Below the pieces are notes generated by a model that did not search any database, was not told the origin of the DNA, and saw only the letters and a program-made list of their open reading frames with translations. Shown in pieces: positions 1-64,000 of a DNA stretch of 64,000 nt; positions within the stretch are counted from its first letter, which is position 1; the number at the start of each line of letters is the position of its first letter. The position numbers and the translations under genes are program-made. Source of the stretch: Clostridiales bacterium (GTDB taxonomy: Bacteria; Bacillota; Clostridia; Lachnospirales; Lachnospiraceae); contig JAAYPT010000048.1 of assembly GCA_012519695.1 (NCBI GenBank), positions 1 through 64,000 on the forward strand, in the 5' to 3' direction.

Positions 1-1
1 A

Positions 2-1228
2 ATGTACAGTGTGATAGATGGATTGTTCATTGGAAGAGCAACAGGAGATATTGGACTTGCGGCTATCAATATTGCATGGCCCATTACTGCGGTGATTACC
101 GCAACCGGTATTGGAATCGGTGCTGGTGGAAGTGTATTGGTTTCCAATTATCGGGGACAAGGCAAACAGAAAGAAAGCAAAGAGGCGGGAAATCATACGG
201 TTACTTTGTTAATAGTAGTGGGAATGTTAGTAACGATGTTGTTTTTGGTGTGTTATCCCTCTCTTTTAAAAATATTGGGCGCACAAGGCAGGGTATATGA
301 AGAAGCACAAAGATACAGTGGAATCATTGTAGCAGGAAGTGTTCTTCAGGTACTAGGCACAGGACTACTTCCTATTTTACGAAATATGGATATGGCAATT
401 GGAGCCATGATAAGTATGATTACCGGATTGTTTACCAATATCGGAATGGATTATTATCTGTTATTTGAGAAAAATTTAGGGATTCAAGGTGTTGCTTATG
501 GAACAGTAACCGCTCAGGGCGTGGTTGTCTGTATCAGCTTCCTTCTTTTATGTAAGCGGCAAAGGATAAAACCATATTTAGAAAAGAATTTGTTTTATCA
601 CACCGTAAAAACCGGAGTCACCGCTTTTGGAATGTCCCTTGCACCGTCAGTTACATTGATTTTTACCAATTGGCAGTGCTTAAGGTATGGCAGAGAACAG
701 GCGGTAGCATGTTATGCGGTAATCTCTTATATTACATTCCCGGTACAGTATATGCTATCAGGAATTGGTGATGGAACACAGCCGTTGTTGAGTTACTATC
801 ACGGAGCAGATAAGCCAACCGAAGTAAGGCAGATTCAAAAAACAGCGTATGGACTGGCATCAGTAATTGGAGTATCAGCAACGATTGCAACGATTTTATT
901 GGTACCCTATATCGGCAGGTGGTTTGGATTGTCTGGAGAAGCGTTAGGATATTTTGGATGGGGAATGTGTGTGAGTGCAGTAGCATTTTTGCTTATTGGA
1001 TTTGTGAAATTCAATACAGCATATCTAAATGCCACAATGCAGACGAAAAAAGCAATTTTCCTTACCTATATCGAAAGTATAGTGATTGCTCCCGTTCTTT
1101 TATATCTGTTGCCCGCATTTGCAGGAATAAAAGGAGTATGGTTTTCATTTCCGCTTACAGCGGTATGCATGCTTCTTATCTATAGATGGATGATGTTGTT
1201 AGAAAAGCGAAGGAAGGATAAAAAATGA
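2..1228 (+). CDS. MATE family efflux transporter, 5' end outside window
   Basis: Polytopic membrane protein of at least 408 residues with the hydrophobic pattern of MATE (multi antimicrobial extrusion) exporters, which expel drugs or metabolites in exchange for Na+ or H+. The N-terminal text (SVIDGLFIGRATGDIGLAA) fits helix 1-2 of MATE proteins, where a D-x-x-F-I-G segment is common. MATE proteins usually have about 450 residues, so some 30-40 are missing upstream and the first methionine visible here is probably internal. The stop overlaps the start of the next permease gene by four bases (ATGA), so the two are translationally coupled although their functions differ. The substrate cannot be inferred. 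Confidence 0.85.
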   Translation: MYSVIDGLFIGRATGDIGLAAINIAWPITAVITATGIGIGAGGSVLVSNYRGQGKQKESKEAGNHTVTLLIVVGMLVTMLFLVCYPSLLKILGAQGRVYEEAQRYSGIIVAGSVLQVLGTGLLPILRNMDMAIGAMISMITGLFTNIGMDYYLLFEKNLGIQGVAYGTVTAQGVVVCISFLLLCKRQRIKPYLEKNLFYHTVKTGVTAFGMSLAPSVTLIFTNWQCLRYGREQAVACYAVISYITFPVQYMLSGIGDGTQPLLSYYHGADKPTEVRQIQKTAYGLASVIGVSATIATILLVPYIGRWFGLSGEALGYFGWGMCVSAVAFLLIGFVKFNTAYLNATMQTKKAIFLTYIESIVIAPVLLYLLPAFAGIKGVWFSFPLTAVCMLLIYRWMMLLEKRRKDKK

Positions 1229-2106
1229 AAAAGAAACTGACATTAAGAAAAATAGGTAGCGTATGGCTTTTTGTGATACCGGCTTTAATACCCCTCATTG
1301 TATTTTGGATTTATCCCATTTTAAGATCTATTTATATTAGTTTTACGGATTGGGATTATATGTCACCTACCTATCAATTTGTGTTTTTGGATAATTTTAA
1401 GGCATTATTCAAAGATCAACGATTCTACGATGCACTGTGGAATACCGTGGTATTTACCTTAGGAACGTTGATTCCCACCATTGTACTGGGGTTATTATTG
1501 GCATTGCTCTTGCAAAAGTCCTTTAAGGGAAGTGGATTGATTAAATTTATTTTGTTTTCTCCGTGGATTACGCCAACAGTTGCAGTTTCTATTGTATGGA
1601 CATGGATTTATGAACCAAATAATGGAATTGCCAATGCAATTTTGAAATTTTTCGGTTTACCGGGACTTCAGTGGATTAAAAGTTCTCAGACCGCCATGCT
1701 GGCAGTTATTATCGTAACCGTTTGGAAAAGTCTTGGATATGCCATGATATTTTATTTATCAGCGTTGGAAAAGGTACCCAAAGAGTTATACGAGGCAAGT
1801 GGAATGGATGGAGCGAAAAGCTGGCAGAGATTTCGTGATGTGACCATACCATGCATTTCTCCAACCACTTTTTTCTTGATGATTATTACCATGGTAAATT
1901 CCCTCCAGGCATATGACCAGATTCAGATATTGACACAGGGAGGTCCTTCCGGTAGTACCCGAACATTACTTTATATGTATTATCAGCTTGGATTTGAAGA
2001 GTTCAATATGGGACAGGCAACCGCAGTAGCAATTGTATTGATATTGATAACTGTTTTGTTATCGGTAGTGCAGTTCACAGGTTCAAAGAAGTGGGTACAT
2101 TACTAA
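1225..2106 (+). CDS. Sugar/glycerol-phosphate type ABC transporter permease (MalF/UgpA family)
   Basis: Inner-membrane permease of a binding-protein-dependent importer, 293 residues with six predicted membrane helices. The EAA loop that docks the ATPase is visible near residues 190-210 (YEASGMDGAKSWQRFRDVTI), followed by the P-x-x-x-P segment. It overlaps the MATE gene by 4 bp and lies 15 bp before the second permease, so the two form the usual heterodimer. The size and the N-terminal text resemble MalF/UgpA/LacF-type subunits without the extra MalF periplasmic domain. The solute is uncertain; the operon context (PHP hydrolase, HAD phosphatase, UgpC-like ATPase) suggests a phosphorylated or glycerol-derived compound. 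Confidence 0.9.
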   Translation: MKKKLTLRKIGSVWLFVIPALIPLIVFWIYPILRSIYISFTDWDYMSPTYQFVFLDNFKALFKDQRFYDALWNTVVFTLGTLIPTIVLGLLLALLLQKSFKGSGLIKFILFSPWITPTVAVSIVWTWIYEPNNGIANAILKFFGLPGLQWIKSSQTAMLAVIIVTVWKSLGYAMIFYLSALEKVPKELYEASGMDGAKSWQRFRDVTIPCISPTTFFLMIITMVNSLQAYDQIQILTQGGPSGSTRTLLYMYYQLGFEEFNMGQATAVAIVLILITVLLSVVQFTGSKKWVHY

Positions 2107-2121
2107 GGAGGCAAAAGTAAT

Positions 2122-2958
2122 ATGAAAATAAAAACAGGTTTACAAAAAACAGGAAAAGTATGCTTATTGTTTCTATTCAGTATATTTACAGCATTTCCCT
2201 TTGTGTGGATGGTATTAAGTGCCTTAAAAACAAAAGCAGAAATTATGGATGTATCAAAATTTTTTCCGGCAGAGTTTCAATGGAATAATTTTTACGAAGT
2301 TATTTTTCATTCACCCTTGTTAAAGTATGTATGGAATAGTTTGTTTGTATCAGCAATTACACTGGCAATCCAGATTGTAACAGCAGCTATGATTGCCTAT
2401 GCCCTTGTGTTTATGAAGTTTAAGGGAAGAAAGGTGCTATTTGCCATTATCATGGGAACTTATATGCTTCCCACAGCAGCAACCTATATACCAAGTTACA
2501 TTATTTTAGCTGACTGGAATTTGTTAAATACATTTACCGGATTGATTATATCCAATTGTGTCAGCATTTTCGGAATTTTCCTGTTACGTCAGGCATTTAT
2601 GCAGGTGCCTATGGGAGTGATTGAGGCAGCAAGGATTGATGGAGCATCCCGATGGAAAATTTTATGGCAGGTAGTATGTCCAATGACAAAGTCCTCCTTT
2701 ATCACCTTTGGACTTATGAACTTTATTACTTGTTATAACAGTTATATGTGGCCGTCTTTAATTACAGATTCCGATGAGAAACTTTTAGTTTCCCAGGGAC
2801 TACGAAAGTTCTTTATTGAAGGAGGAGCTTATGGAACAGAGTGGCCTCTGGTTATGGCGGGAAGTGCTTTAATTGTATTACCGTTGCTGATTCTTTTTGC
2901 ATTTACCCAGAAGTGGTTTATCAACGGAATCGGCGGAGATACCGGTATGAAGGGGTAA
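2122..2958 (+). CDS. Sugar/glycerol-phosphate type ABC transporter permease (MalG/UgpE family)
   Basis: Second integral membrane subunit of the importer, 278 residues and six membrane helices. The EAA motif is clear around residues 178-200 (EAARIDGASRWKILWQVVCP). The start is preceded by AAGGAGGC at a normal distance. MalG/UgpE/AraQ-type permeases pair with MalF/UgpA-type partners; the two genes are 15 bp apart. The protein ends in the typical KWFINGIGGDTGMKG tail (G-A-V-K-G in many family members), so it is intact. The family assignment is firm, the substrate is not. Confidence 0.9.
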   Translation: MKIKTGLQKTGKVCLLFLFSIFTAFPFVWMVLSALKTKAEIMDVSKFFPAEFQWNNFYEVIFHSPLLKYVWNSLFVSAITLAIQIVTAAMIAYALVFMKFKGRKVLFAIIMGTYMLPTAATYIPSYIILADWNLLNTFTGLIISNCVSIFGIFLLRQAFMQVPMGVIEAARIDGASRWKILWQVVCPMTKSSFITFGLMNFITCYNSYMWPSLITDSDEKLLVSQGLRKFFIEGGAYGTEWPLVMAGSALIVLPLLILFAFTQKWFINGIGGDTGMKG

Positions 2959-3010
2959 GAACCCTTTTATATATAGAAATAGCAAACAGCAAAAATAAGG
3001 AGAGAAAAAC

Positions 3011-4312
3011 ATGAAAAAAAGATTGTTAGCAGCATTGCTTGGAATGACAATGGTTGCAGGATTGCTTACCGGATGTGGAAGCAATGGCGCTAAGGAAACA
3101 ACAAAAACAGCAGATGGAAAGATTCAGATTAACTTTTGGTATTCTGGTGGAAAGACAGCGGTAAATGTATTTCAGGATATCGTAGATGAGTTTAATGCAT
3201 CTCAGGATAAATATGAAGTTAAGACCACCACACAGGCAGATTATACAGAAACATACGAAAAGCTTCAGGCAGGAATTGCCGGAAAGAAAGCACCGGATAT
3301 GGCATTGTTAGATGTGGATAAGTCAAGAAATCTTTCTGAGAAAAATCTGGTAGCAGACATTGGAAAATACATAGAAAAAGATTCTGATTTTCAAAAGGAT
3401 GATTACTTAAGTGTATTCTATGATCAGGGTGTGGATGAAAATGGAAAGGTTTTTGCATTACCGGCATATGGAACCACACAGGTATTGTATTACAACAAGG
3501 CAGCATTTGAACAGGCAGGAATTGATCCAAGCTCTGTGAAAACATGGCAGGATTTAGCAGAAGCAGCAAAAACAATGACAAGTGCAGATGGTTCTTTTGT
3601 AGGATGGGAACCAATGTGGGGAAGTGCCAACCTGGTAGATGCAGCATTGAGTAATGGAGCTTCTCTGTTAAGCGAAGATGGAAAAACAGTAATGATTAAC
3701 TCTGATGAGTGGGTAGAAGTATGGGAGTCCTTCCGTCAGTGGATTCATGATGATAAGATTATGAAAGTTAATTCCGGTGGACAAGGCTGGGAATACTGGT
3801 ATACCACTATCGATGATGTACTTCAAAATAAGGCAGGCGGATATACAGGTTCTTCCGGAGATCAGGCAGACCTTGATTTTAATTTAGTAGCAGCAATGGA
3901 ACAGCCGGGATTTAACAATAATCCTTCTGCACCAACAGCAGATGCATTACAGCTTGTTATGTTAGAAAGCTCCAGTGATGAGACAAAGCAGGGGGTGTAT
4001 GAATTTATGAAGTATTTTACCACACCGGAGAATCAGGCAAAATGGTCAATGGCAACCGGATATGTAGCAGTTCGTCAGTCTACACTGGAAGTAGCAGATT
4101 TTAAAGCATATACCGAGGAAAATCCACAGGCATTGGTACCGATTTCTCAGGCATCCCATGGAACACCTGCATTGACAGACCCAACCGGAGGAAAGATTTT
4201 TGATGCATTAAAGATTGCAGCAGATAAAGTAGAGTTAGAAAATGTACCGGCAAAAGAAGCATTGGATGAAGCACAGAAAACAGCACAGGAAGCATTAGAT
4301 AGTATGCAGTAA
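3011..4312 (+). CDS. Extracellular solute-binding lipoprotein of ABC importer (family 1, UgpB/MalE-like)
   Basis: Substrate-binding protein of 433 residues. A lipoprotein signal peptide is visible: basic start MKKRLL, hydrophobic core, lipobox LLTGC with the lipidated cysteine at residue 22. The mature part begins with the family-1 signature INFWYSGGKT, followed by DEFNASQDKYEV. The start follows AAGGAGAG. It would be anchored on the outer face of the membrane and deliver the solute to the two permeases encoded just upstream. Family-1 binding proteins take oligosaccharides, glycerol-3-phosphate or polyols; sequence alone does not separate these. Confidence 0.92.
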   Translation: MKKRLLAALLGMTMVAGLLTGCGSNGAKETTKTADGKIQINFWYSGGKTAVNVFQDIVDEFNASQDKYEVKTTTQADYTETYEKLQAGIAGKKAPDMALLDVDKSRNLSEKNLVADIGKYIEKDSDFQKDDYLSVFYDQGVDENGKVFALPAYGTTQVLYYNKAAFEQAGIDPSSVKTWQDLAEAAKTMTSADGSFVGWEPMWGSANLVDAALSNGASLLSEDGKTVMINSDEWVEVWESFRQWIHDDKIMKVNSGGQGWEYWYTTIDDVLQNKAGGYTGSSGDQADLDFNLVAAMEQPGFNNNPSAPTADALQLVMLESSSDETKQGVYEFMKYFTTPENQAKWSMATGYVAVRQSTLEVADFKAYTEENPQALVPISQASHGTPALTDPTGGKIFDALKIAADKVELENVPAKEALDEAQKTAQEALDSMQ

Positions 4313-4320
4313 GCAAAATT

Positions 4321-5820
4321 ATGAGAGAAAATATTAATTTTACAATTAGCCGTGAGGCAGACAATTTTCATAAGGAATCCTTTGGGGTTCCTTATGAATT
4401 AGAAACATTATATTTAGAAATCAAAATGCCGGAAGAATGTCGCTATATGGGATTTGTAATCTTGTGGGACGAAACAGGTGCCATACGTTTGCAAAAGTTA
4501 TTAGGATATGGAGAACAGAAATTAGCTATAGGTATCGATGGAGAACATACTACCATTGGTGGCGTACCGGGAAAAGTTTCCAAGGGAGAATGGAAACTTG
4601 GAATTGGCATTTTTACAGAATATGTACAACAACGCCTTGGAGATAAAACAGAGGTGTTAGAGGTGGTACTTACAGACAAGGAAATTCCAATACCGGACCC
4701 TATCGGAACACAGGTATGGGTAGAAGAAGGAAGTCCAAAGATGTCTTTTGAAAACTATAACTGGAAAGAAAAGTATCAGAAAGAAGCGCGCTGGTATAAG
4801 GGAGATTTTCATACCCATACACGATTATCCGATGGAAAAGAAACCACGGTACATGCCATGGAAAAGGCAAAAAAAATGGAAATGGATTTTTATGTACCAA
4901 CGGAGCATAACCTGATACATACAGGATGGTGTGATACCGATATTTGTGTGCTGCCGGGAATTGAAATTACCACGGACAGGGGACATTTTAACTTGTTTGG
5001 AATTACCGAGATGCCGGAACATGTATTAGATATTGTAAGAACCAATGGAACTCCTCAGATGGAACAATATGTAGAAGCAACCATGAAAGAAGCAAAGAAA
5101 AAGAATTGGATTGTCAGCTTGAATCATCCATTTCTTACCATATGGAAATGGCAGTATGGAAAGACAAGTCTGGAAGATTTTCAGTGTGTGGAAATTATCA
5201 ATGATCCTACCTATCAGGATGCACCACCTTCCAATGATGAGGCAATTCGTTTTTTAGATGCCCTTTGGATGGATGGACATAAAATCTGGGGTGTAGGGGG
5301 AAGCGACTCCCATAACTTAGAAGAAGAACGGTACGAAGGAGCAAGCCTTCCATCTATTCCGGGAGATCCTGCTACCTATGTATTTTGTGAAGGATTATCG
5401 CCGGAAAGCCTTATGGAACAAGTGAGAAAAGGACACATATGTGTCACAAGATATTGCCAAGTGAAACCGGAAATTTATGCAGAAGGAAAAGAGTATCTTC
5501 CGGGAGATGAAATCAAAACGGACAAGGAAAAAACAGTTCTTACTTATGAAGCCCAGTTGCTGGGAATATCGGAAGAGCCAACGGTGTTTATCGTAAAAAA
5601 CGGAGAAAAACAACAGATAGAAGTACAGGAAAGTTCCACCGGAAATTACCATATAAAAGCAGAAATTGAAATGGACAGTAGTATCTGGAACTGGGTGCGG
5701 CTGGAGGTAAGAGGAAAGCAGGGAGAATTTTTAGCATATACAAATCCGGTATGGTCAGGAAGCATGCGTTCTAATTACAGCAGAGTAGAAGAAATATGGA
5801 AGGCAATGGGAGAACACTGA
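4321..5820 (+). CDS. PHP-domain metallohydrolase, CehA/McbA-like
   Basis: A 499-residue protein with an N-terminal beta-rich region (about 1-155) and a PHP (polymerase and histidinol phosphatase) domain. The PHP domain starts at about residue 160 with YKGDFHTHTRLSDG, whose H-x-H binds metal. Further likely ligands are PTEHN, SLNHPF and GGSDSHN. A C-terminal beta domain follows. CehA/McbA-type PHP proteins are metal-dependent esterases or phosphoesterases. No signal peptide is seen, so it should act in the cytoplasm. It starts 9 bp after the binding-protein gene and ends 1 bp before the HAD gene, so it belongs to the importer operon. I infer that it hydrolyses the imported solute, for example a phosphodiester. 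Confidence 0.8.
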   Translation: MRENINFTISREADNFHKESFGVPYELETLYLEIKMPEECRYMGFVILWDETGAIRLQKLLGYGEQKLAIGIDGEHTTIGGVPGKVSKGEWKLGIGIFTEYVQQRLGDKTEVLEVVLTDKEIPIPDPIGTQVWVEEGSPKMSFENYNWKEKYQKEARWYKGDFHTHTRLSDGKETTVHAMEKAKKMEMDFYVPTEHNLIHTGWCDTDICVLPGIEITTDRGHFNLFGITEMPEHVLDIVRTNGTPQMEQYVEATMKEAKKKNWIVSLNHPFLTIWKWQYGKTSLEDFQCVEIINDPTYQDAPPSNDEAIRFLDALWMDGHKIWGVGGSDSHNLEEERYEGASLPSIPGDPATYVFCEGLSPESLMEQVRKGHICVTRYCQVKPEIYAEGKEYLPGDEIKTDKEKTVLTYEAQLLGISEEPTVFIVKNGEKQQIEVQESSTGNYHIKAEIEMDSSIWNWVRLEVRGKQGEFLAYTNPVWSGSMRSNYSRVEEIWKAMGEH

Positions 5821-5821
5821 C

Positions 5822-6550
5822 ATGATAAAAGGAATATTATTTGATAAAGATGGAACACTGGTGGATTTTTTTTCCCTTTGGCTTCAGGCGGCAACCGCAG
5901 TTGTTCCGGTATTTTTAAGAAAAAACGGAATGGAAGATTCCAAAGAGATGGTGGAACACCTGCTTCAGACGATGGGAGTGAATCAGGGAGAAGTTGACCC
6001 GAAAGGGGCATTAGCTTACAAATCCTACGGAGAAATTGCAGAGGATATTTGCGGTGCCCTTGCAAAAAGGGGAATTGAAGTTTCGGTTCCTCTGGCAAGA
6101 AAGCAGTTAGAAGAACTTTTTAATGAAAATGTCACCAGTCAGAGTACAAAGTTTCAGTTGTTTACAGATATGAATGTACTTATGGAAAATTTAAAATCCA
6201 GAAAAATTGTGATAGGACTTGCGACGGCGGATACAGAGCTTTCTGCCGAAAGTTGTCTGGATTCCATAGGAGTGAAACACTTTTTTGATTATATCGGTGC
6301 AGATGATGGCAGAAGAAAACCAAAACCGGATAAGGAAATGTTTTTGGAATTTGCAGAACAATTTTCTTTGTTACCGGAAGAAATTGCAGTAGTGGGTGAC
6401 ACTTATAATGATATGATGTTTGCCAAGAAAAATGGTGGAGTTGCCATAGGAGTTTTAAGTGGCGTGAGTGAAAAGAAAGATTTTGAAGATAAAGCAGATT
6501 ATGTGATTAATTCTATTCATGAGTTACCGGAATTATTGGATAGAATTTGA
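5822..6550 (+). CDS. HAD superfamily phosphatase, Gph/PGMB-like
   Basis: Cytoplasmic HAD-family hydrolase of 242 residues. Motif I is GILFDKDGTLVDF near the N-terminus (nucleophile Asp followed by D+2; the first x is Lys instead of the common Met or Leu). Motif II is near GLATAD, motif III Lys near RRKPKPDKEMF, and motif IV is VVGDTYNDMMFA. A helical cap of type C1 is present. These enzymes dephosphorylate small phosphate esters such as phosphoglycolate or sugar phosphates. The gene is between the PHP hydrolase and the ATPase of the same operon, which suggests sequential breakdown of an imported phosphorylated substrate. Confidence 0.87.
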   Translation: MIKGILFDKDGTLVDFFSLWLQAATAVVPVFLRKNGMEDSKEMVEHLLQTMGVNQGEVDPKGALAYKSYGEIAEDICGALAKRGIEVSVPLARKQLEELFNENVTSQSTKFQLFTDMNVLMENLKSRKIVIGLATADTELSAESCLDSIGVKHFFDYIGADDGRRKPKPDKEMFLEFAEQFSLLPEEIAVVGDTYNDMMFAKKNGGVAIGVLSGVSEKKDFEDKADYVINSIHELPELLDRI

Positions 6551-6567
6551 TTTAAGGAGGAAATACT

Positions 6568-7653
6568 GTGGCAGAGATTCAGTTAAAACATATGTACAAA
6601 ACATTTGAAGATGGAGTAATGGCAATAAAGGATTTTGATTTGGATATCAAAGACAAGGAATTTGTTATCTTTGTAGGACCTTCCGGGTGTGGAAAGTCTA
6701 CCACTTTGCGAATGATTGCAGGATTGGAAAGTATTTCGGATGGAGAACTTCTGATAGATGGAAAGCGGATGAATGAGACACCTTCCTGTGATCGTGATAT
6801 GGCAATGGTATTTCAAAATTACGCGCTCTATCCACATATGTCAGTATATGATAATATTGCTTACAGTATGAAATTGAAAAAAGTTCCAAAGGCAGAGATT
6901 CGTAAAAAAGTAGAAGAGGTAGCAGAAAAGTTAGGCTTAGAGCAGGTATTAGACAGAAAGCCGAAAGAACTTTCCGGTGGACAGAAGCAACGTGTAGCAA
7001 TGGGACGTGCCATGGTGCGAAAAACAAAAGTATTTTTAATGGATGAACCATTATCCAATCTGGATGCAAAATTGAGAAATCAAATGCGCGGAGAAATTTC
7101 AAAACTTTATCAGGAGCTGGACAGTACCTTTATCTATGTGACACATGATCAGGTGGAAGCTATGACACTTGGAACCAAAATCGTAGTGTTAAAAGATGGG
7201 GAGATTCAGCAGGTAGCAACACCGAAGGAACTTTATGACCATCCGGCGAATCTGTTTGTGGCAGGATTTATAGGAACACCGCCTATGAATATTTTTGAAA
7301 GTGTCTGCGAACCGGTAAATGGGGTATTGCATATTCGAATAGGAGATGCATTGTTGCCATTCAAGGAAGAAACAGCAGAAAGACTCAGAAAAAAAGACTA
7401 TATCAATCAAAATATTATGGTAGGGGTTCGTTCCGAAGATATTTTACTGACACCCAAGGGAGAATTAGAAGGTATCGTGGAAGTATATGAGATGCTGGGA
7501 GATTATGTATACTTGTATCTCACATACGCCGGACAGAAAATATCAGTAAGAGTGCCTTCTGATACTACTGTCCGAAGAGGAGATACGATTCGATTCACAT
7601 TTGATATGGAAAAGATACACCTTTTTGATAAATTACGAGAAAAAAGAATCTAG
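6568..7653 (+). CDS. ABC importer ATPase, UgpC/MsmK/MalK family
   Basis: ATP-binding subunit of 361 residues energising the importer encoded upstream. Walker A GPSGCGKST, Q-loop FQNYALYPHM, signature LSGGQKQRVAMGRAM, Walker B FLMDEPLSNLD and H-loop YVTHDQVEAM are all intact. A C-terminal TOBE/OB regulatory region follows from about residue 235. The start codon is GTG at 6568, chosen because TTTAAGGAGG precedes it at ideal spacing. UgpC/MsmK-type ATPases often serve several carbohydrate importers. The stop overlaps by 3 bp the stop of the opposite-strand DMT gene, so the operon ends tail to tail without a separate terminator. Confidence 0.93.
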   Translation: MAEIQLKHMYKTFEDGVMAIKDFDLDIKDKEFVIFVGPSGCGKSTTLRMIAGLESISDGELLIDGKRMNETPSCDRDMAMVFQNYALYPHMSVYDNIAYSMKLKKVPKAEIRKKVEEVAEKLGLEQVLDRKPKELSGGQKQRVAMGRAMVRKTKVFLMDEPLSNLDAKLRNQMRGEISKLYQELDSTFIYVTHDQVEAMTLGTKIVVLKDGEIQQVATPKELYDHPANLFVAGFIGTPPMNIFESVCEPVNGVLHIRIGDALLPFKEETAERLRKKDYINQNIMVGVRSEDILLTPKGELEGIVEVYEMLGDYVYLYLTYAGQKISVRVPSDTTVRRGDTIRFTFDMEKIHLFDKLREKRI

Positions 7654-8516
7654 TTTACCCTTTCATTTTTACGGCGTATCAAAAACATACTAAGGGATGC
7701 GGCGAAAATAATAAGATAACCGGTAATGCTAATCCAATCCGGAAATTCACCTAAGAACAAAATGCCCCAAAGGGAAGAAAAAATAATCTGTGTATAGTCA
7801 TAGACAGAGATTTCCTTTGCAGGTGCGTGGGAGTAAGCTGCTGTGATAGAAAATTGTCCGCCGGAAGCTGCCAGTCCTGCTAACAGTAAACAACCAAGCT
7901 GCCAGGGTTTCATCGGTGTGTAATGGAATATACAGTAAGGAAGTGCGGCAAGGCAGGAAAAAGTGGAGAAGAAGAACACGATAAAAGGTCCCTTTACACC
8001 ACGCCCACTTAAAATGCGCACCATAGTATAGGCGATACCTGCACCTAATCCGCCCAGAAGCCCGATAAAGGCAGGAAAAGTTACAAGACTGTCAAATCCG
8101 GGACGCAAGATAAAGAGCGTTCCTATAAAAGCAACGATGACACACATAATCTGATAAAAAGCAGCTCGTTCTTTTAATAAGAAATAAGAAAAAATAATGG
8201 CAAAAAACGGAGACAACTTATTTAACATATTGGCATCAGACAAAGCCAGATGGTCGATCGCATAAAAATTACAAAAAATACCCAGTGTACCAAAACCGGC
8301 TCGTAAAAGCAGATAAATGGTATTACCCTTTCCGGCACGGAAGGGGATTTTTTCTTTTCGTAAAATAATTGCAGCAAAGGCAAGTGCCACCAGGTTACGG
8401 AAAAAACTTTTCTGTATTGCAGGAATATCTCCCGATAAGCGTACAAATAAACTCATCAGAGAAAAGCATAATGCTGCAAGAATAATGTATAAAATACCTT
8501 TATTTCGTTCAGACAT
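7650..8516 (-). CDS. DMT superfamily transporter with two EamA domains
   Basis: Integral membrane protein of 288 residues with ten predicted helices in two EamA repeats. The first half carries the SDANMLNKLSPFFAIIFSY region and the second the YDYTQIIFSSLWGILFLGE region, both typical of drug/metabolite exporters. I chose the ATG at 8516 (MSERNKG) because GAGG lies 8-11 bases upstream; longer starts to 8564 have no ribosome site. The gene is transcribed toward the importer operon and overlaps its last bases. The substrate is unknown; family members move amino acids, nucleosides or other metabolites. Confidence 0.88.
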   Translation of the reverse strand: MSERNKGILYIILAALCFSLMSLFVRLSGDIPAIQKSFFRNLVALAFAAIILRKEKIPFRAGKGNTIYLLLRAGFGTLGIFCNFYAIDHLALSDANMLNKLSPFFAIIFSYFLLKERAAFYQIMCVIVAFIGTLFILRPGFDSLVTFPAFIGLLGGLGAGIAYTMVRILSGRGVKGPFIVFFFSTFSCLAALPYCIFHYTPMKPWQLGCLLLAGLAASGGQFSITAAYSHAPAKEISVYDYTQIIFSSLWGILFLGEFPDWISITGYLIIFAASLSMFLIRRKNERVN

Positions 8517-8545
8517 AATCATACCTCGTTTCCTTAATAATTGTA

Positions 8546-8563
8546 TGCAGTGATTTGACTGCA
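8546..8563. promoter_or_regulatory. Inverted repeat in the divergent region between DMT transporter and sulfur operon
   Basis: TGCAGT-N6-ACTGCA, a perfect 6-bp inverted repeat, lies between the two divergent genes just upstream of the DMT start. It may be an operator for the DMT gene. A plus-strand TTGACT/TATAAT pair overlaps it (8555-8581), but its spacer of 15 bp is short. Confidence 0.35.
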
Positions 8564-8626
8564 CACCTAATCAATTATAATCTAACAGAACTTGCAAATC
8601 AATCATACATTTTTTTGAAAAAAGTG

Positions 8627-8654
8627 TTGACAAAAGATGCTGTTTGCGTATAAT
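8627..8654 (+). promoter_or_regulatory. Promoter of the sulfur assimilation operon
   Basis: Consensus sigma-A promoter: TTGACA at 8627-8632, 16-bp spacer, TATAAT at 8649-8654. It is the only strong promoter seen ahead of the cymR-like gene, and the following 17 genes are closely spaced on the same strand, so it probably drives the whole operon. Confidence 0.8.
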
Positions 8655-8665
8655 AGCATATATAA

Positions 8666-8682
8666 CCTACGGATAAAGTAGG
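8666..8682 (+). promoter_or_regulatory. Candidate operator for the Rrf2/CymR-like regulator
   Basis: CCTAC-N7-GTAGG inverted repeat placed at about the start of transcription, 12 bp after the -10 box. A repressor bound here would block the promoter. Rrf2-family proteins such as CymR bind imperfect palindromes over their target promoters, and the first gene downstream encodes one, so autoregulation is the simplest reading. This is inference from position. Confidence 0.45.
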
Positions 8683-8712
8683 AAATAAAAAACCGGAGGT
8701 GATAGGGCGCAA

Positions 8713-9117
8713 ATGAAAATATCGATGAAAGGAAAGTACGCAGTAAGGCTGATGCTGGACTTGGCAGAACATGATTTTGGTGAACCGGTAAGCCTGAAGG
8801 ATATAGCAGTGCGACAGGAAATTTCAGAAAAATACTTAGAGCAGGTTGTGTCCTTGTTAAATAAAGCGGGTTTGGTACGCAGTATCCGAGGACCCCAGGG
8901 AGGTTATCGATTAGTGCGAAAACCATATGATTATAAGGTTGGCGAGATTTTGCGAATGACGGAAAGTTGTTTTGCCAAGGACGGAGACGGAGAGGAAGAT
9001 GCAAGCATGATTTTGTGGAATCGTATCGATGATGCGGTAAGCAGTGTAATAGATACGGTAACGCTAGAGGATTTGCTTACCTGGCAGAATGAAAATGCAT
9101 ATAATTATTCAATATAA
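8713..9117 (+). CDS. cymR: Rrf2 family transcriptional regulator, CymR-like
   Basis: DNA-binding protein of 134 residues with the Rrf2 winged-helix N-terminus: [18 protein letters not shown], recognition region [18 protein letters not shown] and wing RGPQGGYRL. Only one cysteine (about residue 82) occurs in the region where IscR and NsrR carry three cluster ligands, so an Fe-S cluster is unlikely and the protein resembles CymR, the cysteine-metabolism repressor of Bacillus and Staphylococcus. In those bacteria CymR acts as a complex with CysK and responds to O-acetylserine. Here cysK follows 32 bp downstream, which supports the same logic. The symbol is by similarity and context. Confidence 0.75.
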
Positions 9118-9149
9118 GGAATGAGAAGAATATAGAAAGGAAGACAGTG

Positions 9150-10079
9150 ATGAGTAAAATAGCAGAACATTTAACAGAACTGATAGGAAAGACTCCATTA
9201 TTAGAGCTGACCAATTATGAAAAAGAAAATGAACTGGAAGCAAAAATAATCGGAAAATTGGAATATTTCAATCCATTAGGAAGTGTCAAGGATCGTGTTG
9301 CTTATGCCATGATTGAGGACGGAATAAAAAAAGGCAAGATTAATAATGAAACAGTCATTATCGAACCAACCAGTGGAAACACAGGAATCGGGCTTGCATT
9401 TGTAGCAGCATCTAAGGGCTTACACTTAATTCTTACCATGCCGGATACCATGAGTGTAGAACGTAGAAAAATCGTTTCCGCATTAGGAGCTGAAATTGTT
9501 CTGACACCGGGAAAAGAAGGAATGAAGGGTGCCATTGCAAAGGCAGAGCAGTTAAAAGAAGAATACGGAAATGCCATTATCCCACAGCAGTTTGAAAATG
9601 CAGCAAATCCGGCAATTCATAAAGAAACAACTGCAAAAGAAATCTGGGAAGACACCGACGGAAAGGTAGACATCTTTGTTTCCGCAGTAGGAACCGGAGG
9701 AACATTGACCGGAACCGGAGCAGGATTAAGAGAAAAGAATCCGGATGTAAAAATTATTGCAGTAGAGCCAAAGGATTCCGCAGTACTTTCCGGAGGAAAG
9801 CCGGGACCACATAAGATTCAGGGAATCGGAGCAGGATTTGTACCAAAAGTATTGGATACCCAATTGATTGATGAGATTATACCGGTAGAAAATGAAGCAG
9901 CATTCCAGACGGCAAGAAAAGTAGCCAAAACAGATGGTTTGTTGGTTGGAATTTCATCAGGAGCAGCACTTTATGCAGCAGATGTATTAGCAAGAAGACC
10001 GGAAAATAAAGGCAAAAACATTGTAGTTTTATTACCGGATACAGGAGAACGTTATTTATCCACTGCATTGTTTGAATAG
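9150..10079 (+). CDS. cysK: Cysteine synthase A (O-acetylserine sulfhydrylase)
   Basis: PLP enzyme of 309 residues making L-cysteine from O-acetylserine and sulfide. The PLP lysine lies in [14 protein letters not shown], the substrate loop is [13 protein letters not shown], the phosphate-binding region is [11 protein letters not shown], and GISSGAA follows near the C-terminus. The length is typical of CysK. A GTG at 9147 directly precedes the ATG at 9150; I take the ATG, six bases after GGAAG. As the second gene of the sulfur operon it is the cysteine branch of sulfide use and may also be the partner of the adjacent CymR-like regulator. Confidence 0.93.
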
Positions 10080-10096
10080 AATCAGGAGGAGCATTT

Positions 10097-11119
10097 ATGA
10101 GAAAGAAGGCAACAAGGATAACCGTTACGATTCTTGCAGCGGTGTTGGCGATGACATCTCTGACAGCTTGCGGAAAAAAGAAAAATAGTGATGGAACACT
10201 GACGCTAACCAATGTTTCTTATGATCCGACCCGAGAACTGTATGAGGAATACAATCAGGCCTTTGAGAAGCATTACAAGGAAGAACATGGAAAAGATATT
10301 AAGATTATTCAATCTCATGGAGGCTCCGGCAGTCAGGCGAGATCCGTAGTGGAAGGCAGTGATGCAGATGTGGTAACATTGGCACTTGCTCATGATATTA
10401 GCCTGATAGAAAAGTCCGGGCTCATCGAACCGGGATGGATAGAAGAATTTGACGGAAACTCTGCACCTTATACATCTACCATTGTGTTTTTAGTACGCAA
10501 GGGAAATGAAAAAGGAATCGAAGATTGGGATGACTTGGTGAAAAAGGGTGTAGATGTCATAACACCGGACCCAAAGAGTAGTGGCGGAGCTTGTTGGAAC
10601 TTTCTGGCTGCATGGGAATATGCCAGTGAAAAATATGATTCAGAAAAGAAAGTAAAGAAATTTGTAACAGATTTATATCAGAATGTATCTGTTATGGATT
10701 CCGGAGCGAGAGGAGCTACAACGACTTTTGTAGAAAACGGACAGGGAGATGTGCTGATTGCATGGGAAAATGAAGCAATTACAGCAATGAAGGAATATCC
10801 GGGAAAATATGAAATTGTAACTCCAAGTGTTAGTATTCTGGCAGAACCTAATGTTGCGATTGTAGATGCCAATGCAAAAAAAGATAACACTCAGGAAGCG
10901 GCAAAGGAATATTTGCAATACTTATATTCAGATGAAGCACAAAGAATTATTGGAGAAAATGGATATCGGCCAACAAATCCGGATATTTTACAGGAATTTT
11001 CCGATAAGTTTGATTTGAACGTTAAGTTATGTACCATAGATGATTTTGGCGGCTGGGATGAAGCCTACGAAAAGTTTTTCACCGATGGCGCGATTTTTGA
11101 TGAAATATATGATAATTAA
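10097..11119 (+). CDS. sbp: Sulfate/thiosulfate-binding lipoprotein of ABC importer
   Basis: Solute-binding protein of 340 residues. Its lipoprotein signal ends in LTAC with the lipidated cysteine at residue 25. The mature protein starts with the family pattern [20 protein letters not shown], and [31 protein letters not shown] and [11 protein letters not shown] are sulfate-pocket segments of the Sbp/CysP family. It would capture sulfate or thiosulfate outside the membrane and pass it to the CysT/CysW permeases encoded next. The start follows AGGAGG. Sulfate and thiosulfate specificity cannot be told apart from sequence. Confidence 0.92.
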
Positions 11120-11149
11120 GTAGAATGACTAGGAGAAAGAGGAGAAACC

Positions 11150-11998
11150 ATGAAAGGGTTAAGGAGGCAAAAACAGGCAAAAACCTGTAGGGTCATACCG
11201 GGATTTGGACTTAGTATGGGAGTGACAGTTACCATGTTGTCATTGCTGGTATTGATTCCACTGGCATCAGTTTTAATTTATTCCATGAAGTTATCACCGG
11301 AAGAATTTTTTCAGCTGATTGGAAGAAAAGAAGTAAGAAGTGCATTTTCCACCAGTATCATGTGTTCCTTCATCGCAGCTGTGGTAAATTGTGTATTTGG
11401 AGTGATTTTGGCATGGATATTAGTTCGGTATGAATTTCCGGGAAAACGATTATTAGATGGCTTGATAGAACTTCCGTTTGCATTACCAACAGCGGTTGCC
11501 GGAATCACCTTATCTAAGATGTATGCAGATACCGGTTTTCCGGGAAAATATTTAGCAAAGCTTGGAATACAGGTGTCCTACACGAAGATAGGTCTTACCA
11601 TAGCGTTGATATTTGTGGGAATCCCATTTGTAGTAAGAGCAATCCAGCCTATATTAGAAAAGCTGGATCCCTCCTATGAAGAAGCAGGAAATATGTTGGG
11701 AGCAAGCAAGGCAAGAATTTTTCGAAAAATAATTTTACCGGAGCTTCGCCCGGCATTGCTAACCGGATTTGGCTTAGCCTTTGCAAGAGGTGTAGGAGAA
11801 TACGGAAGTGTCATTTACATATCAGGAAATAGTGCAAGAAAGCATACACAGGTAGTTTCCTATGTAATTATGCAAAAGCTCAATTATGTAGATTATGCTG
11901 CTGCAACAGCCATTGCACTGGTAATGTTGATTTTATCCTTTTTGATTTTATTTTTGGTAAATATGGTGCAGGTACATCAGGCAAAACGAACAGCATAA
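11150..11998 (+). CDS. cysT: Sulfate ABC transporter permease CysT
   Basis: Permease of 282 residues with six membrane helices, the CysT/CysU subunit. The segment LPFALPTAVAGITLSKMY is typical for the family, and the EAA loop reads EEAGNMLGASKARIFRKIIL. It lies between the binding protein and CysW genes, in the canonical order of a sulfate importer. The N-terminus is rich in lysine and arginine on the cytoplasmic side, in line with positive-inside topology. The gene is intact. Confidence 0.92.
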   Translation: MKGLRRQKQAKTCRVIPGFGLSMGVTVTMLSLLVLIPLASVLIYSMKLSPEEFFQLIGRKEVRSAFSTSIMCSFIAAVVNCVFGVILAWILVRYEFPGKRLLDGLIELPFALPTAVAGITLSKMYADTGFPGKYLAKLGIQVSYTKIGLTIALIFVGIPFVVRAIQPILEKLDPSYEEAGNMLGASKARIFRKIILPELRPALLTGFGLAFARGVGEYGSVIYISGNSARKHTQVVSYVIMQKLNYVDYAAATAIALVMLILSFLILFLVNMVQVHQAKRTA

Positions 11999-12008
11999 GG
12001 AGGAAGAC

Positions 12009-12863
12009 ATGGAGAAAAAAGAACAGAAAAAACGGAGTAAAACAGAAATTATACTGATTACCGTGGGCGTACTTTTTATTGTCTGTATGCTGGTATTGCC
12101 ATTGATATCGGTAGTAACCAATTCATTAAAAGAGGGGATTCAATTTTACTTTCAGTCCTTAGCATCCGAATATGTAGTGTCTGCTCTGGGAGTAACATTG
12201 CTTGCAACTGTCATAGTCGTAGTAGTAAATACATTTTTTGGAATCATGGCAGCGTGGTTATTAACAAAATTTTCCTTCCGGGGAAAACATATTTTAGCAA
12301 CTTTAATAGATATTCCATTTTCTATTTCACCAGTTATTGCAGGACTTGCATTTTTGATGACATTTGGAAGACTTGGGTGGGCAGGAAAATACATTGAAAA
12401 AATCAATGAAGCACTTGGAACAGATATTAAAATTGTATTTGCAATTCCCGGTGTAATACTTGCCACCATATTTGTTACATTTCCATTTGTATCAAGAGAA
12501 ATCATTCCGGTATTGAATGCGCAGGGAAAAGAAGAGGAAGAAGCGGCAACCTTGATGGGAGCCAGCGGATTTCGGATTTTCCGAAAAATTACATTACCTC
12601 ATATGAAATGGGCATTACTCTATGGAATTATCCTTTGTACAGCCCGAGCACTGGGAGAATTTGGAGCAGTAAATGCATTATCTAAGACCCGAGGCGAAAC
12701 TTTTACTTTACCACTGGAAATCGATGCATTATACTTATCTGGGTCGGCTGATTCAATTACAGCTGCATTTGCAGTATCATCCTTACTGGTTATCATAGCA
12801 GTGTTGGTATTGGTATTACGAAATTTTGTAGAATATAAGTCAAAGAAAAAAGGAAAGGCATAG
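12009..12863 (+). CDS. cysW: Sulfate ABC transporter permease CysW
   Basis: Second sulfate permease, 284 residues, six helices, 10 bp after cysT with GGAGG before the ATG. Characteristic parts are IDIPFSISPVIAGLAFL and the EAA loop EEEAATLMGASGFRIFRKIT, followed by ARALGEFGAVNALS, all as in CysW. It forms the membrane channel with CysT. The charged N-terminus (MEKKEQKKRSKTE) is cytoplasmic. Confidence 0.92.
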   Translation: MEKKEQKKRSKTEIILITVGVLFIVCMLVLPLISVVTNSLKEGIQFYFQSLASEYVVSALGVTLLATVIVVVVNTFFGIMAAWLLTKFSFRGKHILATLIDIPFSISPVIAGLAFLMTFGRLGWAGKYIEKINEALGTDIKIVFAIPGVILATIFVTFPFVSREIIPVLNAQGKEEEEAATLMGASGFRIFRKITLPHMKWALLYGIILCTARALGEFGAVNALSKTRGETFTLPLEIDALYLSGSADSITAAFAVSSLLVIIAVLVLVLRNFVEYKSKKKGKA

Positions 12864-12874
12864 GAGGTGAAGGC

Positions 12875-13936
12875 ATGTACGTTGAAATGAAAGATATTGA
12901 AAAACATTATGGAGATTTCAAAGCATCGGATCATGTAAACTTTGGAATCGAAAAAGGAAAGCTGGTAGCATTACTGGGACCAAGCGGAAGTGGAAAAACA
13001 ACCATACTTCGTATGCTGGCAGGATTAGAGAATCCGGACTCAGGAGACATTCTCATTGACGGAAAAAGAATCAATGACATTCCGGCAGCAAAACGAGATA
13101 TTGGGTTTGTATTTCAAAATTATGCATTGTTTCGATATATGACAGTATTTGATAACATTGCCTTCGGCCTTGAAGTACAAAAGGTGCCAAAAGCTCAGAT
13201 TAAAGAGCGAGTAATGGAACTGATTCAGCTAACAGGACTTTCCGGAATGGAAAAGCGTTATCCAAGTCAGTTGTCAGGAGGACAGAGACAAAGAGTTGCT
13301 TTTGCAAGAGCCCTTGCTCCCAATCCACAGGTACTTCTTTTAGATGAACCGTTTGCAGCCATAGATGCGAAGGTAAGAACAGAACTTCGTAACTGGTTGA
13401 AAGATATGATACATAAAGTTGGAATTACCAGTATTTTCGTTACTCATGATCAGGATGAAGCAGTAGAAGTAGCAGATGAGATTATCATTACCAATCATGG
13501 AAGAATTGAACAGACCGGAACTCCAATGGAAATATATAAAACACCGGAAACCCCGTTCGTAGCACAGTTTATTGGAAAATCTACCGTAGTAAGTCACTAT
13601 GAACAATTAAATGGATTTGATTCTGTGGCAGGAGCATCTCAGGCAGTAATTCGACCGGAGTTTGTGAGAGTTTCTAAGAGCGGAAGACTAGAACAGTATA
13701 TGAGTGCGGCAGAAGAAGGTACCGTGGAAGAAGTGGTATTCCGGGGAAATCATTTAGAGCTTACCATTAACATTAAAGGAATTTCCATTAAGGCAGAGCG
13801 TTCCTTGGAAAAAGATCCGGTAAGTGTAGGAGAAAAAGTACAGGTATTGATTTATCGATTGTACATTTTTGATGAGAACAGAACTTATCTGATGGAAAAC
13901 AGCGCAATGCAGGAGAACGATGTATTCTATATCTAG
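12875..13936 (+). CDS. cysA: Sulfate/thiosulfate ABC importer ATPase CysA
   Basis: ATPase of 353 residues. Walker A GPSGSGKTT, Q-loop FQNYALFRYMTV (the FRYMTVFDNIAFGL stretch is typical of CysA), signature LSGGQRQRVAFARAL, Walker B LLLDEPFAAIDAKVR and H-loop FVTHDQDEAVE are all present. A TOBE-like C-terminal domain carries IRPEFVRVSKSG. The start follows TAGGAGGTGA. It completes the sbp-cysTWA importer that feeds sulfate to the enzymes encoded downstream. Confidence 0.94.
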   Translation: MYVEMKDIEKHYGDFKASDHVNFGIEKGKLVALLGPSGSGKTTILRMLAGLENPDSGDILIDGKRINDIPAAKRDIGFVFQNYALFRYMTVFDNIAFGLEVQKVPKAQIKERVMELIQLTGLSGMEKRYPSQLSGGQRQRVAFARALAPNPQVLLLDEPFAAIDAKVRTELRNWLKDMIHKVGITSIFVTHDQDEAVEVADEIIITNHGRIEQTGTPMEIYKTPETPFVAQFIGKSTVVSHYEQLNGFDSVAGASQAVIRPEFVRVSKSGRLEQYMSAAEEGTVEEVVFRGNHLELTINIKGISIKAERSLEKDPVSVGEKVQVLIYRLYIFDENRTYLMENSAMQENDVFYI

Positions 13937-13945
13937 GAGGCAGTT

Positions 13946-15655
13946 ATGAAGATTCAGAACAAGAAAATAATCCATACGGATGTTTTGATTATAGGTGGTG
14001 GAACCGCTGGATGTTATGCAGCACTTACCATTCGGGAACAGTCCAATCTGTCGGTTGTAATTGCAGAAAAGGCAAACATCAAACGAAGCGGTTGTCTGGC
14101 AGCAGGAGTAAATGCCATCAATGCTTATATCGTAAAGGGACGTAAACCGGAAGATTATGTGGATTATGCAAAAAAAGATGCAGATGACATTGTAAGAGAA
14201 GATTTGCTTCTTACCATGTCAGAAGGATTAAACCGTGTTACAGCAAAATTAGAACAATTAGGACTTGTGATTTTAAAGGATGAAAACGGAGAATACGTTG
14301 CAAGAGGAAATCGAAATATCAAGATTAATGGAGAAAACATTAAGCCGATTTTAGCAGATGCAGTAAAAGAATTAGAAGATGTAACCGTAATCAATCACTT
14401 AAATATCACAGATTACATAGTAAAAGACAATCAGATTTTGGGTGCATTTGGATTTAGTATAGAAGATGGAACTGCTTATGAGATAAGAGCAAAATCAGTG
14501 ATTTGTGCTACCGGAGGAGCTTCTGGATTATATAAGCCAAATAATCCGGGATTTTCCAGACATAAGATGTGGTATCCACCATTTAATACAGGAGCCGGAT
14601 ATGCCATGGGAATTCGTGCAGGTGCAGAAATGACAACCTTTGAGATGCGTTTCATCGCACTACGATGCAAAGATACCATTGCACCAACCGGAACTATCGC
14701 ACAGGGTGTAGGAGCAAAACAGGTAAATGCGTTAGGCGAAGTATACGAGAACAAATACGGACTTACCACTTCACAACGTGTATACGGAACAGTAAAAGAA
14801 AACTTAGAAGGACGCGGACCGTGTTACCTTCGTACAGAAGGAATTACACCAAAGCAGGATGAGGAGCTGTTAAAGGCATATTTAAATATGGCACCTAGCC
14901 AGACCTTAAAGTGGATAGAAGCAGGAAAAAATCCAAGTCAGCAAAATGTGGAAATCGAAGGAACAGAACCTTATGTAGTAGGCGGTCATACAGCCAGTGG
15001 TTACTGGGTAGATACCAATCGTCAAAGTACCATTCAGGGATTGTATGCAGCAGGAGATGTAGCAGGAGGATGTCCACAAAAATATGTAACCGGTGCTCTT
15101 GTGGAAGGTGAGATTGCAGCAGAAGCTATTGTACATAGCAATAACCAACTTACAAAGCAATACGAAGAACACAAGCTTACGGAACAGGAAGAAGAACAAC
15201 TTCTTACAGAAAAAGTGCAGGAATATGATAAGATTTTAAATGAAAAACAGCCGATGTTTACAGTAGAACAGTTAGAAGAAGCAATGCAAAAGGTAATGGA
15301 CACCTATGCAGGAGGAATCGGAAGTCACTATCAGTTCAATGAAAAACAGCTTTCTCTGGCAGAAGAGAAAATCAACCAGATTGAGCAGTTAGCAGAAGGT
15401 TTAAGTGCAGAAGATATGCACGAGCTGATGTTTGTATATGAATTAAAAGAACGACTTACCGTATGTAAGGTATTGATTGCACACTTAAGAGCCAGAAAAG
15501 AGACCAGATGGCATAGTTTTGCCGAGAATCTGGATTATCCGGAAAAAAGTGATGAATGGTTAAAATATGTAAACTCCCGTATGGAGGATGGAAAGATTCA
15601 GATCATATACCGAGATTTGGTAGAGAGAGGAGAACAGTATGAGCATAGTCATTAA
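13946..15655 (+). CDS. aprA: Adenylylsulfate (APS) reductase flavoprotein subunit, AprA-like
   Basis: FAD protein of 569 residues. The dinucleotide fold DVLIIGGGTAGCYAALTI starts at about residue 12; RSGCLAAGVNAINAYI, CATGGASGLYKPNN and TGALVEGEIAAEA are family segments, as is the pocket around MWYPPFNTGAGYAMG. AprA reduces APS to sulfite and AMP. It is followed by an AprB-like ferredoxin and CysDN, so APS made by CysDN is reduced here without PAPS. No PAPS reductase or APS kinase gene is present. The protein is slightly smaller than dissimilatory AprA (about 650), in line with the assimilation-linked forms known in Clostridia. Confidence 0.85.
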   Translation: MKIQNKKIIHTDVLIIGGGTAGCYAALTIREQSNLSVVIAEKANIKRSGCLAAGVNAINAYIVKGRKPEDYVDYAKKDADDIVREDLLLTMSEGLNRVTAKLEQLGLVILKDENGEYVARGNRNIKINGENIKPILADAVKELEDVTVINHLNITDYIVKDNQILGAFGFSIEDGTAYEIRAKSVICATGGASGLYKPNNPGFSRHKMWYPPFNTGAGYAMGIRAGAEMTTFEMRFIALRCKDTIAPTGTIAQGVGAKQVNALGEVYENKYGLTTSQRVYGTVKENLEGRGPCYLRTEGITPKQDEELLKAYLNMAPSQTLKWIEAGKNPSQQNVEIEGTEPYVVGGHTASGYWVDTNRQSTIQGLYAAGDVAGGCPQKYVTGALVEGEIAAEAIVHSNNQLTKQYEEHKLTEQEEEQLLTEKVQEYDKILNEKQPMFTVEQLEEAMQKVMDTYAGGIGSHYQFNEKQLSLAEEKINQIEQLAEGLSAEDMHELMFVYELKERLTVCKVLIAHLRARKETRWHSFAENLDYPEKSDEWLKYVNSRMEDGKIQIIYRDLVERGEQYEHSH

Positions 15656-15953
15656 CCAAAAGAAATGTGTGGGATGCAGAAAATGTATGCAGGTATGTCC
15701 AGGAACCTTAATTAAGGCGAATGAGAATGGCAAGGCATACATCAAATACCCAAAAGACTGCTGGGGCTGTGTCTCCTGTGTAAAAGAATGTCAGTTTGAT
15801 GCCATTGATTTTTATCTTGGTGCCGACATTGGAGGAATGGGAAGCAAGATGAATGTAACAAGTAAAGGGGATATGATTTACTGGAATATTACCAAGTCTT
15901 GTGGAGAAAAACAAACCATAGAAATTGATAGAACAAAGTCAAACCAATACTAG
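15639..15953 (+). CDS. aprB: 4Fe-4S ferredoxin subunit of APS reductase, AprB-like
   Basis: A 104-residue iron-sulfur protein with two C-x2-C-x2-C-x3-C clusters: [13 protein letters not shown] near residue 9 and [12 protein letters not shown] near residue 41. It overlaps aprA by 17 bp, so the two are translationally coupled and very probably form the reductase dimer, with the ferredoxin passing electrons to the FAD. It is shorter than dissimilatory AprB (about 150 residues) and lacks most of its C-terminal tail. The electron source is not encoded as an obvious reductase in this operon. Confidence 0.82.
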
Positions 15954-15969
15954 AAAAAAGGAGAAAAAT

Positions 15970-16869
15970 ATGAGCGAATTATCACATCTTGATGAATTAG
16001 AAGCAGAAGCCATCTACATCATCCGTGAGGTGGCGGCAGAATGCGAAAAGCCGGTAATGTTATATTCTATTGGAAAGGACAGTTCCGTTATGCTTCATCT
16101 GGCACTGAAAGCTTTCTATCCGGAGAAGCCACCTTTTCCGTTTTTACATGTAAACACTACCTGGAAGTTTAAAGAAATGATTGAGTTCCGTGACAAGGTA
16201 GCACAAAAATACGGAATCGAAATGTTAGAGTACATTAACCAGGATGGTGTAAAGCAGGGAATCAACCCATTTGATCATGGTTCTGCTTATACCGATATTA
16301 TGAAAACACAGGCATTGAAACAGGCATTAAATAAATACGGATTTACCGCAGCATTTGGTGGTGGAAGACGTGACGAAGAAAAGTCCAGAGCAAAAGAAAG
16401 AATCTTTTCCTTCCGAAACGAAGCACAGGCATGGGATCCGAAAAATCAAAGACCGGAAATGTGGAAGTTATATAACACCAAGATTCATAAAGGGGAAAGT
16501 ATTCGAGTATTCCCAATTTCCAACTGGACAGAAAAGGATATCTGGCAGTATATTAAACGAGAAAATATCGATATCGTACCATTGTATTTTGCAAAAGAAC
16601 GTCCGGTAGTATACCGAGATGGAAACATCATTATGGTAGATGATGACAGAATGAGACTTCGTCCGGGAGAAAAAATCGAACATAAGAGTATTCGATTCCG
16701 TACCTTGGGTTGCTACCCACTAACCGGAGGTGTAGAGTCCACAGCAACTACTTTGGATGAGATTATAGAAGAAACCTTGAGTGCAGTATCCTCAGAGCGA
16801 ACCAGCCGAGTAATTGATAATGAAGAGGCTGGAAGCATGGAAAGAAGAAAAAGGGAGGGATATTTCTAA
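15970..16869 (+). CDS. cysD: Sulfate adenylyltransferase subunit 2
   Basis: PP-loop ATP pyrophosphatase of 299 residues that forms APS from ATP and sulfate together with CysN. The PP-loop is [15 protein letters not shown] near residue 32. [20 protein letters not shown] and [10 protein letters not shown] are typical CysD segments, and the tail REGYF ends as in the family. I use the ATG at 15970 ([11 protein letters not shown]) because AAGGAGAA precedes it; an upstream in-frame ATG at 15925 lies inside aprB and has no ribosome site. Confidence 0.94.
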
Positions 16870-16870
16870 G

Positions 16871-18568
16871 ATGAGCGGATTATTAAAATTTATTACTTGC
16901 GGAAGCGTAGACGATGGAAAGTCCACCTTAATCGGACATATTTTGTATGATGCAAAATTGTTATATGCAGATCAGGAAAAAGCATTGGAATTAGACAGTA
17001 AGGTAGGAAGTCGTGGAGGAGCTATTGACTATTCTTTATTACTGGATGGACTTATGGCAGAAAGAGAACAGGGAATTACCATTGATGTGGCATATCGTTA
17101 TTTTACCACAGACAATCGTAGCTTTATTGTAGCCGATACTCCGGGACATGAAGAGTACACCAGAAATATGGCAGTAGGAGCTTCCTTTGCAGACTTAGCG
17201 GTTATCTTGGTAGATGCAAAGCAAGGTGTATTGGTACAGACCAGAAGACATGCAAGAATCTGTTCCTTAATGGGAATTCGTTATTTTGTATTTGCAGTAA
17301 ACAAAATGGATTTGGTAGGATATGATGAAAAACGATTCAAAGAAATCGAAGCACAGATTGCAGAACTTACCAAAGAATTAAAACTTGCAAGTGTAAAAAT
17401 CATTCCGGTATCAGCAACCGAGGGGGATAACGTTACAGAAAAGTCTCCAAATATGCCATGGTATGAAGGAGAAGCATTGCTTCCATATTTGGAGCAGGTA
17501 GATGTTTCCGAAAAGTCCAAAGAAGAAGGATTTTATCTTCCGGTACAGCGTGTATGCCGACCAAATCATACCTTCCGTGGTTTTCAGGGACAGGTGGAAT
17601 CGGGAAGCATTCAGGTGGGTGATGTAATTACAACTTTGCCAAGCCGTGAAGAAGCAAAAGTAAAGAGTATTTTAGTAGGGAACAAAGAAAGTCAGAGTGC
17701 TGTAAAAGGCAATCCGGTTACCATTCAGTTAGATAAAGAAGTGGATGTTTCCAGAGGATGTGTATTGGTAAATGGAAGTGACCTTCCGGTAAGCAATCAC
17801 ATTGTGGTAACTCTTTTGTGGATGGATGACGAAGAACTTGTTATCGGAAAAGATTATCTGGTAAAATTAGGAACGAGACAAATTCCGGGTGTATTAACTG
17901 CAATTAAACATAAAATTGATGTAAATTCCGGTGAATTTATCGAAACAGACCATTTAGTAAAAAATGAAATTGCATTATGCGAGATTTCCTTACAGGAAAA
18001 CATCGTAGTGGATGTATTCTCTCGTCACAAGACATTAGGAGAATTGATTTTAATTGACAGAATCACCAATATGACCTCTGCCTGCGGTGTAGTAGAAGAA
18101 GTAAAGCAGGGACAGGAAGATGGAAACTATTCTTTCGTAGCCGGAGATATTAAGGCAAGAGGTGATGTTTTCGAAGAGTTCTATTACAATATGGAGAGCT
18201 TAAATATTGCCAAGGCAAAACCGGTAAAAGACATTTATACCGTAGGTGATACCATTCCGGTTAAGGGAGAAAGCTATCATTACCCGGATAACTTTGATAT
18301 TTTAGTACTTCGTGATAAAGTAGTAGTAGAAATTAGAGAAGAGAAAGTAGCAGCAATTAAATTGATTTCCGAATACAATTATAGTGGTTATCCATTAGTA
18401 AACGGAAGAGGATTTGCAATCGGCGTAGAATCCAAAGAGCAGTATGAAGAATTCCTTGCAGATGTGAAGAAGACAGGAGAAAATCCGGATGCGGAACTTA
18501 TGGATAAGTGGATGAAGTTTGAAACATATCGTAGCATTACATTCCATGATAATTTCTGGATTATTTAA
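16871..18568 (+). CDS. cysN: Sulfate adenylyltransferase subunit 1 (GTPase)
   Basis: EF-Tu-like GTPase of 565 residues that drives APS synthesis by CysD. G1 GSVDDGKSTLIGHIL, G2/G3 REQGITIDVAYRYF and DTPGHEEYTRNM, and G4 NKMD are present, followed by beta-barrel domains. The length exceeds the usual ~475 of stand-alone CysN. The C-terminal ~130 residues (ESLNIAKAKPVKDIYTVGDT onward) are not an APS kinase domain, since no second P-loop is seen. The ATG at 16871 is used, with GGGAGGGA upstream; it starts 1 bp after the cysD stop. Confidence 0.92.
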   Translation: MSGLLKFITCGSVDDGKSTLIGHILYDAKLLYADQEKALELDSKVGSRGGAIDYSLLLDGLMAEREQGITIDVAYRYFTTDNRSFIVADTPGHEEYTRNMAVGASFADLAVILVDAKQGVLVQTRRHARICSLMGIRYFVFAVNKMDLVGYDEKRFKEIEAQIAELTKELKLASVKIIPVSATEGDNVTEKSPNMPWYEGEALLPYLEQVDVSEKSKEEGFYLPVQRVCRPNHTFRGFQGQVESGSIQVGDVITTLPSREEAKVKSILVGNKESQSAVKGNPVTIQLDKEVDVSRGCVLVNGSDLPVSNHIVVTLLWMDDEELVIGKDYLVKLGTRQIPGVLTAIKHKIDVNSGEFIETDHLVKNEIALCEISLQENIVVDVFSRHKTLGELILIDRITNMTSACGVVEEVKQGQEDGNYSFVAGDIKARGDVFEEFYYNMESLNIAKAKPVKDIYTVGDTIPVKGESYHYPDNFDILVLRDKVVVEIREEKVAAIKLISEYNYSGYPLVNGRGFAIGVESKEQYEEFLADVKKTGENPDAELMDKWMKFETYRSITFHDNFWII

Positions 18569-18582
18569 GGAGGTAACAACAG

Positions 18583-19827
18583 ATGGTAGAATCAGCAGGA
18601 TTTAATACCTCATTATTACATAGCTGTCAAGAAGGCGATAAAAGTACAGGAGCAACACTGACACCGATTTTTCAGTCCAGTGCGTTCTATCAACCTTCTG
18701 CCAGCCAGCATGAAAAGTTATTTCACAATCAGGCACCGGGATATTCTTATACAAGATTAGGAAATCCAACCATTACAGCCTTTGAAGAAAGAATGACAAA
18801 GTTAGAAGGCGGTGTGGCTTCTATCGCATGTGCCTCCGGTATGGCAGCATTGACCAATGCACTGTTGAATATTTTACAGGCTGGAGATGAAATTGTCTCC
18901 AGTGCCAGCCTGTATGGCGGCAGTATTGATTTGTTTCGGGATTTAGAGGCATTTGGAATACACACCATTTATGTGCGAAATAACGATTGGAAACAGATTG
19001 AGGAAAGCATTACAGAAAAAACCAGAGTTATTTTTGCAGAAACCATTGGAAATCCAAGATTAGATGTAACAGATATTCGCTCCTTAAGCGAATTGGCACA
19101 TAAGCATGGACTTCCACTGATTATGGATAATACCGTTGCTACTGCATATCTGGTAAAACCATTAGAGCTGGGAGCGGATATCGTAATCAATTCCACCTCT
19201 AAGTACATCAACGGTCACAGCGATGCCATTAGCGGAGTAATTACCGATGGTGGAAGTTTTAAATGGGATGTAGAAAAATATCCGGGAATGAAAGAATTTA
19301 AGAAGTTTGGTAAATTTGCCTATACAGCAAAGCTTCGTAACGGATTGTTCCGAAACACCGGAGCATGTATGGCACCACAGACAGCTTATTATAATCTTCT
19401 TGGTATAGAGACCTTAGGACTTCGTATGGAGCGAGAGTGTGAAAATGCTTATAAACTTGCGGAATATTTAGATAGTTTAGACGGTATTGAAGTAAATTAT
19501 CCGGGACTTGCAAAAAGTCCATATCATACAATTGCAAAAGAAGAATTGGTAAGAGGATTCGGAGCGATTCTTACCATTCGTGTAGGAAGTAAGGAACGTG
19601 CATTTTCTATAATGGATCAATTAAAGATTCCAATGATTGTTTCAAATATAGGAGATACTAAGTCATTGGTTATCCATCCGGAATCAACATTGAATGTACA
19701 CAGTACAGAGGAAGAAAAAGAAAGTGCCGGAGTATTTGATGATTTGATTCGAATTAGTGTCGGAATTGAAGATATCGAAGATTTAATTGAAGATTTTAAA
19801 CAAGCAATCGAAAACAGCAACCAATAA
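18583..19827 (+). CDS. metY: O-acetylhomoserine sulfhydrylase (MetY), PLP enzyme
   Basis: Cys/Met-metabolism PLP enzyme of 414 residues. Segments are YTRLGNPTITAFEERM, CASGMAALTNALL, ETIGNPRLDVTD, and the PLP lysine in NSTSKYINGHSDAISG (about residue 206). MetY replaces the acetyl group of O-acetylhomoserine by sulfur to give homocysteine. It precedes sulfite reductase and a thiocarboxylate carrier system; in Wolinella succinogenes MetY takes sulfur from such a carrier rather than from free sulfide. Free-sulfide use and cystathionine-type reactions cannot be excluded from sequence. Confidence 0.88.
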   Translation: MVESAGFNTSLLHSCQEGDKSTGATLTPIFQSSAFYQPSASQHEKLFHNQAPGYSYTRLGNPTITAFEERMTKLEGGVASIACASGMAALTNALLNILQAGDEIVSSASLYGGSIDLFRDLEAFGIHTIYVRNNDWKQIEESITEKTRVIFAETIGNPRLDVTDIRSLSELAHKHGLPLIMDNTVATAYLVKPLELGADIVINSTSKYINGHSDAISGVITDGGSFKWDVEKYPGMKEFKKFGKFAYTAKLRNGLFRNTGACMAPQTAYYNLLGIETLGLRMERECENAYKLAEYLDSLDGIEVNYPGLAKSPYHTIAKEELVRGFGAILTIRVGSKERAFSIMDQLKIPMIVSNIGDTKSLVIHPESTLNVHSTEEEKESAGVFDDLIRISVGIEDIEDLIEDFKQAIENSNQ

Positions 19828-19854
19828 GGTAGGCGATACGAAAGGAGAAATAAG

Positions 19855-20715
19855 ATGGCAGTTGATTATGGAGCATTAAAAAAAGGCGGCTTCATGCGTC
19901 AGAAACAAAAAAATAATTTTTCTTTAAGGTTACAGGTGGTAGGAGGAACTCTTACCGCAGAAAACCTTAAAATCATTGCAGAGGTAGCAGAAAAATATGG
20001 TGATGGTCATGTTCATCTTACCTCTCGTCAGGGAGTGGAAATTCCATTTATCAAACTTGATGATATTGATGAAGTAAAGGAAGAACTGGCAAAGGGAGAC
20101 TGTCATCCGGGTGTATGTGGTCCTCGTGTTCGTACCGTTACCGCCTGTCAGGGGTCTGAAATCTGTCCAAGCGGAAATATTGATTCTTATAAAATTGCAT
20201 TGGAACTGGATAAACGGTATTTTGCAAGAGAATTGCCTCATAAGTTTAAGTTTGGTGTAACAGGATGTCAGAACAACTGCTTAAAGGCAGAAGAAAATGA
20301 CGTAGGAATCAAAGGAGCACAAATCGTAAACTGGAAAAAAGAAGACTGCATTATGTGCGGTGTCTGTGAGAAGGCCTGTCGTGAAGGTGCCATTACCATT
20401 CAGAACGGCAATATCACCCTGGATGAGCAAAAATGTAATAACTGCGGAAGATGTGTAAAGTCATGTCCAACCGATGCATGGGAAGGAACTCCGGGATTTA
20501 TGGTATCCTTCGGAGGAACTTTCGGAAATCATATCAGTGAAGGAAAGTCTTTACTTCCTGTTATTACAAGTGAAGAACAGTTGTATCGTGTAACAGATGC
20601 AGCAATTCAGTTCTTTGATGACTATGCAAATCCGGGAGAAAGATTTAAGTTTACCATTGACAGAGTAGGCGTTGACAAATTAGAAAAAGTATTGAAGGAG
20701 GCATATAATGGCTGA
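19855..20715 (+). CDS. Compact siroheme sulfite reductase with fused 2x[4Fe-4S] ferredoxin domain
   Basis: A 286-residue enzyme expected to reduce sulfite to sulfide with six electrons. The siroheme/4Fe-4S ligands are C98-x5-C104 in TACQGSEICPSGN and C138-x3-C142 in GCQNNCLKA. A ferredoxin insert follows with C165/168/171/175 and C194/197/200/204. The N-terminal half carries LTSRQGVEIP, as in sulfite and nitrite reductases. The size matches the small AsrC/Fsr-C-type enzymes rather than the ~550-residue assimilatory CysI. Its place between MetY and TusA/carrier genes makes it the sulfide source of the operon. It overlaps tusA by 8 bp. Confidence 0.85.
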   Translation: MAVDYGALKKGGFMRQKQKNNFSLRLQVVGGTLTAENLKIIAEVAEKYGDGHVHLTSRQGVEIPFIKLDDIDEVKEELAKGDCHPGVCGPRVRTVTACQGSEICPSGNIDSYKIALELDKRYFARELPHKFKFGVTGCQNNCLKAEENDVGIKGAQIVNWKKEDCIMCGVCEKACREGAITIQNGNITLDEQKCNNCGRCVKSCPTDAWEGTPGFMVSFGGTFGNHISEGKSLLPVITSEEQLYRVTDAAIQFFDDYANPGERFKFTIDRVGVDKLEKVLKEAYNG

Positions 20716-20953
20716 TTATGTAATTGATGAAAGAGTAGATATTACCGATGTGGTTTGCCCAATGACCTTTGTAAAGGCAAAAGTGGCAATGGAAGAATTG
20801 GAAATTGGTCAGGTACTTGCAATTACCATGAATGATGGTGAGCCGGTACAGAACGTACCAAGAAGTTTTAAAGAAGAAGGTCAGCAGATTTTAAAACTGA
20901 TTGATAATGAAAACGGAACTTATGATTTGATAGTGAAAAAGTTAGAAGACTAG
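20708..20953 (+). CDS. TusA-family sulfurtransferase
   Basis: An 81-residue protein with the TusA (SirA-like) fold pattern: VDITDVVCPMTFVKAKVAME, whose C-P-x-x motif has the sulfur-accepting Cys at position 17, then MNDGEPVQNVPRSFKEEG and a beta-strand end. TusA proteins carry persulfide sulfur between enzymes. The start overlaps the sulfite reductase gene by 8 bp, so it may pass the reduced sulfur from the reductase to the E1/carrier pair or simply modulate sulfur flux. The partner is inferred from position only. Confidence 0.85.
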   Translation: MADYVIDERVDITDVVCPMTFVKAKVAMEELEIGQVLAITMNDGEPVQNVPRSFKEEGQQILKLIDNENGTYDLIVKKLED

Positions 20954-20963
20954 AGGTGAAAAA

Positions 20964-21281
20964 ATGGCAGCAAGAGTAAATCAAGAGCAGTTTGAGACAG
21001 AAGTGTTAAAAAGTGCAATCCCGGTATTAGCCGAGTTTTATTCAGATTCTTGTATTCCTTGCAAGCAATTATCCCCGATTTTAGGAGATATCGAAGATGA
21101 CTATGAAGATAAGGTGAAAGTAGTAAAAATCAATGTAAACTTTGATAGTGATCTTGCAGCACAATATGAGGTAATGGCATCTCCCACAATCTTATTTTTC
21201 AAGGATGGTGCAGAAGTAAAACGGACACGCGGTCTGGTAAAAAAAGAAGAATTGGAAACAATTATTAAAACATTAATATAA
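20964..21281 (+). CDS. Thioredoxin-family protein with CIPC active site
   Basis: A 105-residue thioredoxin-fold protein with redox motif CIPC at residues 30-33 (FYSDSCIPCKQLSP) and the cis-Pro region MASPTILFFKDG. The usual tryptophan before the first cysteine is replaced by Ser, so it is a divergent thioredoxin. In this operon it could reduce the APS reductase or sulfite reductase, or keep carrier and TusA thiols reduced. It lies 10 bp after tusA with a normal ribosome site. Confidence 0.87.
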   Translation: MAARVNQEQFETEVLKSAIPVLAEFYSDSCIPCKQLSPILGDIEDDYEDKVKVVKINVNFDSDLAAQYEVMASPTILFFKDGAEVKRTRGLVKKEELETIIKTLI

Positions 21282-21298
21282 AATCATGGAGGAAGAAA

Positions 21299-21508
21299 AT
21301 GAAAGCAACAATCGCAGGAGTAAACAAAGAAATCGCAGAAGGAACAACAATTGCAAAATTAATCGTGGATGAAAAAGTAGAAAACGCAGAATATGTAACT
21401 GTTACCTTGAACGACGACTTCTTAGACAAGGAAGCATTTGAAACTACAGTCATCAAAGAAGGAGATAATATCGAATTCTTATACTTCATGGGAGGAGGAG
21501 CTTTTTAA
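21299..21508 (+). CDS. hcyS: ThiS/MoaD-like sulfur carrier protein with masked C-terminus (HcyS-like)
   Basis: A 69-residue ubiquitin-like beta-grasp protein. Sulfur carriers end in Gly-Gly, which is adenylated and thiocarboxylated; here the tail is MGGGAF, so Ala68-Phe69 follow the glycines and must be removed. That matches HcyS of Wolinella, which carries an extra C-terminal residue cut off by the metalloprotease HcyD. The E1-like enzyme starts at the last base of this gene and a JAMM protease follows. The carrier would supply sulfur to MetY. The assignment rests on tail, neighbours and family knowledge; a role in thiamin synthesis is less likely because no thiG or thiH is near. Confidence 0.75.
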   Translation: MKATIAGVNKEIAEGTTIAKLIVDEKVENAEYVTVTLNDDFLDKEAFETTVIKEGDNIEFLYFMGGGAF

Positions 21509-22314
21509 TGGCATTTACAAGTGAACAAATGGAGCGCTACTCCAGACACATTATTTTACAGGAAGTCGGCGTAAAGGGACAGAAGAAACTGTTAAACAGT
21601 AAAGTCCTGATTATCGGTGCCGGCGGATTAGGAGCACCGGCAGCAATGTATCTTGCAGCAGCAGGTGTAGGAACCATCGGAATTGCCGATGCAGATGAAG
21701 TGGATTTATCCAATCTTCAAAGACAGATTATCCATGCAACCAAAGATGTTGGTAAGGCAAAGGTAAAATCAGCAAAAGAAACCATCAATGAGATGAACCC
21801 GGATGTAACTGTAAATACATATCGTACCTTTGTTACGTCAGAAAATATTATGGACTTAATCAAAGACTATGACTTTATTATTGATGGAACAGATAATTTT
21901 CCGGCAAAATTCTTAATAAACGATGCTTGTGTTATGGCGAAAAAGCCATTTTCCCATGCCGGAATCATTCGTTTTCAGGGACAGTTAATGACTTATGTTC
22001 CGGGAGAAGGACCATGCTATCGTTGTGTATTTAAGAATCCACCACCAAAGGACGCAGTACCAACCTGTAAGCAGGCAGGTGTTATCGGAGCTATGGGTGG
22101 AGTTATCGGAAGCCTTCAGGCAATGGAAGCAATTAAATATATCGTAGGTGTAGGAGATCTTTTAACAGGAAAGCTTTTAACTTACGATGCATTGAAAATG
22201 GAATTCCGTACCGTAAAATTACCAAAGAAAGTAAAAGATTGTCCAATTTGTGGAGAACACCCAACAATTACACAGTTGATTGATTATGAGCAGATAGAGT
22301 GTGACGGAAAATAA
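21508..22314 (+). CDS. hcyF: E1-like adenylyltransferase of ThiF/MoeB/HesA family (HcyF-like)
   Basis: A 268-residue enzyme that would adenylate the C-terminal glycine of the neighbouring carrier. Nucleotide fold G37-A-G-G-L-G42, acidic loop DADEVDLSNLQRQ, Asp in IIDGTDN and a likely catalytic Cys187 in VPTCKQAG are visible. Two C-x2-C pairs (C170/C173 and C245/C248) bind structural zinc. No rhodanese domain is fused, so sulfur probably comes from free bisulfide or TusA. The start (21508) overlaps the last base of the carrier stop codon, pointing to a fixed pair. Confidence 0.83.
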   Translation: MAFTSEQMERYSRHIILQEVGVKGQKKLLNSKVLIIGAGGLGAPAAMYLAAAGVGTIGIADADEVDLSNLQRQIIHATKDVGKAKVKSAKETINEMNPDVTVNTYRTFVTSENIMDLIKDYDFIIDGTDNFPAKFLINDACVMAKKPFSHAGIIRFQGQLMTYVPGEGPCYRCVFKNPPPKDAVPTCKQAGVIGAMGGVIGSLQAMEAIKYIVGVGDLLTGKLLTYDALKMEFRTVKLPKKVKDCPICGEHPTITQLIDYEQIECDGK

Positions 22315-22334
22315 AATCATTAAGGAGGAGCCAG

Positions 22335-22748
22335 ATGTTATATTTAAAACAGCAGGATTATGAAAAAATACTGGAACATTGCAAAAAAGGATTACCAAAT
22401 GAGTCTTGTGGGCTTATTGGTGGCAGAAAAGAAGAAGAAAATCAGTATGTAGAAAAAGTATATCTGCTGACAAATGTGGATGCAAGTCGCGAGCATTTTT
22501 CTATGGATCCAAAGGAACAGTTAGCAGCCGTAAAGGATATGCGCACCAATGGTTATGAACCTTTAGGAAATTTCCATTCGCATCCGGAATCTCCTTCTCG
22601 TCCATCTGAAGAAGATAAGAGACTTGCGTATGATTCAAAGGCAAATTATTTAATTCTTTCTTTAATGGAGGAAAACAATCCGGTTTTAAAGGCTTTTCGG
22701 ATTGACGAGGAGAAAAATGTAACAATAGAGCCAATTGAAATAATTTGA
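22335..22748 (+). CDS. hcyD: JAMM/MPN+ metalloprotease (HcyD/Mec+ type)
   Basis: A 137-residue zinc protease. The JAMM motif is complete: Glu23 (NESCGLIGG), His81-Ser-His83, Ser91 and Asp94 (HSHP...PSEED). Bacterial enzymes of this type trim residues from the C-terminus of ThiS-like carriers, or release cysteine or homocysteine joined to the carrier. Here it is last in the operon, behind a carrier with a GGGAF tail, so it likely removes Ala-Phe and then frees homocysteine from the carrier. The start follows AAGGAGGAG. Confidence 0.83.
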   Translation: MLYLKQQDYEKILEHCKKGLPNESCGLIGGRKEEENQYVEKVYLLTNVDASREHFSMDPKEQLAAVKDMRTNGYEPLGNFHSHPESPSRPSEEDKRLAYDSKANYLILSLMEENNPVLKAFRIDEEKNVTIEPIEII

Positions 22749-22826
22749 CGAACTTCCAAATAAATGATAAAATTTAAGAAATATTATGCTTAAATAGGGT
22801 AATTAAGTATTTGGGAGAAGAGAAAC

Positions 22827-25316
22827 GTGAGAGAAGAACTATTCCAGCCGAGAGAACTGAAAAGACAGCGGATTAATGAGTGCCTCGCAGAGGCAGTCAA
22901 GTTGCCACTGTGCATTGTGCAGGCATCCGCAGGAATGGGGAAGAAGACTGCCGTACGAGATTTTTTAGAAGAAGCAGGAGTACGATATTTTTGGTATTCT
23001 TTAAAAGAAGACCAATGTGATGATGAATGGATATGGAAACGAATCACAGAAGTTCTCGCACAGGAAGTAAAGGAAGAAGTGCGAGAATTTCTGGAAACTT
23101 GTTTCCCAAAGACCCCACAGGAAAGACAGAATTTTATACATCAGCTAAATCGAAGCGTACAAAAAGAAACAATCATAGTAATTGAAAATGAATATCAGGA
23201 CACCCACAGCGAAGAATTTGATTTTTTGCTGGAAGACATTGCTGAGGCAGAGTTAGAACATCTGCATATTGTTTTAATCTGTCAGCGATTGTCTGGTTTT
23301 CGTTGTGGTAAGCTGATTTTAGATAGAAAATGTACTGTAATTCGTAAGAATATATTGAGTTTTACAGAAGAAGAAATCGGCACCTATTTTAAAATCAATG
23401 GGATAGATTTACCCTTTAAGGAAAGAAAGGCAATCTATCAATATACAGAAGGCTGGACTTCTGTCATATGTCTGATTTTAATTGATTATATGCGAACCGG
23501 AGAATTAAACAGCTTTTTCAGTGCATGGAATTTTATGAAGGAATTGGTATTTGATGAGTTATCTGAGACAGAACGTGAGATTATTATGAAATTGTCTCCA
23601 CTTGAGAATTTTACCATGCAGGAAGCAATTTATGTGACACAGATGCCGGAGTGCCGAATAGAATTACAGAATTGTGCATTAGAGACTAATTTTATGGAAT
23701 ACGATATGGTGACTCGAACATTTCGACTTCACCATTTATTGCGATTAATTGCAGAAAAAGAATATACAGATCGAGGAAATTCTGTAAATGAAGTTTGGAA
23801 ACGTTCTGCTATGTGGGAAGAGCGTCAGGGAAAAATGACGGTCGCAATTCAAAATTATATTAAAATAGGTGAAGAACAGGAAGTTTTCCGTGTATTAGAA
23901 AGTGAAAATGCATTAGAACTTTATCGAACCATACCCAAGGTATTTGAAAACTTTTTCAGAGGTGTATCAGTAGAAGAAAAGTTGACGCATTTAAAGGCAT
24001 ATTTAATATATATTTATTACTGGGAAGTATATGGCGTAATGGAAAATGCCCGTAGAGATTTTCAAGAGACTGAGAAATACTTTTATGAAAAAGGAATGGA
24101 TAAAAATCCTCAAAATAAGCGAATGTTAGGTGAAATGCTGATTATGCGCAGCATTATGAGTATTGATGATGTGGGCAAAATGGCAGAGACAATCCAACAG
24201 GCTTATGAAGTGTTAGATGGAAGACCATCTGAGATATTTAACGAGCGGTTTATTGCTATGTTTATGGTACCGGAGCTATATGGAATTTATTATAGCGAGG
24301 CAGGAAAACTTCTGAGTTCCATTGAAAAGATAAAAGAGTTCAGCAGATATTACCTGGCACTGGTGAATGCAAAGGATTCCGGTTGGGAATGGATGGCAGA
24401 AGGTGAGTACTGTTATTTAATGGGCGATGTGCAAAAAGCCGTGGAAATCAGTGAAATTGCTTTTCAGAAGGCTTGTTTCCGCAAGGAAGCAGCGGCGATT
24501 ATTAGTACCGCATTCTTAAAAATGAAGTGTTACATATATCTTGGAAAATATACAGAATTGGTGGAATGCCTCAATGTATTAGAAGAGGCAGGAAGTGCCA
24601 TCAATAAAAGAGAAACCATTACAGTGCTGTATGATTTGGTAAATGGATATATCCGACAGTGTATGGGAGAACCGGGAATTGCAGAATGGCTTAAGAATTA
24701 TGAGCTTATTTCCTATAATAATTACTTTAAAATTACCTGTGCAGGAAGTGTTACCTACGGTAGAATTTTGATGGAAGAAGGAAAATATGCACAATTGACA
24801 GCTATTGCAGAAGATATGATGGAGTATCAGGAATGGAGCTCTAGCTGTTATTTACGGATAAAGGGCGGAGTTTATCTGACTATCGCCAAATACCATCTTT
24901 TCGGAGAAGAGGCAGCCAGAGAAGAATTAGAGAAAGTACTGAAAGTGGCACAAAAAGATGAACTGGTTGCATTGTTTATGGAGAATGCCGGAGAGCTTTT
25001 GCCAATTTTGAAGTTAGTAGAAGATGAAGAGATAGACCGAGAGTACCTTAAAATGGTGATTTTTCATTGCCAGCAGTATCAGACAGGTCAGAATCTTGTT
25101 TTGAATAAGGGAGAAGGTCAAAAAGAAGCAAGTTTGTTGACAGAGCGAGAATTAGAGATTCTTCAGCTTGTCAAAACCGGTTATAAAAACGGTGAAATTG
25201 GAAAAACTTTAAATATAGCTACTGTTACGGTAGAAAAAGCATTATCCAATATATATCGAAAGTTAAATGTAAAAGGAAGAACTGAGGCAGTAAAAAAAAT
25301 AGAAAAAGTATTGTAA
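22827..25316 (+). CDS. MalT/LuxR-like STAND transcriptional regulator with degenerate P-loop
   Basis: An 829-residue regulator: N-terminal NTPase (about 25-300), a long helical repeat region (about 330-730) and a C-terminal LuxR helix-turn-helix (about 765-829; LLTERELEILQLVKTGYKNG, KLNVKGRTEAVKKI). The Walker A segment reads ASAGMGKKT at residues 33-41: lysine 40 stands where Ser or Thr normally binds Mg-nucleotide. Walker B is weak too (IIVIENEY). ATP use may therefore be altered. The start is GTG at 22827 after GGGAGAAG. It follows the sulfur operon by 78 bp; whether it controls it or the downstream ldh is unknown. Confidence 0.8.
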   Translation: MREELFQPRELKRQRINECLAEAVKLPLCIVQASAGMGKKTAVRDFLEEAGVRYFWYSLKEDQCDDEWIWKRITEVLAQEVKEEVREFLETCFPKTPQERQNFIHQLNRSVQKETIIVIENEYQDTHSEEFDFLLEDIAEAELEHLHIVLICQRLSGFRCGKLILDRKCTVIRKNILSFTEEEIGTYFKINGIDLPFKERKAIYQYTEGWTSVICLILIDYMRTGELNSFFSAWNFMKELVFDELSETEREIIMKLSPLENFTMQEAIYVTQMPECRIELQNCALETNFMEYDMVTRTFRLHHLLRLIAEKEYTDRGNSVNEVWKRSAMWEERQGKMTVAIQNYIKIGEEQEVFRVLESENALELYRTIPKVFENFFRGVSVEEKLTHLKAYLIYIYYWEVYGVMENARRDFQETEKYFYEKGMDKNPQNKRMLGEMLIMRSIMSIDDVGKMAETIQQAYEVLDGRPSEIFNERFIAMFMVPELYGIYYSEAGKLLSSIEKIKEFSRYYLALVNAKDSGWEWMAEGEYCYLMGDVQKAVEISEIAFQKACFRKEAAAIISTAFLKMKCYIYLGKYTELVECLNVLEEAGSAINKRETITVLYDLVNGYIRQCMGEPGIAEWLKNYELISYNNYFKITCAGSVTYGRILMEEGKYAQLTAIAEDMMEYQEWSSSCYLRIKGGVYLTIAKYHLFGEEAAREELEKVLKVAQKDELVALFMENAGELLPILKLVEDEEIDREYLKMVIFHCQQYQTGQNLVLNKGEGQKEASLLTERELEILQLVKTGYKNGEIGKTLNIATVTVEKALSNIYRKLNVKGRTEAVKKIEKVL

Positions 25317-25317
25317 G

Positions 25318-25374
25318 CTCCATACCTAATTTTCTGTAAAAATATATGGAGTTCCATAATAGAAAAATATGGAA
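25318..25374. repeat. Tandem CCATA/TATGG inverted repeats upstream of the ldh leader
   Basis: Two adjacent inverted repeats: CTCCATA (25318-25324) with TATGGAG (25345-25351), and TTCCATA (25352-25358) with TATGGAA (25368-25374). They end 8 bp before the TATAAT at 25383. The first may act as a weak terminator for the regulator gene, but the tandem arrangement looks more like operator sites. Confidence 0.45.
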
Positions 25375-25382
25375 TTATTGTG

Positions 25383-25511
25383 TATAATACAAGAGAACTT
25401 TGTGAAGAGGGGTTACCTGATATCGGTGAGGGGGATATCAGGCGACAAGAAAATTAGGGCGAGTATTTACGCATAGAGTTAGGAGCATTACGTTTCGTAG
25501 TGCTTCTTTTT
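25383..25511 (+). ncRNA. Structured leader or small RNA ending in a terminator, upstream of ldh
   Basis: After a TATAAT at 25383-25388 (no clear -35) the sequence holds a 9-bp perfect hairpin, CCTGATATC (25416-25424) with GATATCAGG (25434-25442) around a G-rich loop, then about 40 unpaired bases, then an intrinsic terminator at 25482-25511. No open reading frame of note is visible. The layout, promoter-structured RNA-terminator-gene, is that of a riboswitch or other attenuator, or of an independent small RNA. I do not recognise a known riboswitch class. The full gene-free stretch is 25317-25671. Confidence 0.45.
25482..25511 (+). terminator. Intrinsic terminator inside the ldh upstream region
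   Basis: GGAGCATTACG, loop TTT, CGTAGTGCTTC (one G-T pair), then five T. It lies 160 bp before the ldh start and would cut transcription from the 25383 promoter, making conditional read-through possible. Confidence 0.65.
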
Positions 25512-25558
25512 GGTATGTGATAAAATAATTCATGTATGAAAGAAAAAACACACAAAGC

Positions 25559-25583
25559 ATACTGTATATAGTATACTGTATAC
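25559..25583. promoter_or_regulatory. Direct repeat ATACTGTATA x2, likely operator before ldh
   Basis: ATACTGTATA occurs at 25559-25568 and 25573-25582, one per 14 bp. The second is part of GTATAC-T-GTATAC, a palindrome. Both copies resemble -10 boxes, so this may be a promoter with an embedded operator. It lies downstream of the terminator and upstream of ldh, so ldh may also have its own start here. Confidence 0.45.
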
Positions 25584-25671
25584 AAGAAATCCGAGAATGA
25601 AACAGCAGGATTTTAGAAACACTATAAAATACGATACCAAATAACAATTTCAATTAAAGAAAGGAGTCCAT

Positions 25672-26649
25672 ATGGAAAAAATTCAATTAGAAAAAGATTG
25701 TGGATGTGTAAATTTAAGAAAAGTTGCAATGATTGGCTGTGGTTTTGTAGGTTCTGCTTCCGCATTTAGTTTAATGCAGAGTGGAATGTTTTCTGAAATG
25801 GTGCTGATTGATGCAGATAAAGAAAAGGCAGAAGGAGAAGCATTGGATATCAGCCACGGTGTACCATTTGCAAGACCGATGAAGATTTATGCGGGAGACT
25901 ATGATGATATTGTAGATGCAGCTATTATTGTAATTACCGCAGGAGCTAATCAAAAGCCGGGTGAGACCAGATTGGATTTGGTGCGCAAGAACATCGGTAT
26001 TTTTAAATCTATTATTCCGGAGATTGCAAAACGTAATTGTCAGGGAATTTTACTGGTTGTATCGAACCCGGTAGATATTCTCACCTATACCGCATTAAAA
26101 TTAAGCGGATTTGAAGAAAACAGAGTTATCGGTTCCGGTACTGTTTTGGATACTGCACGTTTGAAATATATGTTAGGAGAACATTTGCAGGTAGACAGCC
26201 GAAGCGTACATGCATTTATTATCGGAGAACATGGAGATAGTGAAATTGCGGCATGGAGTAGTGCAAATGTATCGGGAATTGCAGTGGATGATTTCTGTGA
26301 AATGCGTGGACACTATCAGCATGATGAAGCAACAGAACGAATTGCAGAAAATGTAAAAAACAGTGCCTATGAGATTATTTCTAAGAAACATGCAACTTAT
26401 TATGGAATTGCTATGGCAGTACGAAGAATTTGTGAGGCAATTTTAAGGGATGAGAAGTCAATCATGCCAATTTCCAGTATGATGCACGGAGAATATGGAA
26501 TCGAAGACATTGTATTATCTATGCCTGCGATTGTAGGAAAACATGGTATGGAGAATCGAGTACCGATTTCTTTAGATCAGGATGAAATTAAGAAATTAAA
26601 AAAATCAGCAGATATTTTGAAGGACATATTAAAAGAGCACGAACTTTAA
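25672..26649 (+). CDS. ldh: L-lactate dehydrogenase
   Basis: NAD-dependent dehydrogenase of 325 residues. The Rossmann motif is G22-C-G-F-V-G27 in MIGCGFVGSASAF. The specificity loop is NQKPGETRLDLV, where Gln marks lactate rather than malate dehydrogenase (which has Arg). SNPVDILTYTA, SGTVLDTARL and the catalytic-His segment IIGEHGDSEIAAWS are intact. It reduces pyruvate to L-lactate and recycles NADH during fermentation. An N-terminal extension of about 15 residues (with Cys-Gly-Cys) precedes the fold. The start follows AAAGGAGTCC. Confidence 0.92.
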   Translation: MEKIQLEKDCGCVNLRKVAMIGCGFVGSASAFSLMQSGMFSEMVLIDADKEKAEGEALDISHGVPFARPMKIYAGDYDDIVDAAIIVITAGANQKPGETRLDLVRKNIGIFKSIIPEIAKRNCQGILLVVSNPVDILTYTALKLSGFEENRVIGSGTVLDTARLKYMLGEHLQVDSRSVHAFIIGEHGDSEIAAWSSANVSGIAVDDFCEMRGHYQHDEATERIAENVKNSAYEIISKKHATYYGIAMAVRRICEAILRDEKSIMPISSMMHGEYGIEDIVLSMPAIVGKHGMENRVPISLDQDEIKKLKKSADILKDILKEHEL

Positions 26650-26660
26650 AATAAGAGATT

Positions 26661-26700
26661 AGCCACAGGGACTTTGTATATAAGAAACTGTGGCTGATTT
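26661..26700 (+). terminator. Hairpin after ldh
   Basis: AGCCACAG (26661-26668) pairs perfectly with CTGTGGCT (26688-26695), followed by a T-rich but interrupted tail (GATTTGTTGTTT). It is probably the ldh terminator. Confidence 0.55.
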
Positions 26701-26781
26701 GTTGTTTACACAACATGGACTTTTTTAGAAAAAAATGATAAAATAATGAGAAGTGTTCAGCAGTTTGGCAAAGGAGAGAAA

Positions 26782-27423
26782 ATGAAAAAGGGAATATTAT
26801 TTGATTTGGACGGAACCTTGTGGGATTCTTCAGAAGAGGTAGCCTATTCGTGGAAAATGGCATTGGAACAGCGCAAAGATGTGGAAAAAGATATTACCAT
26901 GGAAGATATTCAAGGTGTAATGGGAAAAACCATGGAGGATATTGCAAATATTCTTTTTGCTGAGTATGATGTGGAAAAGAGAATGGAGCTATTAAAATAT
27001 TGCTGTGAGGTAGAAAATGAATATATTCGCACGCATGGAGGAAAGCTTTTAAAAGGATTAGAGGAAACCTTACAAAAGTTAAAACAGGCAGGATATCATC
27101 TCTATATTGTAAGTAATTGTCAGGTGGGATATATTGAAGCATTTTTAGAATATCATAAGCTGGGTAGTTATTTTGATGACTTTGAGAGCTATGGTGGAAC
27201 CGGAAAGCCGAAGGGAGATAATATCCGTTTGGTGGTAGAACGTAATCATTTGGACAAAGCGGTTTACCTTGGTGACACGCAGGGAGATTATGAGGCAACC
27301 ATGCAGGCAGGACTTCCATTTATCCATGCAAGAACCGGATATGGAACGATTAATGTAGAAGTGCCATTTATTCGGGAACTTTCCGAATTGCCGGATAAGG
27401 TAAAAGAATTTTTGGATAGATAG
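26782..27423 (+). CDS. HAD superfamily hydrolase, phosphoglycolate phosphatase-like
   Basis: A 213-residue HAD phosphatase. Motif I is GILFDLDGTLWDSS, motif II IVSNCQ, motif III Lys in GTGKPKGDNI, motif IV YLGDTQGDYEATMQAG. The cap is helical (C1). I use the ATG at 26782 (MKKGILFDLDG) because AAGGAGAG lies just before it; the upstream ATG at 26746 has none. The substrate is unknown; such enzymes hydrolyse phosphoglycolate, sugar phosphates or nucleotides. The gene stands alone between ldh and luxS. Confidence 0.87.
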   Translation: MKKGILFDLDGTLWDSSEEVAYSWKMALEQRKDVEKDITMEDIQGVMGKTMEDIANILFAEYDVEKRMELLKYCCEVENEYIRTHGGKLLKGLEETLQKLKQAGYHLYIVSNCQVGYIEAFLEYHKLGSYFDDFESYGGTGKPKGDNIRLVVERNHLDKAVYLGDTQGDYEATMQAGLPFIHARTGYGTINVEVPFIRELSELPDKVKEFLDR

Positions 27424-27449
27424 GATAATGATAAACAGAGTAGTTAGAA

Positions 27450-27521
27450 CAAGATAATTAGAGCAAGATAATTAGAATAAAAAGTAATTGGAAATAAGGC
27501 AATTAAAACGAAGATAATCAG
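27450..27521. repeat. Short degenerate tandem repeats ahead of luxS
   Basis: CAAGATAATTAG occurs at 27450-27461 and 27464-27475 (period 14), and a variant AAGATAATCAG at 27511-27521, inside an AT-rich stretch between the HAD gene and luxS. It may be a simple-sequence expansion; no hairpin is evident. Confidence 0.45.
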
Positions 27522-27545
27522 AATAAGGATAAGCAGGAGGATAAA

Positions 27546-28025
27546 ATGGAAAAGATTGCAAGTTTTACAATAGACCATATTAAGTTAGAACCGGGGATGT
27601 ATGTGTCAAGAAAGGATCATGTGGGAGCAGAAGTGATTACCACCTTTGACCTTCGCATGACAAGCCCTAACGATGAACCAGTGATGAATACAGCAGAAGT
27701 GCATACATTAGAGCATTTGGGAGCTACATTCTTACGAAATGATAAAGAGTATAAGGAAAAAGTTATTTACTTTGGACCTATGGGATGCCGTACCGGATTT
27801 TATTTGTTATTGGCAGGAGACTATGAATCGAAAGATATCGTAGAGTTAGTGACCAGAATGTATGAATTTATGAGAGATTTCAAAGGTGAGGTGCCGGGAG
27901 CAAGTGCAAAAGATTGCGGCAACTATTTGGATATGAACCTTGGCATGGCAAATTATCTTGCAAAACGTTATCTGGAAAATACATTGTATGGAATTGATGA
28001 AAAGCATCTGGTATATCCACAATAA
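27546..28025 (+). CDS. luxS: S-ribosylhomocysteine lyase
   Basis: A 159-residue iron/zinc enzyme that splits S-ribosylhomocysteine into homocysteine and the autoinducer-2 precursor DPD. Metal ligands are His53 and His57 in VHTLEHL and Cys124 (AKDCGNY); catalytic residues are Glu56 and Cys81 in GPMGCRTGFY. The length is standard. mtnN follows 46 bp downstream, so the pair recycles S-adenosylhomocysteine and returns homocysteine to the methionine cycle, complementing the MetY route encoded upstream in the window. Confidence 0.96.
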   Translation: MEKIASFTIDHIKLEPGMYVSRKDHVGAEVITTFDLRMTSPNDEPVMNTAEVHTLEHLGATFLRNDKEYKEKVIYFGPMGCRTGFYLLLAGDYESKDIVELVTRMYEFMRDFKGEVPGASAKDCGNYLDMNLGMANYLAKRYLENTLYGIDEKHLVYPQ

Positions 28026-28071
28026 TGATAAGGAACAAAAGATATTTTAGAGAAAAGCAGGAGAAAAGAAA

Positions 28072-28770
28072 ATGAAAAAAATCGGAATTATCGGAGCCAT
28101 GGAACTGGAAGTAGAAGAACTGAAGAGTAAGATGGAGATTACTCGTAAGGAAGAAAGAGCTTCTATGGAGTTCCTAGAGGGAATGTTAAATGGAACAGAT
28201 GTGGTAATTGTACGAAGCGGAATTGGTAAGGTAAATGCAGCACTTTGTACTCAGATTCTGTGTGATGTTTTTGAGGTAACACATATTATTAATACAGGAG
28301 TTGCAGGTTCTTTAAAAAATGAAATCAATATTGGTGATATTGTAGTATCTACGGATGCCTTACACCATGATGTAGATGTAAGAGTATTTGGATATCCATT
28401 AGGAGAAGTACCACAGATGGGATGTCTTGCATTTCCGGCAGATGAAAAGCTGAGTGCTTTGGCAGTGGAATGTTGTAAGGAAGTAAACCCGGATATTTCT
28501 GTATACAACGGAAGAATCGTAAGTGGAGATCAGTTTATCAGTGATAAAAAGGTAAAAGAGCATATTATCACAAACTTCGGAGGATTTTGTGTAGAGATGG
28601 AAGGAGCCTCCATTGCCCATGCAGCATATTTAAATCATGTGCCATTTGTAATTATTCGTGCAATTTCAGATAAGGCAGATGACAGTGCAGAAATGGATTA
28701 TCCAACTTTTGAGAAAGCAGCAGCAGCTCATTCTGCAGCATTAGTAGAGCATATGCTCCCGTTGATTTAG
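28072..28770 (+). CDS. mtnN: 5'-methylthioadenosine/S-adenosylhomocysteine nucleosidase
   Basis: Also called Pfs; 232 residues. It removes adenine from MTA, SAH and 5'-deoxyadenosine. N-terminal GIIGAMELEVEELK with the conserved Glu, the SGIGKVNAAL loop, EMEGASIAH with the ribose-binding Met-Glu, and the catalytic Asp in RAISDKADDSA are all visible. SRH made from SAH here is the substrate of LuxS encoded just before. The gene has its own ribosome site after a 46-bp gap. Confidence 0.95.
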   Translation: MKKIGIIGAMELEVEELKSKMEITRKEERASMEFLEGMLNGTDVVIVRSGIGKVNAALCTQILCDVFEVTHIINTGVAGSLKNEINIGDIVVSTDALHHDVDVRVFGYPLGEVPQMGCLAFPADEKLSALAVECCKEVNPDISVYNGRIVSGDQFISDKKVKEHIITNFGGFCVEMEGASIAHAAYLNHVPFVIIRAISDKADDSAEMDYPTFEKAAAAHSAALVEHMLPLI

Positions 28771-28808
28771 TGATTTTGAAATGAATGAAAAGAATAGGGG
28801 ATGTAAAA

Positions 28809-29864
28809 ATGGCAGGAAGTCATATTGCAATTCCTACGATTCTGAAAGTAGGAAAAGGAACATTAGGAAACTTAGGAATGTATCTTCAGGCGAACCAAAT
28901 GAAACATGCAGTCATTTATTTTGGAAACGGTCTGATTGAGATGTTTGGAAACATGGTAATGCAGTCCTTGAAAGAACAAGGAGTTACCGTAGTAGAGTAT
29001 GGGGAGTTAGATTCCATACGAATAGAGGATATTATTGAACTGGCATTTTCCATTGATGTAAAAACACAGGTCATTGTTGGAATTGGTGGAGGAAAAGTAA
29101 TTGATGCCGCAAAATACGCAGCTTATTTGCGAAAACTTCCGTTTGTCAGCGTGCCTACTTCTGCATCCAGTGATGGATTTTCCAGTGCCAGTGCATCTTT
29201 ATTGGTAGATGGAAAGAGAAGTTCCGTACCGGCAAGAATGGCATATGGAATTATCGCAGATACAGATATTATTAAAAGTGCACCGGAAAAGTTCTTGTAT
29301 TCTGGAATTGGAGATTTAGTATCGAAAATTACAGCATTATATGACTGGGTATATGAGGATGAAAACGGATATGCAGTAGTAAATGATTTTGCGGTAATGA
29401 TTGCAAAAAAGGCGGTAAACAGTTTTGTTAGAACTCCTTTTGAAAGTATAAAGGATGACTTATTTTTACGGGAATTACTGGATTCGCTGGCAATGAGTGG
29501 AATTGCAAATGAAATTGCAGGAAGTAGCGCACCAACCAGTGGAAGTGAACATCTGATATCCCATGCATTAGATAAAATGTTAGAAACACCGCAACTTCAT
29601 GGAATACAGGTAGGAATTGCCACTTATTTGATGAGTGTGGTGCAAGACCATCGTTATAAACGTGTAAATACCATCTTTACCGATACAGGATTTTGGGATT
29701 ATGTAGAGACATTGGAGTTAAAACGAGAAGATTATGAGAAAGCCATTGATTTGGCACCAACCATAAAACCATATCGTCATACCTATTTGCATGAAGAAAA
29801 GTATCGTATTCTGGCAAAACAGGTATTGCGGGAAGATGACATATTAAAGAGAATTTTAAAGTAG
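28809..29864 (+). CDS. sn-glycerol-1-phosphate dehydrogenase-like enzyme (AraM/EgsA family)
   Basis: NAD(P)-dependent, metal-binding dehydrogenase of 351 residues. GGGKVIDAAKYAAY binds the cofactor, PTSASSDGFSSASASL is the hallmark of glycerol-1-phosphate dehydrogenases, and ligands are likely Asp in GIGDLVSK and His in SGSEHLISHALDKM and LHGIQVGIATYLM. Bacterial AraM makes G1P from dihydroxyacetone phosphate. I use the ATG at 28809 (MAGSHIA), with AGGGG upstream, over 28785. It is 38 bp after mtnN. G1P is better known from archaeal lipids; the bacterial use is mostly undefined. Confidence 0.78.
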   Translation: MAGSHIAIPTILKVGKGTLGNLGMYLQANQMKHAVIYFGNGLIEMFGNMVMQSLKEQGVTVVEYGELDSIRIEDIIELAFSIDVKTQVIVGIGGGKVIDAAKYAAYLRKLPFVSVPTSASSDGFSSASASLLVDGKRSSVPARMAYGIIADTDIIKSAPEKFLYSGIGDLVSKITALYDWVYEDENGYAVVNDFAVMIAKKAVNSFVRTPFESIKDDLFLRELLDSLAMSGIANEIAGSSAPTSGSEHLISHALDKMLETPQLHGIQVGIATYLMSVVQDHRYKRVNTIFTDTGFWDYVETLELKREDYEKAIDLAPTIKPYRHTYLHEEKYRILAKQVLREDDILKRILK

Positions 29865-29896
29865 TCCTTTTAAGGCAAAATAGTAGAAAATCAAAG

Positions 29897-29951
29897 AAAA
29901 TAGTCCTTCATAAGTTCATGTTTTGTATATAACTTATGAGGGACTATTTTT
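29897..29951. terminator. Bidirectional intrinsic terminator between convergent dehydrogenase genes
   Basis: AATAGTCCTTCATAAGTT (29899-29916) pairs with AACTTATGAGGGACTATT (29931-29948; one mismatch and G-T pairs), flanked by A-rich and T-rich runs on either side, so it can stop transcription from both genes. Confidence 0.8.
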
Positions 29952-29994
29952 ATGCAATAGGAAGTGGACTCTTTGTTCTATATGGTATAATTAT

Positions 29995-31185
29995 TTAAAA
30001 GTCAATTTCTTCGTCATAGTAGCAGGCTTTTAATAATTTTTCCATTTCTTCCGGAGTAGGAATTCTTGGATTAGAGCCGGTACATGCGTCAGAGATAGCC
30101 AGTTTTGCCACTTCCGGTAATTTTTCCATAAATTCTTTTTCGTCAATAATACCGCCTTCATAATCTTTGATACAAGAAGGAATTTCCAAAGATACATTCA
30201 TGGATTTTAACTCTGCAATCAAAGCGTCTACTAATTCAGCATCAGAAGAACCTTTCAAGTCGATAAATCGTGCAATTTCAGCGTAACGTTTCTGTGCTTC
30301 TGGATTTTTTGCGTTATATTTGATAACTTTTGGCAGATACATCGCATTTGCACATCCATGTACAATGTGACCACCACTATAAGCAGCTCCGGTTTTGTGT
30401 GCCATGGAGTGAACAATACCAAGCAAAGCATTAGAAAATGCCATTCCTGCAAGACATTGTGCGTTGTGCATACGGTCACGGGCATCCATATCTCCGTCAA
30501 AAGATGCCTTTAAGTCATTGTGAATCATTTTAATAGCATGAAGTGCTAATGGGTCTGTATAATCACAATGAAGCGTAGAAACATATGCTTCGATGGCATG
30601 TGTCATAGCGTCCATTCCGGTATGAGCAGTCAGTTTCTTTGGCATTTTTTCAGCAAGCTCCGGATCAACAATAGCAACATCCGGTGTGATGTTAAAATCA
30701 GCCAAAGGATACTTAATACCTTTTTTATAATCGGTGATAACAGAAAAAGCAGTTACTTCGGTAGCAGTTCCGGAAGTAGAAGGAATTGCACAGAATTTAG
30801 CTTTTGTTCTTAAAGTCGGAAAACTAAAAGGAGTAATTAAATCTTCGAATGTGGTATCTGGGTATTCATAAAATGCCCACATAGCCTTTGCAGCATCAAT
30901 TGGAGAACCGCCACCCATAGCGACAATCCAGTCCGGTTGAAATTCCTGCATTTTTGCAGCACCTTTCATAACCGTATCTACACTTGGGTCAGGTTCTACG
31001 TTTTCAAAAAGAGTGACTTCCATTCCGGCTTCCTCTAAATAAGAAACAGCTCGGTCAAGAAAGCCAAAACGACGCATGGAACCGCCTCCAACCACTAAAA
31101 TGGCTTTTTTGCCGGTTAAATTCTTCAGTTCTTCCAAACAACCTTTTCCGTGGTACAAATCTCGTGGTAATGTAAATCTTGCCAT
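29995..31185 (-). CDS. Iron-containing alcohol dehydrogenase
   Basis: Group III Fe-ADH of 396 residues, NAD(P)H-dependent, interconverting aldehydes or ketones and alcohols. GGGSMRRFG and AMGGGSPIDAAKAMW bind the cofactor, PSTSGTATEVTAFSVIT is the family signature, and metal ligands are Asp and His in GMDAMTHAIEAY and His in HSMAHKTGAAYSGGHIVHG. It resembles butanol or 1,3-propanediol dehydrogenases; the substrate cannot be fixed. The ATG follows AGGAGGGT (rc). A promoter and a palindrome lie upstream on the minus strand. It likely disposes of fermentative reducing power. Confidence 0.9.
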   Translation of the reverse strand: MARFTLPRDLYHGKGCLEELKNLTGKKAILVVGGGSMRRFGFLDRAVSYLEEAGMEVTLFENVEPDPSVDTVMKGAAKMQEFQPDWIVAMGGGSPIDAAKAMWAFYEYPDTTFEDLITPFSFPTLRTKAKFCAIPSTSGTATEVTAFSVITDYKKGIKYPLADFNITPDVAIVDPELAEKMPKKLTAHTGMDAMTHAIEAYVSTLHCDYTDPLALHAIKMIHNDLKASFDGDMDARDRMHNAQCLAGMAFSNALLGIVHSMAHKTGAAYSGGHIVHGCANAMYLPKVIKYNAKNPEAQKRYAEIARFIDLKGSSDAELVDALIAELKSMNVSLEIPSCIKDYEGGIIDEKEFMEKLPEVAKLAISDACTGSNPRIPTPEEMEKLLKACYYDEEIDF

Positions 31186-31228
31186 AAAAAACCCTCCTAT
31201 TAAAGAAAAATCGTTAAGTTATAATAAA

Positions 31229-31257
31229 ATCCTATCATCAAAACAAATAAAAGTCAA
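31229..31257 (-). promoter_or_regulatory. Promoter of the Fe-ADH gene
   Basis: On the minus strand, TTGACT (31257-31252), 17-bp spacer and TAGGAT (31234-31229). Transcription runs into the Fe-ADH gene about 45 bp further. Confidence 0.6.
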
Positions 31258-31263
31258 ATAAAA

Positions 31264-31279
31264 ACAAAACATGTTTTGT
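31264..31279. promoter_or_regulatory. Perfect 16-bp palindrome, likely activator site of Fe-ADH
   Basis: ACAAAACATGTTTTGT reads the same on both strands. It sits 7 bp upstream of the -35 box of the Fe-ADH promoter, a class I/II activator position. The regulator is unknown; a redox- or aldehyde-responsive factor is plausible. A related CATGTTTTGTATA stretch lies in the terminator loop downstream of the gene (29917-29929). Confidence 0.5.
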
Positions 31280-31416
31280 ATAAAATGCACAAAAAATAAG
31301 AAAAAAATAAGAAACAATATATTTCATAATATTTTCTTAATTTATAAAAAATTCATTGTTTCCGGAAAAGGGCTGTGCTATAATTCTGTTGATAAAATAG
31401 TTTAAAGGGTGATTTT

Positions 31417-32091
31417 ATGAGAGAAAAGTTAAAAGACTTCCTATATCGGTACCGACATGGATGGATTTTATCTTATTTGATAATATATCTGATATGGTTT
31501 GCATATTTGGAAAATACAGTAACCAGACGTTTTCATGTAATACATATGGCAGTAGATGATTACATTCCTTTTATAGAAGTATTCATTATTCCGTATTTAT
31601 TATGGTTTGGTTATGTAGCAGCAGCAATTATTTATTTCTTCTTTAAGAATGTTTCGGATTATTATAAGTTATGTTGCTTTTTATTTGTGGGAATGACAAT
31701 ATTCCTAGTGGCATCTACTATATATCCCAATGGACATTATTTAAGACCAAGAGTATTTGAAAGAGATAATATTTTTGTGAGTATGGTACAATGGCTGTAT
31801 GCAACAGATACACCGACGAATTTGTTCCCAAGTATTCATGTATATAATTCCCTTGGGGTACATATTGCAATCAGTCACAGCGAGCAATTAAAAAATAAAA
31901 AGTGGATTCAATGGGGCTCCTTCATTTTAATGTGTTCCATTATTGCATCTACCATGTTTTTGAAACAACATTCTGTATTCGATGTACTTACCGCATGTGC
32001 AACTGCAATTGTGATGTATACTTTTGTATATGGAGGCAATTGGCAGGAAAGCAAGAAGCGTGTATATCAGAGACAATATCGAGAAATTTAG
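31417..32091 (+). CDS. PAP2-family membrane phosphatase
   Basis: A 224-residue membrane protein with about six helices. The PAP2 triad is visible: an Arg-Pro segment HYLRPRV, FPSIHVYNSL (the P-S-x-H motif) and KQHSVFDVL (H-x3-D). Enzymes of this family remove phosphate from phosphatidic acid, undecaprenyl pyrophosphate and similar lipids with the active site facing outward. Some relatives act as lipid-head transferases. It starts from its own upstream region and has a terminator after it, so it is probably monocistronic. Confidence 0.82.
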   Translation: MREKLKDFLYRYRHGWILSYLIIYLIWFAYLENTVTRRFHVIHMAVDDYIPFIEVFIIPYLLWFGYVAAAIIYFFFKNVSDYYKLCCFLFVGMTIFLVASTIYPNGHYLRPRVFERDNIFVSMVQWLYATDTPTNLFPSIHVYNSLGVHIAISHSEQLKNKKWIQWGSFILMCSIIASTMFLKQHSVFDVLTACATAIVMYTFVYGGNWQESKKRVYQRQYREI

Positions 32092-32136
32092 AAAACAGCA
32101 GCACCTGTTCTAAGGAGAATGGGCGTTGCTGTTTTT
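32092..32136 (+). terminator. Intrinsic terminator after the PAP2 gene
   Basis: AAAACAGCA (32092-32100) pairs with TGCTGTTTT (32127-32135) and is followed by T. It lies directly after the stop codon. Confidence 0.7.
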
Positions 32137-32247
32137 GTATCATAGGAAAAAACGTGTTATGTTAAAGTAAAAAAGTACAGAATGAAAAATATAAATTTTG
32201 AAATGGATGTAATCCTTTTAGTAGATTGCATATAATAATATAATCAC

Positions 32248-32296
32248 TTGACGTACAGAAAACTGTACACTATAATAAAAGTACAGAAAACCGTAC
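32248..32296 (+). promoter_or_regulatory. Promoter with two operators of the YefM-YoeB module
   Basis: TTGACG (32248-32253), 17-bp spacer and TATAAT (32271-32276). GTACAG-AAAA-CTGTAC (32253-32268), a perfect palindrome, fills the spacer, and a near-copy GTACAG-AAAA-CCGTAC lies at 32281-32296 over the transcript start. A GTACAG half-site is at 32175-32180. This is the standard layout for autorepression by the antitoxin and its toxin complex. Confidence 0.85.
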
Positions 32297-32318
32297 ATTA
32301 AAAATGGAGGTGCTTTTT

Positions 32319-32585
32319 ATGTTAGCAGTTAATTATACAAATCTTCGGGACAATATGAAAACCTATATGGATAAGGTTACAGATGACTATGAAACTATGA
32401 TTGTAACACGAAAAAATAATAAGAATGTAGTTATGTTATCAGAGGAAACATATAATAATCTTATGGAAAATGCGTATATCATGGGAAATAAGGCTAATTA
32501 TGATTGGTTGATGGAATCTAAGGAGCAGTTGGAAAAAGGGAAAGTTTATGTACAGAATCTTGACGAGGTAAGTGCTGATGAATAA
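32319..32585 (+). CDS. yefM: Type II antitoxin, Phd/YefM family
   Basis: An 88-residue antitoxin. The N-terminal LAVNYTNLRDNMKTYMDKV region binds DNA and MLSEETYNNLMENAYIM is the family core; the acidic C-terminus (NLDEVSADE) would wrap the toxin. I use the ATG at 32319 after TGGAGGT, not the upstream 32304. The gene overlaps the toxin gene by 8 bp. It should neutralise YoeB and repress its own promoter through the GTACAG palindromes. Confidence 0.9.
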   Translation: MLAVNYTNLRDNMKTYMDKVTDDYETMIVTRKNNKNVVMLSEETYNNLMENAYIMGNKANYDWLMESKEQLEKGKVYVQNLDEVSADE

Positions 32586-32841
32586 AGTTTTTACGGATAA
32601 TGGTTGGAAAGACTATGTTTATTGGCAAACGGAAGATAGGAAGACTTTAAAGAAAATAAATAGCCTTGTTGAGGATATATGTAGAAATGGAAATGAAGGT
32701 ATTGGAAAACCAGAACCATTAACAGGTAATTTAACGGGATTTTGGAGTAGGCGTATAAATGATAAAGACAGGTTGATATATAAGATAGATGAGGAAAACG
32801 TGTATATATTAGCTTGCAGATATCATTATAGTGACACATAA
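32578..32841 (+). CDS. yoeB: YoeB-family ribosome-dependent endoribonuclease toxin
   Basis: An 87-residue toxin that cuts mRNA at the ribosome. The catalytic residues coincide with the positions known in E. coli YoeB: Glu46 (GKPEPL), Arg65 (NDKDRLIY), His83 and Tyr84 (CRYHY). The fold text GFWSRRINDKDRLIYKI is typical. The ATG at 32578 is used (MNKVF). It overlaps the antitoxin gene, so translation is coupled. It appears intact and active. Confidence 0.92.
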   Translation: MNKVFTDNGWKDYVYWQTEDRKTLKKINSLVEDICRNGNEGIGKPEPLTGNLTGFWSRRINDKDRLIYKIDEENVYILACRYHYSDT

Positions 32842-32856
32842 AAAGAGAGGATGTTT

Positions 32857-33102
32857 ATGGGAAAAGAACAAAAAAAGCCTAGAAGTATGGAGATTAAATT
32901 CAATATATCGAAAGATACAAAAATTAATATAGGTAATTATATTTTGAGTGTGTCTGGGGTGAATGCAAGTGGTAATAATTCAACAGATATAACAACATTT
33001 AAATTTATATATGCATCTGCCGATAAATCCGGAGACAATTTTTTTACATGGGCAATAAAGCAATGTGATAACCAGGCAAATAAATTAAAAAAAGAAATAT
33101 AA
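32857..33102 (+). CDS. Small protein of unknown function next to the toxin-antitoxin pair
   Basis: An 81-residue soluble protein (GKEQKKPRSMEIKFNISKDT at the start), lysine-rich, with alternating beta-type stretches (YILSVSGVNA, TTFKFIYASA) and a helical end (TWAIKQCDNQANKLKKEI). No known motif is recognised. The ATG at 32857 follows GAGAGG; an earlier ATG at 32851 overlaps that site. It begins 15 bp after yoeB and may be part of the module, but no function can be assigned. Confidence 0.55.
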   Translation: MGKEQKKPRSMEIKFNISKDTKINIGNYILSVSGVNASGNNSTDITTFKFIYASADKSGDNFFTWAIKQCDNQANKLKKEI

Positions 33103-33122
33103 ATTTGTTTTGCAAAATAACA

Positions 33123-33197
33123 TCGGGGTAACAGGATTCGAACCTGCGACCTCACGGCCCCCAGCCGTGCGCTCTAACCAAGCTGAGCCATACCCCG
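33123..33197 (-). tRNA. tRNA-Pro (anticodon GGG)
   Basis: On the minus strand a cloverleaf is clear: acceptor CGGGGTA with TACCCCG, D-arm with GGTTAGAGC, anticodon stem CACGG/CCGTG with loop CTGGGGG (anticodon GGG, proline codons CCC and CCU), T-arm GCAGGTTCGAATCCTGT. The discriminator is A; the 3' CCA is not encoded, so it must be added by the CCA-adding enzyme. It has its own promoter upstream. Confidence 0.96.
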
Positions 33198-33207
33198 CAA
33201 CTTTCAC

Positions 33208-33236
33208 ATTGTATCACAAATTGTACAATGGGGCAA
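33208..33236 (-). promoter_or_regulatory. Promoter of tRNA-Pro
   Basis: On the minus strand, TTGCCC (33236-33231), 17-bp spacer and TACAAT (33213-33208). The tRNA 5' end lies 10 bp after the -10 box. Confidence 0.6.
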
Positions 33237-33257
33237 TGAAAAAAAGTGCTAAATCGT

Positions 33258-33285
33258 TTGACTAAATGGAAAATGCCGATATAAT
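33258..33285 (+). promoter_or_regulatory. Promoter of the L,D-transpeptidase gene
   Basis: TTGACT (33258-33263), 16-bp spacer and TATAAT (33280-33285), 38 bp before the start codon at 33324. Confidence 0.75.
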
Positions 33286-33323
33286 AGAAGGGAAAGAAAG
33301 ATTAGAATAAGGGAAGGTAGTAT

Positions 33324-35168
33324 ATGAAAGTGAGTGAAAAATTTACAAAGAAGCAGATAATACTTGGGAGTGTTGGAATAGCACTTTTCGTATTATTGGT
33401 GATTTACATTAGTATAGCAATATTTTTTCAAGGACATTTCGCATTTCACACCACAGTTAATGGAGTGTCAGCCTCAGGTAAGAATCCAAAACAGGTAGAA
33501 GAGCAGATTAAAAAGACCATTGATGGATATACACTTACTGTGGAAGAACGTGAAAATCAGTCAGAGGTTCTAGATGGCAGTAAAATAGGATTGAAAACAG
33601 AATTTGATGGTAGCTTGGAAAAGGAATTGAAGAAACAAAACGGATTTGCGTGGCCATTATATCTGTTTAAATCATCCAAAATAGAAGTTAAGACGATGGT
33701 AAAATATGATGAGGATAGCTTAGAAAAAGAGCTTCAAAATCTTAACTGTATGGATGAATCCAAGATGGTAAAACCGGAAAATGCTACTGTATCAGAATAT
33801 TCCAAGTCCAAGGGATATGAGATTGTACCGGAAAAAGAAGGAACCGAAATTGATACGGAAAAGTTTTCTGAGGTGATAGGAAAATCCGTAACAAACTTAC
33901 AAAAAAGTGTTTCTTTAGAGGACGAAAAGTGTTATACCAAGCCAACATATACCAAAGATTCTGAAGAGTTAAAGACTTTGGTAGACACTATGAATAAGTA
34001 CGCAGGTACTGAAGTTACATATGAGTTTGGGGATAAGAGTGAAAAATTAGATGGGGAAACAATTAGTCAGTGGCTTACGGTAAATGAAAATATGGAGGCA
34101 GATATTTCACAGGATAAAGTAAGTGAATATGTGGCAACCTTAGCAGATACATACAATACAGCAGGAAAGGCAAAAAGTTTAAAAACATCCTATGGCACTA
34201 CAGTTACGGTAAGTGGCGGAGATTATGGATGGAAGATAGATAAAGCTGCGGAAACAGAAGCATTGATGGAAAATATAAAAGCAGGAGATAAAGTTTCCAA
34301 AGAGCCGGCATATGCCAAGACAGCAAGTAGCCACGGTGATAATGACTATGGCAATACATACGTTGAAGTTAATTTGACCGCACAGCATTTATATTATTAT
34401 AAAAACGGTTCATTGGTGTTAGAGTCAGATTTTGTATCGGGAAATGAATCGAAGGGATGGAGTACACCAACCGGAGTTTATGGTTTGTATTATAAACAAA
34501 AAGATAAGGCTTTGCGTGGAGAGGGTTATGCAACACCGGTATCTTTCTGGATGCCATTTAACGGTGGAGTAGGATTCCATGACGCAACTTGGAGAAAAGA
34601 TTTCGGCGGTAATTATTATCATAAGAGCGGCTCTCGTGGATGTGTAAATTTACCGTATAGTGCAGCACAAAAATTATATGAAAATATTGAAGCAGGATGC
34701 CCGATTTTTGTATACACCTTAGGCGGAACAGAAAGCACAAAGGCTAAGTCACAAGATGCGGCATCAGCAGTTGTCAGTGCAATTAATAGCATTGGTACGG
34801 TGTCACAGGGAAGCAGATCTGCAATTAGTAATGCAAGGGCACAGTATGATGCATTAGATGAAAGTGCAAAGGGTTATGTAACGAATTATGATGTCTTGAC
34901 AGCAGCAGAAGCACAATTAGCACAACTTGACGCTGATGCTGCTGCGACAGCGGCAGATCAACAGGCACAGAGTCAGGCACAGCCGGTAATAGATGCAATT
35001 AACAATAATCTTGTAAATCAGGCAATTACACTGGATAAAAAACCGATTGTACAGGAAATCAGACGTCAGTATGACGCACTGTCAGATGCCGCAAAGGCTA
35101 AAGTAACAAATTATTCAGTACTTACAGAAGCAGAACGATTGATAGCAACAATGGAAAGTGGTTCATAA
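33324..35168 (+). CDS. L,D-transpeptidase with YkuD domain and repeated C-terminal module
   Basis: A 614-residue membrane-anchored cell-wall enzyme. An N-terminal membrane helix (about 12-35) is followed by a long extracellular region (about 40-330, similar to the peptidoglycan-binding domains preceding YkuD in Firmicutes), then the YkuD catalytic domain (about 345-465). The catalytic motif is at residues 419-442: H419, then SGSRGC with Cys440. It would form 3-3 peptidoglycan cross-links. The C-terminal part carries two repeats (VTNYDVLTAAEAQL near 540 and VTNYSVLTEAERLI near 600) flanking a Gln/Ala-rich linker; these are probably wall-binding. The product is intact. Confidence 0.88.
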   Translation: MKVSEKFTKKQIILGSVGIALFVLLVIYISIAIFFQGHFAFHTTVNGVSASGKNPKQVEEQIKKTIDGYTLTVEERENQSEVLDGSKIGLKTEFDGSLEKELKKQNGFAWPLYLFKSSKIEVKTMVKYDEDSLEKELQNLNCMDESKMVKPENATVSEYSKSKGYEIVPEKEGTEIDTEKFSEVIGKSVTNLQKSVSLEDEKCYTKPTYTKDSEELKTLVDTMNKYAGTEVTYEFGDKSEKLDGETISQWLTVNENMEADISQDKVSEYVATLADTYNTAGKAKSLKTSYGTTVTVSGGDYGWKIDKAAETEALMENIKAGDKVSKEPAYAKTASSHGDNDYGNTYVEVNLTAQHLYYYKNGSLVLESDFVSGNESKGWSTPTGVYGLYYKQKDKALRGEGYATPVSFWMPFNGGVGFHDATWRKDFGGNYYHKSGSRGCVNLPYSAAQKLYENIEAGCPIFVYTLGGTESTKAKSQDAASAVVSAINSIGTVSQGSRSAISNARAQYDALDESAKGYVTNYDVLTAAEAQLAQLDADAAATAADQQAQSQAQPVIDAINNNLVNQAITLDKKPIVQEIRRQYDALSDAAKAKVTNYSVLTEAERLIATMESGS

Positions 35169-35193
35169 AGTGTTCAAGGAGAAGGGACAGGAT

Positions 35194-36207
35194 ATGGAGT
35201 ATCAAAAGGAAAATGATAAGAAAATAACAATTTCCGATGTGGCAGATGCGTTGGGGGTGTCAAAGACTACAGTTTCCAGAGCAATTTCAGGAAAAGGAAG
35301 AATTGGAACAGAAACAAGAGAAAGAGTGCTTGCTTATATTAAAGAGCATAACTATAAGCCAAATGCTTTAGCAAAAGGCCTGGCGCAGTTAAAAACATAT
35401 AATATAGGTGTCATGTTGCCGGAAGATTATACCTTGGTAGATTTACCCTTTTTTCAGACATGCCTTATGGGAATTGGTGAAGTTGCAGTTAGTATGGACT
35501 ATGATATTCTGTTGACTATGGGAAGAGAAAATGAAAATACCCAGTTGATGCGAATGGTAGAAAACCATAAAGTGGATGGTATTATTCTAATGCGGACATT
35601 TACAAAAGATGAAAGTATAGAATATTTACAGAAGGTAGGTATTCCGTTTGTAACCGTGGGAAGCACCAATTATACAGATGTGGTACAGGTTGATAATGAC
35701 CATAAAAATGCATGTAGAGAGTTGATTTCCATTTTACTGATGAAAAAAATGCGGCGAATTGGAATTGTAGGGGGAATTGAGTCGCATGTGGTAACACAAA
35801 GCCGTTTGAATGGTTACCTGGAAGCGTATGAAAATGCAGGTCTGGCAATCGAAAAAGATATTATTTTTGTAAATGCAGATAGAGAGGCAATGATAGAGCG
35901 AGCAGTTGAGAAAATGTTAGAGGCAAAAGTGGACTGCATTGCATGTCTGGACGATGCTGTTTGTATGCAGGTACTAAATAAATTGCGCAAGGAAAATGTG
36001 CGGGTACCGGAAGAAGTAAAGGTAGCGTCCTTCTATGATAGTTCTATTTTAGACAGCCATATGCCATCAATCACGTCATTGTCCTTTAATGTACGGGAAT
36101 TGGGAATGACAGTGTGTCATACCCTACTGGATATGATAGAGGGAAAACAAGTAGAACAAAGAACTCTGTTAGGATATGAGGTAATCTTAAAAGAATCAAC
36201 CAAATAG
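35194..36207 (+). CDS. LacI family transcriptional regulator
   Basis: A 337-residue repressor with an N-terminal helix-turn-helix (ITISDVADALGVSKTTVSRA, about residues 10-29) and hinge helix, followed by a periplasmic-binding-protein-like sensor domain. The sugar-binding face is seen in the NIGVMLPEDY and RRIGIVGGIESH segments. The ATG at 35194 is chosen; the GTG at 35158 would sit inside the transpeptidase gene. The next downstream gene is a truncated lacZ, so this was probably a local regulator of galactoside use and may now lack its target. Confidence 0.87.
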   Translation: MEYQKENDKKITISDVADALGVSKTTVSRAISGKGRIGTETRERVLAYIKEHNYKPNALAKGLAQLKTYNIGVMLPEDYTLVDLPFFQTCLMGIGEVAVSMDYDILLTMGRENENTQLMRMVENHKVDGIILMRTFTKDESIEYLQKVGIPFVTVGSTNYTDVVQVDNDHKNACRELISILLMKKMRRIGIVGGIESHVVTQSRLNGYLEAYENAGLAIEKDIIFVNADREAMIERAVEKMLEAKVDCIACLDDAVCMQVLNKLRKENVRVPEEVKVASFYDSSILDSHMPSITSLSFNVRELGMTVCHTLLDMIEGKQVEQRTLLGYEVILKESTK

Positions 36208-36254
36208 AAGAGCAATGGAAAAGATCACTGTTTTAGCAGTGGAAAATTGCCAGC

Positions 36255-36908
36255 ATGTACTGCTGGATGGATACAGAAGCAAAAGAAAATCCAACCCTTC
36301 TGGAAAAAGAGCACAGTGCAGTGATTACGTTCTATTATGCAATGCCTACTACCCCTGCAAGCAAGTGCAGTATCTCCTATGAGGTATTTGGAGACGGAAC
36401 CATTGCTACTACATTATCATATCAGCCGATAAAAGAGTTGGCAGATATGCCGGAATTTGGTGTAATGTTTAAATTTAATGCAGATTATGAAAATGTAGAG
36501 TGGTATGGAAATGGACCATCTGAAACTTATTGCGACAGACAGCATGGAGCAAAGCTTGGAATCTATAAAAACAAAGTAGTAGATAATGTAGCGAAGTATT
36601 TGGTGCCACAGGAGTGTGGAAATAAAACCAAGGTGCGCTGGGCAAAGATAACCGATAATACAGGAAAAGGAATCATGTTTACAGGAGATGAATTAAGCTT
36701 TTCTGCTTTACCGTATACACCGCATGAAATGGAAAATGCAATGCATCCATATGAGTTGCCGCAGATACATTATACTGTAGTAAGAGTGGCAAAACAGCAG
36801 ATGGGAATCGGTGGAGATAACAGTTGGGGAGCAAGAACTCACGAAGAGTATTTGCTGGACGTAACAAAACCAATGGAATTGAAGTTTTGTTTTAAGGGAA
36901 TTGTATAA
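36255..36908 (+). pseudogene. lacZ: 3' remnant of a GH2 beta-galactosidase (lacZ)
   Basis: The reading frame gives 217 residues matching only the C-terminal part (beta-galactosidase small chain region) of ~1000-residue LacZ: YENVEWYGNGPSETYCDR, YLVPQECGNKTKVRW, QMGIGGDNSWG. The catalytic TIM barrel and N-terminal domains are absent, and an in-frame stop lies at 36234. The fragment cannot be active. I think the locus was deleted upstream. It lies 47 bp after the LacI-type regulator, with no convincing lacZ sequence in other frames in between. Confidence 0.8.
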
Positions 36909-36923
36909 AGAAACAGGAAAAAG

Positions 36924-36960
36924 AAAGGGAACTGTCAGAGAAAGGCAGTTCCCTTTCCTT
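36924..36960 (+). terminator. Intrinsic terminator after the lacZ remnant
   Basis: AAAGGGAACTG (36924-36934) pairs perfectly with CAGTTCCCTTT (36946-36956), followed by a CCTTTAT tail. It is an 11-bp stem. Confidence 0.75.
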
Positions 36961-37046
36961 TATGAAAATTCTTTTCAATTCCATTTTTTCATGATAGAAT
37001 GTCACAATAACAAAAAAGTATTGACAGGACAGAATAGGAGGCGGAA

Positions 37047-37694
37047 ATGAAAGCAATTGTATTTGATATGGACGGTGTAATCATTGATTCTGAATGGCTG
37101 GTGGCAGACTGCTGGCGTATTATCGGAGAAAAATACAAAATTTCCAATGTAGAAGAAAATTGTAAAAAATGTCTTGGACTAAATAAGGATGCAACGAGAG
37201 AAGTATTTCTTTCCTGTTACGGAGCGGATTTTCCATATGATGAATATAAACAGGAGTCTTCTGATTTATTTCATCAAAGAGAAAAAGAGGAACTGAAGCT
37301 AAAATTAGGAGCCAAAGAATTTTTACAGTGGTTAAAAGAGCAAAAATATCGAATCGGACTTGCAACATCCACCAGAGAAGCAGTAGCAAAAGTGCAATTA
37401 AAGGATTTAGGAGTGTTACACTACTTTGATAAAGTAGTCTGTGGTGATATGCTAAAAAAGAGTAAACCGGAACCGGATATTTATTTGATGGCATGTAAAC
37501 AATTAGAAGTTTTACCGGAAGAAAGCTATGCAGTAGAAGATTCTTATAATGGAATTCGTGCAGCCTATAACGCAGGAATGAAGGCAATTATGGTACCGGA
37601 CAGGGTAGGACCTAATGAAGAAATGGAAGAAAAAAGTGTTGTTATTCTTGAAAATCTTATGGAAGTGAAAAAATGGTTAGAAAAAAATGTATGA
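37047..37694 (+). CDS. HAD superfamily phosphatase, beta-phosphoglucomutase-like subclass
   Basis: A 215-residue HAD protein. Motif I is IVFDMDGVIIDSEW (Asp and D+2), motif II LATSTR, motif III Lys in KKSKPEPDIYL, motif IV AVEDSYNGIRAAYNAG. The E-D-S pattern in motif IV and the helical cap fit the PGM-beta/DOG phosphatase subgroup. It probably dephosphorylates or isomerises a hexose phosphate or similar. The start follows AGGAGGCGG. Confidence 0.87.
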   Translation: MKAIVFDMDGVIIDSEWLVADCWRIIGEKYKISNVEENCKKCLGLNKDATREVFLSCYGADFPYDEYKQESSDLFHQREKEELKLKLGAKEFLQWLKEQKYRIGLATSTREAVAKVQLKDLGVLHYFDKVVCGDMLKKSKPEPDIYLMACKQLEVLPEESYAVEDSYNGIRAAYNAGMKAIMVPDRVGPNEEMEEKSVVILENLMEVKKWLEKNV

Positions 37695-37753
37695 TTTTTT
37701 ACTTTCATATGTTAATATGGTAGGGTATGAAATACATGATAGGAGGAACGAAT

Positions 37754-38809
37754 ATGGCAACATGGGAAGAAAATGTGCGTAAGGTAGTTCCCTATACACC
37801 GGGAGAACAGCCAAAGGCAAAAAATATAATAAAGTTAAATACAAATGAAAATCCTTATCCACCGGCTCCGGGCGTAGAACGGGCATTGCGTGAAATGGAG
37901 GTACAGGAGTTTCGCAAATATCCGGATGCAGAGACAAAGCCATTGGTAGATGTGTTAGCAGAATACTTTCAGGTGAAACCGGAACAAGTATTTGTAGGCG
38001 TAGGGTCTGATGATGTATTGGCAATGAGCTTTTTGACTTTTTTTAATTCAAAAAAGCCGATTTTGTTTCCTGATATTACATACTCATTCTATGATGTGTG
38101 GGCAGATTTATTTCAGATTCCATATGAGTGCCAGCCATTAGATGATAATTTCCATATAAAAATAGACGATTATAAAAAGGAATGTGGCGGAATTGTTATT
38201 CCGAATCCCAATGCACCTACCGGAGTAGCTATGAATTTGGCTCAAGTGGAAGAGATTTTGCAGAGTCATCCGGAGGTAATAGTGATTATTGATGAAGCAT
38301 ATATTGATTTTGGAGCAGAGTCAGCGTTGACATTATTACCGAAATACGAAAATCTTTTGGTAGTTCAGACTTTTTCCAAGTCCAGAAGTATGGCTGGAAT
38401 GAGAATCGGTTATGCCATTGGCGCACCGAAACTTATTAAGTACCTTAATGATGTAAAATATTCTTTTAATTCCTATACCATGAATATGACAGCATTAACC
38501 CTTGGGGTAGAAGCGGTAAAGGATGAAACATATTTTAGAGAGACATTGCAAAAGGTAATTAATACCAGAGAGCGTATTCAAAAAGAGTTAAAGGCACTGG
38601 GATTTGTTTTTCAGGATTCTAAGAGCAACTTTATTTTTGCAAGTCATCCAAAATATCCGGCAAAAGAATTATTTGAGGCATTGAAGGAATCAGGGATTTA
38701 TGTAAGATACTTCAATAAGCCGAGAATTGACAATTATTTGCGTATTTCCATCGGAACAGATGAAGAAATGGATGCATTAGTTACATTTTTGAAAAATTAT
38801 ATGAAATAA
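37754..38809 (+). CDS. hisC: Histidinol-phosphate aminotransferase-like PLP enzyme
   Basis: A fold-type I aminotransferase of 351 residues. IKLNTNENPYPPAPGV is the N-terminal substrate/PLP segment; NPNAPTGVAM, DEAYIDFG and the PLP lysine in TFSKSRSMAGMRIGYA are intact. The family makes L-histidinol phosphate and related products. I use the ATG at 37754 (MATWEEN) with AGGAGG upstream. No other histidine genes are near, so a different amine acceptor is possible, though the sequence is closest to HisC. Confidence 0.82.
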   Translation: MATWEENVRKVVPYTPGEQPKAKNIIKLNTNENPYPPAPGVERALREMEVQEFRKYPDAETKPLVDVLAEYFQVKPEQVFVGVGSDDVLAMSFLTFFNSKKPILFPDITYSFYDVWADLFQIPYECQPLDDNFHIKIDDYKKECGGIVIPNPNAPTGVAMNLAQVEEILQSHPEVIVIIDEAYIDFGAESALTLLPKYENLLVVQTFSKSRSMAGMRIGYAIGAPKLIKYLNDVKYSFNSYTMNMTALTLGVEAVKDETYFRETLQKVINTRERIQKELKALGFVFQDSKSNFIFASHPKYPAKELFEALKESGIYVRYFNKPRIDNYLRISIGTDEEMDALVTFLKNYMK

Positions 38810-38836
38810 AAGTAAGAAAAGAATTGGAGAAAATCT

Positions 38837-39685
38837 ATGTTAAAAATGATTTTAAAAGGAGTGGTAATTGGTGTTGCCAATATCATTCCGGGAGTAAGCG
38901 GTGGAACCATGGCTGTTTCCATGGGAATATATGATAAGATTATTCATGCTGCAACTCACTTGTTATCAGAGTTTAAAAAGAGTATGAAGGTATTAATTCC
39001 TATCTTGATTGGTGCAGCACTGGGATTGGTAGTAGTAGCAAGAGTCATTCAGATTATGTTTGATAAAGCACCGTTACAGACAAATTTGCTGTTTGTAGGA
39101 TTAATTGTAGGGGGATTACCGGCTATGACTAAGAAAGTAAAAGGTCAGAGTATACGGTTGCCTCATATCATAGCATGTGTTTTATTTTTTGCCTTTGTAG
39201 TAGGTTTGGCAGCAATGGGCGAAACAGAAGGTGCAGCAGCAGATATGACATTTAATGCAATTAATGTAGTGAAACTCTTTGGTGTGGGAATTGTTGCTTC
39301 AGCAACCATGGTAATTCCGGGTGTCAGTGGTTCGATGATTTTAATGATTATGGGCTATTACAACCCGATATTAAAAGAAGTAAACCGTTTTATTGATAAC
39401 TTAGTAAGTTTTAATGTGCCGGGATTAATAGATGGATGTGCCGTTTTGGTACCATTTGGTATCGGTGTAGTAGTTGGAATTTTTGCAATTGCTAAGTTAA
39501 TTGAAATTATTTTTACAAAGTTTCCGTATGTAGCGTATTGGGCAATTATCGGATTAATCATAGCATCTCCATTTGCAATTCTTATGATGAATAGTCTTGG
39601 AACAATTAGTGTAGTAACGGTACTTACCGGAATTGTGGCATTAGCAGTAGGAATTGTGGTTGCCATGAAACTGGGAGAAGAATAG
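38837..39685 (+). CDS. DUF368 membrane protein, PopT-like undecaprenyl phosphate translocase
   Basis: A 282-residue membrane protein with about eight helices. The family hallmark is IIPGVSGGTMAVSMGIYD near the N-terminus, and VIPGVSGSMILMIMGYYN is its internal second copy, showing a duplicated reentrant hairpin. DUF368 proteins were recently identified as PopT, which recycle undecaprenyl phosphate across the membrane for wall synthesis. Intact here, starting after TTGGAGAAAATC. Confidence 0.85.
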   Translation: MLKMILKGVVIGVANIIPGVSGGTMAVSMGIYDKIIHAATHLLSEFKKSMKVLIPILIGAALGLVVVARVIQIMFDKAPLQTNLLFVGLIVGGLPAMTKKVKGQSIRLPHIIACVLFFAFVVGLAAMGETEGAAADMTFNAINVVKLFGVGIVASATMVIPGVSGSMILMIMGYYNPILKEVNRFIDNLVSFNVPGLIDGCAVLVPFGIGVVVGIFAIAKLIEIIFTKFPYVAYWAIIGLIIASPFAILMMNSLGTISVVTVLTGIVALAVGIVVAMKLGEE

Positions 39686-39689
39686 AAAA

Positions 39690-39965
39690 ATGAGTACCTT
39701 AGAGAAAATATTCCTGCTATATGTCATGGTGATTAATGTGATTGGTTTTGTACTTATGGGAATTGATAAGAAAAGAGCCAGAAAACATCAATGGAGAATA
39801 CCGGAAAAAACATTATTTTTGGTAGCGGTTTTGTTGGGAAGTATTGGTACATGGGCAGGAATGTATGTGTTTCATCATAAGACAAAACACTGGTATTTTG
39901 TGCTGGGAATGCCGGCAATATTGATACTGCAAGTAGTAGTTGGAATACTTAAAAATGTTTATTGA
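39690..39965 (+). CDS. DUF1294 small membrane protein
   Basis: A 91-residue protein with about three membrane helices. Conserved family features are MGIDKKRARKHQWRIPEKTL and the LGSIGTWAGMYVFHHKTKHW segment. Its function is not known. It begins 4 bp after the DUF368 gene, so both are probably co-transcribed. Confidence 0.82.
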   Translation: MSTLEKIFLLYVMVINVIGFVLMGIDKKRARKHQWRIPEKTLFLVAVLLGSIGTWAGMYVFHHKTKHWYFVLGMPAILILQVVVGILKNVY

Positions 39966-40058
39966 CATTCAAAAAACAAAAGAATATCATAAACGTAACA
40001 AGAATGAATGACTGACAAATAAGTCGGTTGAGAATAAAAAGAGGAAGGATAGGAAGAT

Positions 40059-41297
40059 ATGTACGCATTTGATGAAGTAAAAAATGTAGATCCACAGATA
40101 GCACAGGCAATTACAGATGAAATGGAAAGACAGAATAGTCACATTGAGTTGATTGCGTCAGAAAACTGGGTAAGTAAGGCTGTTATGGCAGCAATGGGAA
40201 GCCCTTTGACAAATAAGTATGCAGAAGGATATCCGGGAAAAAGATACTATGGCGGATGTGAATGTGTAGACGTAGTAGAGAACCTGGCAATTGAACGTGC
40301 GAAGGAATTATTTGGTTGTGAATATGTCAATGTACAGCCACATTCCGGAGCACAGGCAAATATGGCTGTACAGTTTGCTATGTTAAAGCCGGGAGATACC
40401 ATGATGGGAATGAACTTAGACCATGGCGGACATTTAACACACGGAAGTCCGGTAAACTTTTCCGGAACTTATTTTCATGTTGTACCTTATGGTGTAAATG
40501 ATGAAGGCTTTATCGATTATGACAAAGTAAGAGAAATTGCATTAGAGTGTAAGCCAAAACTTATTATTGCAGGTGCAAGTGCTTATGCAAGAACCATTGA
40601 TTTCAAGAGATTCCGTGAAATCGCAGACGAAGTAGGAGCATACTTAATGGTAGATATGGCTCATATTGCAGGATTGGTAGCAGCAGGACTTCATCCAAGC
40701 CCAATTCCATATGCACATGTTACTACTACAACTACTCATAAGACATTGCGTGGACCAAGAGGTGGAATGATTCTTTCCAGTCAGGAAATCGCAGATAAGT
40801 TTAATTTCAATAAAGCAATTTTCCCGGGAATTCAGGGTGGTCCTTTGATGCATGTTATTGCAGGAAAGGCAGTTTGCTTTAAAGAAGCATTGGATGATAG
40901 TTTTAAAGTATATCAGAAAAATATCATTGATAATGCACAGGCATTATGCAAAGGACTTATGAATCGTGGCATTAAGATTGTTTCTGGTGGAACAGACAAT
41001 CATTTAATGTTAGTAGATTTGACACCATTTGATTTAACAGGAAAAGCAGTAGAAAAATTATTAGATTCCGTAAACATTACTTCTAATAAGAATACAATTC
41101 CAAATGATCCAAAGTCTCCGTTTGTAACCAGTGGTATTCGTCTTGGAACACCGGCAGTTACCTCCAGAGGATTTAATACAGAGGATATGGATAAGGTTGC
41201 AGAATGCATCGCAAGAATGATTAAAGAAGGCGAAGCAGCAGCGGATGAAGTAAAAGCAATGGTAAAGGAATTAACAGAAAAATATCCATTAGTTTAA
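40059..41297 (+). CDS. glyA: Serine hydroxymethyltransferase
   Basis: A 412-residue PLP enzyme converting serine and tetrahydrofolate to glycine and methylene-THF. [46 protein letters not shown], and the PLP lysine in [16 protein letters not shown] are all intact. The start follows AGGAAG. It stands alone, with a terminator behind. It supplies one-carbon units. Confidence 0.96.
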
Positions 41298-41350
41298 GAT
41301 TAAGGAAAAATTAAGAAACTTCCATGAAGTTTATAAACTTTCCATGGTAG

Positions 41351-41389
41351 AATGGCTATAAGGCAATTGAGCGTTGTAGCCATTTTTTT
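41351..41389 (+). terminator. Intrinsic terminator after glyA
   Basis: AATGGCTA (41351-41358) pairs with TAGCCATT (41377-41384), followed by seven T. Confidence 0.8.
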
Positions 41390-41431
41390 CTATGCGGAGA
41401 TGAAATTAGTCGTGAGCGACACCGCTCGGGT

Positions 41432-41443
41432 GCGAAAGAGTCT
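41432..41443 (+). repeat. Short dispersed repeat, copy 1
   Basis: GCGAAAGAGTCT, inside the 41400-41455 segment between glyA and the exporter operon, occurs again at 50948-50959. The surrounding GTCGTGAGCGACACCGCTCG has a more GC-rich composition than the neighbourhood and partial self-complementarity. It may be a remnant of a small dispersed element. Confidence 0.4.
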
Positions 41444-41484
41444 GACAAGGGAACTCTTTTTATTAAAATATCAGGAGGAGAACG

Positions 41485-42868
41485 ATGAACAAAAAGAAAG
41501 TAGGAATTATCATTGCAGCAGTTGTAGTGGTTGCAGCTGCGGCAGGGGGTGGACTATGGTATTTCTTAAAAGGAAACAATGCGGGAGGAAGTAGTGCAGA
41601 TAAAGTATATGTGGAATCTGTAGCAACATTAGTATCTGCAAATACAGGGGCACAGAATCGATATTCTGGAGTAGTAGAGCCTCAGGAAACATGGGAAGTA
41701 AATAAAAACAGTGAGAAGACGGTAAAAGAAGTTTATGTAAAAGAAGGGGATGCAGTAGACGTAGGAACACCTTTGTTTGTATATGATACTGAAACATTAG
41801 AGTCAGAAATAGAGCAGACAAAGTTAGAAGTAGAGGGACTTCAAAACGACATTACCAACTACCAGGCACAGATTAAACAGCTGAATGATGAAAAAAACAC
41901 AGCACCGGAGGATGAAAAATTTAATTACACAACTCAGGTTCAGGGATTACAAAATAACATCAAACAGTCACAATACAATATCGAAAGTAAAAAAATTGAA
42001 ATACAAAAGAAACAGGATGCAATCAATAATGCTACTGTGACCAGCCAGATTGCAGGAGTAGTAAAGTCAATCAATGAAAAAGAAGTAGATTCAAATGGAA
42101 ATACAGCAGCGTATATGACAATTCTGGCAACGGGAGATTACAGAATCAAAGGAACCATAAGTGAACAGAACATTGGAGCCTTAAGTGAAGGACAGAGTGT
42201 CATTATACGTTCCAGAGTAGATGAAAATCAGACATGGAGCGGAACTATTAGCAAAGTGGATTTAGAAAATCAGGAAACCAGCAATAACAACAATATGTAT
42301 ATGGATAGTAGCAGCTCCGGTCAGACTTCCAGTAAATATCCATTTTATGTTTCCTTAAATACTACCGATGGATTGATTTTAGGACAGCATGTCTATGTAG
42401 AATTAGACGAAGGTCAAACAGAGAAAAAAAGATGGAATCTGGTTATTTGAAGGTTATCTTGACCTGAGTGGAGATGAACCATATGTCTGGGTGGCAAACA
42501 AAAAGGATAAATTAGAAAAACGCAAAGTAAAATTAGGGGAATATGATGAAGCGTTAGGTGAGTACGAGATTAAATCGGGACTTTCCGAAGACGATTACAT
42601 TGCATATCCAATGGATGGATTATATGAAGGTGTTTCTACGGTAACCGATGCATCAGAAGTAGATTATTCTTCCCCACTTTATAATCAAGAGGGAGAAAGT
42701 GGTGTAAATGAAGAAGAAATTATGCCAGAGGACGGAATGAGCGAAGACGGAGGAAGCGTGCCGGAGGATGGAATGAGTGAAGATGGAGAGGCTATGCCGG
42801 AAGGAAAAGATGCAACTGATAGTGAGAGTAGTCAGTCTGCGAACACGGCAGAAGAACCGGAGGGATGA
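41485..42868 (+). pseudogene. MacA/HlyD-type exporter adaptor, frameshifted at an A7 tract
   Basis: The first frame (41485-42450) gives an anchor helix (about 7-28), a barrel-sandwich half, a coiled coil (about 110-185) and a beta-barrel part, then runs out of frame. Moving forward one base in the A7 run at 42424-42430 continues into GIWLFEGYLDLSGDEPYVW and onward to 42868, so the complete gene is about 460 residues. The C-terminus is acidic and repetitive (two PEDGMSEDG copies). Either one A was inserted by mutation, or it is a sequencing error. The start follows AGGAGGAGAACG. It would link to the following ABC ATPase and permease. If real, this adaptor is truncated and the second adaptor may serve alone. 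Confidence 0.75.
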
Positions 42869-42873
42869 GCAGA

Positions 42874-43566
42874 ATGATATTGAATTTACAGAATATTTAT
42901 AAAGATTATCAGCAGGATAAGCTTGTAGTTCCGGTACTCAAGGATGTTTCCCTCCAAGTAGAAGAAGGAGAATATGTGGCAATTATGGGACCATCCGGTT
43001 CAGGAAAAACAACTTTGATGAATATTATTGGTTGTTTAGACAGACCAACATCCGGAACCTATGAATTAGCAGGAGAAGACGTATTGAAATATAAAGATAA
43101 AGAGATGTCAGACCTGCGTCTTAGAAGAATCGGATTTGTTTTTCAGAGTTTTCATTTGTTACCACGTCAGTCCGCAATTGAAAATGTAGCACTTCCATTA
43201 AGTTATGCCGGTATAAAGAAAAAAGAGCGAAGAGAACGTGCCGCGGCTGCATTGGAACGAGTTGGATTGGGAGAACGTGTGGATTTTAAACCAACTCAGT
43301 TATCAGGTGGACAAAAACAGCGTGTTGCCATTGCAAGAGCCATGGTAAACAATCCAAAGATTCTTTTGGCAGATGAGCCAACGGGAGCATTGGATTCCAA
43401 ATCAGGTCAACAGATTATGGAACTTTTTGACAAACTCAATGAAGAAGGGGTTACCATCGTAATGATAACCCATGATAGAAAGATTGCCTCAAATGCAAAG
43501 CGTATTGTACACATTATAGACGGTGTGATTACAGAAGAGGGCAGTGAGGAGGCAGCCGATGAGTAA
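42874..43566 (+). CDS. MacB/LolD-type ABC exporter ATPase
   Basis: A 230-residue ATPase. Walker A GPSGSGKTT, Q-loop FVFQSFHLLPR, signature LSGGQKQRVAIARAM, Walker B ILLADEPTGALDSKSG and H-loop VMITHDRK are intact. It pairs with the FtsX-like permease encoded two genes later. The ATG at 42874 is preferred because GGAGGG ends 9 bases earlier; the ATG at 42865 overlaps the adaptor stop (ATGA) and directly abuts that site. Confidence 0.9.
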   Translation: MILNLQNIYKDYQQDKLVVPVLKDVSLQVEEGEYVAIMGPSGSGKTTLMNIIGCLDRPTSGTYELAGEDVLKYKDKEMSDLRLRRIGFVFQSFHLLPRQSAIENVALPLSYAGIKKKERRERAAAALERVGLGERVDFKPTQLSGGQKQRVAIARAMVNNPKILLADEPTGALDSKSGQQIMELFDKLNEEGVTIVMITHDRKIASNAKRIVHIIDGVITEEGSEEAADE

Positions 43567-45142
43567 GAAAAAGATAATTATTATAGTAGTTTCCATTATC
43601 GTGGTAATTGCGCTGGTTGTAGGTGGAATTTTTGCATATCGCTGGTATCAGTCAGAAAATACAACCATAGAGGTTCAATCTGTTTCTGATTTGAACTGGG
43701 GATATAGTGGAAATGAAATGAGTAGCTACGGGGAAGTAACAAATGATTTGTCACAAGATGTATATTTGTTAGATAACCAGACCGTTAAGGAAGTATTGGT
43801 AACAGAGGGACAGACAGTTTCCGTAGGAGATCCTTTGATTTCTTATGATATGACTCTGTCGAATTTGCAGTTAGAAATGAAACAACTGGATATAGACACC
43901 GATACAAGTAAGCTTGAAGCAGCACAAAAAGAATTGGAAAAATTGAAAAAAACAACTCCGATTCCGGAAACATCCACAACACCAAGTACGCCGGCAGTAC
44001 CGGATACACCAACAGTACCGGACACACCGGAAGTAGCGGAGAAGACAGGGGATGCTTACAATTATATTTCATTAAATGCAGTACCGAATAAGGGAAGCGG
44101 AACAGTAAATGACCCATATGTATTTTTATGTACACCGGATTGTTATGTATTAGGTGAATATTTGAATAGTTTATCTGAAGATGCAACTAATCCAAAGTTT
44201 GTGGTATTTGAGATTCATCAGAATAATACGTTTGACGGGGAATTGATTACATCTTGGAGCATAAGCGGAGCAAATGGTTTACCGCAGATGGCAGAAGACT
44301 CCAAATGGGCAGTAAGTACCCAGTCACAAATAGAAGATACGATGGATGATGAATCGGTTGTAACAGAACCAGAGGTAAGTACCCCAGAACCAGAAGTTCC
44401 ACAAGGATATACTGCAAAAGAATTAGCAAAGCTGATTTCAGACAAGGAAAAAGAAATCCGAGAGCTTGATTTAAGCAAGCGAAAAGCGGAACTTGAATTA
44501 GAGGAAATGAAAAAAATTGCAGAGAACGGAACAGTAACAGCAACCGTAAATGGTGTAGTAAAGAAAGTAGGAGATAAAGATAATCCACCAACAGATGGTA
44601 GTGCATTTTTAACTGTGAGCAGTTCTGAAGGTTTGTATGTAAAAGGTGCGTTAAGTGAATTAATGCTAAATGATGTATCTGTAGGACAGAACGTTTATGC
44701 AAATTCATGGGAAAGCGGAATGAGCTTTGAAGCAACTATTACAGAAATATCCACATATCCGGAAGAAAACAGTAATGCATGGAGTGGAGATGGTAATCCA
44801 AATGTATCTTACTATCCATATACTGCTTATATTGAAGATACTGACGGATTAAAAAATGGGGAATCTGTGGAACTTACCATGTCAAGCAATGAAGATTCTT
44901 CAAATAGTATTTATTTAGAAAAAGCTTATGTACGTAAAGAAGATGGAAAGTCATATGTATGGAAAGCAGATAAAAACGACAGATTAGTGAAGCAGTATGT
45001 GGTAACGGGAAAAACTCTTTGGGGTCAAGCAGTGGAGATTGTATCAGGCCTGAGCCTTGATGATAGAATAGCATTCCCATATGGAAAAAATGTAAAGGAA
45101 GGCGTAAAAGTAAAAGAGTCTTCCGGCGGAATGATGTATTAA
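43559..45142 (+). CDS. Second HlyD/MacA-type adaptor with a domain inserted in the coiled-coil hairpin
   Basis: A 527-residue adaptor: membrane anchor (about 6-27), barrel-sandwich half (about 60-95), first helix (about 101-131), then a Pro/Thr-rich linker and a compact extra domain (about 131-282), second helix (about 284-321), second half of the barrel sandwich, and beta-barrel. In ordinary MacA the two helices are joined by a short tip; the insertion of ~150 residues here is unusual. The insert (NYISLNAVPNKGSGTVNDPY and onward) has a YVFLCTPDCYVL segment with two cysteines. It would face the outside. The ATG at 43559 follows GAGGAGG and overlaps the ATPase gene by 8 bp. Confidence 0.82.
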   Translation: MSKKKIIIIVVSIIVVIALVVGGIFAYRWYQSENTTIEVQSVSDLNWGYSGNEMSSYGEVTNDLSQDVYLLDNQTVKEVLVTEGQTVSVGDPLISYDMTLSNLQLEMKQLDIDTDTSKLEAAQKELEKLKKTTPIPETSTTPSTPAVPDTPTVPDTPEVAEKTGDAYNYISLNAVPNKGSGTVNDPYVFLCTPDCYVLGEYLNSLSEDATNPKFVVFEIHQNNTFDGELITSWSISGANGLPQMAEDSKWAVSTQSQIEDTMDDESVVTEPEVSTPEPEVPQGYTAKELAKLISDKEKEIRELDLSKRKAELELEEMKKIAENGTVTATVNGVVKKVGDKDNPPTDGSAFLTVSSSEGLYVKGALSELMLNDVSVGQNVYANSWESGMSFEATITEISTYPEENSNAWSGDGNPNVSYYPYTAYIEDTDGLKNGESVELTMSSNEDSSNSIYLEKAYVRKEDGKSYVWKADKNDRLVKQYVVTGKTLWGQAVEIVSGLSLDDRIAFPYGKNVKEGVKVKESSGGMMY

Positions 45143-45154
45143 GGAGGAAACAGT

Positions 45155-46408
45155 ATGTTAGAAAATATAAGATTGTCCTTTCAGGGCATCTGGTCACATA
45201 AAATGCGTTCCTTTCTTACCATGTTGGGAATCATTATTGGTATAGCAGCAATTATTGCAATTGTTTCAACTATTAAAGGAACCAATGAGCAGATTAAAGA
45301 AAATCTGGTAGGAGCAGGCGATAATACAGTGACCGTACAGTTGAATCAAGGTGACAATGCTTATGAGATGGAATATAACGGAATTCCAGATGGAGTTCCG
45401 GTGATTTCAGAAGAAGTAAGACAGCAAATGGTAGATTTGGATCATGTAAAAAATGCTTCTTTATATACTTGTAGAGAAGGATATAATACTGTATATCATC
45501 AGAACATAGGATTATCTGGTGGAAAAATATATGGAATTGACAACAATTATTTTTCTACCTGTAATTATAAAGTAAAAAGTGGAAGAAATTTTGCAGATTC
45601 CGATTATAGCAAACTGCGAAAAGTAGCAATTTTAGATACCGATTCAGCAGAGACACTCTTTCAAGGAGAAGATCCGGTAGGAAAAACCATTGAAATTCAG
45701 CAGGAGCCATATGTGGTAGTTGGTGTGGTAGAAAAATCTTCAAAGTTTGAACCGGTAATCAACTCTATGGATGATTATTATATGTATGCACAGGATAGCA
45801 GCGGTTCTGTATATGTACCAAATACCACATGGCCGGTAATTTATTCCTATGATGAACCGCAGACATTGGTATTGAAGCTGGATAGTACAGATAATATGAC
45901 AGCAGCGGGAAAAGAAGCGGCAGATATATTGAATGCGAACCTTACCGTGCAGGACGATACCTTAAAATATAAGGCAGTCAATCTGTTAGAGCAGGCAAAG
46001 GAAATTCAGGAATTAAGCCAGTCTACCAATACCATGTTAATCTGGATTGCAGGAATTTCCCTTTTAGTAGGTGGTATCGGCGTTATGAATATCATGCTGG
46101 TATCTGTAACAGAGCGTACCCAGGAAATTGGTTTGAAAAAAGCCATCGGAGCCAGAAAAGGAAAGATTTTAGGACAGTTCTTAACAGAGGCAGCAGTATT
46201 AACCAGTATGGGTGGTATACTTGGCGTTGTAGTGGGAATTATTTTAGCAGAAGTAATTTCCAAAGTAATGGAAACAAAAGTTGCCATTAGTGTTCCGGCA
46301 GCCATTGTGGCGGTTGTGTTCTCTATGGTAATCGGAATTATTTTTGGTTTGCTTCCATCTTATAAGGCGGCAAATCTCAATCCAATTGATGCATTGCGAC
46401 ACGAATAG
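45155..46408 (+). CDS. MacB-type ABC exporter permease
   Basis: A 417-residue permease with one N-terminal helix, a large extracytoplasmic MacB core domain (about 50-275) and three C-terminal helices carrying the FtsX-like segment GGIGVMNIMLVSVTERTQEIG and KKAIGARKGKILGQF. Family members are mechanotransmitters exporting peptides, lipids or antibiotics with an adaptor. It ends the operon, with a strong terminator behind. The substrate is unknown; a self-immunity or peptide export role is possible. Confidence 0.9.
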   Translation: MLENIRLSFQGIWSHKMRSFLTMLGIIIGIAAIIAIVSTIKGTNEQIKENLVGAGDNTVTVQLNQGDNAYEMEYNGIPDGVPVISEEVRQQMVDLDHVKNASLYTCREGYNTVYHQNIGLSGGKIYGIDNNYFSTCNYKVKSGRNFADSDYSKLRKVAILDTDSAETLFQGEDPVGKTIEIQQEPYVVVGVVEKSSKFEPVINSMDDYYMYAQDSSGSVYVPNTTWPVIYSYDEPQTLVLKLDSTDNMTAAGKEAADILNANLTVQDDTLKYKAVNLLEQAKEIQELSQSTNTMLIWIAGISLLVGGIGVMNIMLVSVTERTQEIGLKKAIGARKGKILGQFLTEAAVLTSMGGILGVVVGIILAEVISKVMETKVAISVPAAIVAVVFSMVIGIIFGLLPSYKAANLNPIDALRHE

Positions 46409-46432
46409 GAAAATTTTGATAGAGTTCTAGAA

Positions 46433-46485
46433 AAAGAAGCTGTTGCACTAGCTGAGCCAAATCAGCAGTGCACAGCTTCTTTTTG
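46433..46485 (+). terminator. Intrinsic terminator after the MacB-type operon
   Basis: AAAGAAGCTGT (46433-46443) pairs with ACAGCTTCTTT (46472-46482); the inner arms TGCACTAGCTGA and TCAGCAGTGCA pair as well. It ends in five T. Confidence 0.85.
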
Positions 46486-46531
46486 TATGATAGGAAATAA
46501 TGATATTATAAGAAAACACTGTATTACATTA

Positions 46532-46604
46532 AAGTGCATGTTACCAGAAGAAAAGTGTATCTTATCGAAATTTTGTTGCGTGACTTTGCGAGAAAGGGTA
46601 TAGT
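46532..46604 (+). promoter_or_regulatory. Promoter and LytTR-like direct repeats of the regulator operon
   Basis: TTGCGT (46576-46581), 17-bp spacer and TATAGT (46599-46604). Two imperfect 14-bp repeats, AAGTGCATGTTACC (46532-46545) and AAGTGTATCTTATC (46553-46566), stand 21 bp apart just upstream. LytTR proteins bind paired direct repeats spaced two helical turns apart, and the first gene downstream encodes one, so this is probably its own control site. Confidence 0.65.
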
Positions 46605-46627
46605 AAGTGAAACAAAAGGAGGTAGTT

Positions 46628-47083
46628 ATGAAAATAAGGATGCAACAAATTGTATCTGGTGAGGATGAAATTCTTATCAAATATAAGAAAATGACCCCGG
46701 AAATAAAAAAGTTGGTAGAGAGATTGAGCGAAAATGAAATTATTATAGTAGGAAAAAAGGAAGGGAGACAATACAGGATTCTACCAAAAGATATTTATTA
46801 TTTTGAAAGCGTAGATGAAAAGTTATTTGCCTATACAAGTATGGCGGAATATCAGGTGTTGTATACATTGGGTGAAGTAGAGGAAAAGTTAAGCTCAGAA
46901 GGCTTCTTTCGTTGTAATAAATCCTTTGTTGTTAATATTAACCATATTGTATCGGTAAAAAGTGAGATGGGAAATAGAATAGATGCTCTAATGGATAATG
47001 AGGAACATGTGATTATATCTAGGCGATATGCGAAAACTTTTAGAGAGATGTTACGAAAGGAGGAGAAAAATGAGCAAAGTTAG
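46628..47083 (+). CDS. LytTR-domain transcriptional regulator
   Basis: A 151-residue DNA-binding protein. The N-terminal ~50 residues have no receiver domain; the LytTR domain (about 55-145) has YRILPKDIYYFESVDEKLFA, FFRCNKSFVVNINHIVSVKS and HVIISRRYAKTFREML. LytTR proteins without a receiver, paired with DUF3021 genes, are found in Firmicutes with ABC exporters. The start at 46628 follows AAGGAGGTA. It overlaps the DUF3021 gene by 14 bp. Confidence 0.88.
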   Translation: MKIRMQQIVSGEDEILIKYKKMTPEIKKLVERLSENEIIIVGKKEGRQYRILPKDIYYFESVDEKLFAYTSMAEYQVLYTLGEVEEKLSSEGFFRCNKSFVVNINHIVSVKSEMGNRIDALMDNEEHVIISRRYAKTFREMLRKEEKNEQS

Positions 47084-47528
47084 AAAATATTTAAAGATGG
47101 AGGCAGATGTGGAATTTTTCGCATGTGTACATGGTGCATCACTAATTTTTTTATACGGATGTATACAGTGGTTAAATGGAATCGAGGAAGTACCCTTCTC
47201 TGTTATTTTTCAGCAGATGGTATTGGGATATGCAATAGCGTGGATACAAAAAGGATTGTTTTGGAAGGAAACGACATATACCAGAGTGGAGTATGGAATT
47301 AGAGAGGTTATGTGGAATGTGATACCAATAGTACTAATAGTGGTAACGGGACAGGTATTTGAATGGTTGCCAGGTGTATCTAGGTGGATTGAAGTTGCCT
47401 TTTATATCGTGATAGGTTGCTATTTTATAATGGTCTGGCTATTTTTAAAATATATTTATAAGAAAGAAACAGAAGAAATAAATCAATTGTTAAAAAATAG
47501 AAGGGAAAGAGGGGAAGAAGATGAATGA
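47070..47528 (+). CDS. DUF3021 membrane protein, partner of LytTR regulator
   Basis: A 152-residue protein with four predicted membrane helices (around 26-42, 52-68, 85-105 and 112-135). DUF3021 proteins are nearly always encoded next to a LytTR regulator and are thought to control its activity from the membrane. The ATG at 47070 follows AAAGGAGGAG. The next gene overlaps by 8 bp. The signal sensed is unknown. Confidence 0.8.
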   Translation: MSKVRKYLKMEADVEFFACVHGASLIFLYGCIQWLNGIEEVPFSVIFQQMVLGYAIAWIQKGLFWKETTYTRVEYGIREVMWNVIPIVLIVVTGQVFEWLPGVSRWIEVAFYIVIGCYFIMVWLFLKYIYKKETEEINQLLKNRRERGEEDE

Positions 47529-48417
47529 TGTAATAGAACTTGAAAATATAACGAAAGATTACGGAAATGGAAAAGGTGTGTTTAACGTGTCATTTTCGGT
47601 AAAAGAAGGGGAAGTATTTGGTTATCTGGGACCGAACGGAGCAGGAAAGAGTACCACAATCCGTCAACTGATGGGATTTATTCGTCCGCAGAAGGGGGAG
47701 TGTAGAATTTGTGGGAAAGATTGTTTTTTAGAAGCAAGTGAAATAAAAAAAGATGTCGGGTATCTTGCCGGAGAACTTTCTTTTATAGAAGATATGACAG
47801 GCAAAAAATTTATAGAATTTATTGCAAAAATGAAAGGGGTAACAGATTTTGGCAGAACTAAAGAACTTTTAGATAGGTTTGAGTTAAATCCCAAAGGAAA
47901 GATAAAAAGAATGTCCAAGGGAATGAAGCAAAAGGTTGGATTGGTGTGCGCCTTTATGGGAAATCCCAAAGTGGTTATTTTAGATGAACCCACCAGTGGG
48001 TTAGATCCACTTATGCAAAATCGTTTTGTGGAGCTAATATTAGAGGAAAAGAAAAAGGGAACTACGATTTTAATGTCATCACATATATTTGAAGAAATAG
48101 AAAAAACTTGTGACAGAACAGCTATTATTCGAGCGGGTAGGATTGTGGCAGTTGAGGACATTAAGAGTCTTTCAGAAAAAAGAAATAAAGTGTATAAGAT
48201 CACGTTACCAAATGCCAAAATAGCGGAAAAATTTGAAAAAGAATCAGGGATGATTGTAAAAGAGAGAATAGGAAATTGTATACAATGTATAGTGAAAGAC
48301 AAAGTAGCAGATACATTAAAAACAATTGCAGAATATCAACCGGTGGATTTAGAGATTAAAACACAAAGTTTAGAAGAAATTTTCATGCATTTCTACGGAG
48401 AGGAGGAAGATGGATGA
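47521..48417 (+). CDS. ABC-2 exporter ATPase (CcmA/BcrA-type)
   Basis: A 298-residue ATPase. Walker A GPNGAGKSTT, signature region RMSKGMKQKVGLVCAFM, Walker B VVILDEPTSGLDPL and H-loop LMSSHIFEEIEKT are present. An additional C-terminal part (about 220-298) is usual for exporter ATPases of this class. It forms an exporter with the permease encoded next (4-bp overlap). BcrA-type exporters export antimicrobial peptides or antibiotics, often under a regulator such as this LytTR/DUF3021 pair. Confidence 0.9.
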   Translation: MNDVIELENITKDYGNGKGVFNVSFSVKEGEVFGYLGPNGAGKSTTIRQLMGFIRPQKGECRICGKDCFLEASEIKKDVGYLAGELSFIEDMTGKKFIEFIAKMKGVTDFGRTKELLDRFELNPKGKIKRMSKGMKQKVGLVCAFMGNPKVVILDEPTSGLDPLMQNRFVELILEEKKKGTTILMSSHIFEEIEKTCDRTAIIRAGRIVAVEDIKSLSEKRNKVYKITLPNAKIAEKFEKESGMIVKERIGNCIQCIVKDKVADTLKTIAEYQPVDLEIKTQSLEEIFMHFYGEEEDG

Positions 48418-49214
48418 TTTCAATTCCATTATTGAAGAGAAATATGGCTTGTTGCCTGAAGCCATTTTTAATTATTTTTGCGGTGCTTTGTATGTATACA
48501 GTAGTAATTATATATATGTATGATCCTAAGATGGCGGATATGTTGAAGCAGTATCAGAATATGATGCCAGGGGTTATGGCAGCGGCAGGCATGACAGGAG
48601 TAGCATCTAGCTTGTTGGAATGGATACAGATTTATTTATATGGATTTTTGATGTTATTGTTTCCATTAATTTTTATTATAATTTTAGTACAAAAATTAAT
48701 CATGGGTTATATAGATAATGGGTCTATGGCAAGTTTATTGGCAACGCAAAATTCCAGAAGAAAGATTATTGTTACACAGGCATTGTCTCTTATTTTATGG
48801 ATAGTAATACTGATGAGTGGAATTACCATTGTTGGAATAGTGGGGGGGCAGGTGATGTTTCCAGATGAATTGCAGATTAAAAATTATATTATACTGAATG
48901 GAAGCACATTGCTAATGCAACTTTTAATTAGTGGAATTGCATTTTTGACAGCCTGCATATGTAGCCAATACAAAAACTATTATATGTTTGGGGCAGGAAT
49001 ACCGCTTTTATTTTTCTTAATACAGGCAATTTCTAATATAGGTGGAAAGTTAGAAAATCTAAAATACATTACAATTTATACATTACTTCCCACAAGCAAA
49101 ATTATAAGCGGTGAAGGAGGAATTTTATTTCAAAATATGACTATGATAGTTTTGATAGTGCTATTATTTGGAAGCGGTATCTGGTGGTTTTGCAGACGAG
49201 ATTTGGCATTATAG
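48414..49214 (+). CDS. ABC-2 type permease
   Basis: A 266-residue membrane protein with six predicted helices, the single permease of the preceding ATPase. It lacks the EAA loop of importers. The start overlaps the ATPase stop (ATGA). The region between residues 25 and 55 faces outward and contains PGVMAAAGMTGVA. The substrate is unknown; toxic peptides or membrane-active drugs are typical for such operons. Confidence 0.85.
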   Translation: MISIPLLKRNMACCLKPFLIIFAVLCMYTVVIIYMYDPKMADMLKQYQNMMPGVMAAAGMTGVASSLLEWIQIYLYGFLMLLFPLIFIIILVQKLIMGYIDNGSMASLLATQNSRRKIIVTQALSLILWIVILMSGITIVGIVGGQVMFPDELQIKNYIILNGSTLLMQLLISGIAFLTACICSQYKNYYMFGAGIPLLFFLIQAISNIGGKLENLKYITIYTLLPTSKIISGEGGILFQNMTMIVLIVLLFGSGIWWFCRRDLAL

Positions 49215-49234
49215 AAAAAGTCAGAATAAGGAGC

Positions 49235-49263
49235 TTGCATTTTCAAAATAATAATAGTATAAT
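49235..49263 (+). promoter_or_regulatory. Promoter of the serS T-box leader
   Basis: TTGCAT (49235-49240), 17-bp spacer and TATAAT (49258-49263), just upstream of the leader. Confidence 0.75.
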
Positions 49264-49269
49264 GTGAAA

Positions 49270-49506
49270 AGAATTTGACAATGACGAAAGCTACGATTGC
49301 AATGCTGTGACAGAGAGCCGATGGTTGGTGTGAATCGGTACGGGATACAATCTTTCCACTTTCAGAGTCAGTGGTGAGAACCACGGAGTAGTATTCCTTA
49401 TCATACTATTAGAGAGGTCGCAGGAGCGGCAATTTGGGTGGCAACGCGGAGCATAAGCCTTCGTCCCATGCATGGATATTTGTGCATGAGGCGAGGGCAT
49501 TTTATA
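49270..49506 (+). promoter_or_regulatory. T-box riboswitch for serS
   Basis: A T-box leader that reads uncharged tRNA-Ser. The core box TGGGTGGCAACGCGG is at 49435-49449, preceded by the stem I distal region (AGAGAGCCGATGGTTGG at 49313-49329). A terminator hairpin, TCCCATGCA with TGCATGAGGCGAGG and T-rich tail, lies at about 49463-49506. A TCA triplet in a bulge near 49371-49373 could be the serine specifier, but I cannot assign it firmly. Uncharged tRNA would form the antiterminator and let serS be transcribed. It explains the 308-bp gene-free stretch 49215-49522. Confidence 0.88.
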
Positions 49507-49522
49507 TTTTAGGAGGAAAATC

Positions 49523-50803
49523 ATGATAGATTTAAAATTTTTAAGAGAAAATCCAGAAGTAGTAAAACAGAACATTCGTAATAAGTTTCAGGATAGCAAA
49601 CTTCCATTGGTAGATGAAGTAATTGAATTAGATGCACAGGCAAGAAAGACACAGCAGGAAGCAGACGCTTTGCGTGCAGACCGTAAAAAACTGTCTAAGC
49701 AGATTGGTGCTTTGATGGGACAGGGAAAAAAGGATGAAGCAGAAGCTGTAAAAGCACAGGTAAATGCAAGTGCAGAACGTTTAGATGAATTAGAAAAAAA
49801 GGAAACAGAATTACAGGAAAAAGTTACTAAGATTATGATGACAATTCCAAACATCATTGATCCATCTGTTCCAATCGGAAAGGATGACAGCGAAAACGTA
49901 GAAGTTCAGAAGTTTGGAGAGCCAGTTGTACCTGATTTTGAAATTCCATATCATGCAGAAATTATGGAAAGCTTCCATGGTTTAGATTTAGACAGTGCAA
50001 GAAAAGTAGCAGGAAATGGATTTTATTATTTGATGGGAGATATTGCAAGAATCCATTCCGCAGTTATTTCCTATGCAAGAGACTTTATGATTAACCGTGG
50101 ATTTACTTATTGTGTACCACCTTTTATGATTCGTAGTAACGTAGTAAGCGGTGTTATGAGCTTTAAAGAAATGGACGAAATGATGTACAAAATCGAAGGA
50201 GAAGATTTGTACTTAATCGGAACCAGTGAACATTCCATGATTGGTAAATTCATTGATACCATTTTAAATGAAGATCAGTTGCCACAGACATTGACAAGCT
50301 ATTCTCCATGTTTCCGTAAAGAAAAGGGAGCACATGGTATAGAAGAACGTGGCGTTTACCGTATTCACCAGTTTGAAAAGCAGGAAATGATCGTAGTTTG
50401 TAAGCCGGAAGATTCTAAAGCATGGTTTGACAAGTTGTGGCAGAATACCGTAGATTTGTTCCGTTCTTTGGATATCCCGGTTCGTACACTGGAATGTTGT
50501 TCTGGAGATTTAGCAGACCTTAAAGTAAAATCTGTGGATGTAGAAGCATGGTCTCCAAGACAGAAGAAATACTTTGAAGTAGGTAGTTGTTCTAACTTAG
50601 GCGATGCACAGGCACGTCGTTTAAAGATTCGTGTAAACGGAAAAGACGGAAAATATTTTGCACATACTTTGAATAATACCGTAGTAGCTCCACCTCGTAT
50701 GTTAATTGCATTCTTAGAAAATAATTTGCAGGCAGACGGAAGCGTAAGAATTCCAGAAGCATTGCGACCATACATGGGTGGAATCGAAAAAATTGAGCCA
50801 TAA
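49523..50803 (+). CDS. serS: Seryl-tRNA synthetase
   Basis: A 426-residue class II synthetase. The N-terminal coiled-coil arm (about 28-105) holds tRNA-Ser; motif 2 is seen in SPCFRKEKGAHGIEERGVYR and motif 3 in NNTVVAPPRMLIAFLENN. It attaches serine to tRNA-Ser and also tRNA-Sec where present. The T-box leader upstream shows it is induced by uncharged tRNA. Confidence 0.97.
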   Translation: MIDLKFLRENPEVVKQNIRNKFQDSKLPLVDEVIELDAQARKTQQEADALRADRKKLSKQIGALMGQGKKDEAEAVKAQVNASAERLDELEKKETELQEKVTKIMMTIPNIIDPSVPIGKDDSENVEVQKFGEPVVPDFEIPYHAEIMESFHGLDLDSARKVAGNGFYYLMGDIARIHSAVISYARDFMINRGFTYCVPPFMIRSNVVSGVMSFKEMDEMMYKIEGEDLYLIGTSEHSMIGKFIDTILNEDQLPQTLTSYSPCFRKEKGAHGIEERGVYRIHQFEKQEMIVVCKPEDSKAWFDKLWQNTVDLFRSLDIPVRTLECCSGDLADLKVKSVDVEAWSPRQKKYFEVGSCSNLGDAQARRLKIRVNGKDGKYFAHTLNNTVVAPPRMLIAFLENNLQADGSVRIPEALRPYMGGIEKIEP

Positions 50804-50840
50804 TTTTTAGAATAGAATAAAATAGAAAAAATAAGAAAAG

Positions 50841-50884
50841 AAAACCTCTTTATGTTGGCAAGGGTGCCAAGGTAAAGGGGTTTT
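50841..50884 (+). terminator. Intrinsic terminator after serS
   Basis: AAAACCTCTTTA pairs with TAAAGGGGTTTT around an inner hairpin TTGGCA-AGGG-TGCCAA. The T tail is short. Confidence 0.7.
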
Positions 50885-50947
50885 GGTGTCATAAGAAATA
50901 CTATGTTAAAGTGCTGATTAGTCATAAGTAACATTGCTATGTTGGAC

Positions 50948-50959
50948 GCGAAAGAGTCT
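50948..50959 (+). repeat. Short dispersed repeat, copy 2
   Basis: GCGAAAGAGTCT, identical to 41432-41443, between the serS terminator and the DUF1538 gene. Confidence 0.4.
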
Positions 50960-51083
50960 AGCGGGTAACGATTTGTTCTATAGTGCTAATAAAACGCTAA
51001 AATTAAAAAAGACTTTGCCCTTGGGAGAAGTCCTATGTTACAATAAAAAGCAAATATTATGTAAACAGGAAAGAGGCGATTGT

Positions 51084-52610
51084 TTGGGAAAATACACAGG
51101 AAAATTAAAAAAGAAATTAGAAGAATCATTGCGGGCAGTGTTGCCGATTATAGGAATTGTACTGGTGTTAAGTTTTACCATTGCACCTATTACACCAAGT
51201 ATTCTTCTGAGTTTTCTGGTAGGAGCAGTATTTTTGATTATTGGTATGATGTTTTTTACACTAGGTGCGGAAATGTCCATGACCCCAATGGGAGAACGTC
51301 TTGGAACCAGTATGACAAAAAGTAAAAATATTATTGTAATCATTGTATTATCTTTTATTCTTGGATTTATCGTTACCATTTCGGAGCCGGATTTGCAGGT
51401 GTTAGCGCAACAGGTTCCGTCTGTACCAAATGTCACTTTGATTTTAGCAGTGGCAGCCGGAGTTGGATTTTTCCTGGTAATCGCATTTCTTCGTATGCTG
51501 TTAGGGATTGCCCTTCCTCCGCTTCTGGTATTTTTCTATGCTATTGTGTTCGGATTGGTATTTTTAGTTCCTGAGAGTTTTCGAGGAGTAGCATTTGACT
51601 CTGGCGGAGTTACTACCGGACCTATGACAGTACCGTTTATTATGGCTCTCGGAATTGGTATATCTTCTATTCGTAATGACCACCATGCTGCAAACGATAG
51701 TTTTGGATTGGTAGCACTTTGTTCTATCGGACCGATTTTAGCGGTATTAATATTGGGAATGATATACCATCCAACCGGAAGTGATTATAGTCTGGCAGCC
51801 ATTCCGGAAATAAATGATTCCGTAGAGCTGTGGAAGTTATTTGGCACAGAATTGCCTGCATATATGAAAGAGATTGCAGTTTCGTTGCTTCCAATTGTGG
51901 TATTTTTCGGATTGTTTCAGATATTTTCCTTAAAATTATCAGGAAAAACGCTTACGAAGATTGTAATCGGGTTAGTGTATACATATATTGGGTTGGTACT
52001 GTTTTTAACAGGAGCTAATGTGGGATTTATTCCATCTGGAAATTACCTGGGACAGACACTTGCCTCTTTAGATTATCGCTGGATTATTATACCCATTGGT
52101 GCGGTGATGGGATATTTTATTGTAAAAGCAGAACCGGCAGTTTATGTGTTAAATCATCAGGTAGAGGAAATCACAGACGGAGCAATTCCGGCAAGTGCTA
52201 TGGGGCTAAGTCTTTCCATTGGTGTGGCAGTTTCCATAGGTTTATCCATGGTGCGTATTCTTTGGGGAATACCGGTACTTTATTTCCTGATACCGGGATA
52301 TGCCATTGCCATTGGATTATCTTTTTTTGTACCGAAAATATTTACTGCCATTGCATTTGACTCCGGTGGAGTTGCGTCCGGACCTATGACAGCAACATTT
52401 TTACTGCCAATGGCACAGGGGGCTTGTATGGCAGTAGGTGGAGATATGGTAACAGATGCCTTTGGTGTGGTAGCAATGGTAGCCATGACCCCTCTTATTA
52501 CCATTCAGATATTAGGCATGATTTACAAAATCAAAGAGCACAGACAGGATGTTTCCCCAGTGGAAGATGCTTATGCCAATATGGATGAAGATGCAATTAT
52601 TGAATTGTAG
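51084..52610 (+). CDS. DUF1538 membrane protein with duplicated halves
   Basis: A 508-residue membrane protein, about twelve helices, in two homologous halves. The repeat core is VAFDSGGVTTGPMTVPFIMA (first) and IAFDSGGVASGPMTATFLLP (second), each followed by a helix ending in ILGMIY. This inverted or tandem repeat suggests a carrier or channel fold. No function is established. The start is TTG at 51084, with AGAGGCG upstream; an upstream in-frame ATG at 50934 has no ribosome site. The tandem PII-like gene follows 17 bp later. Confidence 0.82.
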   Translation: MGKYTGKLKKKLEESLRAVLPIIGIVLVLSFTIAPITPSILLSFLVGAVFLIIGMMFFTLGAEMSMTPMGERLGTSMTKSKNIIVIIVLSFILGFIVTISEPDLQVLAQQVPSVPNVTLILAVAAGVGFFLVIAFLRMLLGIALPPLLVFFYAIVFGLVFLVPESFRGVAFDSGGVTTGPMTVPFIMALGIGISSIRNDHHAANDSFGLVALCSIGPILAVLILGMIYHPTGSDYSLAAIPEINDSVELWKLFGTELPAYMKEIAVSLLPIVVFFGLFQIFSLKLSGKTLTKIVIGLVYTYIGLVLFLTGANVGFIPSGNYLGQTLASLDYRWIIIPIGAVMGYFIVKAEPAVYVLNHQVEEITDGAIPASAMGLSLSIGVAVSIGLSMVRILWGIPVLYFLIPGYAIAIGLSFFVPKIFTAIAFDSGGVASGPMTATFLLPMAQGACMAVGGDMVTDAFGVVAMVAMTPLITIQILGMIYKIKEHRQDVSPVEDAYANMDEDAIIEL

Positions 52611-52627
52611 CAGAAAGGATATAAAAT

Positions 52628-53323
52628 ATGAGTCAGCTTCATATGATGGTTACGATTACCAATCGTAATCTTACGAAAAAGTTTGTACATTTTTATAAAG
52701 AAAAAGGACTGGATGTTTCCGGTGTTACCGTAGGAATGGGAACAGCGGCCAGTGAAATCTTAGATTATTTTGGCTTAGAAGGAACGGAAAAAAGTGTATT
52801 ATTTCATGTTGTTACCAATGAGAAGTGGCGAGAAGTAAAGTATGATTTGCAACAGAAAATGCAGATTGATTTACCGGGAATGGGAATTGCGTTTTTAGTG
52901 CCATTAAGTAGTATTGGTGGAAAAAAGGCACTGAATTATCTGCTAAGTGGACAAAAATTTGTAAAAGAGGAGGAATCCACATTGAAGGAAACAAAATATG
53001 AACTTTTAGTTGCAATCGCAAATCAGGGATATACAGAACTTGTTATGGATGCAGCTCGCCAGGTGCATGCAGCAGGAGGAACGGTAATCCATGCCAAGGG
53101 AACCGGAACAGAAAAAGCAGAGAAATTCCTTGGTGTTACCCTGGTTGCAGAAAAAGAAATGGTATTTATCGTAGTAAAAAGCGAGCAAAAAAATGAAATT
53201 ATGAAAGCGATTATGGAAAAAGCAGGTTTAGAAAGCAAGGCAAAAGCCATTGTATTCTCCCTTCCTGTGTCGGCAACTGCGGGAATGCGTTTGATGGAGG
53301 AAACAGTAGAGGAAGAATTGTAA
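52628..53323 (+). CDS. Tandem PII-like regulatory protein
   Basis: A 231-residue soluble protein with two ferredoxin-like PII/GlnB folds: residues about 1-105 (starting SQLHMMVTITNRNLTKKFVH) and about 118-225 (starting TKYELLVAIANQGYTELVMD, with AAGGTVIHAKGTGTEKAEKF and VFIVVKSEQKNEIMKAIME). PII proteins sense metabolites such as ATP, ADP, 2-oxoglutarate or cAMP and control transporters. The link with the DUF1538 gene suggests it gates that protein. Fused tandem copies are uncommon for PII. Confidence 0.8.
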   Translation: MSQLHMMVTITNRNLTKKFVHFYKEKGLDVSGVTVGMGTAASEILDYFGLEGTEKSVLFHVVTNEKWREVKYDLQQKMQIDLPGMGIAFLVPLSSIGGKKALNYLLSGQKFVKEEESTLKETKYELLVAIANQGYTELVMDAARQVHAAGGTVIHAKGTGTEKAEKFLGVTLVAEKEMVFIVVKSEQKNEIMKAIMEKAGLESKAKAIVFSLPVSATAGMRLMEETVEEEL

Positions 53324-53473
53324 TAATTGTACTAAGATTGGAACAAGGAAAGGTGCAAAACCGGTTGTAAAAAATTCCCATATGTGTTAATTTATTAACG
53401 AACGGTATTCTGGAAAGAAACTGTATCATTTTGATAGTGCCATCCCTTTTGGTTCATGCAGTAATGTAGAAGA

Positions 53474-54357
53474 ATGAAATGGAGGCGAATACATATTAAC
53501 ATAGGAATTATAGGTGCCGGACGAGTAGGTACTACCATGGGCAAGTATATTATCGCTCATGGTGGGAAAATACAGGGATTCTATAGTAGAACCATAGAAC
53601 ATGCGAAAGAAGCGGCACAGTTTTGCAACACAAATTATTTTAAGGATTTAGACTCACTGATTGAAGTAAGCGATACCCTTTTTATTACTACGAGTGATGG
53701 AGCAATAAAAAACGTATGGGATTGCATTGCGGCAAAGAATGTGAAGGGCAAAGTCATCTGCCACTTTAGTGGCTCATTATCAAGTGATATTTTTTCAAAT
53801 AAGGAGAGCGCAGGCGTTGTGGCTTGTTCTGTCCATCCAATTTATGCGTTCAGTAATAAATTCACAGCTTACCAGAACTTAACAGAAGCATTGTTTACCG
53901 TAGAGGGAGATTCCGAAGCGTTGAGCCGTATGCAGGAATTATTTGCAATATTGCCGAATCGGGTGGTGTCAATTCCAACTGAGACAAAGGGAAAGTACCA
54001 TGCAGCAGCCAGTGTAGCCAGCAATCAGTTGACAGGACTTTTATGGATGGCAATTGAATTGTTAAAAGAAACCGGGATTACAAAAAAACGGCATATGAGA
54101 TGTTAGAGCCATTGGTAAAAAACAGTGTAAACAGTATTTTTTCCAATGGATGTAAGGAAGCCTTAACAGGTCCAATCGAGCGAAATGACTTAGAAACGGT
54201 GAAAAAACATCTTGCAGCGTTAGAGAATAACGCTTTGTGGAATCAGGCATATCAGGCAAATGGAAAATTAGTGTTAGAAGTTGCTAAGGAGAAAAATCCC
54301 AAATGCGATTATCAAAAAATGCAACAGCTATTTCAGGAAGATGTTAAGAGGAAGTAA
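53474..54357 (+). pseudogene. Rossmann-fold DUF2520 reductase (PanG-like), frameshifted at an A7 tract
   Basis: The first frame has an N-terminal dinucleotide fold (NIGIIGAGRVGTTM), then GFYSRTIEHAKEAA, TTSDGAIKNVW, FSGSLSSD and VHPIYAFSNK, all typical of DUF2520 proteins. It leaves the frame at an A7 run (about 54079-54085) and resumes one base back in the frame that ends at 54357. Restoring the frame gives GITKKTAYEMLEPLVK, so one A seems lost. The start is also odd: GGAGGCG lies inside the 53474 frame, and the codon placed well for it is ATT at 53495 (NIGIIGAG). The next genes are panB, panC and panD, so this is probably a ketopantoate reductase like PanG. It may be inactive. Confidence 0.7.
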
Positions 54358-54375
54358 GTGAAAATTGGAGGAAAA

Positions 54376-55203
54376 ATGAAAAACACAGTAGTTACAATTC
54401 AACAGGCAAAAGAAAATGGAGAAAAACTTACCATGCTTACTGCGTATGACTATTCTACTGCAAAACTGATAGACGAAGCAGGTATCAATATGATTTTGGT
54501 AGGAGATTCTTTAGGAATGGTAGTATTAGGATACGAAGATACCTTATCTGTTACCATGGAAGATATGATTCATCATACTGCCGCAGTAGCAAGAGGTGCA
54601 AAAAATACATTTGTTGTAGCGGATATGCCATTTATGTCTTATCAGACATCTGTATATGATGCAGTAGTAAATGCAGGAAGATTGATGAAAGAAGGACGTG
54701 CACAGGCAGTAAAATTAGAAGGTGGTAAAGAAGTAGCAGAGCATATCAGAGCAATTACCAATGCTTCTATTCCGGTTGTGTCACACTTGGGATTAACCCC
54801 GCAGTCCTTAAATGCCTTTGGCGGATTTAAAGTGCAGGGAAAATCAGAAGAAGCAGCAAAAAAATTATTAGAAGATGCGTTGGCAGTAGAAGAAGCCGGT
54901 GCAGTAGCTGTTGTGTTAGAGTGTGTACCTGCAAAATTAGCAGAATTAATCAGTAAGAAATTAAGAATTCCAACCATTGGAATCGGAGCCGGTGCAGGAT
55001 GCGATGGACAGGTATTAGTATATCAGGATATGCTGGCAATGTTTAGTGACTTCAAACCGAAGTTTGTAAAACATTTTGCACAGATTGGAGAGCAGATGAA
55101 GGCAGCATTTGCAGCATATAGTGAAGAAGTAAAAAATGGGACATTCCCGGCAGCGGAGCATACTTTTAAAATAGATGATGAAGTAATCGAAAAACTGTAC
55201 TAA
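54376..55203 (+). CDS. panB: Ketopantoate hydroxymethyltransferase
   Basis: A 275-residue enzyme transferring a hydroxymethyl group to 2-oxoisovalerate. Segments [17 protein letters not shown], the Mg-binding [35 protein letters not shown] and [12 protein letters not shown] are typical. I use the ATG at 54376 after TGGAGGAAAA; the ORF extends upstream to a GTG at 54358 that has no ribosome site. First committed step of pantothenate synthesis. Confidence 0.95.
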
Positions 55204-55273
55204 ATGTAAAAAGCAAATTTAGTATAGTCTCGGACAGGATATGAGAAATTTCAAGGTATAGGAGAAAGAAAAC

Positions 55274-56116
55274 ATGAAAATTATAACAACCATAGAAGAA
55301 TTACGACCAATTATAAAAGGATGGAAGAGAGAAGGGCTTACCGTTGGATTAGTGCCAACCATGGGATATCTTCATGACGGACATAAGAGCTTAATTGTAA
55401 AAGCGGTAGCGGAAAATGATAAAGTAGTAGTAAGTGATTTTGTAAATCCAACACAGTTTGGGGCAAACGAAGACTTATCCAGTTATCCAAGAGATATTGA
55501 AAGAGACGCAGCACTTTGTGAAGCAGCAGGAGCAGACATTATTTTCCATCCGGAACCGGAAGAAATGTATTATCCGGATAAATGTACCTTTGTGGATATG
55601 GATAAATTAACCAAAGGACTTTGTGGAAAAACAAGACCGGTACATTTTTCAGGTGTTTGTACAGTAGTTTCTAAATTATTCAATATTGTAACACCGGACA
55701 GAGCATACTTTGGACAAAAAGATGCACAGCAGTTAGCAGTGATTAAGCGTATGGTGCGTGATTTAAACTTTGATATTACAGTGGTAGGATGTCCAATCGT
55801 AAGAGAAGCAGATGGACTTGCATTAAGTTCCAGAAATACTTACTTAAGTGATACAGAACGAAAAGCAGCATTGATTTTAAATAAATCCCTCACAATTGGA
55901 AAAGAAATGATAGAAGCAGGAGAAAAGGATGCAGCAAAAGTACGAGAAGCTATCATTAAAAATATGGAAACAGAACCATTGGCAAAGGTAGATTATGTAG
56001 AAATCGTAGATAACGAGAATTTAGAGCCGGTACAGACCATAGACGTACCATGTTTAGTAGCAACAGCGGTATATATCGGAAAAACAAGATTAATTGATAA
56101 CTTTGTAACTGCCTAG
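55274..56116 (+). CDS. panC: Pantothenate synthetase
   Basis: A 280-residue ligase joining pantoate and beta-alanine with ATP. Its HIGH-like signature is PTMGYLHDGHKSLI, FVNPTQFGANEDL follows, and the KMSKS-like segment is GLALSSRNTYL. The length is standard. It lies between panB and panD, 70 bp after panB, and uses pantoate from the PanB/reductase steps. Confidence 0.96.
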   Translation: MKIITTIEELRPIIKGWKREGLTVGLVPTMGYLHDGHKSLIVKAVAENDKVVVSDFVNPTQFGANEDLSSYPRDIERDAALCEAAGADIIFHPEPEEMYYPDKCTFVDMDKLTKGLCGKTRPVHFSGVCTVVSKLFNIVTPDRAYFGQKDAQQLAVIKRMVRDLNFDITVVGCPIVREADGLALSSRNTYLSDTERKAALILNKSLTIGKEMIEAGEKDAAKVREAIIKNMETEPLAKVDYVEIVDNENLEPVQTIDVPCLVATAVYIGKTRLIDNFVTA

Positions 56117-56199
56117 AACATATCTAGAACAACAGAAGTAAAAAGTTAAAAAAGATAGAACAGAGCGGAATTGAGCTTATTGTTAGAAAGGAATAAAAA

Positions 56200-56586
56200 A
56201 TGTACTTAAAAATGTTAAAAGGAAAAATCCACCGTGCAATCGTAAAACAGGCGGAATTAAATTATGTAGGAAGTATTACCGTAGATCCGGAGCTTATGGC
56301 AGCGGCAGGAATTATGGAATATGAAAATGTTCAGATTGTAGATGTAGAAAATGGAAACAGATTTGAAACATATACTATTGCAGGAGAGCCGGGAAGTGGT
56401 ATGATATGTTTAAATGGTGCAGCGGCAAGACAGGTATTAACAGGTGACCATGTGATTATCATGGCATATGCACAGATGACACCGGAAGAAGCAGCACAAT
56501 TTCATCCACAGGTAGTATTTGTAGATGAAGAAAATAAAATAAAAAAGGTAACTACATATGAAAAACATGGACAAATTTCCATGTAA
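56200..56586 (+). CDS. panD: Aspartate 1-decarboxylase proenzyme
   Basis: A 128-residue pyruvoyl enzyme making beta-alanine from aspartate. The self-cleavage site is Gly24-Ser25 in NYVGSITVD; Ser25 becomes the pyruvoyl group. Conserved Tyr and Arg residues ([16 protein letters not shown]) are present. It supplies beta-alanine to PanC encoded upstream. Confidence 0.96.
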
Positions 56587-56616
56587 AGGATAAATACAGA
56601 AAGGTAAGGGAAACTT

Positions 56617-57174
56617 ATGTTACAGGGAAAAACCGTATTACTTGCAGTATCAGGAGGAATTGCTGCTTATAAAATGCCAAATGTAGCCAGCATGTTAAAA
56701 AAATTAAATTGCAATGTGCATGTACTTATGACAGAAAATGCAACGAATTTTGCAACAGCAATTACCTTTGAAACATTAACAGGAAATAAATGTTTGATTG
56801 ATACTTTTGACCGAAATTTTGAATTTTCCGTAGAACATGTTTCCCTTGCAAAACAGGCAGATATTGTACTAATAGCTCCGGCAACGGCTGATATCATTGG
56901 AAAAATTGCCAATGGCATCGCAGATGACATGCTTACAACAACCGTAATGGCATGTAATTGTTCGAAACTTGTGGCACCGTCTATGAATCATAACATGTAC
57001 CATAATCCAATCGTGCAGGAAAATGTGCAAAAATTAGAAAAATTTGGTTATGATATAATAGCTCCGGAAGAGGGAATATTAGCAAATGGAGACAAGGGAA
57101 CAGGCAGAATGCCGTCAGAAGAGGTATTAGTAAAGGCTATTTGTGAAAAAATGGATAAAATTGGATTGAATTAA
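56617..57174 (+). CDS. coaC: Phosphopantothenoylcysteine decarboxylase, stand-alone
   Basis: A 185-residue flavoprotein of the HFCD family that decarboxylates phosphopantothenoylcysteine to phosphopantetheine. AVSGGIAAYKMPN, EHVSLAKQADIVLIAPATAD with the catalytic His, and APSMNHNMYHNPIV are present. It ends where the fused CoaB ligase domain usually begins, so only the CoaC half is encoded here; CoaB must come from elsewhere. It is a natural end to the pan operon, taking pantothenate on to CoA. Confidence 0.9.
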   Translation: MLQGKTVLLAVSGGIAAYKMPNVASMLKKLNCNVHVLMTENATNFATAITFETLTGNKCLIDTFDRNFEFSVEHVSLAKQADIVLIAPATADIIGKIANGIADDMLTTTVMACNCSKLVAPSMNHNMYHNPIVQENVQKLEKFGYDIIAPEEGILANGDKGTGRMPSEEVLVKAICEKMDKIGLN

Positions 57175-57209
57175 CAAAAAATGTTAACAAAATGTACATT
57201 TTTTGTTAA
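57171..57209. terminator. 14-bp inverted repeat after coaC, terminator or operator
   Basis: TTAACAAAAAATGT (57171-57184) pairs perfectly with ACATTTTTTGTTAA (57196-57209) around an 11-base loop. It covers the coaC stop. The run of T is inside the arm, so it could end transcription, or serve as an operator for the next gene. It resembles, but does not match, the Rex site TTGTTAA-N4-TTAACAA. Confidence 0.55.
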
Positions 57210-57291
57210 TGCTGTCTAAACAAAAGTTGGTTATACTATAATTACAAGAAAAGTAATTGTACAAAACTAACAGCAAAGGTGGCGACAGCAT

Positions 57292-58476
57292 ATGAGAAAA
57301 AATACAGCAACATTTTTAAAATATAGTGTAGTTTTAGCAGTAATAACGGCGGCATGGTGGCTCCTTTTTGCAGGAGGCAAAATCAGTGCAGTCGTTTCCT
57401 TTTTTTATCGCTTAGAACAAACATCCTCTGTTGATAATATTACCAGTACAGATTATCGTTATAATAAAGAATTTGAACAAACTTTAAACCGCTATAGAAC
57501 TTTTAAGAGCATGTATCAGGAAGAATATTCCAGTGCAATTCCGGGATTAGCTGCAACGGATGTTATGGGAAGTATCAGCAATCAAATGGTTCCACAGGGA
57601 ATTTGTGTGGCAAAGGATTATATGTTAGTGACTGCTTATGATAGTTCAGGAGCTAATTCTGTAATGTATGTATTATCAAATAAAAATCCTCAAAATCGTC
57701 AGTTGTTGACTACAATCGTACTTCCGGATGCAAATCATGTAGGTGGAGTTGCTTTCGATGGAGAACGAGTTTGGATTGCAAAAAGCACCACTCGTAAATG
57801 TAGTGTAATTGATTATGATGTAATTGAAACAGCAGTAAATACATCAAAAGGCAGTTATTTTTTGGATAATTATACACAAAATGTAGATTGCGGAGCAGTA
57901 GCATCCTTTATTGAATACCATAACAATCGTATTTGGGTAGGAACTTATTCCAACAGAACCAGTGGAATGGGAACTTTACGAAGTTATGATATTGTAGAAG
58001 GAGATGAGTTACAACTTGTAAAACAGGAACAAATTTCTATTCCCGGATTTGCAAATGGCGTTTCCTTTATGGAATGTGACGGAAAAACCTATATGGCAGT
58101 ATCTACCTCTCAGGGAAGATATTTTCATTCTGATATATATTTTTATCAGGTGGTAAAAGACCTTAACAGTGATGGAAATTTATACTATAACTACAATTCC
58201 TGCAAATTCCCGCCAATGGCAGAAGAATTTGTATGTGATGGAACCAATACCTATTTTCTGTTTGAATCCTCTGCAACATGTTACAGCACAGATAAATACA
58301 CCGGTTGCAGTTATCCGGTAGATCGTATATGTGCAATCTCCACGCTGGAGTTATTCGGAAACAATAATGGTCTTGCCTATGTAAAAGTACAAGGAGAATT
58401 ACCTGCTATTTCTAACAATGGAATGGAAAATGCTTCTTATCAGGACCCAAAACATTATTGGAGAATGTATGTATAG
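57292..58476 (+). CDS. Secreted beta-propeller-like protein of unknown function
   Basis: A 394-residue protein with an N-terminal membrane anchor or signal segment (about 9-28, YSVVLAVITAAWWLLFAGG). The rest has repeated blade-like strands: VPQGICVAKDYMLVTAYD, VGGVAFDGERVWIAKS, IEYHNNRIWVGTYS and NGVSFMECDGKTYMAVST. Such text suggests a lipoprotein-free extracellular propeller, as in NHL or YncE-type proteins. No catalytic motif is recognised. It seems to start its own transcript between the coaC repeat and the ATG. Confidence 0.6.
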   Translation: MRKNTATFLKYSVVLAVITAAWWLLFAGGKISAVVSFFYRLEQTSSVDNITSTDYRYNKEFEQTLNRYRTFKSMYQEEYSSAIPGLAATDVMGSISNQMVPQGICVAKDYMLVTAYDSSGANSVMYVLSNKNPQNRQLLTTIVLPDANHVGGVAFDGERVWIAKSTTRKCSVIDYDVIETAVNTSKGSYFLDNYTQNVDCGAVASFIEYHNNRIWVGTYSNRTSGMGTLRSYDIVEGDELQLVKQEQISIPGFANGVSFMECDGKTYMAVSTSQGRYFHSDIYFYQVVKDLNSDGNLYYNYNSCKFPPMAEEFVCDGTNTYFLFESSATCYSTDKYTGCSYPVDRICAISTLELFGNNNGLAYVKVQGELPAISNNGMENASYQDPKHYWRMYV

Positions 58477-58526
58477 AAAAAAGCCCTGAAATGTGTTATG
58501 CTATAAATAATAGGAGGGTATGGGAT

Positions 58527-58973
58527 ATGGAAAATAAGATTCGTCTTGCAGATATTTATATTAAAATTTACAATAAGCGGTCACTGACTATGGATGATTT
58601 GACTTTTTTAGCAAAGTATGATCCGGAATGTTTTGCCAAGACTTGTCAGAATCTTGTGTATAACATTCCGGAGACAAAGGAATTGTTGAAACCGGAAGAA
58701 ACGCAAAAAGAGGTGAAGGAAAATCTTTCGGAAGAAACAGAAGTTCCAGCCGGTGAGCCGGTGGTGCTGAAAAGAGAGAGTATGGAGCAGATTTTGGATA
58801 ATTTGCGAAAAATGGATATGAAAGAGCTCCCAATTCAAGAGGTGAAAACGGAAAAAGTGAAGAATTTACTGGGAAGTCTTTACATGGAAAAGCTGTTTCC
58901 ACACAACGATAGAGAGCAGTATTTTAATATGGAAAAAGAGCAGGAAGAATCGAAGTTCAATAAAAAAGCATAA
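58527..58973 (+). CDS. Hypothetical small acidic protein
   Basis: A 148-residue cytoplasmic protein. The N-terminal ~60 residues (KIRLADIYIKIYNKRSLTMD, FLAKYDPECFAKTC) are helical; the middle is very charged and proline- and glutamate-rich (KPEETQKEVKENLSEETE); the end is helical. No family is recognised. The ATG at 58527 follows GGAGGGTATGGG, so the longer frame from 58458 was dropped. It follows the propeller gene by 50 bp. Confidence 0.6.
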   Translation: MENKIRLADIYIKIYNKRSLTMDDLTFLAKYDPECFAKTCQNLVYNIPETKELLKPEETQKEVKENLSEETEVPAGEPVVLKRESMEQILDNLRKMDMKELPIQEVKTEKVKNLLGSLYMEKLFPHNDREQYFNMEKEQEESKFNKKA

Positions 58974-59002
58974 AATTGGAAGAATTTTGTATAAAAAAAC
59001 AG

Positions 59003-59031
59003 TTGAAAAAAAATGCTGGTTATGGTAGAAT
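59003..59031 (+). promoter_or_regulatory. Promoter of the carAB operon
   Basis: TTGAAA (59003-59008), 17-bp spacer and TAGAAT (59026-59031). Confidence 0.65.
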
Positions 59032-59037
59032 TTTTAC

Positions 59038-59195
59038 AATTTAGGCATACTATGTGTGCGCCTATACATTTATAATAGGAAGAAGCACAAATAAACAAGT
59101 ATGTTAGAACCCTTATGAAAAAAAAGAATCCCTCTTTTTTTTTGTAAAAAATTAGGTGACATAAGAGATTCATATAGAAAGGGCAAGGTAAATAA
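59038..59195 (+). promoter_or_regulatory. carAB leader with hairpins
   Basis: The ~158-nt untranslated leader holds an AGGC...GCCT hairpin near 59043-59063 and a possible AAAAAAAGA...TCTTTTTTTT stem-loop with a run of T at about 59120-59145, which could stop transcription early. It may be a pyrimidine- or arginine-linked attenuator; no PyrR-type anti-antiterminator was recognised. Confidence 0.4.
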
Positions 59196-60266
59196 ATGAA
59201 AGCATTTCTAATATTGGAAGATGGAACGGTGCTTGAAGGGACAAGCATTGGTTCTACAAAAGAAATCATTAGCGAAATCGTTTTTAACACGTCAATGACG
59301 GGTTATCTAGAGGTCTTAACAGACCCATCTTATGCTGGACAGGCAGTAGTCATGACATATCCGTTAATTGGAAATTACGGTATCACACCAGATGTGGAAT
59401 CTGAAAAGCCATGGCCGGATGGATATATTGTAAGAGAATTATCCAGAATGCCAAGCAATTTCCGTTGTGAAGGAACCATTCAGGACTTTTTGAAAAAGCA
59501 TGACATTCCTGGAATTGCAGGAATTGATACAAGAGCATTAACAAAGATTCTCCGTGAAAAGGGAACTATGAATGGTATGATTACTACCAATGAAAATTAC
59601 AACGTTGACGAGATTATTTCAAAATTAAAAGAATATACCACAGGAAATGTTGTAGATAAGGTAACATGTAAAGAATCTTCCAAGTTAAGCGGAAAAGGAA
59701 AAAAGGTTGCACTGTTAGACTTGGGTGCAAAGAAGAATATTGCCCGTTCTTTAAACCAGCGTGGTTGTGATGTGACGATATATCCGGCACATACCAGCGC
59801 AGAAGAAATTTTGGCATCGAATCCAGATGGAATTATGTTAAGTAATGGACCTGGAGATCCAAAGGAATGTACTGAGATTATAAAAGAAATTAAGAAATTA
59901 TATGATTCAGAAGTTCCGATTTTTGCTATTTGCTTAGGACATCAGTTGATGGCATTAGCAACCGGAGCAGATACTCATAAGATGAAATACGGACATCGTG
60001 GTGGAAACCATCCGGTTAAGGATTTAGAGACAGGAAGAGTATATATTTCCTCTCAGAACCACGGATATGTAGTAGATACTGACAATCTTGATCCAAAGGT
60101 AGCAGTTCCTGCGTTTATCAATGTAAATGATGGAACTAACGAAGGATTAAAATATACAGGTAAGAATATTTTTACCGTACAGTTTCATCCGGAAGCATGT
60201 CCGGGACCACAGGATAGTGGATACTTATTTGACAGATTTATCAATATGATGGGAGGGAACCAGTAA
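59196..60266 (+). CDS. carA: Carbamoyl-phosphate synthase small subunit
   Basis: A 356-residue glutamine amidotransferase that hydrolyses glutamine and feeds ammonia to CarB. The N-terminal domain (about 1-170) starts MKAFLILEDGTVLEGTSIG and has FNTSMTGYLEVLTDPSYAG. The class I GATase domain has the nucleophile in IFAICLGHQLMAL, and His-Glu in VQFHPEACPGP. The stop overlaps the carB start by one base (TAATG), so expression is coupled. Confidence 0.96.
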   Translation: MKAFLILEDGTVLEGTSIGSTKEIISEIVFNTSMTGYLEVLTDPSYAGQAVVMTYPLIGNYGITPDVESEKPWPDGYIVRELSRMPSNFRCEGTIQDFLKKHDIPGIAGIDTRALTKILREKGTMNGMITTNENYNVDEIISKLKEYTTGNVVDKVTCKESSKLSGKGKKVALLDLGAKKNIARSLNQRGCDVTIYPAHTSAEEILASNPDGIMLSNGPGDPKECTEIIKEIKKLYDSEVPIFAICLGHQLMALATGADTHKMKYGHRGGNHPVKDLETGRVYISSQNHGYVVDTDNLDPKVAVPAFINVNDGTNEGLKYTGKNIFTVQFHPEACPGPQDSGYLFDRFINMMGGNQ

Positions 60267-63200
60267 TGCCAAAGAATCAAAATATTAAGAAAGTATTAGT
60301 AATCGGTTCCGGTCCTATTGTTATCGGACAGGCAGCAGAATTTGACTATGCAGGAACACAGGCATGCCGTTCTTTAAAGGAAGAAGGCATTGAAGTAATT
60401 TTGGTAAACTCCAATCCTGCAACAATTATGACAGATAAGGACATTGCAGATAAGGTATATATTGAGCCTTTAACTGCAAAAGTCTTAGAGCAGATTATTT
60501 TAAAAGAAAAGCCAGACAGCGTATTACCAACTTTAGGTGGACAGGCTGGACTGAACCTTGGTATGGAATTAGCAGAATCCGGATTCTTAGAGAAAAACGG
60601 AGTGAAGTTAATCGGTACCACAGCAGAGACAATCTTTAAAGCAGAAGACCGTCAGGCATTTAAAGACACCATGGAAAAAATCGGTGAGCCATGTGCACCA
60701 TCTTTAGTTGTGCATAACGTAGAAGACGGTATTGCCTTTACAAATACCATTGGTTATCCGGTAGTTTTAAGACCTGCTTATACCTTAGGGGGAAGCGGCG
60801 GTGGTATCGCTCATAACGAAACAGAATTAATCGATATTTTAACAAACGGACTGCGTTTGAGCCGTGTTGGTGAAGTATTGGTAGAGCGTTGTATTGCCGG
60901 ATGGAAAGAAATCGAATACGAAGTAATGCGTGATGCTGCGGGAAATGTAATTACCGTATGTAACATGGAAAATATTGACCCGGTTGGTGTTCATACCGGA
61001 GATAGTATTGTAGTAGCACCATCCCAGACATTAAGTGATAAAGAGTACCAGATGCTTCGTACTTCCGCACTTAATATTATTTCTGAATTAAATATTACCG
61101 GTGGATGTAATGTACAGTATGCATTGAATCCAAACAGCTTTGAATATTGTGTTATCGAAGTAAATCCTCGTGTAAGCCGTTCTTCTGCATTAGCAAGTAA
61201 AGCAACCGGATATCCGATTGCTAAGGTTGCAGCAAAGATTGCATTAGGATATACCCTGGATGAGATTAAGAACGCAATTACCGGAAAAACTTATGCAAGT
61301 TTTGAACCAATGCTTGACTATTGTGTTGTTAAGATACCAAGACTTCCGTTTGATAAGTTTATTACAGCAAAGAGAACATTAACTACTCAGATGAAAGCAA
61401 CTGGAGAAGTTATGAGTATTTGTAATAACTTTGAAGGTGCTTTAATGAAGGCAATTCGTTCTTTGGAGCAGCATGTAGATTGCATGAGATCTTATGATTT
61501 CAGTGCACTTTCCAAAGAAGAAGTGTTAAAACAGTTAGAAGTAGTAGATGACCGTAGAATCTGGGTTATTGCAGAGGCACTTCGTAAGGGTGTTACTTAT
61601 GACGAGATTCATGCGATTACCATGATTGACCACTGGTTTATTGATAAGATTGCTATTTTAGTAGAAATGGAAGAGCGTCTTGAAAAAGAGGAACTTACTG
61701 TAGATTTATTAAAAGAAGCAAAACGTATTGAATTCCCGGATAATGTTATCGCACGTTTGACAGGAAAAGACGAGACAGAAATTCGTGATATGCGTTATGC
61801 AAACGGTATTACAGCAGCTTATAAGATGGTTGATACCTGTGCAGCAGAATTTGCAGCAGAGACACCATATTACTATTCCTGCTTTGGAAGTGAAAACGAA
61901 GCAGTAGAAACCAATGACAGAAAGAAAGTTTTAGTACTTGGTTCCGGACCAATCCGTATTGGACAGGGTATCGAGTTCGACTACTGTTCTGTACATTGTA
62001 CATGGGCATTTGCAAAAGAAGGTTATGAGACAATTATTGTAAATAATAACCCGGAAACCGTATCTACCGACTTCGATATTGCAGACAAGTTGTATTTCGA
62101 GCCATTAACACCGGAAGATGTGGAAAGCATTGTTCGTTTGGAAAAACCGGATGGAGCAGTTGTTCAGTTTGGTGGACAGACAGCAATCAAATTAACAGAA
62201 AGTCTTATGAAGATGGGAGTTCCGATTTTAGGAACAAAAGCAGAAGATGTAGATGCAGCAGAAGACCGTGAGTTATTCGATAAAATATTAGAGCAGACAG
62301 AGATTCCAAGAGCAGCAGGTGGAACTGTATTTACAGCAGAAGAAGCAAAAGCAGTTGCAAATCGTTTGGGATATCCGGTATTGGTTCGTCCTTCTTATGT
62401 ATTAGGTGGACAGGGAATGCAGATTGCATACTCTGATCAGGAAATCGAAGAATTTATGGAAATCATTAACCGAATTGCACAGGATCATCCAATTTTGGTA
62501 GATAAGTATTTACAGGGAAAAGAAATTGAAGTAGATGCAGTGTGTGATGGCGAAGATATTTTAATTCCTGGTATTATGGAGCACATCGAGCGTACAGGAG
62601 TTCATTCCGGAGATAGTATCTCCGTATATCCTGCACCAACCATTAGCCAGAAAGTAAAAGATACTATCGTAGATTATACCGGAAGATTGGCAAAAGCACT
62701 TCACGTTGTAGGTTTAATCAACATTCAGTTCATTGCTATGGACGAAGAAGTATATGTAATCGAGGTAAATCCACGTTCTTCCAGAACCGTACCATATATC
62801 AGTAAGGTAACAGGAATTCCAATTGTAGACCTTGCAACGAAGGTGATCATTGGAAATACCTTAAAAGGAATGGGATACCCAACAGGACTTGCACCAGAGG
62901 CAGATTACATTGCAATTAAGATGCCGGTATTCTCCTTTGAAAAACTGCGTGGTGCAGAAATCAGCCTTGGACCGGAAATGAAGTCCACAGGAGAGTGTCT
63001 TGGTATTGGAAAGAGCTTTGATGAAGCATTGTACAAAGCATTCTTAGGTGCAGGCGTACAGTTGCCAAAATATAAGCAGATGATTATGACAGTAAAAGAC
63101 GCAGATAAGCCAGAGGCAGTAGGTGTGGCAAAGCGTTTTGAAAAACTGGGATATAAGATATATGCAACCAGAAGTACAGCAAAATATTTGCAGGAGCATG

Positions 63201-63475
63201 GAGTAGATGCATTGAGAATCAATAAGATTTCTCAGGAGTCACCAAATGTAATGGACTTAATTCTTGGACATAAGATTGACCTTGTAATTGATACTCCAAC
63301 ACAGGGACGTGATAAGACAAGAGACGGATTCTTGATTCGTAGAAATGCAATCGAAACAGGTGTTTACTGTATCACAGCAATGGATACAGCTAATGCATTA
63401 GCACGAAGCTTAGAGCATGCAAACGAAAATAAAGAACTTAACCTTGTAGATATCGCAACAGTCAAAAACATTTAA
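60266..63475 (+). CDS. carB: Carbamoyl-phosphate synthase large subunit
   Basis: A 1069-residue enzyme with two homologous ATP-grasp halves. The first (about 1-400) begins KKVLVIGSGPIVIGQAAEFD; the second (about 550-930) begins KKVLVLGSGPIRIGQGIEFD. An oligomerisation domain lies between (about 400-550), and a C-terminal MGS-like domain (about 930-1069, KYLQEHGVDALRINK) is the allosteric region. It makes carbamoyl phosphate for arginine and pyrimidine synthesis. No neighbouring pyrimidine or arginine genes are present. Confidence 0.97.
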   Translation: MPKNQNIKKVLVIGSGPIVIGQAAEFDYAGTQACRSLKEEGIEVILVNSNPATIMTDKDIADKVYIEPLTAKVLEQIILKEKPDSVLPTLGGQAGLNLGMELAESGFLEKNGVKLIGTTAETIFKAEDRQAFKDTMEKIGEPCAPSLVVHNVEDGIAFTNTIGYPVVLRPAYTLGGSGGGIAHNETELIDILTNGLRLSRVGEVLVERCIAGWKEIEYEVMRDAAGNVITVCNMENIDPVGVHTGDSIVVAPSQTLSDKEYQMLRTSALNIISELNITGGCNVQYALNPNSFEYCVIEVNPRVSRSSALASKATGYPIAKVAAKIALGYTLDEIKNAITGKTYASFEPMLDYCVVKIPRLPFDKFITAKRTLTTQMKATGEVMSICNNFEGALMKAIRSLEQHVDCMRSYDFSALSKEEVLKQLEVVDDRRIWVIAEALRKGVTYDEIHAITMIDHWFIDKIAILVEMEERLEKEELTVDLLKEAKRIEFPDNVIARLTGKDETEIRDMRYANGITAAYKMVDTCAAEFAAETPYYYSCFGSENEAVETNDRKKVLVLGSGPIRIGQGIEFDYCSVHCTWAFAKEGYETIIVNNNPETVSTDFDIADKLYFEPLTPEDVESIVRLEKPDGAVVQFGGQTAIKLTESLMKMGVPILGTKAEDVDAAEDRELFDKILEQTEIPRAAGGTVFTAEEAKAVANRLGYPVLVRPSYVLGGQGMQIAYSDQEIEEFMEIINRIAQDHPILVDKYLQGKEIEVDAVCDGEDILIPGIMEHIERTGVHSGDSISVYPAPTISQKVKDTIVDYTGRLAKALHVVGLINIQFIAMDEEVYVIEVNPRSSRTVPYISKVTGIPIVDLATKVIIGNTLKGMGYPTGLAPEADYIAIKMPVFSFEKLRGAEISLGPEMKSTGECLGIGKSFDEALYKAFLGAGVQLPKYKQMIMTVKDADKPEAVGVAKRFEKLGYKIYATRSTAKYLQEHGVDALRINKISQESPNVMDLILGHKIDLVIDTPTQGRDKTRDGFLIRRNAIETGVYCITAMDTANALARSLEHANENKELNLVDIATVKNI

Positions 63476-63500
63476 AGCTACAAGCAGTGCAGAAAAAGAG

Positions 63501-63550
63501 AAAATCAGCTTTCGGAAAGTTTACTTTCTAGAAGTTGATTTTTTCTTTTT
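63501..63550 (+). terminator. Intrinsic terminator after carAB
   Basis: AAAATCAGCTT pairs with AAGTTGATTTT, with an inner GAAAG/CTTTC stem, followed by a T-rich tail. Confidence 0.7.
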
Positions 63551-63559
63551 CAGTAGGGC

Positions 63560-63629
63560 GCCAGCCCGAACCGAGATGAAGCGAAGTGGAATCGAGGTTG
63601 TGGAAATGTGCCAGCCCGAATCGAGGTTG
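63560..63629. repeat. Pair of GCCAGCCCGAA repeats
   Basis: GCCAGCCCGAACCGAG (63560-63575) and GCCAGCCCGAATCGAG (63610-63625) differ at one base, and GAATCGAGGTTG occurs at 63589-63600 and 63618-63629. The area is more GC-rich than the surroundings. It may be part of a short dispersed element. Confidence 0.45.
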
Positions 63630-63724
63630 CGAAAATCTTAGAGGCAATATTATATATTATTGATATGTACTATGTTAAATGATATAATTAGCGAAAAATG
63701 GATAATTGTATAAGGAGAAATTGT

Positions 63725-64000
63725 ATGAAAAAACTTTTTGAGGGAATTTTGGTACTTATTCTTATTTTTTCTTTAACTGGATGCAGTAATGGACATACCC
63801 CATCTACTGATAGTGATAATTCTAAAGCAATTTATGAAAGTACGATATCCCCAAATGAAGAATATATTGAAAAAGATGAAGATAAGGTTTTCTATACCAT
63901 TAAAGTATACCAGGAGGATACAGGGATTAAAGTTGCTTCAAGTTCAAATTCTGCATTTTGTAAAGATATGAGTTATGAAATTAAGACTACTGATAAAATA
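63725..64000 (+). CDS. Lipoprotein of unknown function, cut by the window end
   Basis: The first 92 codons of a gene that continues past the end. The signal peptide MKKLFEGILVLILIFSLTGC ends in a lipobox (LTGC, Cys20), so the protein would be lipid-anchored on the outer face. The mature part starts SNGHTPSTDSDNSK, a flexible linker, then beta-type segments. ATAAGGAGAA precedes the ATG. No family recognised in the visible part. Confidence 0.7.
   Translation, partial: MKKLFEGILVLILIFSLTGCSNGHTPSTDSDNSKAIYESTISPNEEYIEKDEDKVFYTIKVYQEDTGIKVASSSNSAFCKDMSYEIKTTDKI

What the first reader, a model, noticed from the sequence alone, without database searches (positions are those of the whole stretch)
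21299..21508. Sulfur carrier has a dipeptide cap (GGGAF) beyond the active glycines
Active ThiS/MoaD proteins end in GG. Here Ala68-Phe69 follow, so the carrier should be inert until trimmed. A JAMM protease lies two genes on. In Wolinella the cap is a single Ala; a two-residue cap would be a variant.
Basis: partly seen in the sequence, partly recalled or inferred. Interest (0 to 1): 0.62.

Follow-up and report, generated by a model that had tools for sequence, protein, structure and literature searches.

The report
Capped sulfur carrier trimmed by protease
A bacterium related to gut clostridia makes a small sulfur-carrying protein with two extra end residues that a neighbouring protease most likely has to clip off before it can carry sulfur for methionine synthesis; this is a common arrangement in its relatives, and the same clipping may also serve the vitamin B1 carrier of some of them.

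Summary
In detail: the 69-residue ThiS-type carrier at 21299-21508 ends Gly65-Gly66-Gly67-Ala68-Phe69, and an intact JAMM gene lies two genes on. Its sulfate-assimilation operon matches a neighbourhood published in 2006 (ThiS-like carrier, E1 without rhodanese, TusA/SirA, JAMM, O-acetylhomoserine sulfhydrylase). Best reading: the homocysteine-forming protein-thiocarboxylate pathway, with the JAMM removing Ala-Phe. Two-residue caps are not new: 29 of the 80 best named relatives have one, and so does a printed carrier (PtmS2, Met-Val). Beyond the finding: (1) thiamine ThiS with a blocked C-terminus (18 capped, 9 fused to ThiG) lies in genomes with a strong JAMM in 27 of 27 cases, against 0 blocked of 96 ThiS in genomes without one; none of those 27 genomes has a family-2 ThiF above its model's cut-off, so JAMM and E1 may be shared in trans; (2) cap length looks set by translation: the GGG codons resemble the ribosome-binding site of the next gene, whose inferred start lies 4-8 nt on in 124 of 145 loci. 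Against: five capped carriers of other kinds occur in genomes without a strong JAMM, and cleavage was not tested.

The parts
21299..21508 (+). sulfur carrier (HcyS-type ThiS/MoaD-like), 69 aa, ends GGG-Ala-Phe
   Evidence: PF02597, TIGR01683
21491..21499 (+). three Gly codons GGA GGA GGA: functional C-terminus of the carrier and probable Shine-Dalgarno of the next gene
   Evidence: (start of next gene 8 nt on; GGA at the first Gly in 89% of 125 loci, background 35%)
21500..21505 (+). Ala68-Phe69 cap
   Evidence: the same in G005 and G023
21508..22314 (+). E1-like adenylyltransferase (HcyF-type), only a ThiF domain; GAGGLG at 37, CxxC at 170 and 245, Cys187
   Evidence: ATG overlaps the carrier stop (TAATG)
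22335..22748 (+). JAMM/Prok-JAB metalloprotease (HcyD-type), intact E..HxHx7SxxD
   Evidence: PF14464 84.6 bits; nearest solved chain 2kks (159 bits), later 5lda/5ld9 JAMM1 (31 bits)
20708..20953 (+). TusA/SirA-like sulfurtransferase
   Evidence: PF01206
20964..21281 (+). thioredoxin-like protein (CIPC)
19855..20715 (+). sulfite reductase of the asrC-like kind, with 4Fe-4S domains (best model TIGR02912, below its cut-off)
18583..19827 (+). MetY-like O-acetylhomoserine sulfhydrylase, presumed acceptor enzyme
13946..18568 (+). AprA, AprB-like ferredoxin (by eye), CysD, CysN: sulfate activation and APS reduction
9147..13936 (+). CysK-like synthase and a sulfate-type ABC transporter (binding protein, two permeases, ATPase)
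   Evidence: read from the translations, not profiled

Best explanation
This is the carrier of a protein-thiocarboxylate pathway that assimilates sulfate sulfur into homocysteine. It is made with Ala-Phe after its functional Gly-Gly-Gly end. The JAMM protein cuts after the last Gly; the E1 then adenylates that Gly, TusA (or sulfide from the sulfite reductase) supplies sulfur to make the thiocarboxylate, and the MetY-like enzyme transfers it to O-acetylhomoserine. The cap is probably not a conserved inhibitory peptide. The three Gly codons appear to double as the ribosome-binding site of the overlapping E1 gene, whose start lies a few nt on; with the stop and start codons overlapped, the carrier's stop then has to come one or more codons after GGG, and the JAMM makes that tolerable. 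Shown here: cap, gene order, intact active-site motif, co-occurrence, spacing. Inferred: cleavage, inertness of the capped form, sulfur route, product.
For: Operon content fits the type described by Iyer 2006, row 4e (passages read). HcyS-type carriers nearly always have a tail or fusion: family and genus set with the window, 48 of 49, the exception G236 showing no GGG in the frame read (not examined further); phylum sample 32 of 32, three of them fused to the E1; 80 best named loci 80 of 80, JAMM downstream in 74, with 5 of the 6 misses near contig ends. Thiamine ThiS: 27 blocked, all in JAMM genomes; 0 blocked of 96 in genomes without a strong JAMM; 40 uncapped in JAMM genomes. Tree-aware: 10 supported independent pairs, JAMM goes with the cap in 7.3 on average, against it in 0, median p 0.016. 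Spacing: inferred next start 4-8 nt after GGG in 124 of 145 loci; pairing with the anti-Shine-Dalgarno end stronger than with shuffled Gly codons (-11.0 against -9.4 kcal/mol, n=125; control -10.2 against -9.6, n=30).
Against: No biochemistry. Of 12 carriers of other kinds in phylum genomes without a strong JAMM, 5 are capped all the same (G425 I, G436 A, G498 F, G534 L, G538 C), 5 uncapped, 2 unparsed. G057 has a tailed HcyS and no JAMM match (93% complete genome), and named locus L324 has none within 6 kb. 40 JAMM genomes keep an uncapped ThiS. The spacing idea does not cover capped ThiS whose thiG match begins 11-199 nt away (11 of 18), and 21 of 145 HcyS loci lie outside 4-8 nt. The control set also prefers GGA at the first Gly (67%), so common descent explains part of the codon signal. 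In the tree test JAMM did not differ in 2.7 of 10 pairs.
Confidence: 0.8

Rival explanations
1. The cap is a selected safety catch: a regulated pro-form whose trimming by the JAMM controls flux of sulfur into methionine.
For: Caps are mostly short (28 of 48 one residue, 15 two) although a drifting stop codon should give long tails (inference); the residue after GGG is limited (A, S, R, Q, C make 86 of 97, two ThiS-ThiG fusions included); 11 of 18 capped ThiS have no gene overlap.
Against: Cap sequence and length vary freely between genera; in 15 of 18 tails of 4-7 residues the inferred start of the next gene lies inside the tail, which is then that gene's first codons read out of frame; the JAMM lies in the same run of genes as the carrier, leaving little to regulate at that step (inference).
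Confidence: 0.15
2. The E1 and MetY-like enzyme use the capped carrier directly, or a general carboxypeptidase trims it, and the JAMM instead releases a product or conjugate, as Mec+ does with CysO-cysteine (recalled).
For: Five capped carriers of other kinds occur in genomes without a strong JAMM; in two of these a family-M20 peptidase gene follows the cysteine-synthase-like gene.
Against: None of 96 thiamine ThiS from genomes without a strong JAMM is capped; nine ThiS-ThiG and three HcyS-E1 fusions, which a carboxypeptidase could hardly resolve, are all in JAMM genomes.
Confidence: 0.1
3. A protein-modifier (ubiquitin-like) system: the trimmed carrier is conjugated to target proteins by the E1 and removed by the JAMM.
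For: Best NCBIfam match of the JAMM is a haloarchaeal desampylase (86.8 bits, below its 130 cut-off); the E1 resembles UbaA and Uba4.
Against: The neighbouring genes profiled are sulfate-assimilation enzymes and I saw no E2-like gene among the profiled ones; JAMM and E1 are below the desampylase and SAMP-E1 cut-offs.
Confidence: 0.04

Closest known systems
[quoted passage not shown] title seen in reference lists, content recalled)
   Same: Carrier, E1, JAMM and O-acetylhomoserine sulfhydrylase; capped carrier (recalled)
Iyer and others 2006, neighbourhood type 4e (PMC1779556, passages read)
   Same: ThiS/MoaD-like, JAB, E1 without rhodanese, SirA/TusA, sulfate ABC transporter, reductases, O-acetylhomoserine sulfhydrylase
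   Different: The passages I saw did not discuss short C-terminal caps or co-occurrence of capped ThiS with a JAMM in trans
PtmS2/PtmS3 with JAMM PtmS1 (PMC6006322, passages read); QbsD is named there as the model protease, the QbsE cap is recalled
   Same: Carriers capped after GG, PtmS2 by two residues (MV), PtmS3 by one (C); a JAMM protease expected to expose GG
   Different: Thiocarboxylic natural products, not methionine; other operons; in that work the caps were removed by cloning
DRJAMM cutting the MoaD-MoaE fusion in Deinococcus (PMC8832034, passages read)
   Same: JAMM frees a sulfur carrier's terminal Gly from a fused partner
   Different: Molybdopterin synthase, not ThiS-ThiG or HcyS-E1
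PfJAMM1-SAMP2 (5lda, 5ld9)
   Same: JAMM sequence match 31 bits; recognises SAMP2 whatever follows its terminal Gly (as cited in PMC8832034)
   Different: Archaeal modifier system

Membership tests
Protein-thiocarboxylate homocysteine pathway (HcyS/F/D type; Iyer type 4e operon) | ThiS/MoaD-family carrier with terminal Gly motif | tested here: met
   PF02597 and TIGR01683 above cut-off
Protein-thiocarboxylate homocysteine pathway (HcyS/F/D type; Iyer type 4e operon) | E1-like protein without rhodanese domain | tested here: met
   268 aa, ThiF the only Pfam domain above its cut-off
Protein-thiocarboxylate homocysteine pathway (HcyS/F/D type; Iyer type 4e operon) | SirA/TusA gene in the operon | tested here: met
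   PF01206 at 20708-20953
Protein-thiocarboxylate homocysteine pathway (HcyS/F/D type; Iyer type 4e operon) | JAMM with intact zinc and Glu/Ser motif | tested here: met
   E23, HSHPESPSRPSEED at 81
Protein-thiocarboxylate homocysteine pathway (HcyS/F/D type; Iyer type 4e operon) | O-acetylhomoserine sulfhydrylase-type acceptor enzyme in the operon | tested here: met
   PF01053 above cut-off; best NCBIfam model TIGR01326, 449.5 bits, below its 495.1 cut-off
Protein-thiocarboxylate homocysteine pathway (HcyS/F/D type; Iyer type 4e operon) | JAMM removes the cap; thiocarboxylate feeds MetY | not testable with these tools
   needs mass spectrometry and enzyme assay
Thiamine ThiS (TIGR01683 equivalog) | thiG beside the gene | tested here: not met
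   No thiG match within 1.5 kb (L001); the genome has a separate uncapped thiS beside thiG (G000:C82). The carrier does score above the TIGR01683 cut-off
CysO/CysM/Mec+ cysteine pathway | carrier gene next to a CysM-type synthase | tested here: inconclusive
   A CysK-like gene lies 11 kb upstream in the same island (by eye); the MetY-like gene is nearer
SAMP/desampylase modifier system | match above the desampylase and SAMP-E1 models | tested here: not met
   86.8 bits against 130 and 339.8 against 450

The most novel reading that the evidence does not exclude
In some Bacillota one JAMM and one E1, encoded with the sulfate/methionine genes, mature and charge more than one sulfur carrier in trans: the operon's own HcyS and a thiamine ThiS that has lost both a free C-terminus (short cap or fusion to ThiG) and its own family-2 ThiF. 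Where HcyS was not found, as in six sister species of the window's genus, the capped ThiS may be the only carrier for both pathways. Once a JAMM is present, stop codons can move and genes can overlap or fuse, so caps are scars of translational coupling and stop-codon loss rather than signals, and they lock the cell into needing the protease.
Probability: 0.55. Interest if true: 0.6.

Novelty: new member of a known kind. Interest (0 to 1): 0.42.

Why it matters
The local feature is ordinary for its family. The wider pattern gives a simple genomic predictor (a blocked thiamine ThiS implies a JAMM in the genome), predicts that losing one protease could cause a double need for methionine and thiazole, and suggests that small carriers that databases would name ThiS need processing in a number of gut clostridia. 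It also offers a cheap explanation of why caps exist and vary: gene overlap with an embedded ribosome-binding site.

Tried and rejected
Rejected: sequencing error (same tail in two sister genomes); artefact of a wrong stop (the E1 start overlaps exactly and the spacing recurs); cap as a conserved peptide (more than 30 different tails); cap explained by absence of an adjacent ThiF alone (15 of 15 genomes of the family set with neither adjacent thiF nor strong JAMM are uncapped).

Led nowhere: plasmid tblastn of the carrier, no match; papers with two of HcyS/HcyD/HcyF, none; three paper searches drowned by word-start hits on 'this' or 'hcys'; Krishnamoorthy and Begley 2011 is not held. No structure prediction was run.

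Limits: 'strong JAMM' means PF14464 of 50 bits or more (family and genus set; weaker matches up to 44.1 bits counted as absent) or 60 bits or more (phylum set). The 80 phylum genomes used as JAMM-less were not a random draw: the 17 outside the window's family that the list printed without a match, then genomes with weak matches (up to 28.4 bits) in handle order as far as G563; genomes with about 30-50 bits were left out. Weak matches near 20-30 bits may be RadC (my guess, not tested). Four uncapped ThiS-like rows were left out of the 99-row count because no thiG was in the fetched stretch (G168, G171, G293) or the type was unclear (G029); all four lack a strong JAMM. The tree had 161 rows, two dropped for short ThiG. 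The Fisher values (3.9e-12; 0.005) ignore relatedness; the tree test does not, but used a quick tree. Start codons were chosen by my own rule (in frame, 4-20 residues before the RYSRH-like motif, ATG preferred); one of the 145 rows (L184) has no tail. Named and unnamed sets overlap (L291 looks like G023, L329 like G150, L363 like G042, judged from contig length and place), so they are not independent.

Full report
What is there. The window holds a sulfate-assimilation island on the + strand. By eye from the translations it starts with an Rrf2-like regulator, a CysK-like synthase and a sulfate-type ABC transporter; then come AprA, an AprB-like ferredoxin, CysD, CysN, a MetY-like O-acetylhomoserine sulfhydrylase, an asrC-like sulfite reductase, TusA, a thioredoxin, the carrier, the E1 and the JAMM (the AprB-like one by eye). 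The carrier is 69 aa and ends GGG-Ala-Phe. Its stop codon overlaps the E1 start (TAATG). The JAMM has Glu23 and HSHPESPSRPSEED at 81. Its closest solved chain is 2kks (159 bits); 5lda/5ld9 JAMM1 follow at 31 bits. The carrier's closest solved chain is 2k5p/3cwi, named ThiS; in the alignment its GGG too is followed by a residue, Lys.

The carrier family. In a sample of 397 genomes of the same family, 108 have a match to the carrier; 25 of 29 of the genus have one. Two kinds separate. HcyS-type carriers, as a rule next to this E1: 49 rows with the window, 48 with a tail after GGG (28 of one residue, 15 of two, 5 longer; Arg 14, Cys 9, Gln 5, Ala-Arg 5, Ala-Phe 3) and one (G236) with no GGG in the frame read, which I did not examine further. 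In the phylum sample 29 of 32 are tailed and 3 are fused to the E1 itself. So Ala-Phe is one of many caps.

Test in trans. Thiamine-type ThiS (thiG beside it) gives a separate test because the JAMM is not next door. Family and genus set, 99 rows: 17 blocked (15 capped, 2 fused to ThiG), all 17 in genomes with a PF14464 match of 50 bits or more; 82 uncapped, 11 in such genomes. Phylum set: 39 ThiS in JAMM genomes, of which 3 are capped and 7 fused to ThiG; 25 in genomes without a strong JAMM, none blocked. Together 27 of 27 blocked ThiS have a strong JAMM in the genome, and 0 of 96 ThiS without one are blocked. On a ThiG tree of 159 rows the blocked state needs 15 changes; in 10 supported independent pairs the JAMM goes with it in 7.3 on average, against it in 0, does not differ in 2.7, median p 0.016 (alone had 5 pairs and could not reach significance). 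Family-2 ThiF (TIGR02354 above cut-off) is present in 0 of 27 genomes with blocked ThiS, in 18 of the 38 (of 40) uncapped JAMM genomes examined and in 0 of 15 JAMM-less genomes chosen for lacking an adjacent thiF. In six species of the window's own genus ThiS is capped (SQ, SR, SK) and no HcyS was found. I read out three of their six JAMM neighbourhoods: in L091 and L092 the JAMM sits beside an HcyF-like E1, a PP-loop protein (in L091 TtcA-like, 200.8 bits, below its 272 cut-off; in L092 by eye) and a MetY-like gene, in L091 with a CysK-like gene as well; in L095 no E1 was found beside it. These data favour one shared JAMM and E1 for several carriers; they do not show it.

Why a cap at all. 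I measured the distance from the last Gly codon to the inferred E1 start in 145 non-identical loci (144 tailed). It is 4-8 nt in 124: tails of one residue mostly 5 (56 of 66), of two residues 8 (31 of 52) or 5 (12), of three to six residues 4 in 14 of 20, of seven residues 7 (2 of 2); the four tails of eight or more residues lie at 22-77. A GGG-ended carrier with the same TAATG overlap would leave 2 nt. The first Gly codon is GGA in 89% of 125 loci against 35% in the background, giving ATGGGAGG; pairing to the anti-Shine-Dalgarno end is stronger than with shuffled Gly codons. The control, 30 uncapped ThiS with the next gene at least 40 nt away, shows a weaker effect but also 67% GGA, so descent contributes. 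Single-residue caps are encoded by a codon one base from a stop in 54 of 66 cases (18 of 61 sense codons qualify), which suits an origin by loss of the stop codon; related rows inflate this count. The overlap idea does not explain the 11 of 18 capped ThiS with a more distant next gene.

Results against. In phylum genomes without a strong JAMM, 12 carriers are of neither kind: 5 capped (G425, G436, G498, G534, G538), 5 uncapped, 2 unparsed; in JAMM genomes such carriers are 7 capped and 4 uncapped of 11. In G425, G498 and G534 a cysteine-synthase-like gene follows, and in G498 and G534 an M20 peptidase gene comes next. So caps can exist without a strong PF14464 JAMM, perhaps with another peptidase. 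G057 and L324 are tailed HcyS without a JAMM found. Forty JAMM genomes keep an uncapped ThiS.

Compared with what is known. Iyer 2006 (passages read) lists this operon type (row 4e), noted ThiS-ThiG fusions in other bacteria, and suggested that JAB domains might free carriers from fusions. PMC6006322 (passages read) reports carriers capped by two residues (PtmS2) and one (PtmS3) and says that capped carriers typically require a protease such as QbsD. PMC8832034 (passages read) reports a JAMM that cuts a MoaD-MoaE fusion. The details of the Wolinella pathway and the QbsE cap are recalled. In my paper searches (listings, and passages of five papers) I saw no report of capped thiamine ThiS tied to a JAMM in trans or of GGG codons as ribosome-binding site; the library lacks most subscription journals.

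Verdict. The trans pattern and the spacing rule are the parts worth following.

Noticed in passing
G000:C82 39939-40136 (L002): The window genome's thiamine thiS is uncapped; its sisters G005 and G023 have thiF between thiS and thiG, but here the thiG match begins 126 nt on and no family-2 ThiF above cut-off is found in the genome. The operon's E1 may have taken over.
   Followed up: partly
L286 (G498), L225 (G534): Carriers capped by Phe or Leu, followed by a cysteine-synthase-like gene and an M20 peptidase gene, in genomes without a strong JAMM: a possible replacement for the JAMM.
   Followed up: partly
L266 (G535), L246 (G624), L271 (G762): HcyS fused to the E1 with GGG inside the chain; a JAMM match follows at or within 280 nt of the end.
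   Followed up: no
L153 (G219), L156 (G179) and seven phylum-sample loci: ThiS-ThiG fusions, all nine in genomes with a strong JAMM.
   Followed up: partly
L091, L092: JAMM and HcyF-like E1 beside a PP-loop protein and a MetY-like gene in genus members where no HcyS was found.
   Followed up: partly
window 22827-25316: Large regulator-like protein (829 aa, LuxR-type C-terminus by eye) directly after the JAMM; it may regulate the island.
   Followed up: no
L231 (G514): Carrier with the tail CCQPKCC after GGG, a cysteine-rich cap unlike the others, near a membrane-protein-like gene.
   Followed up: no
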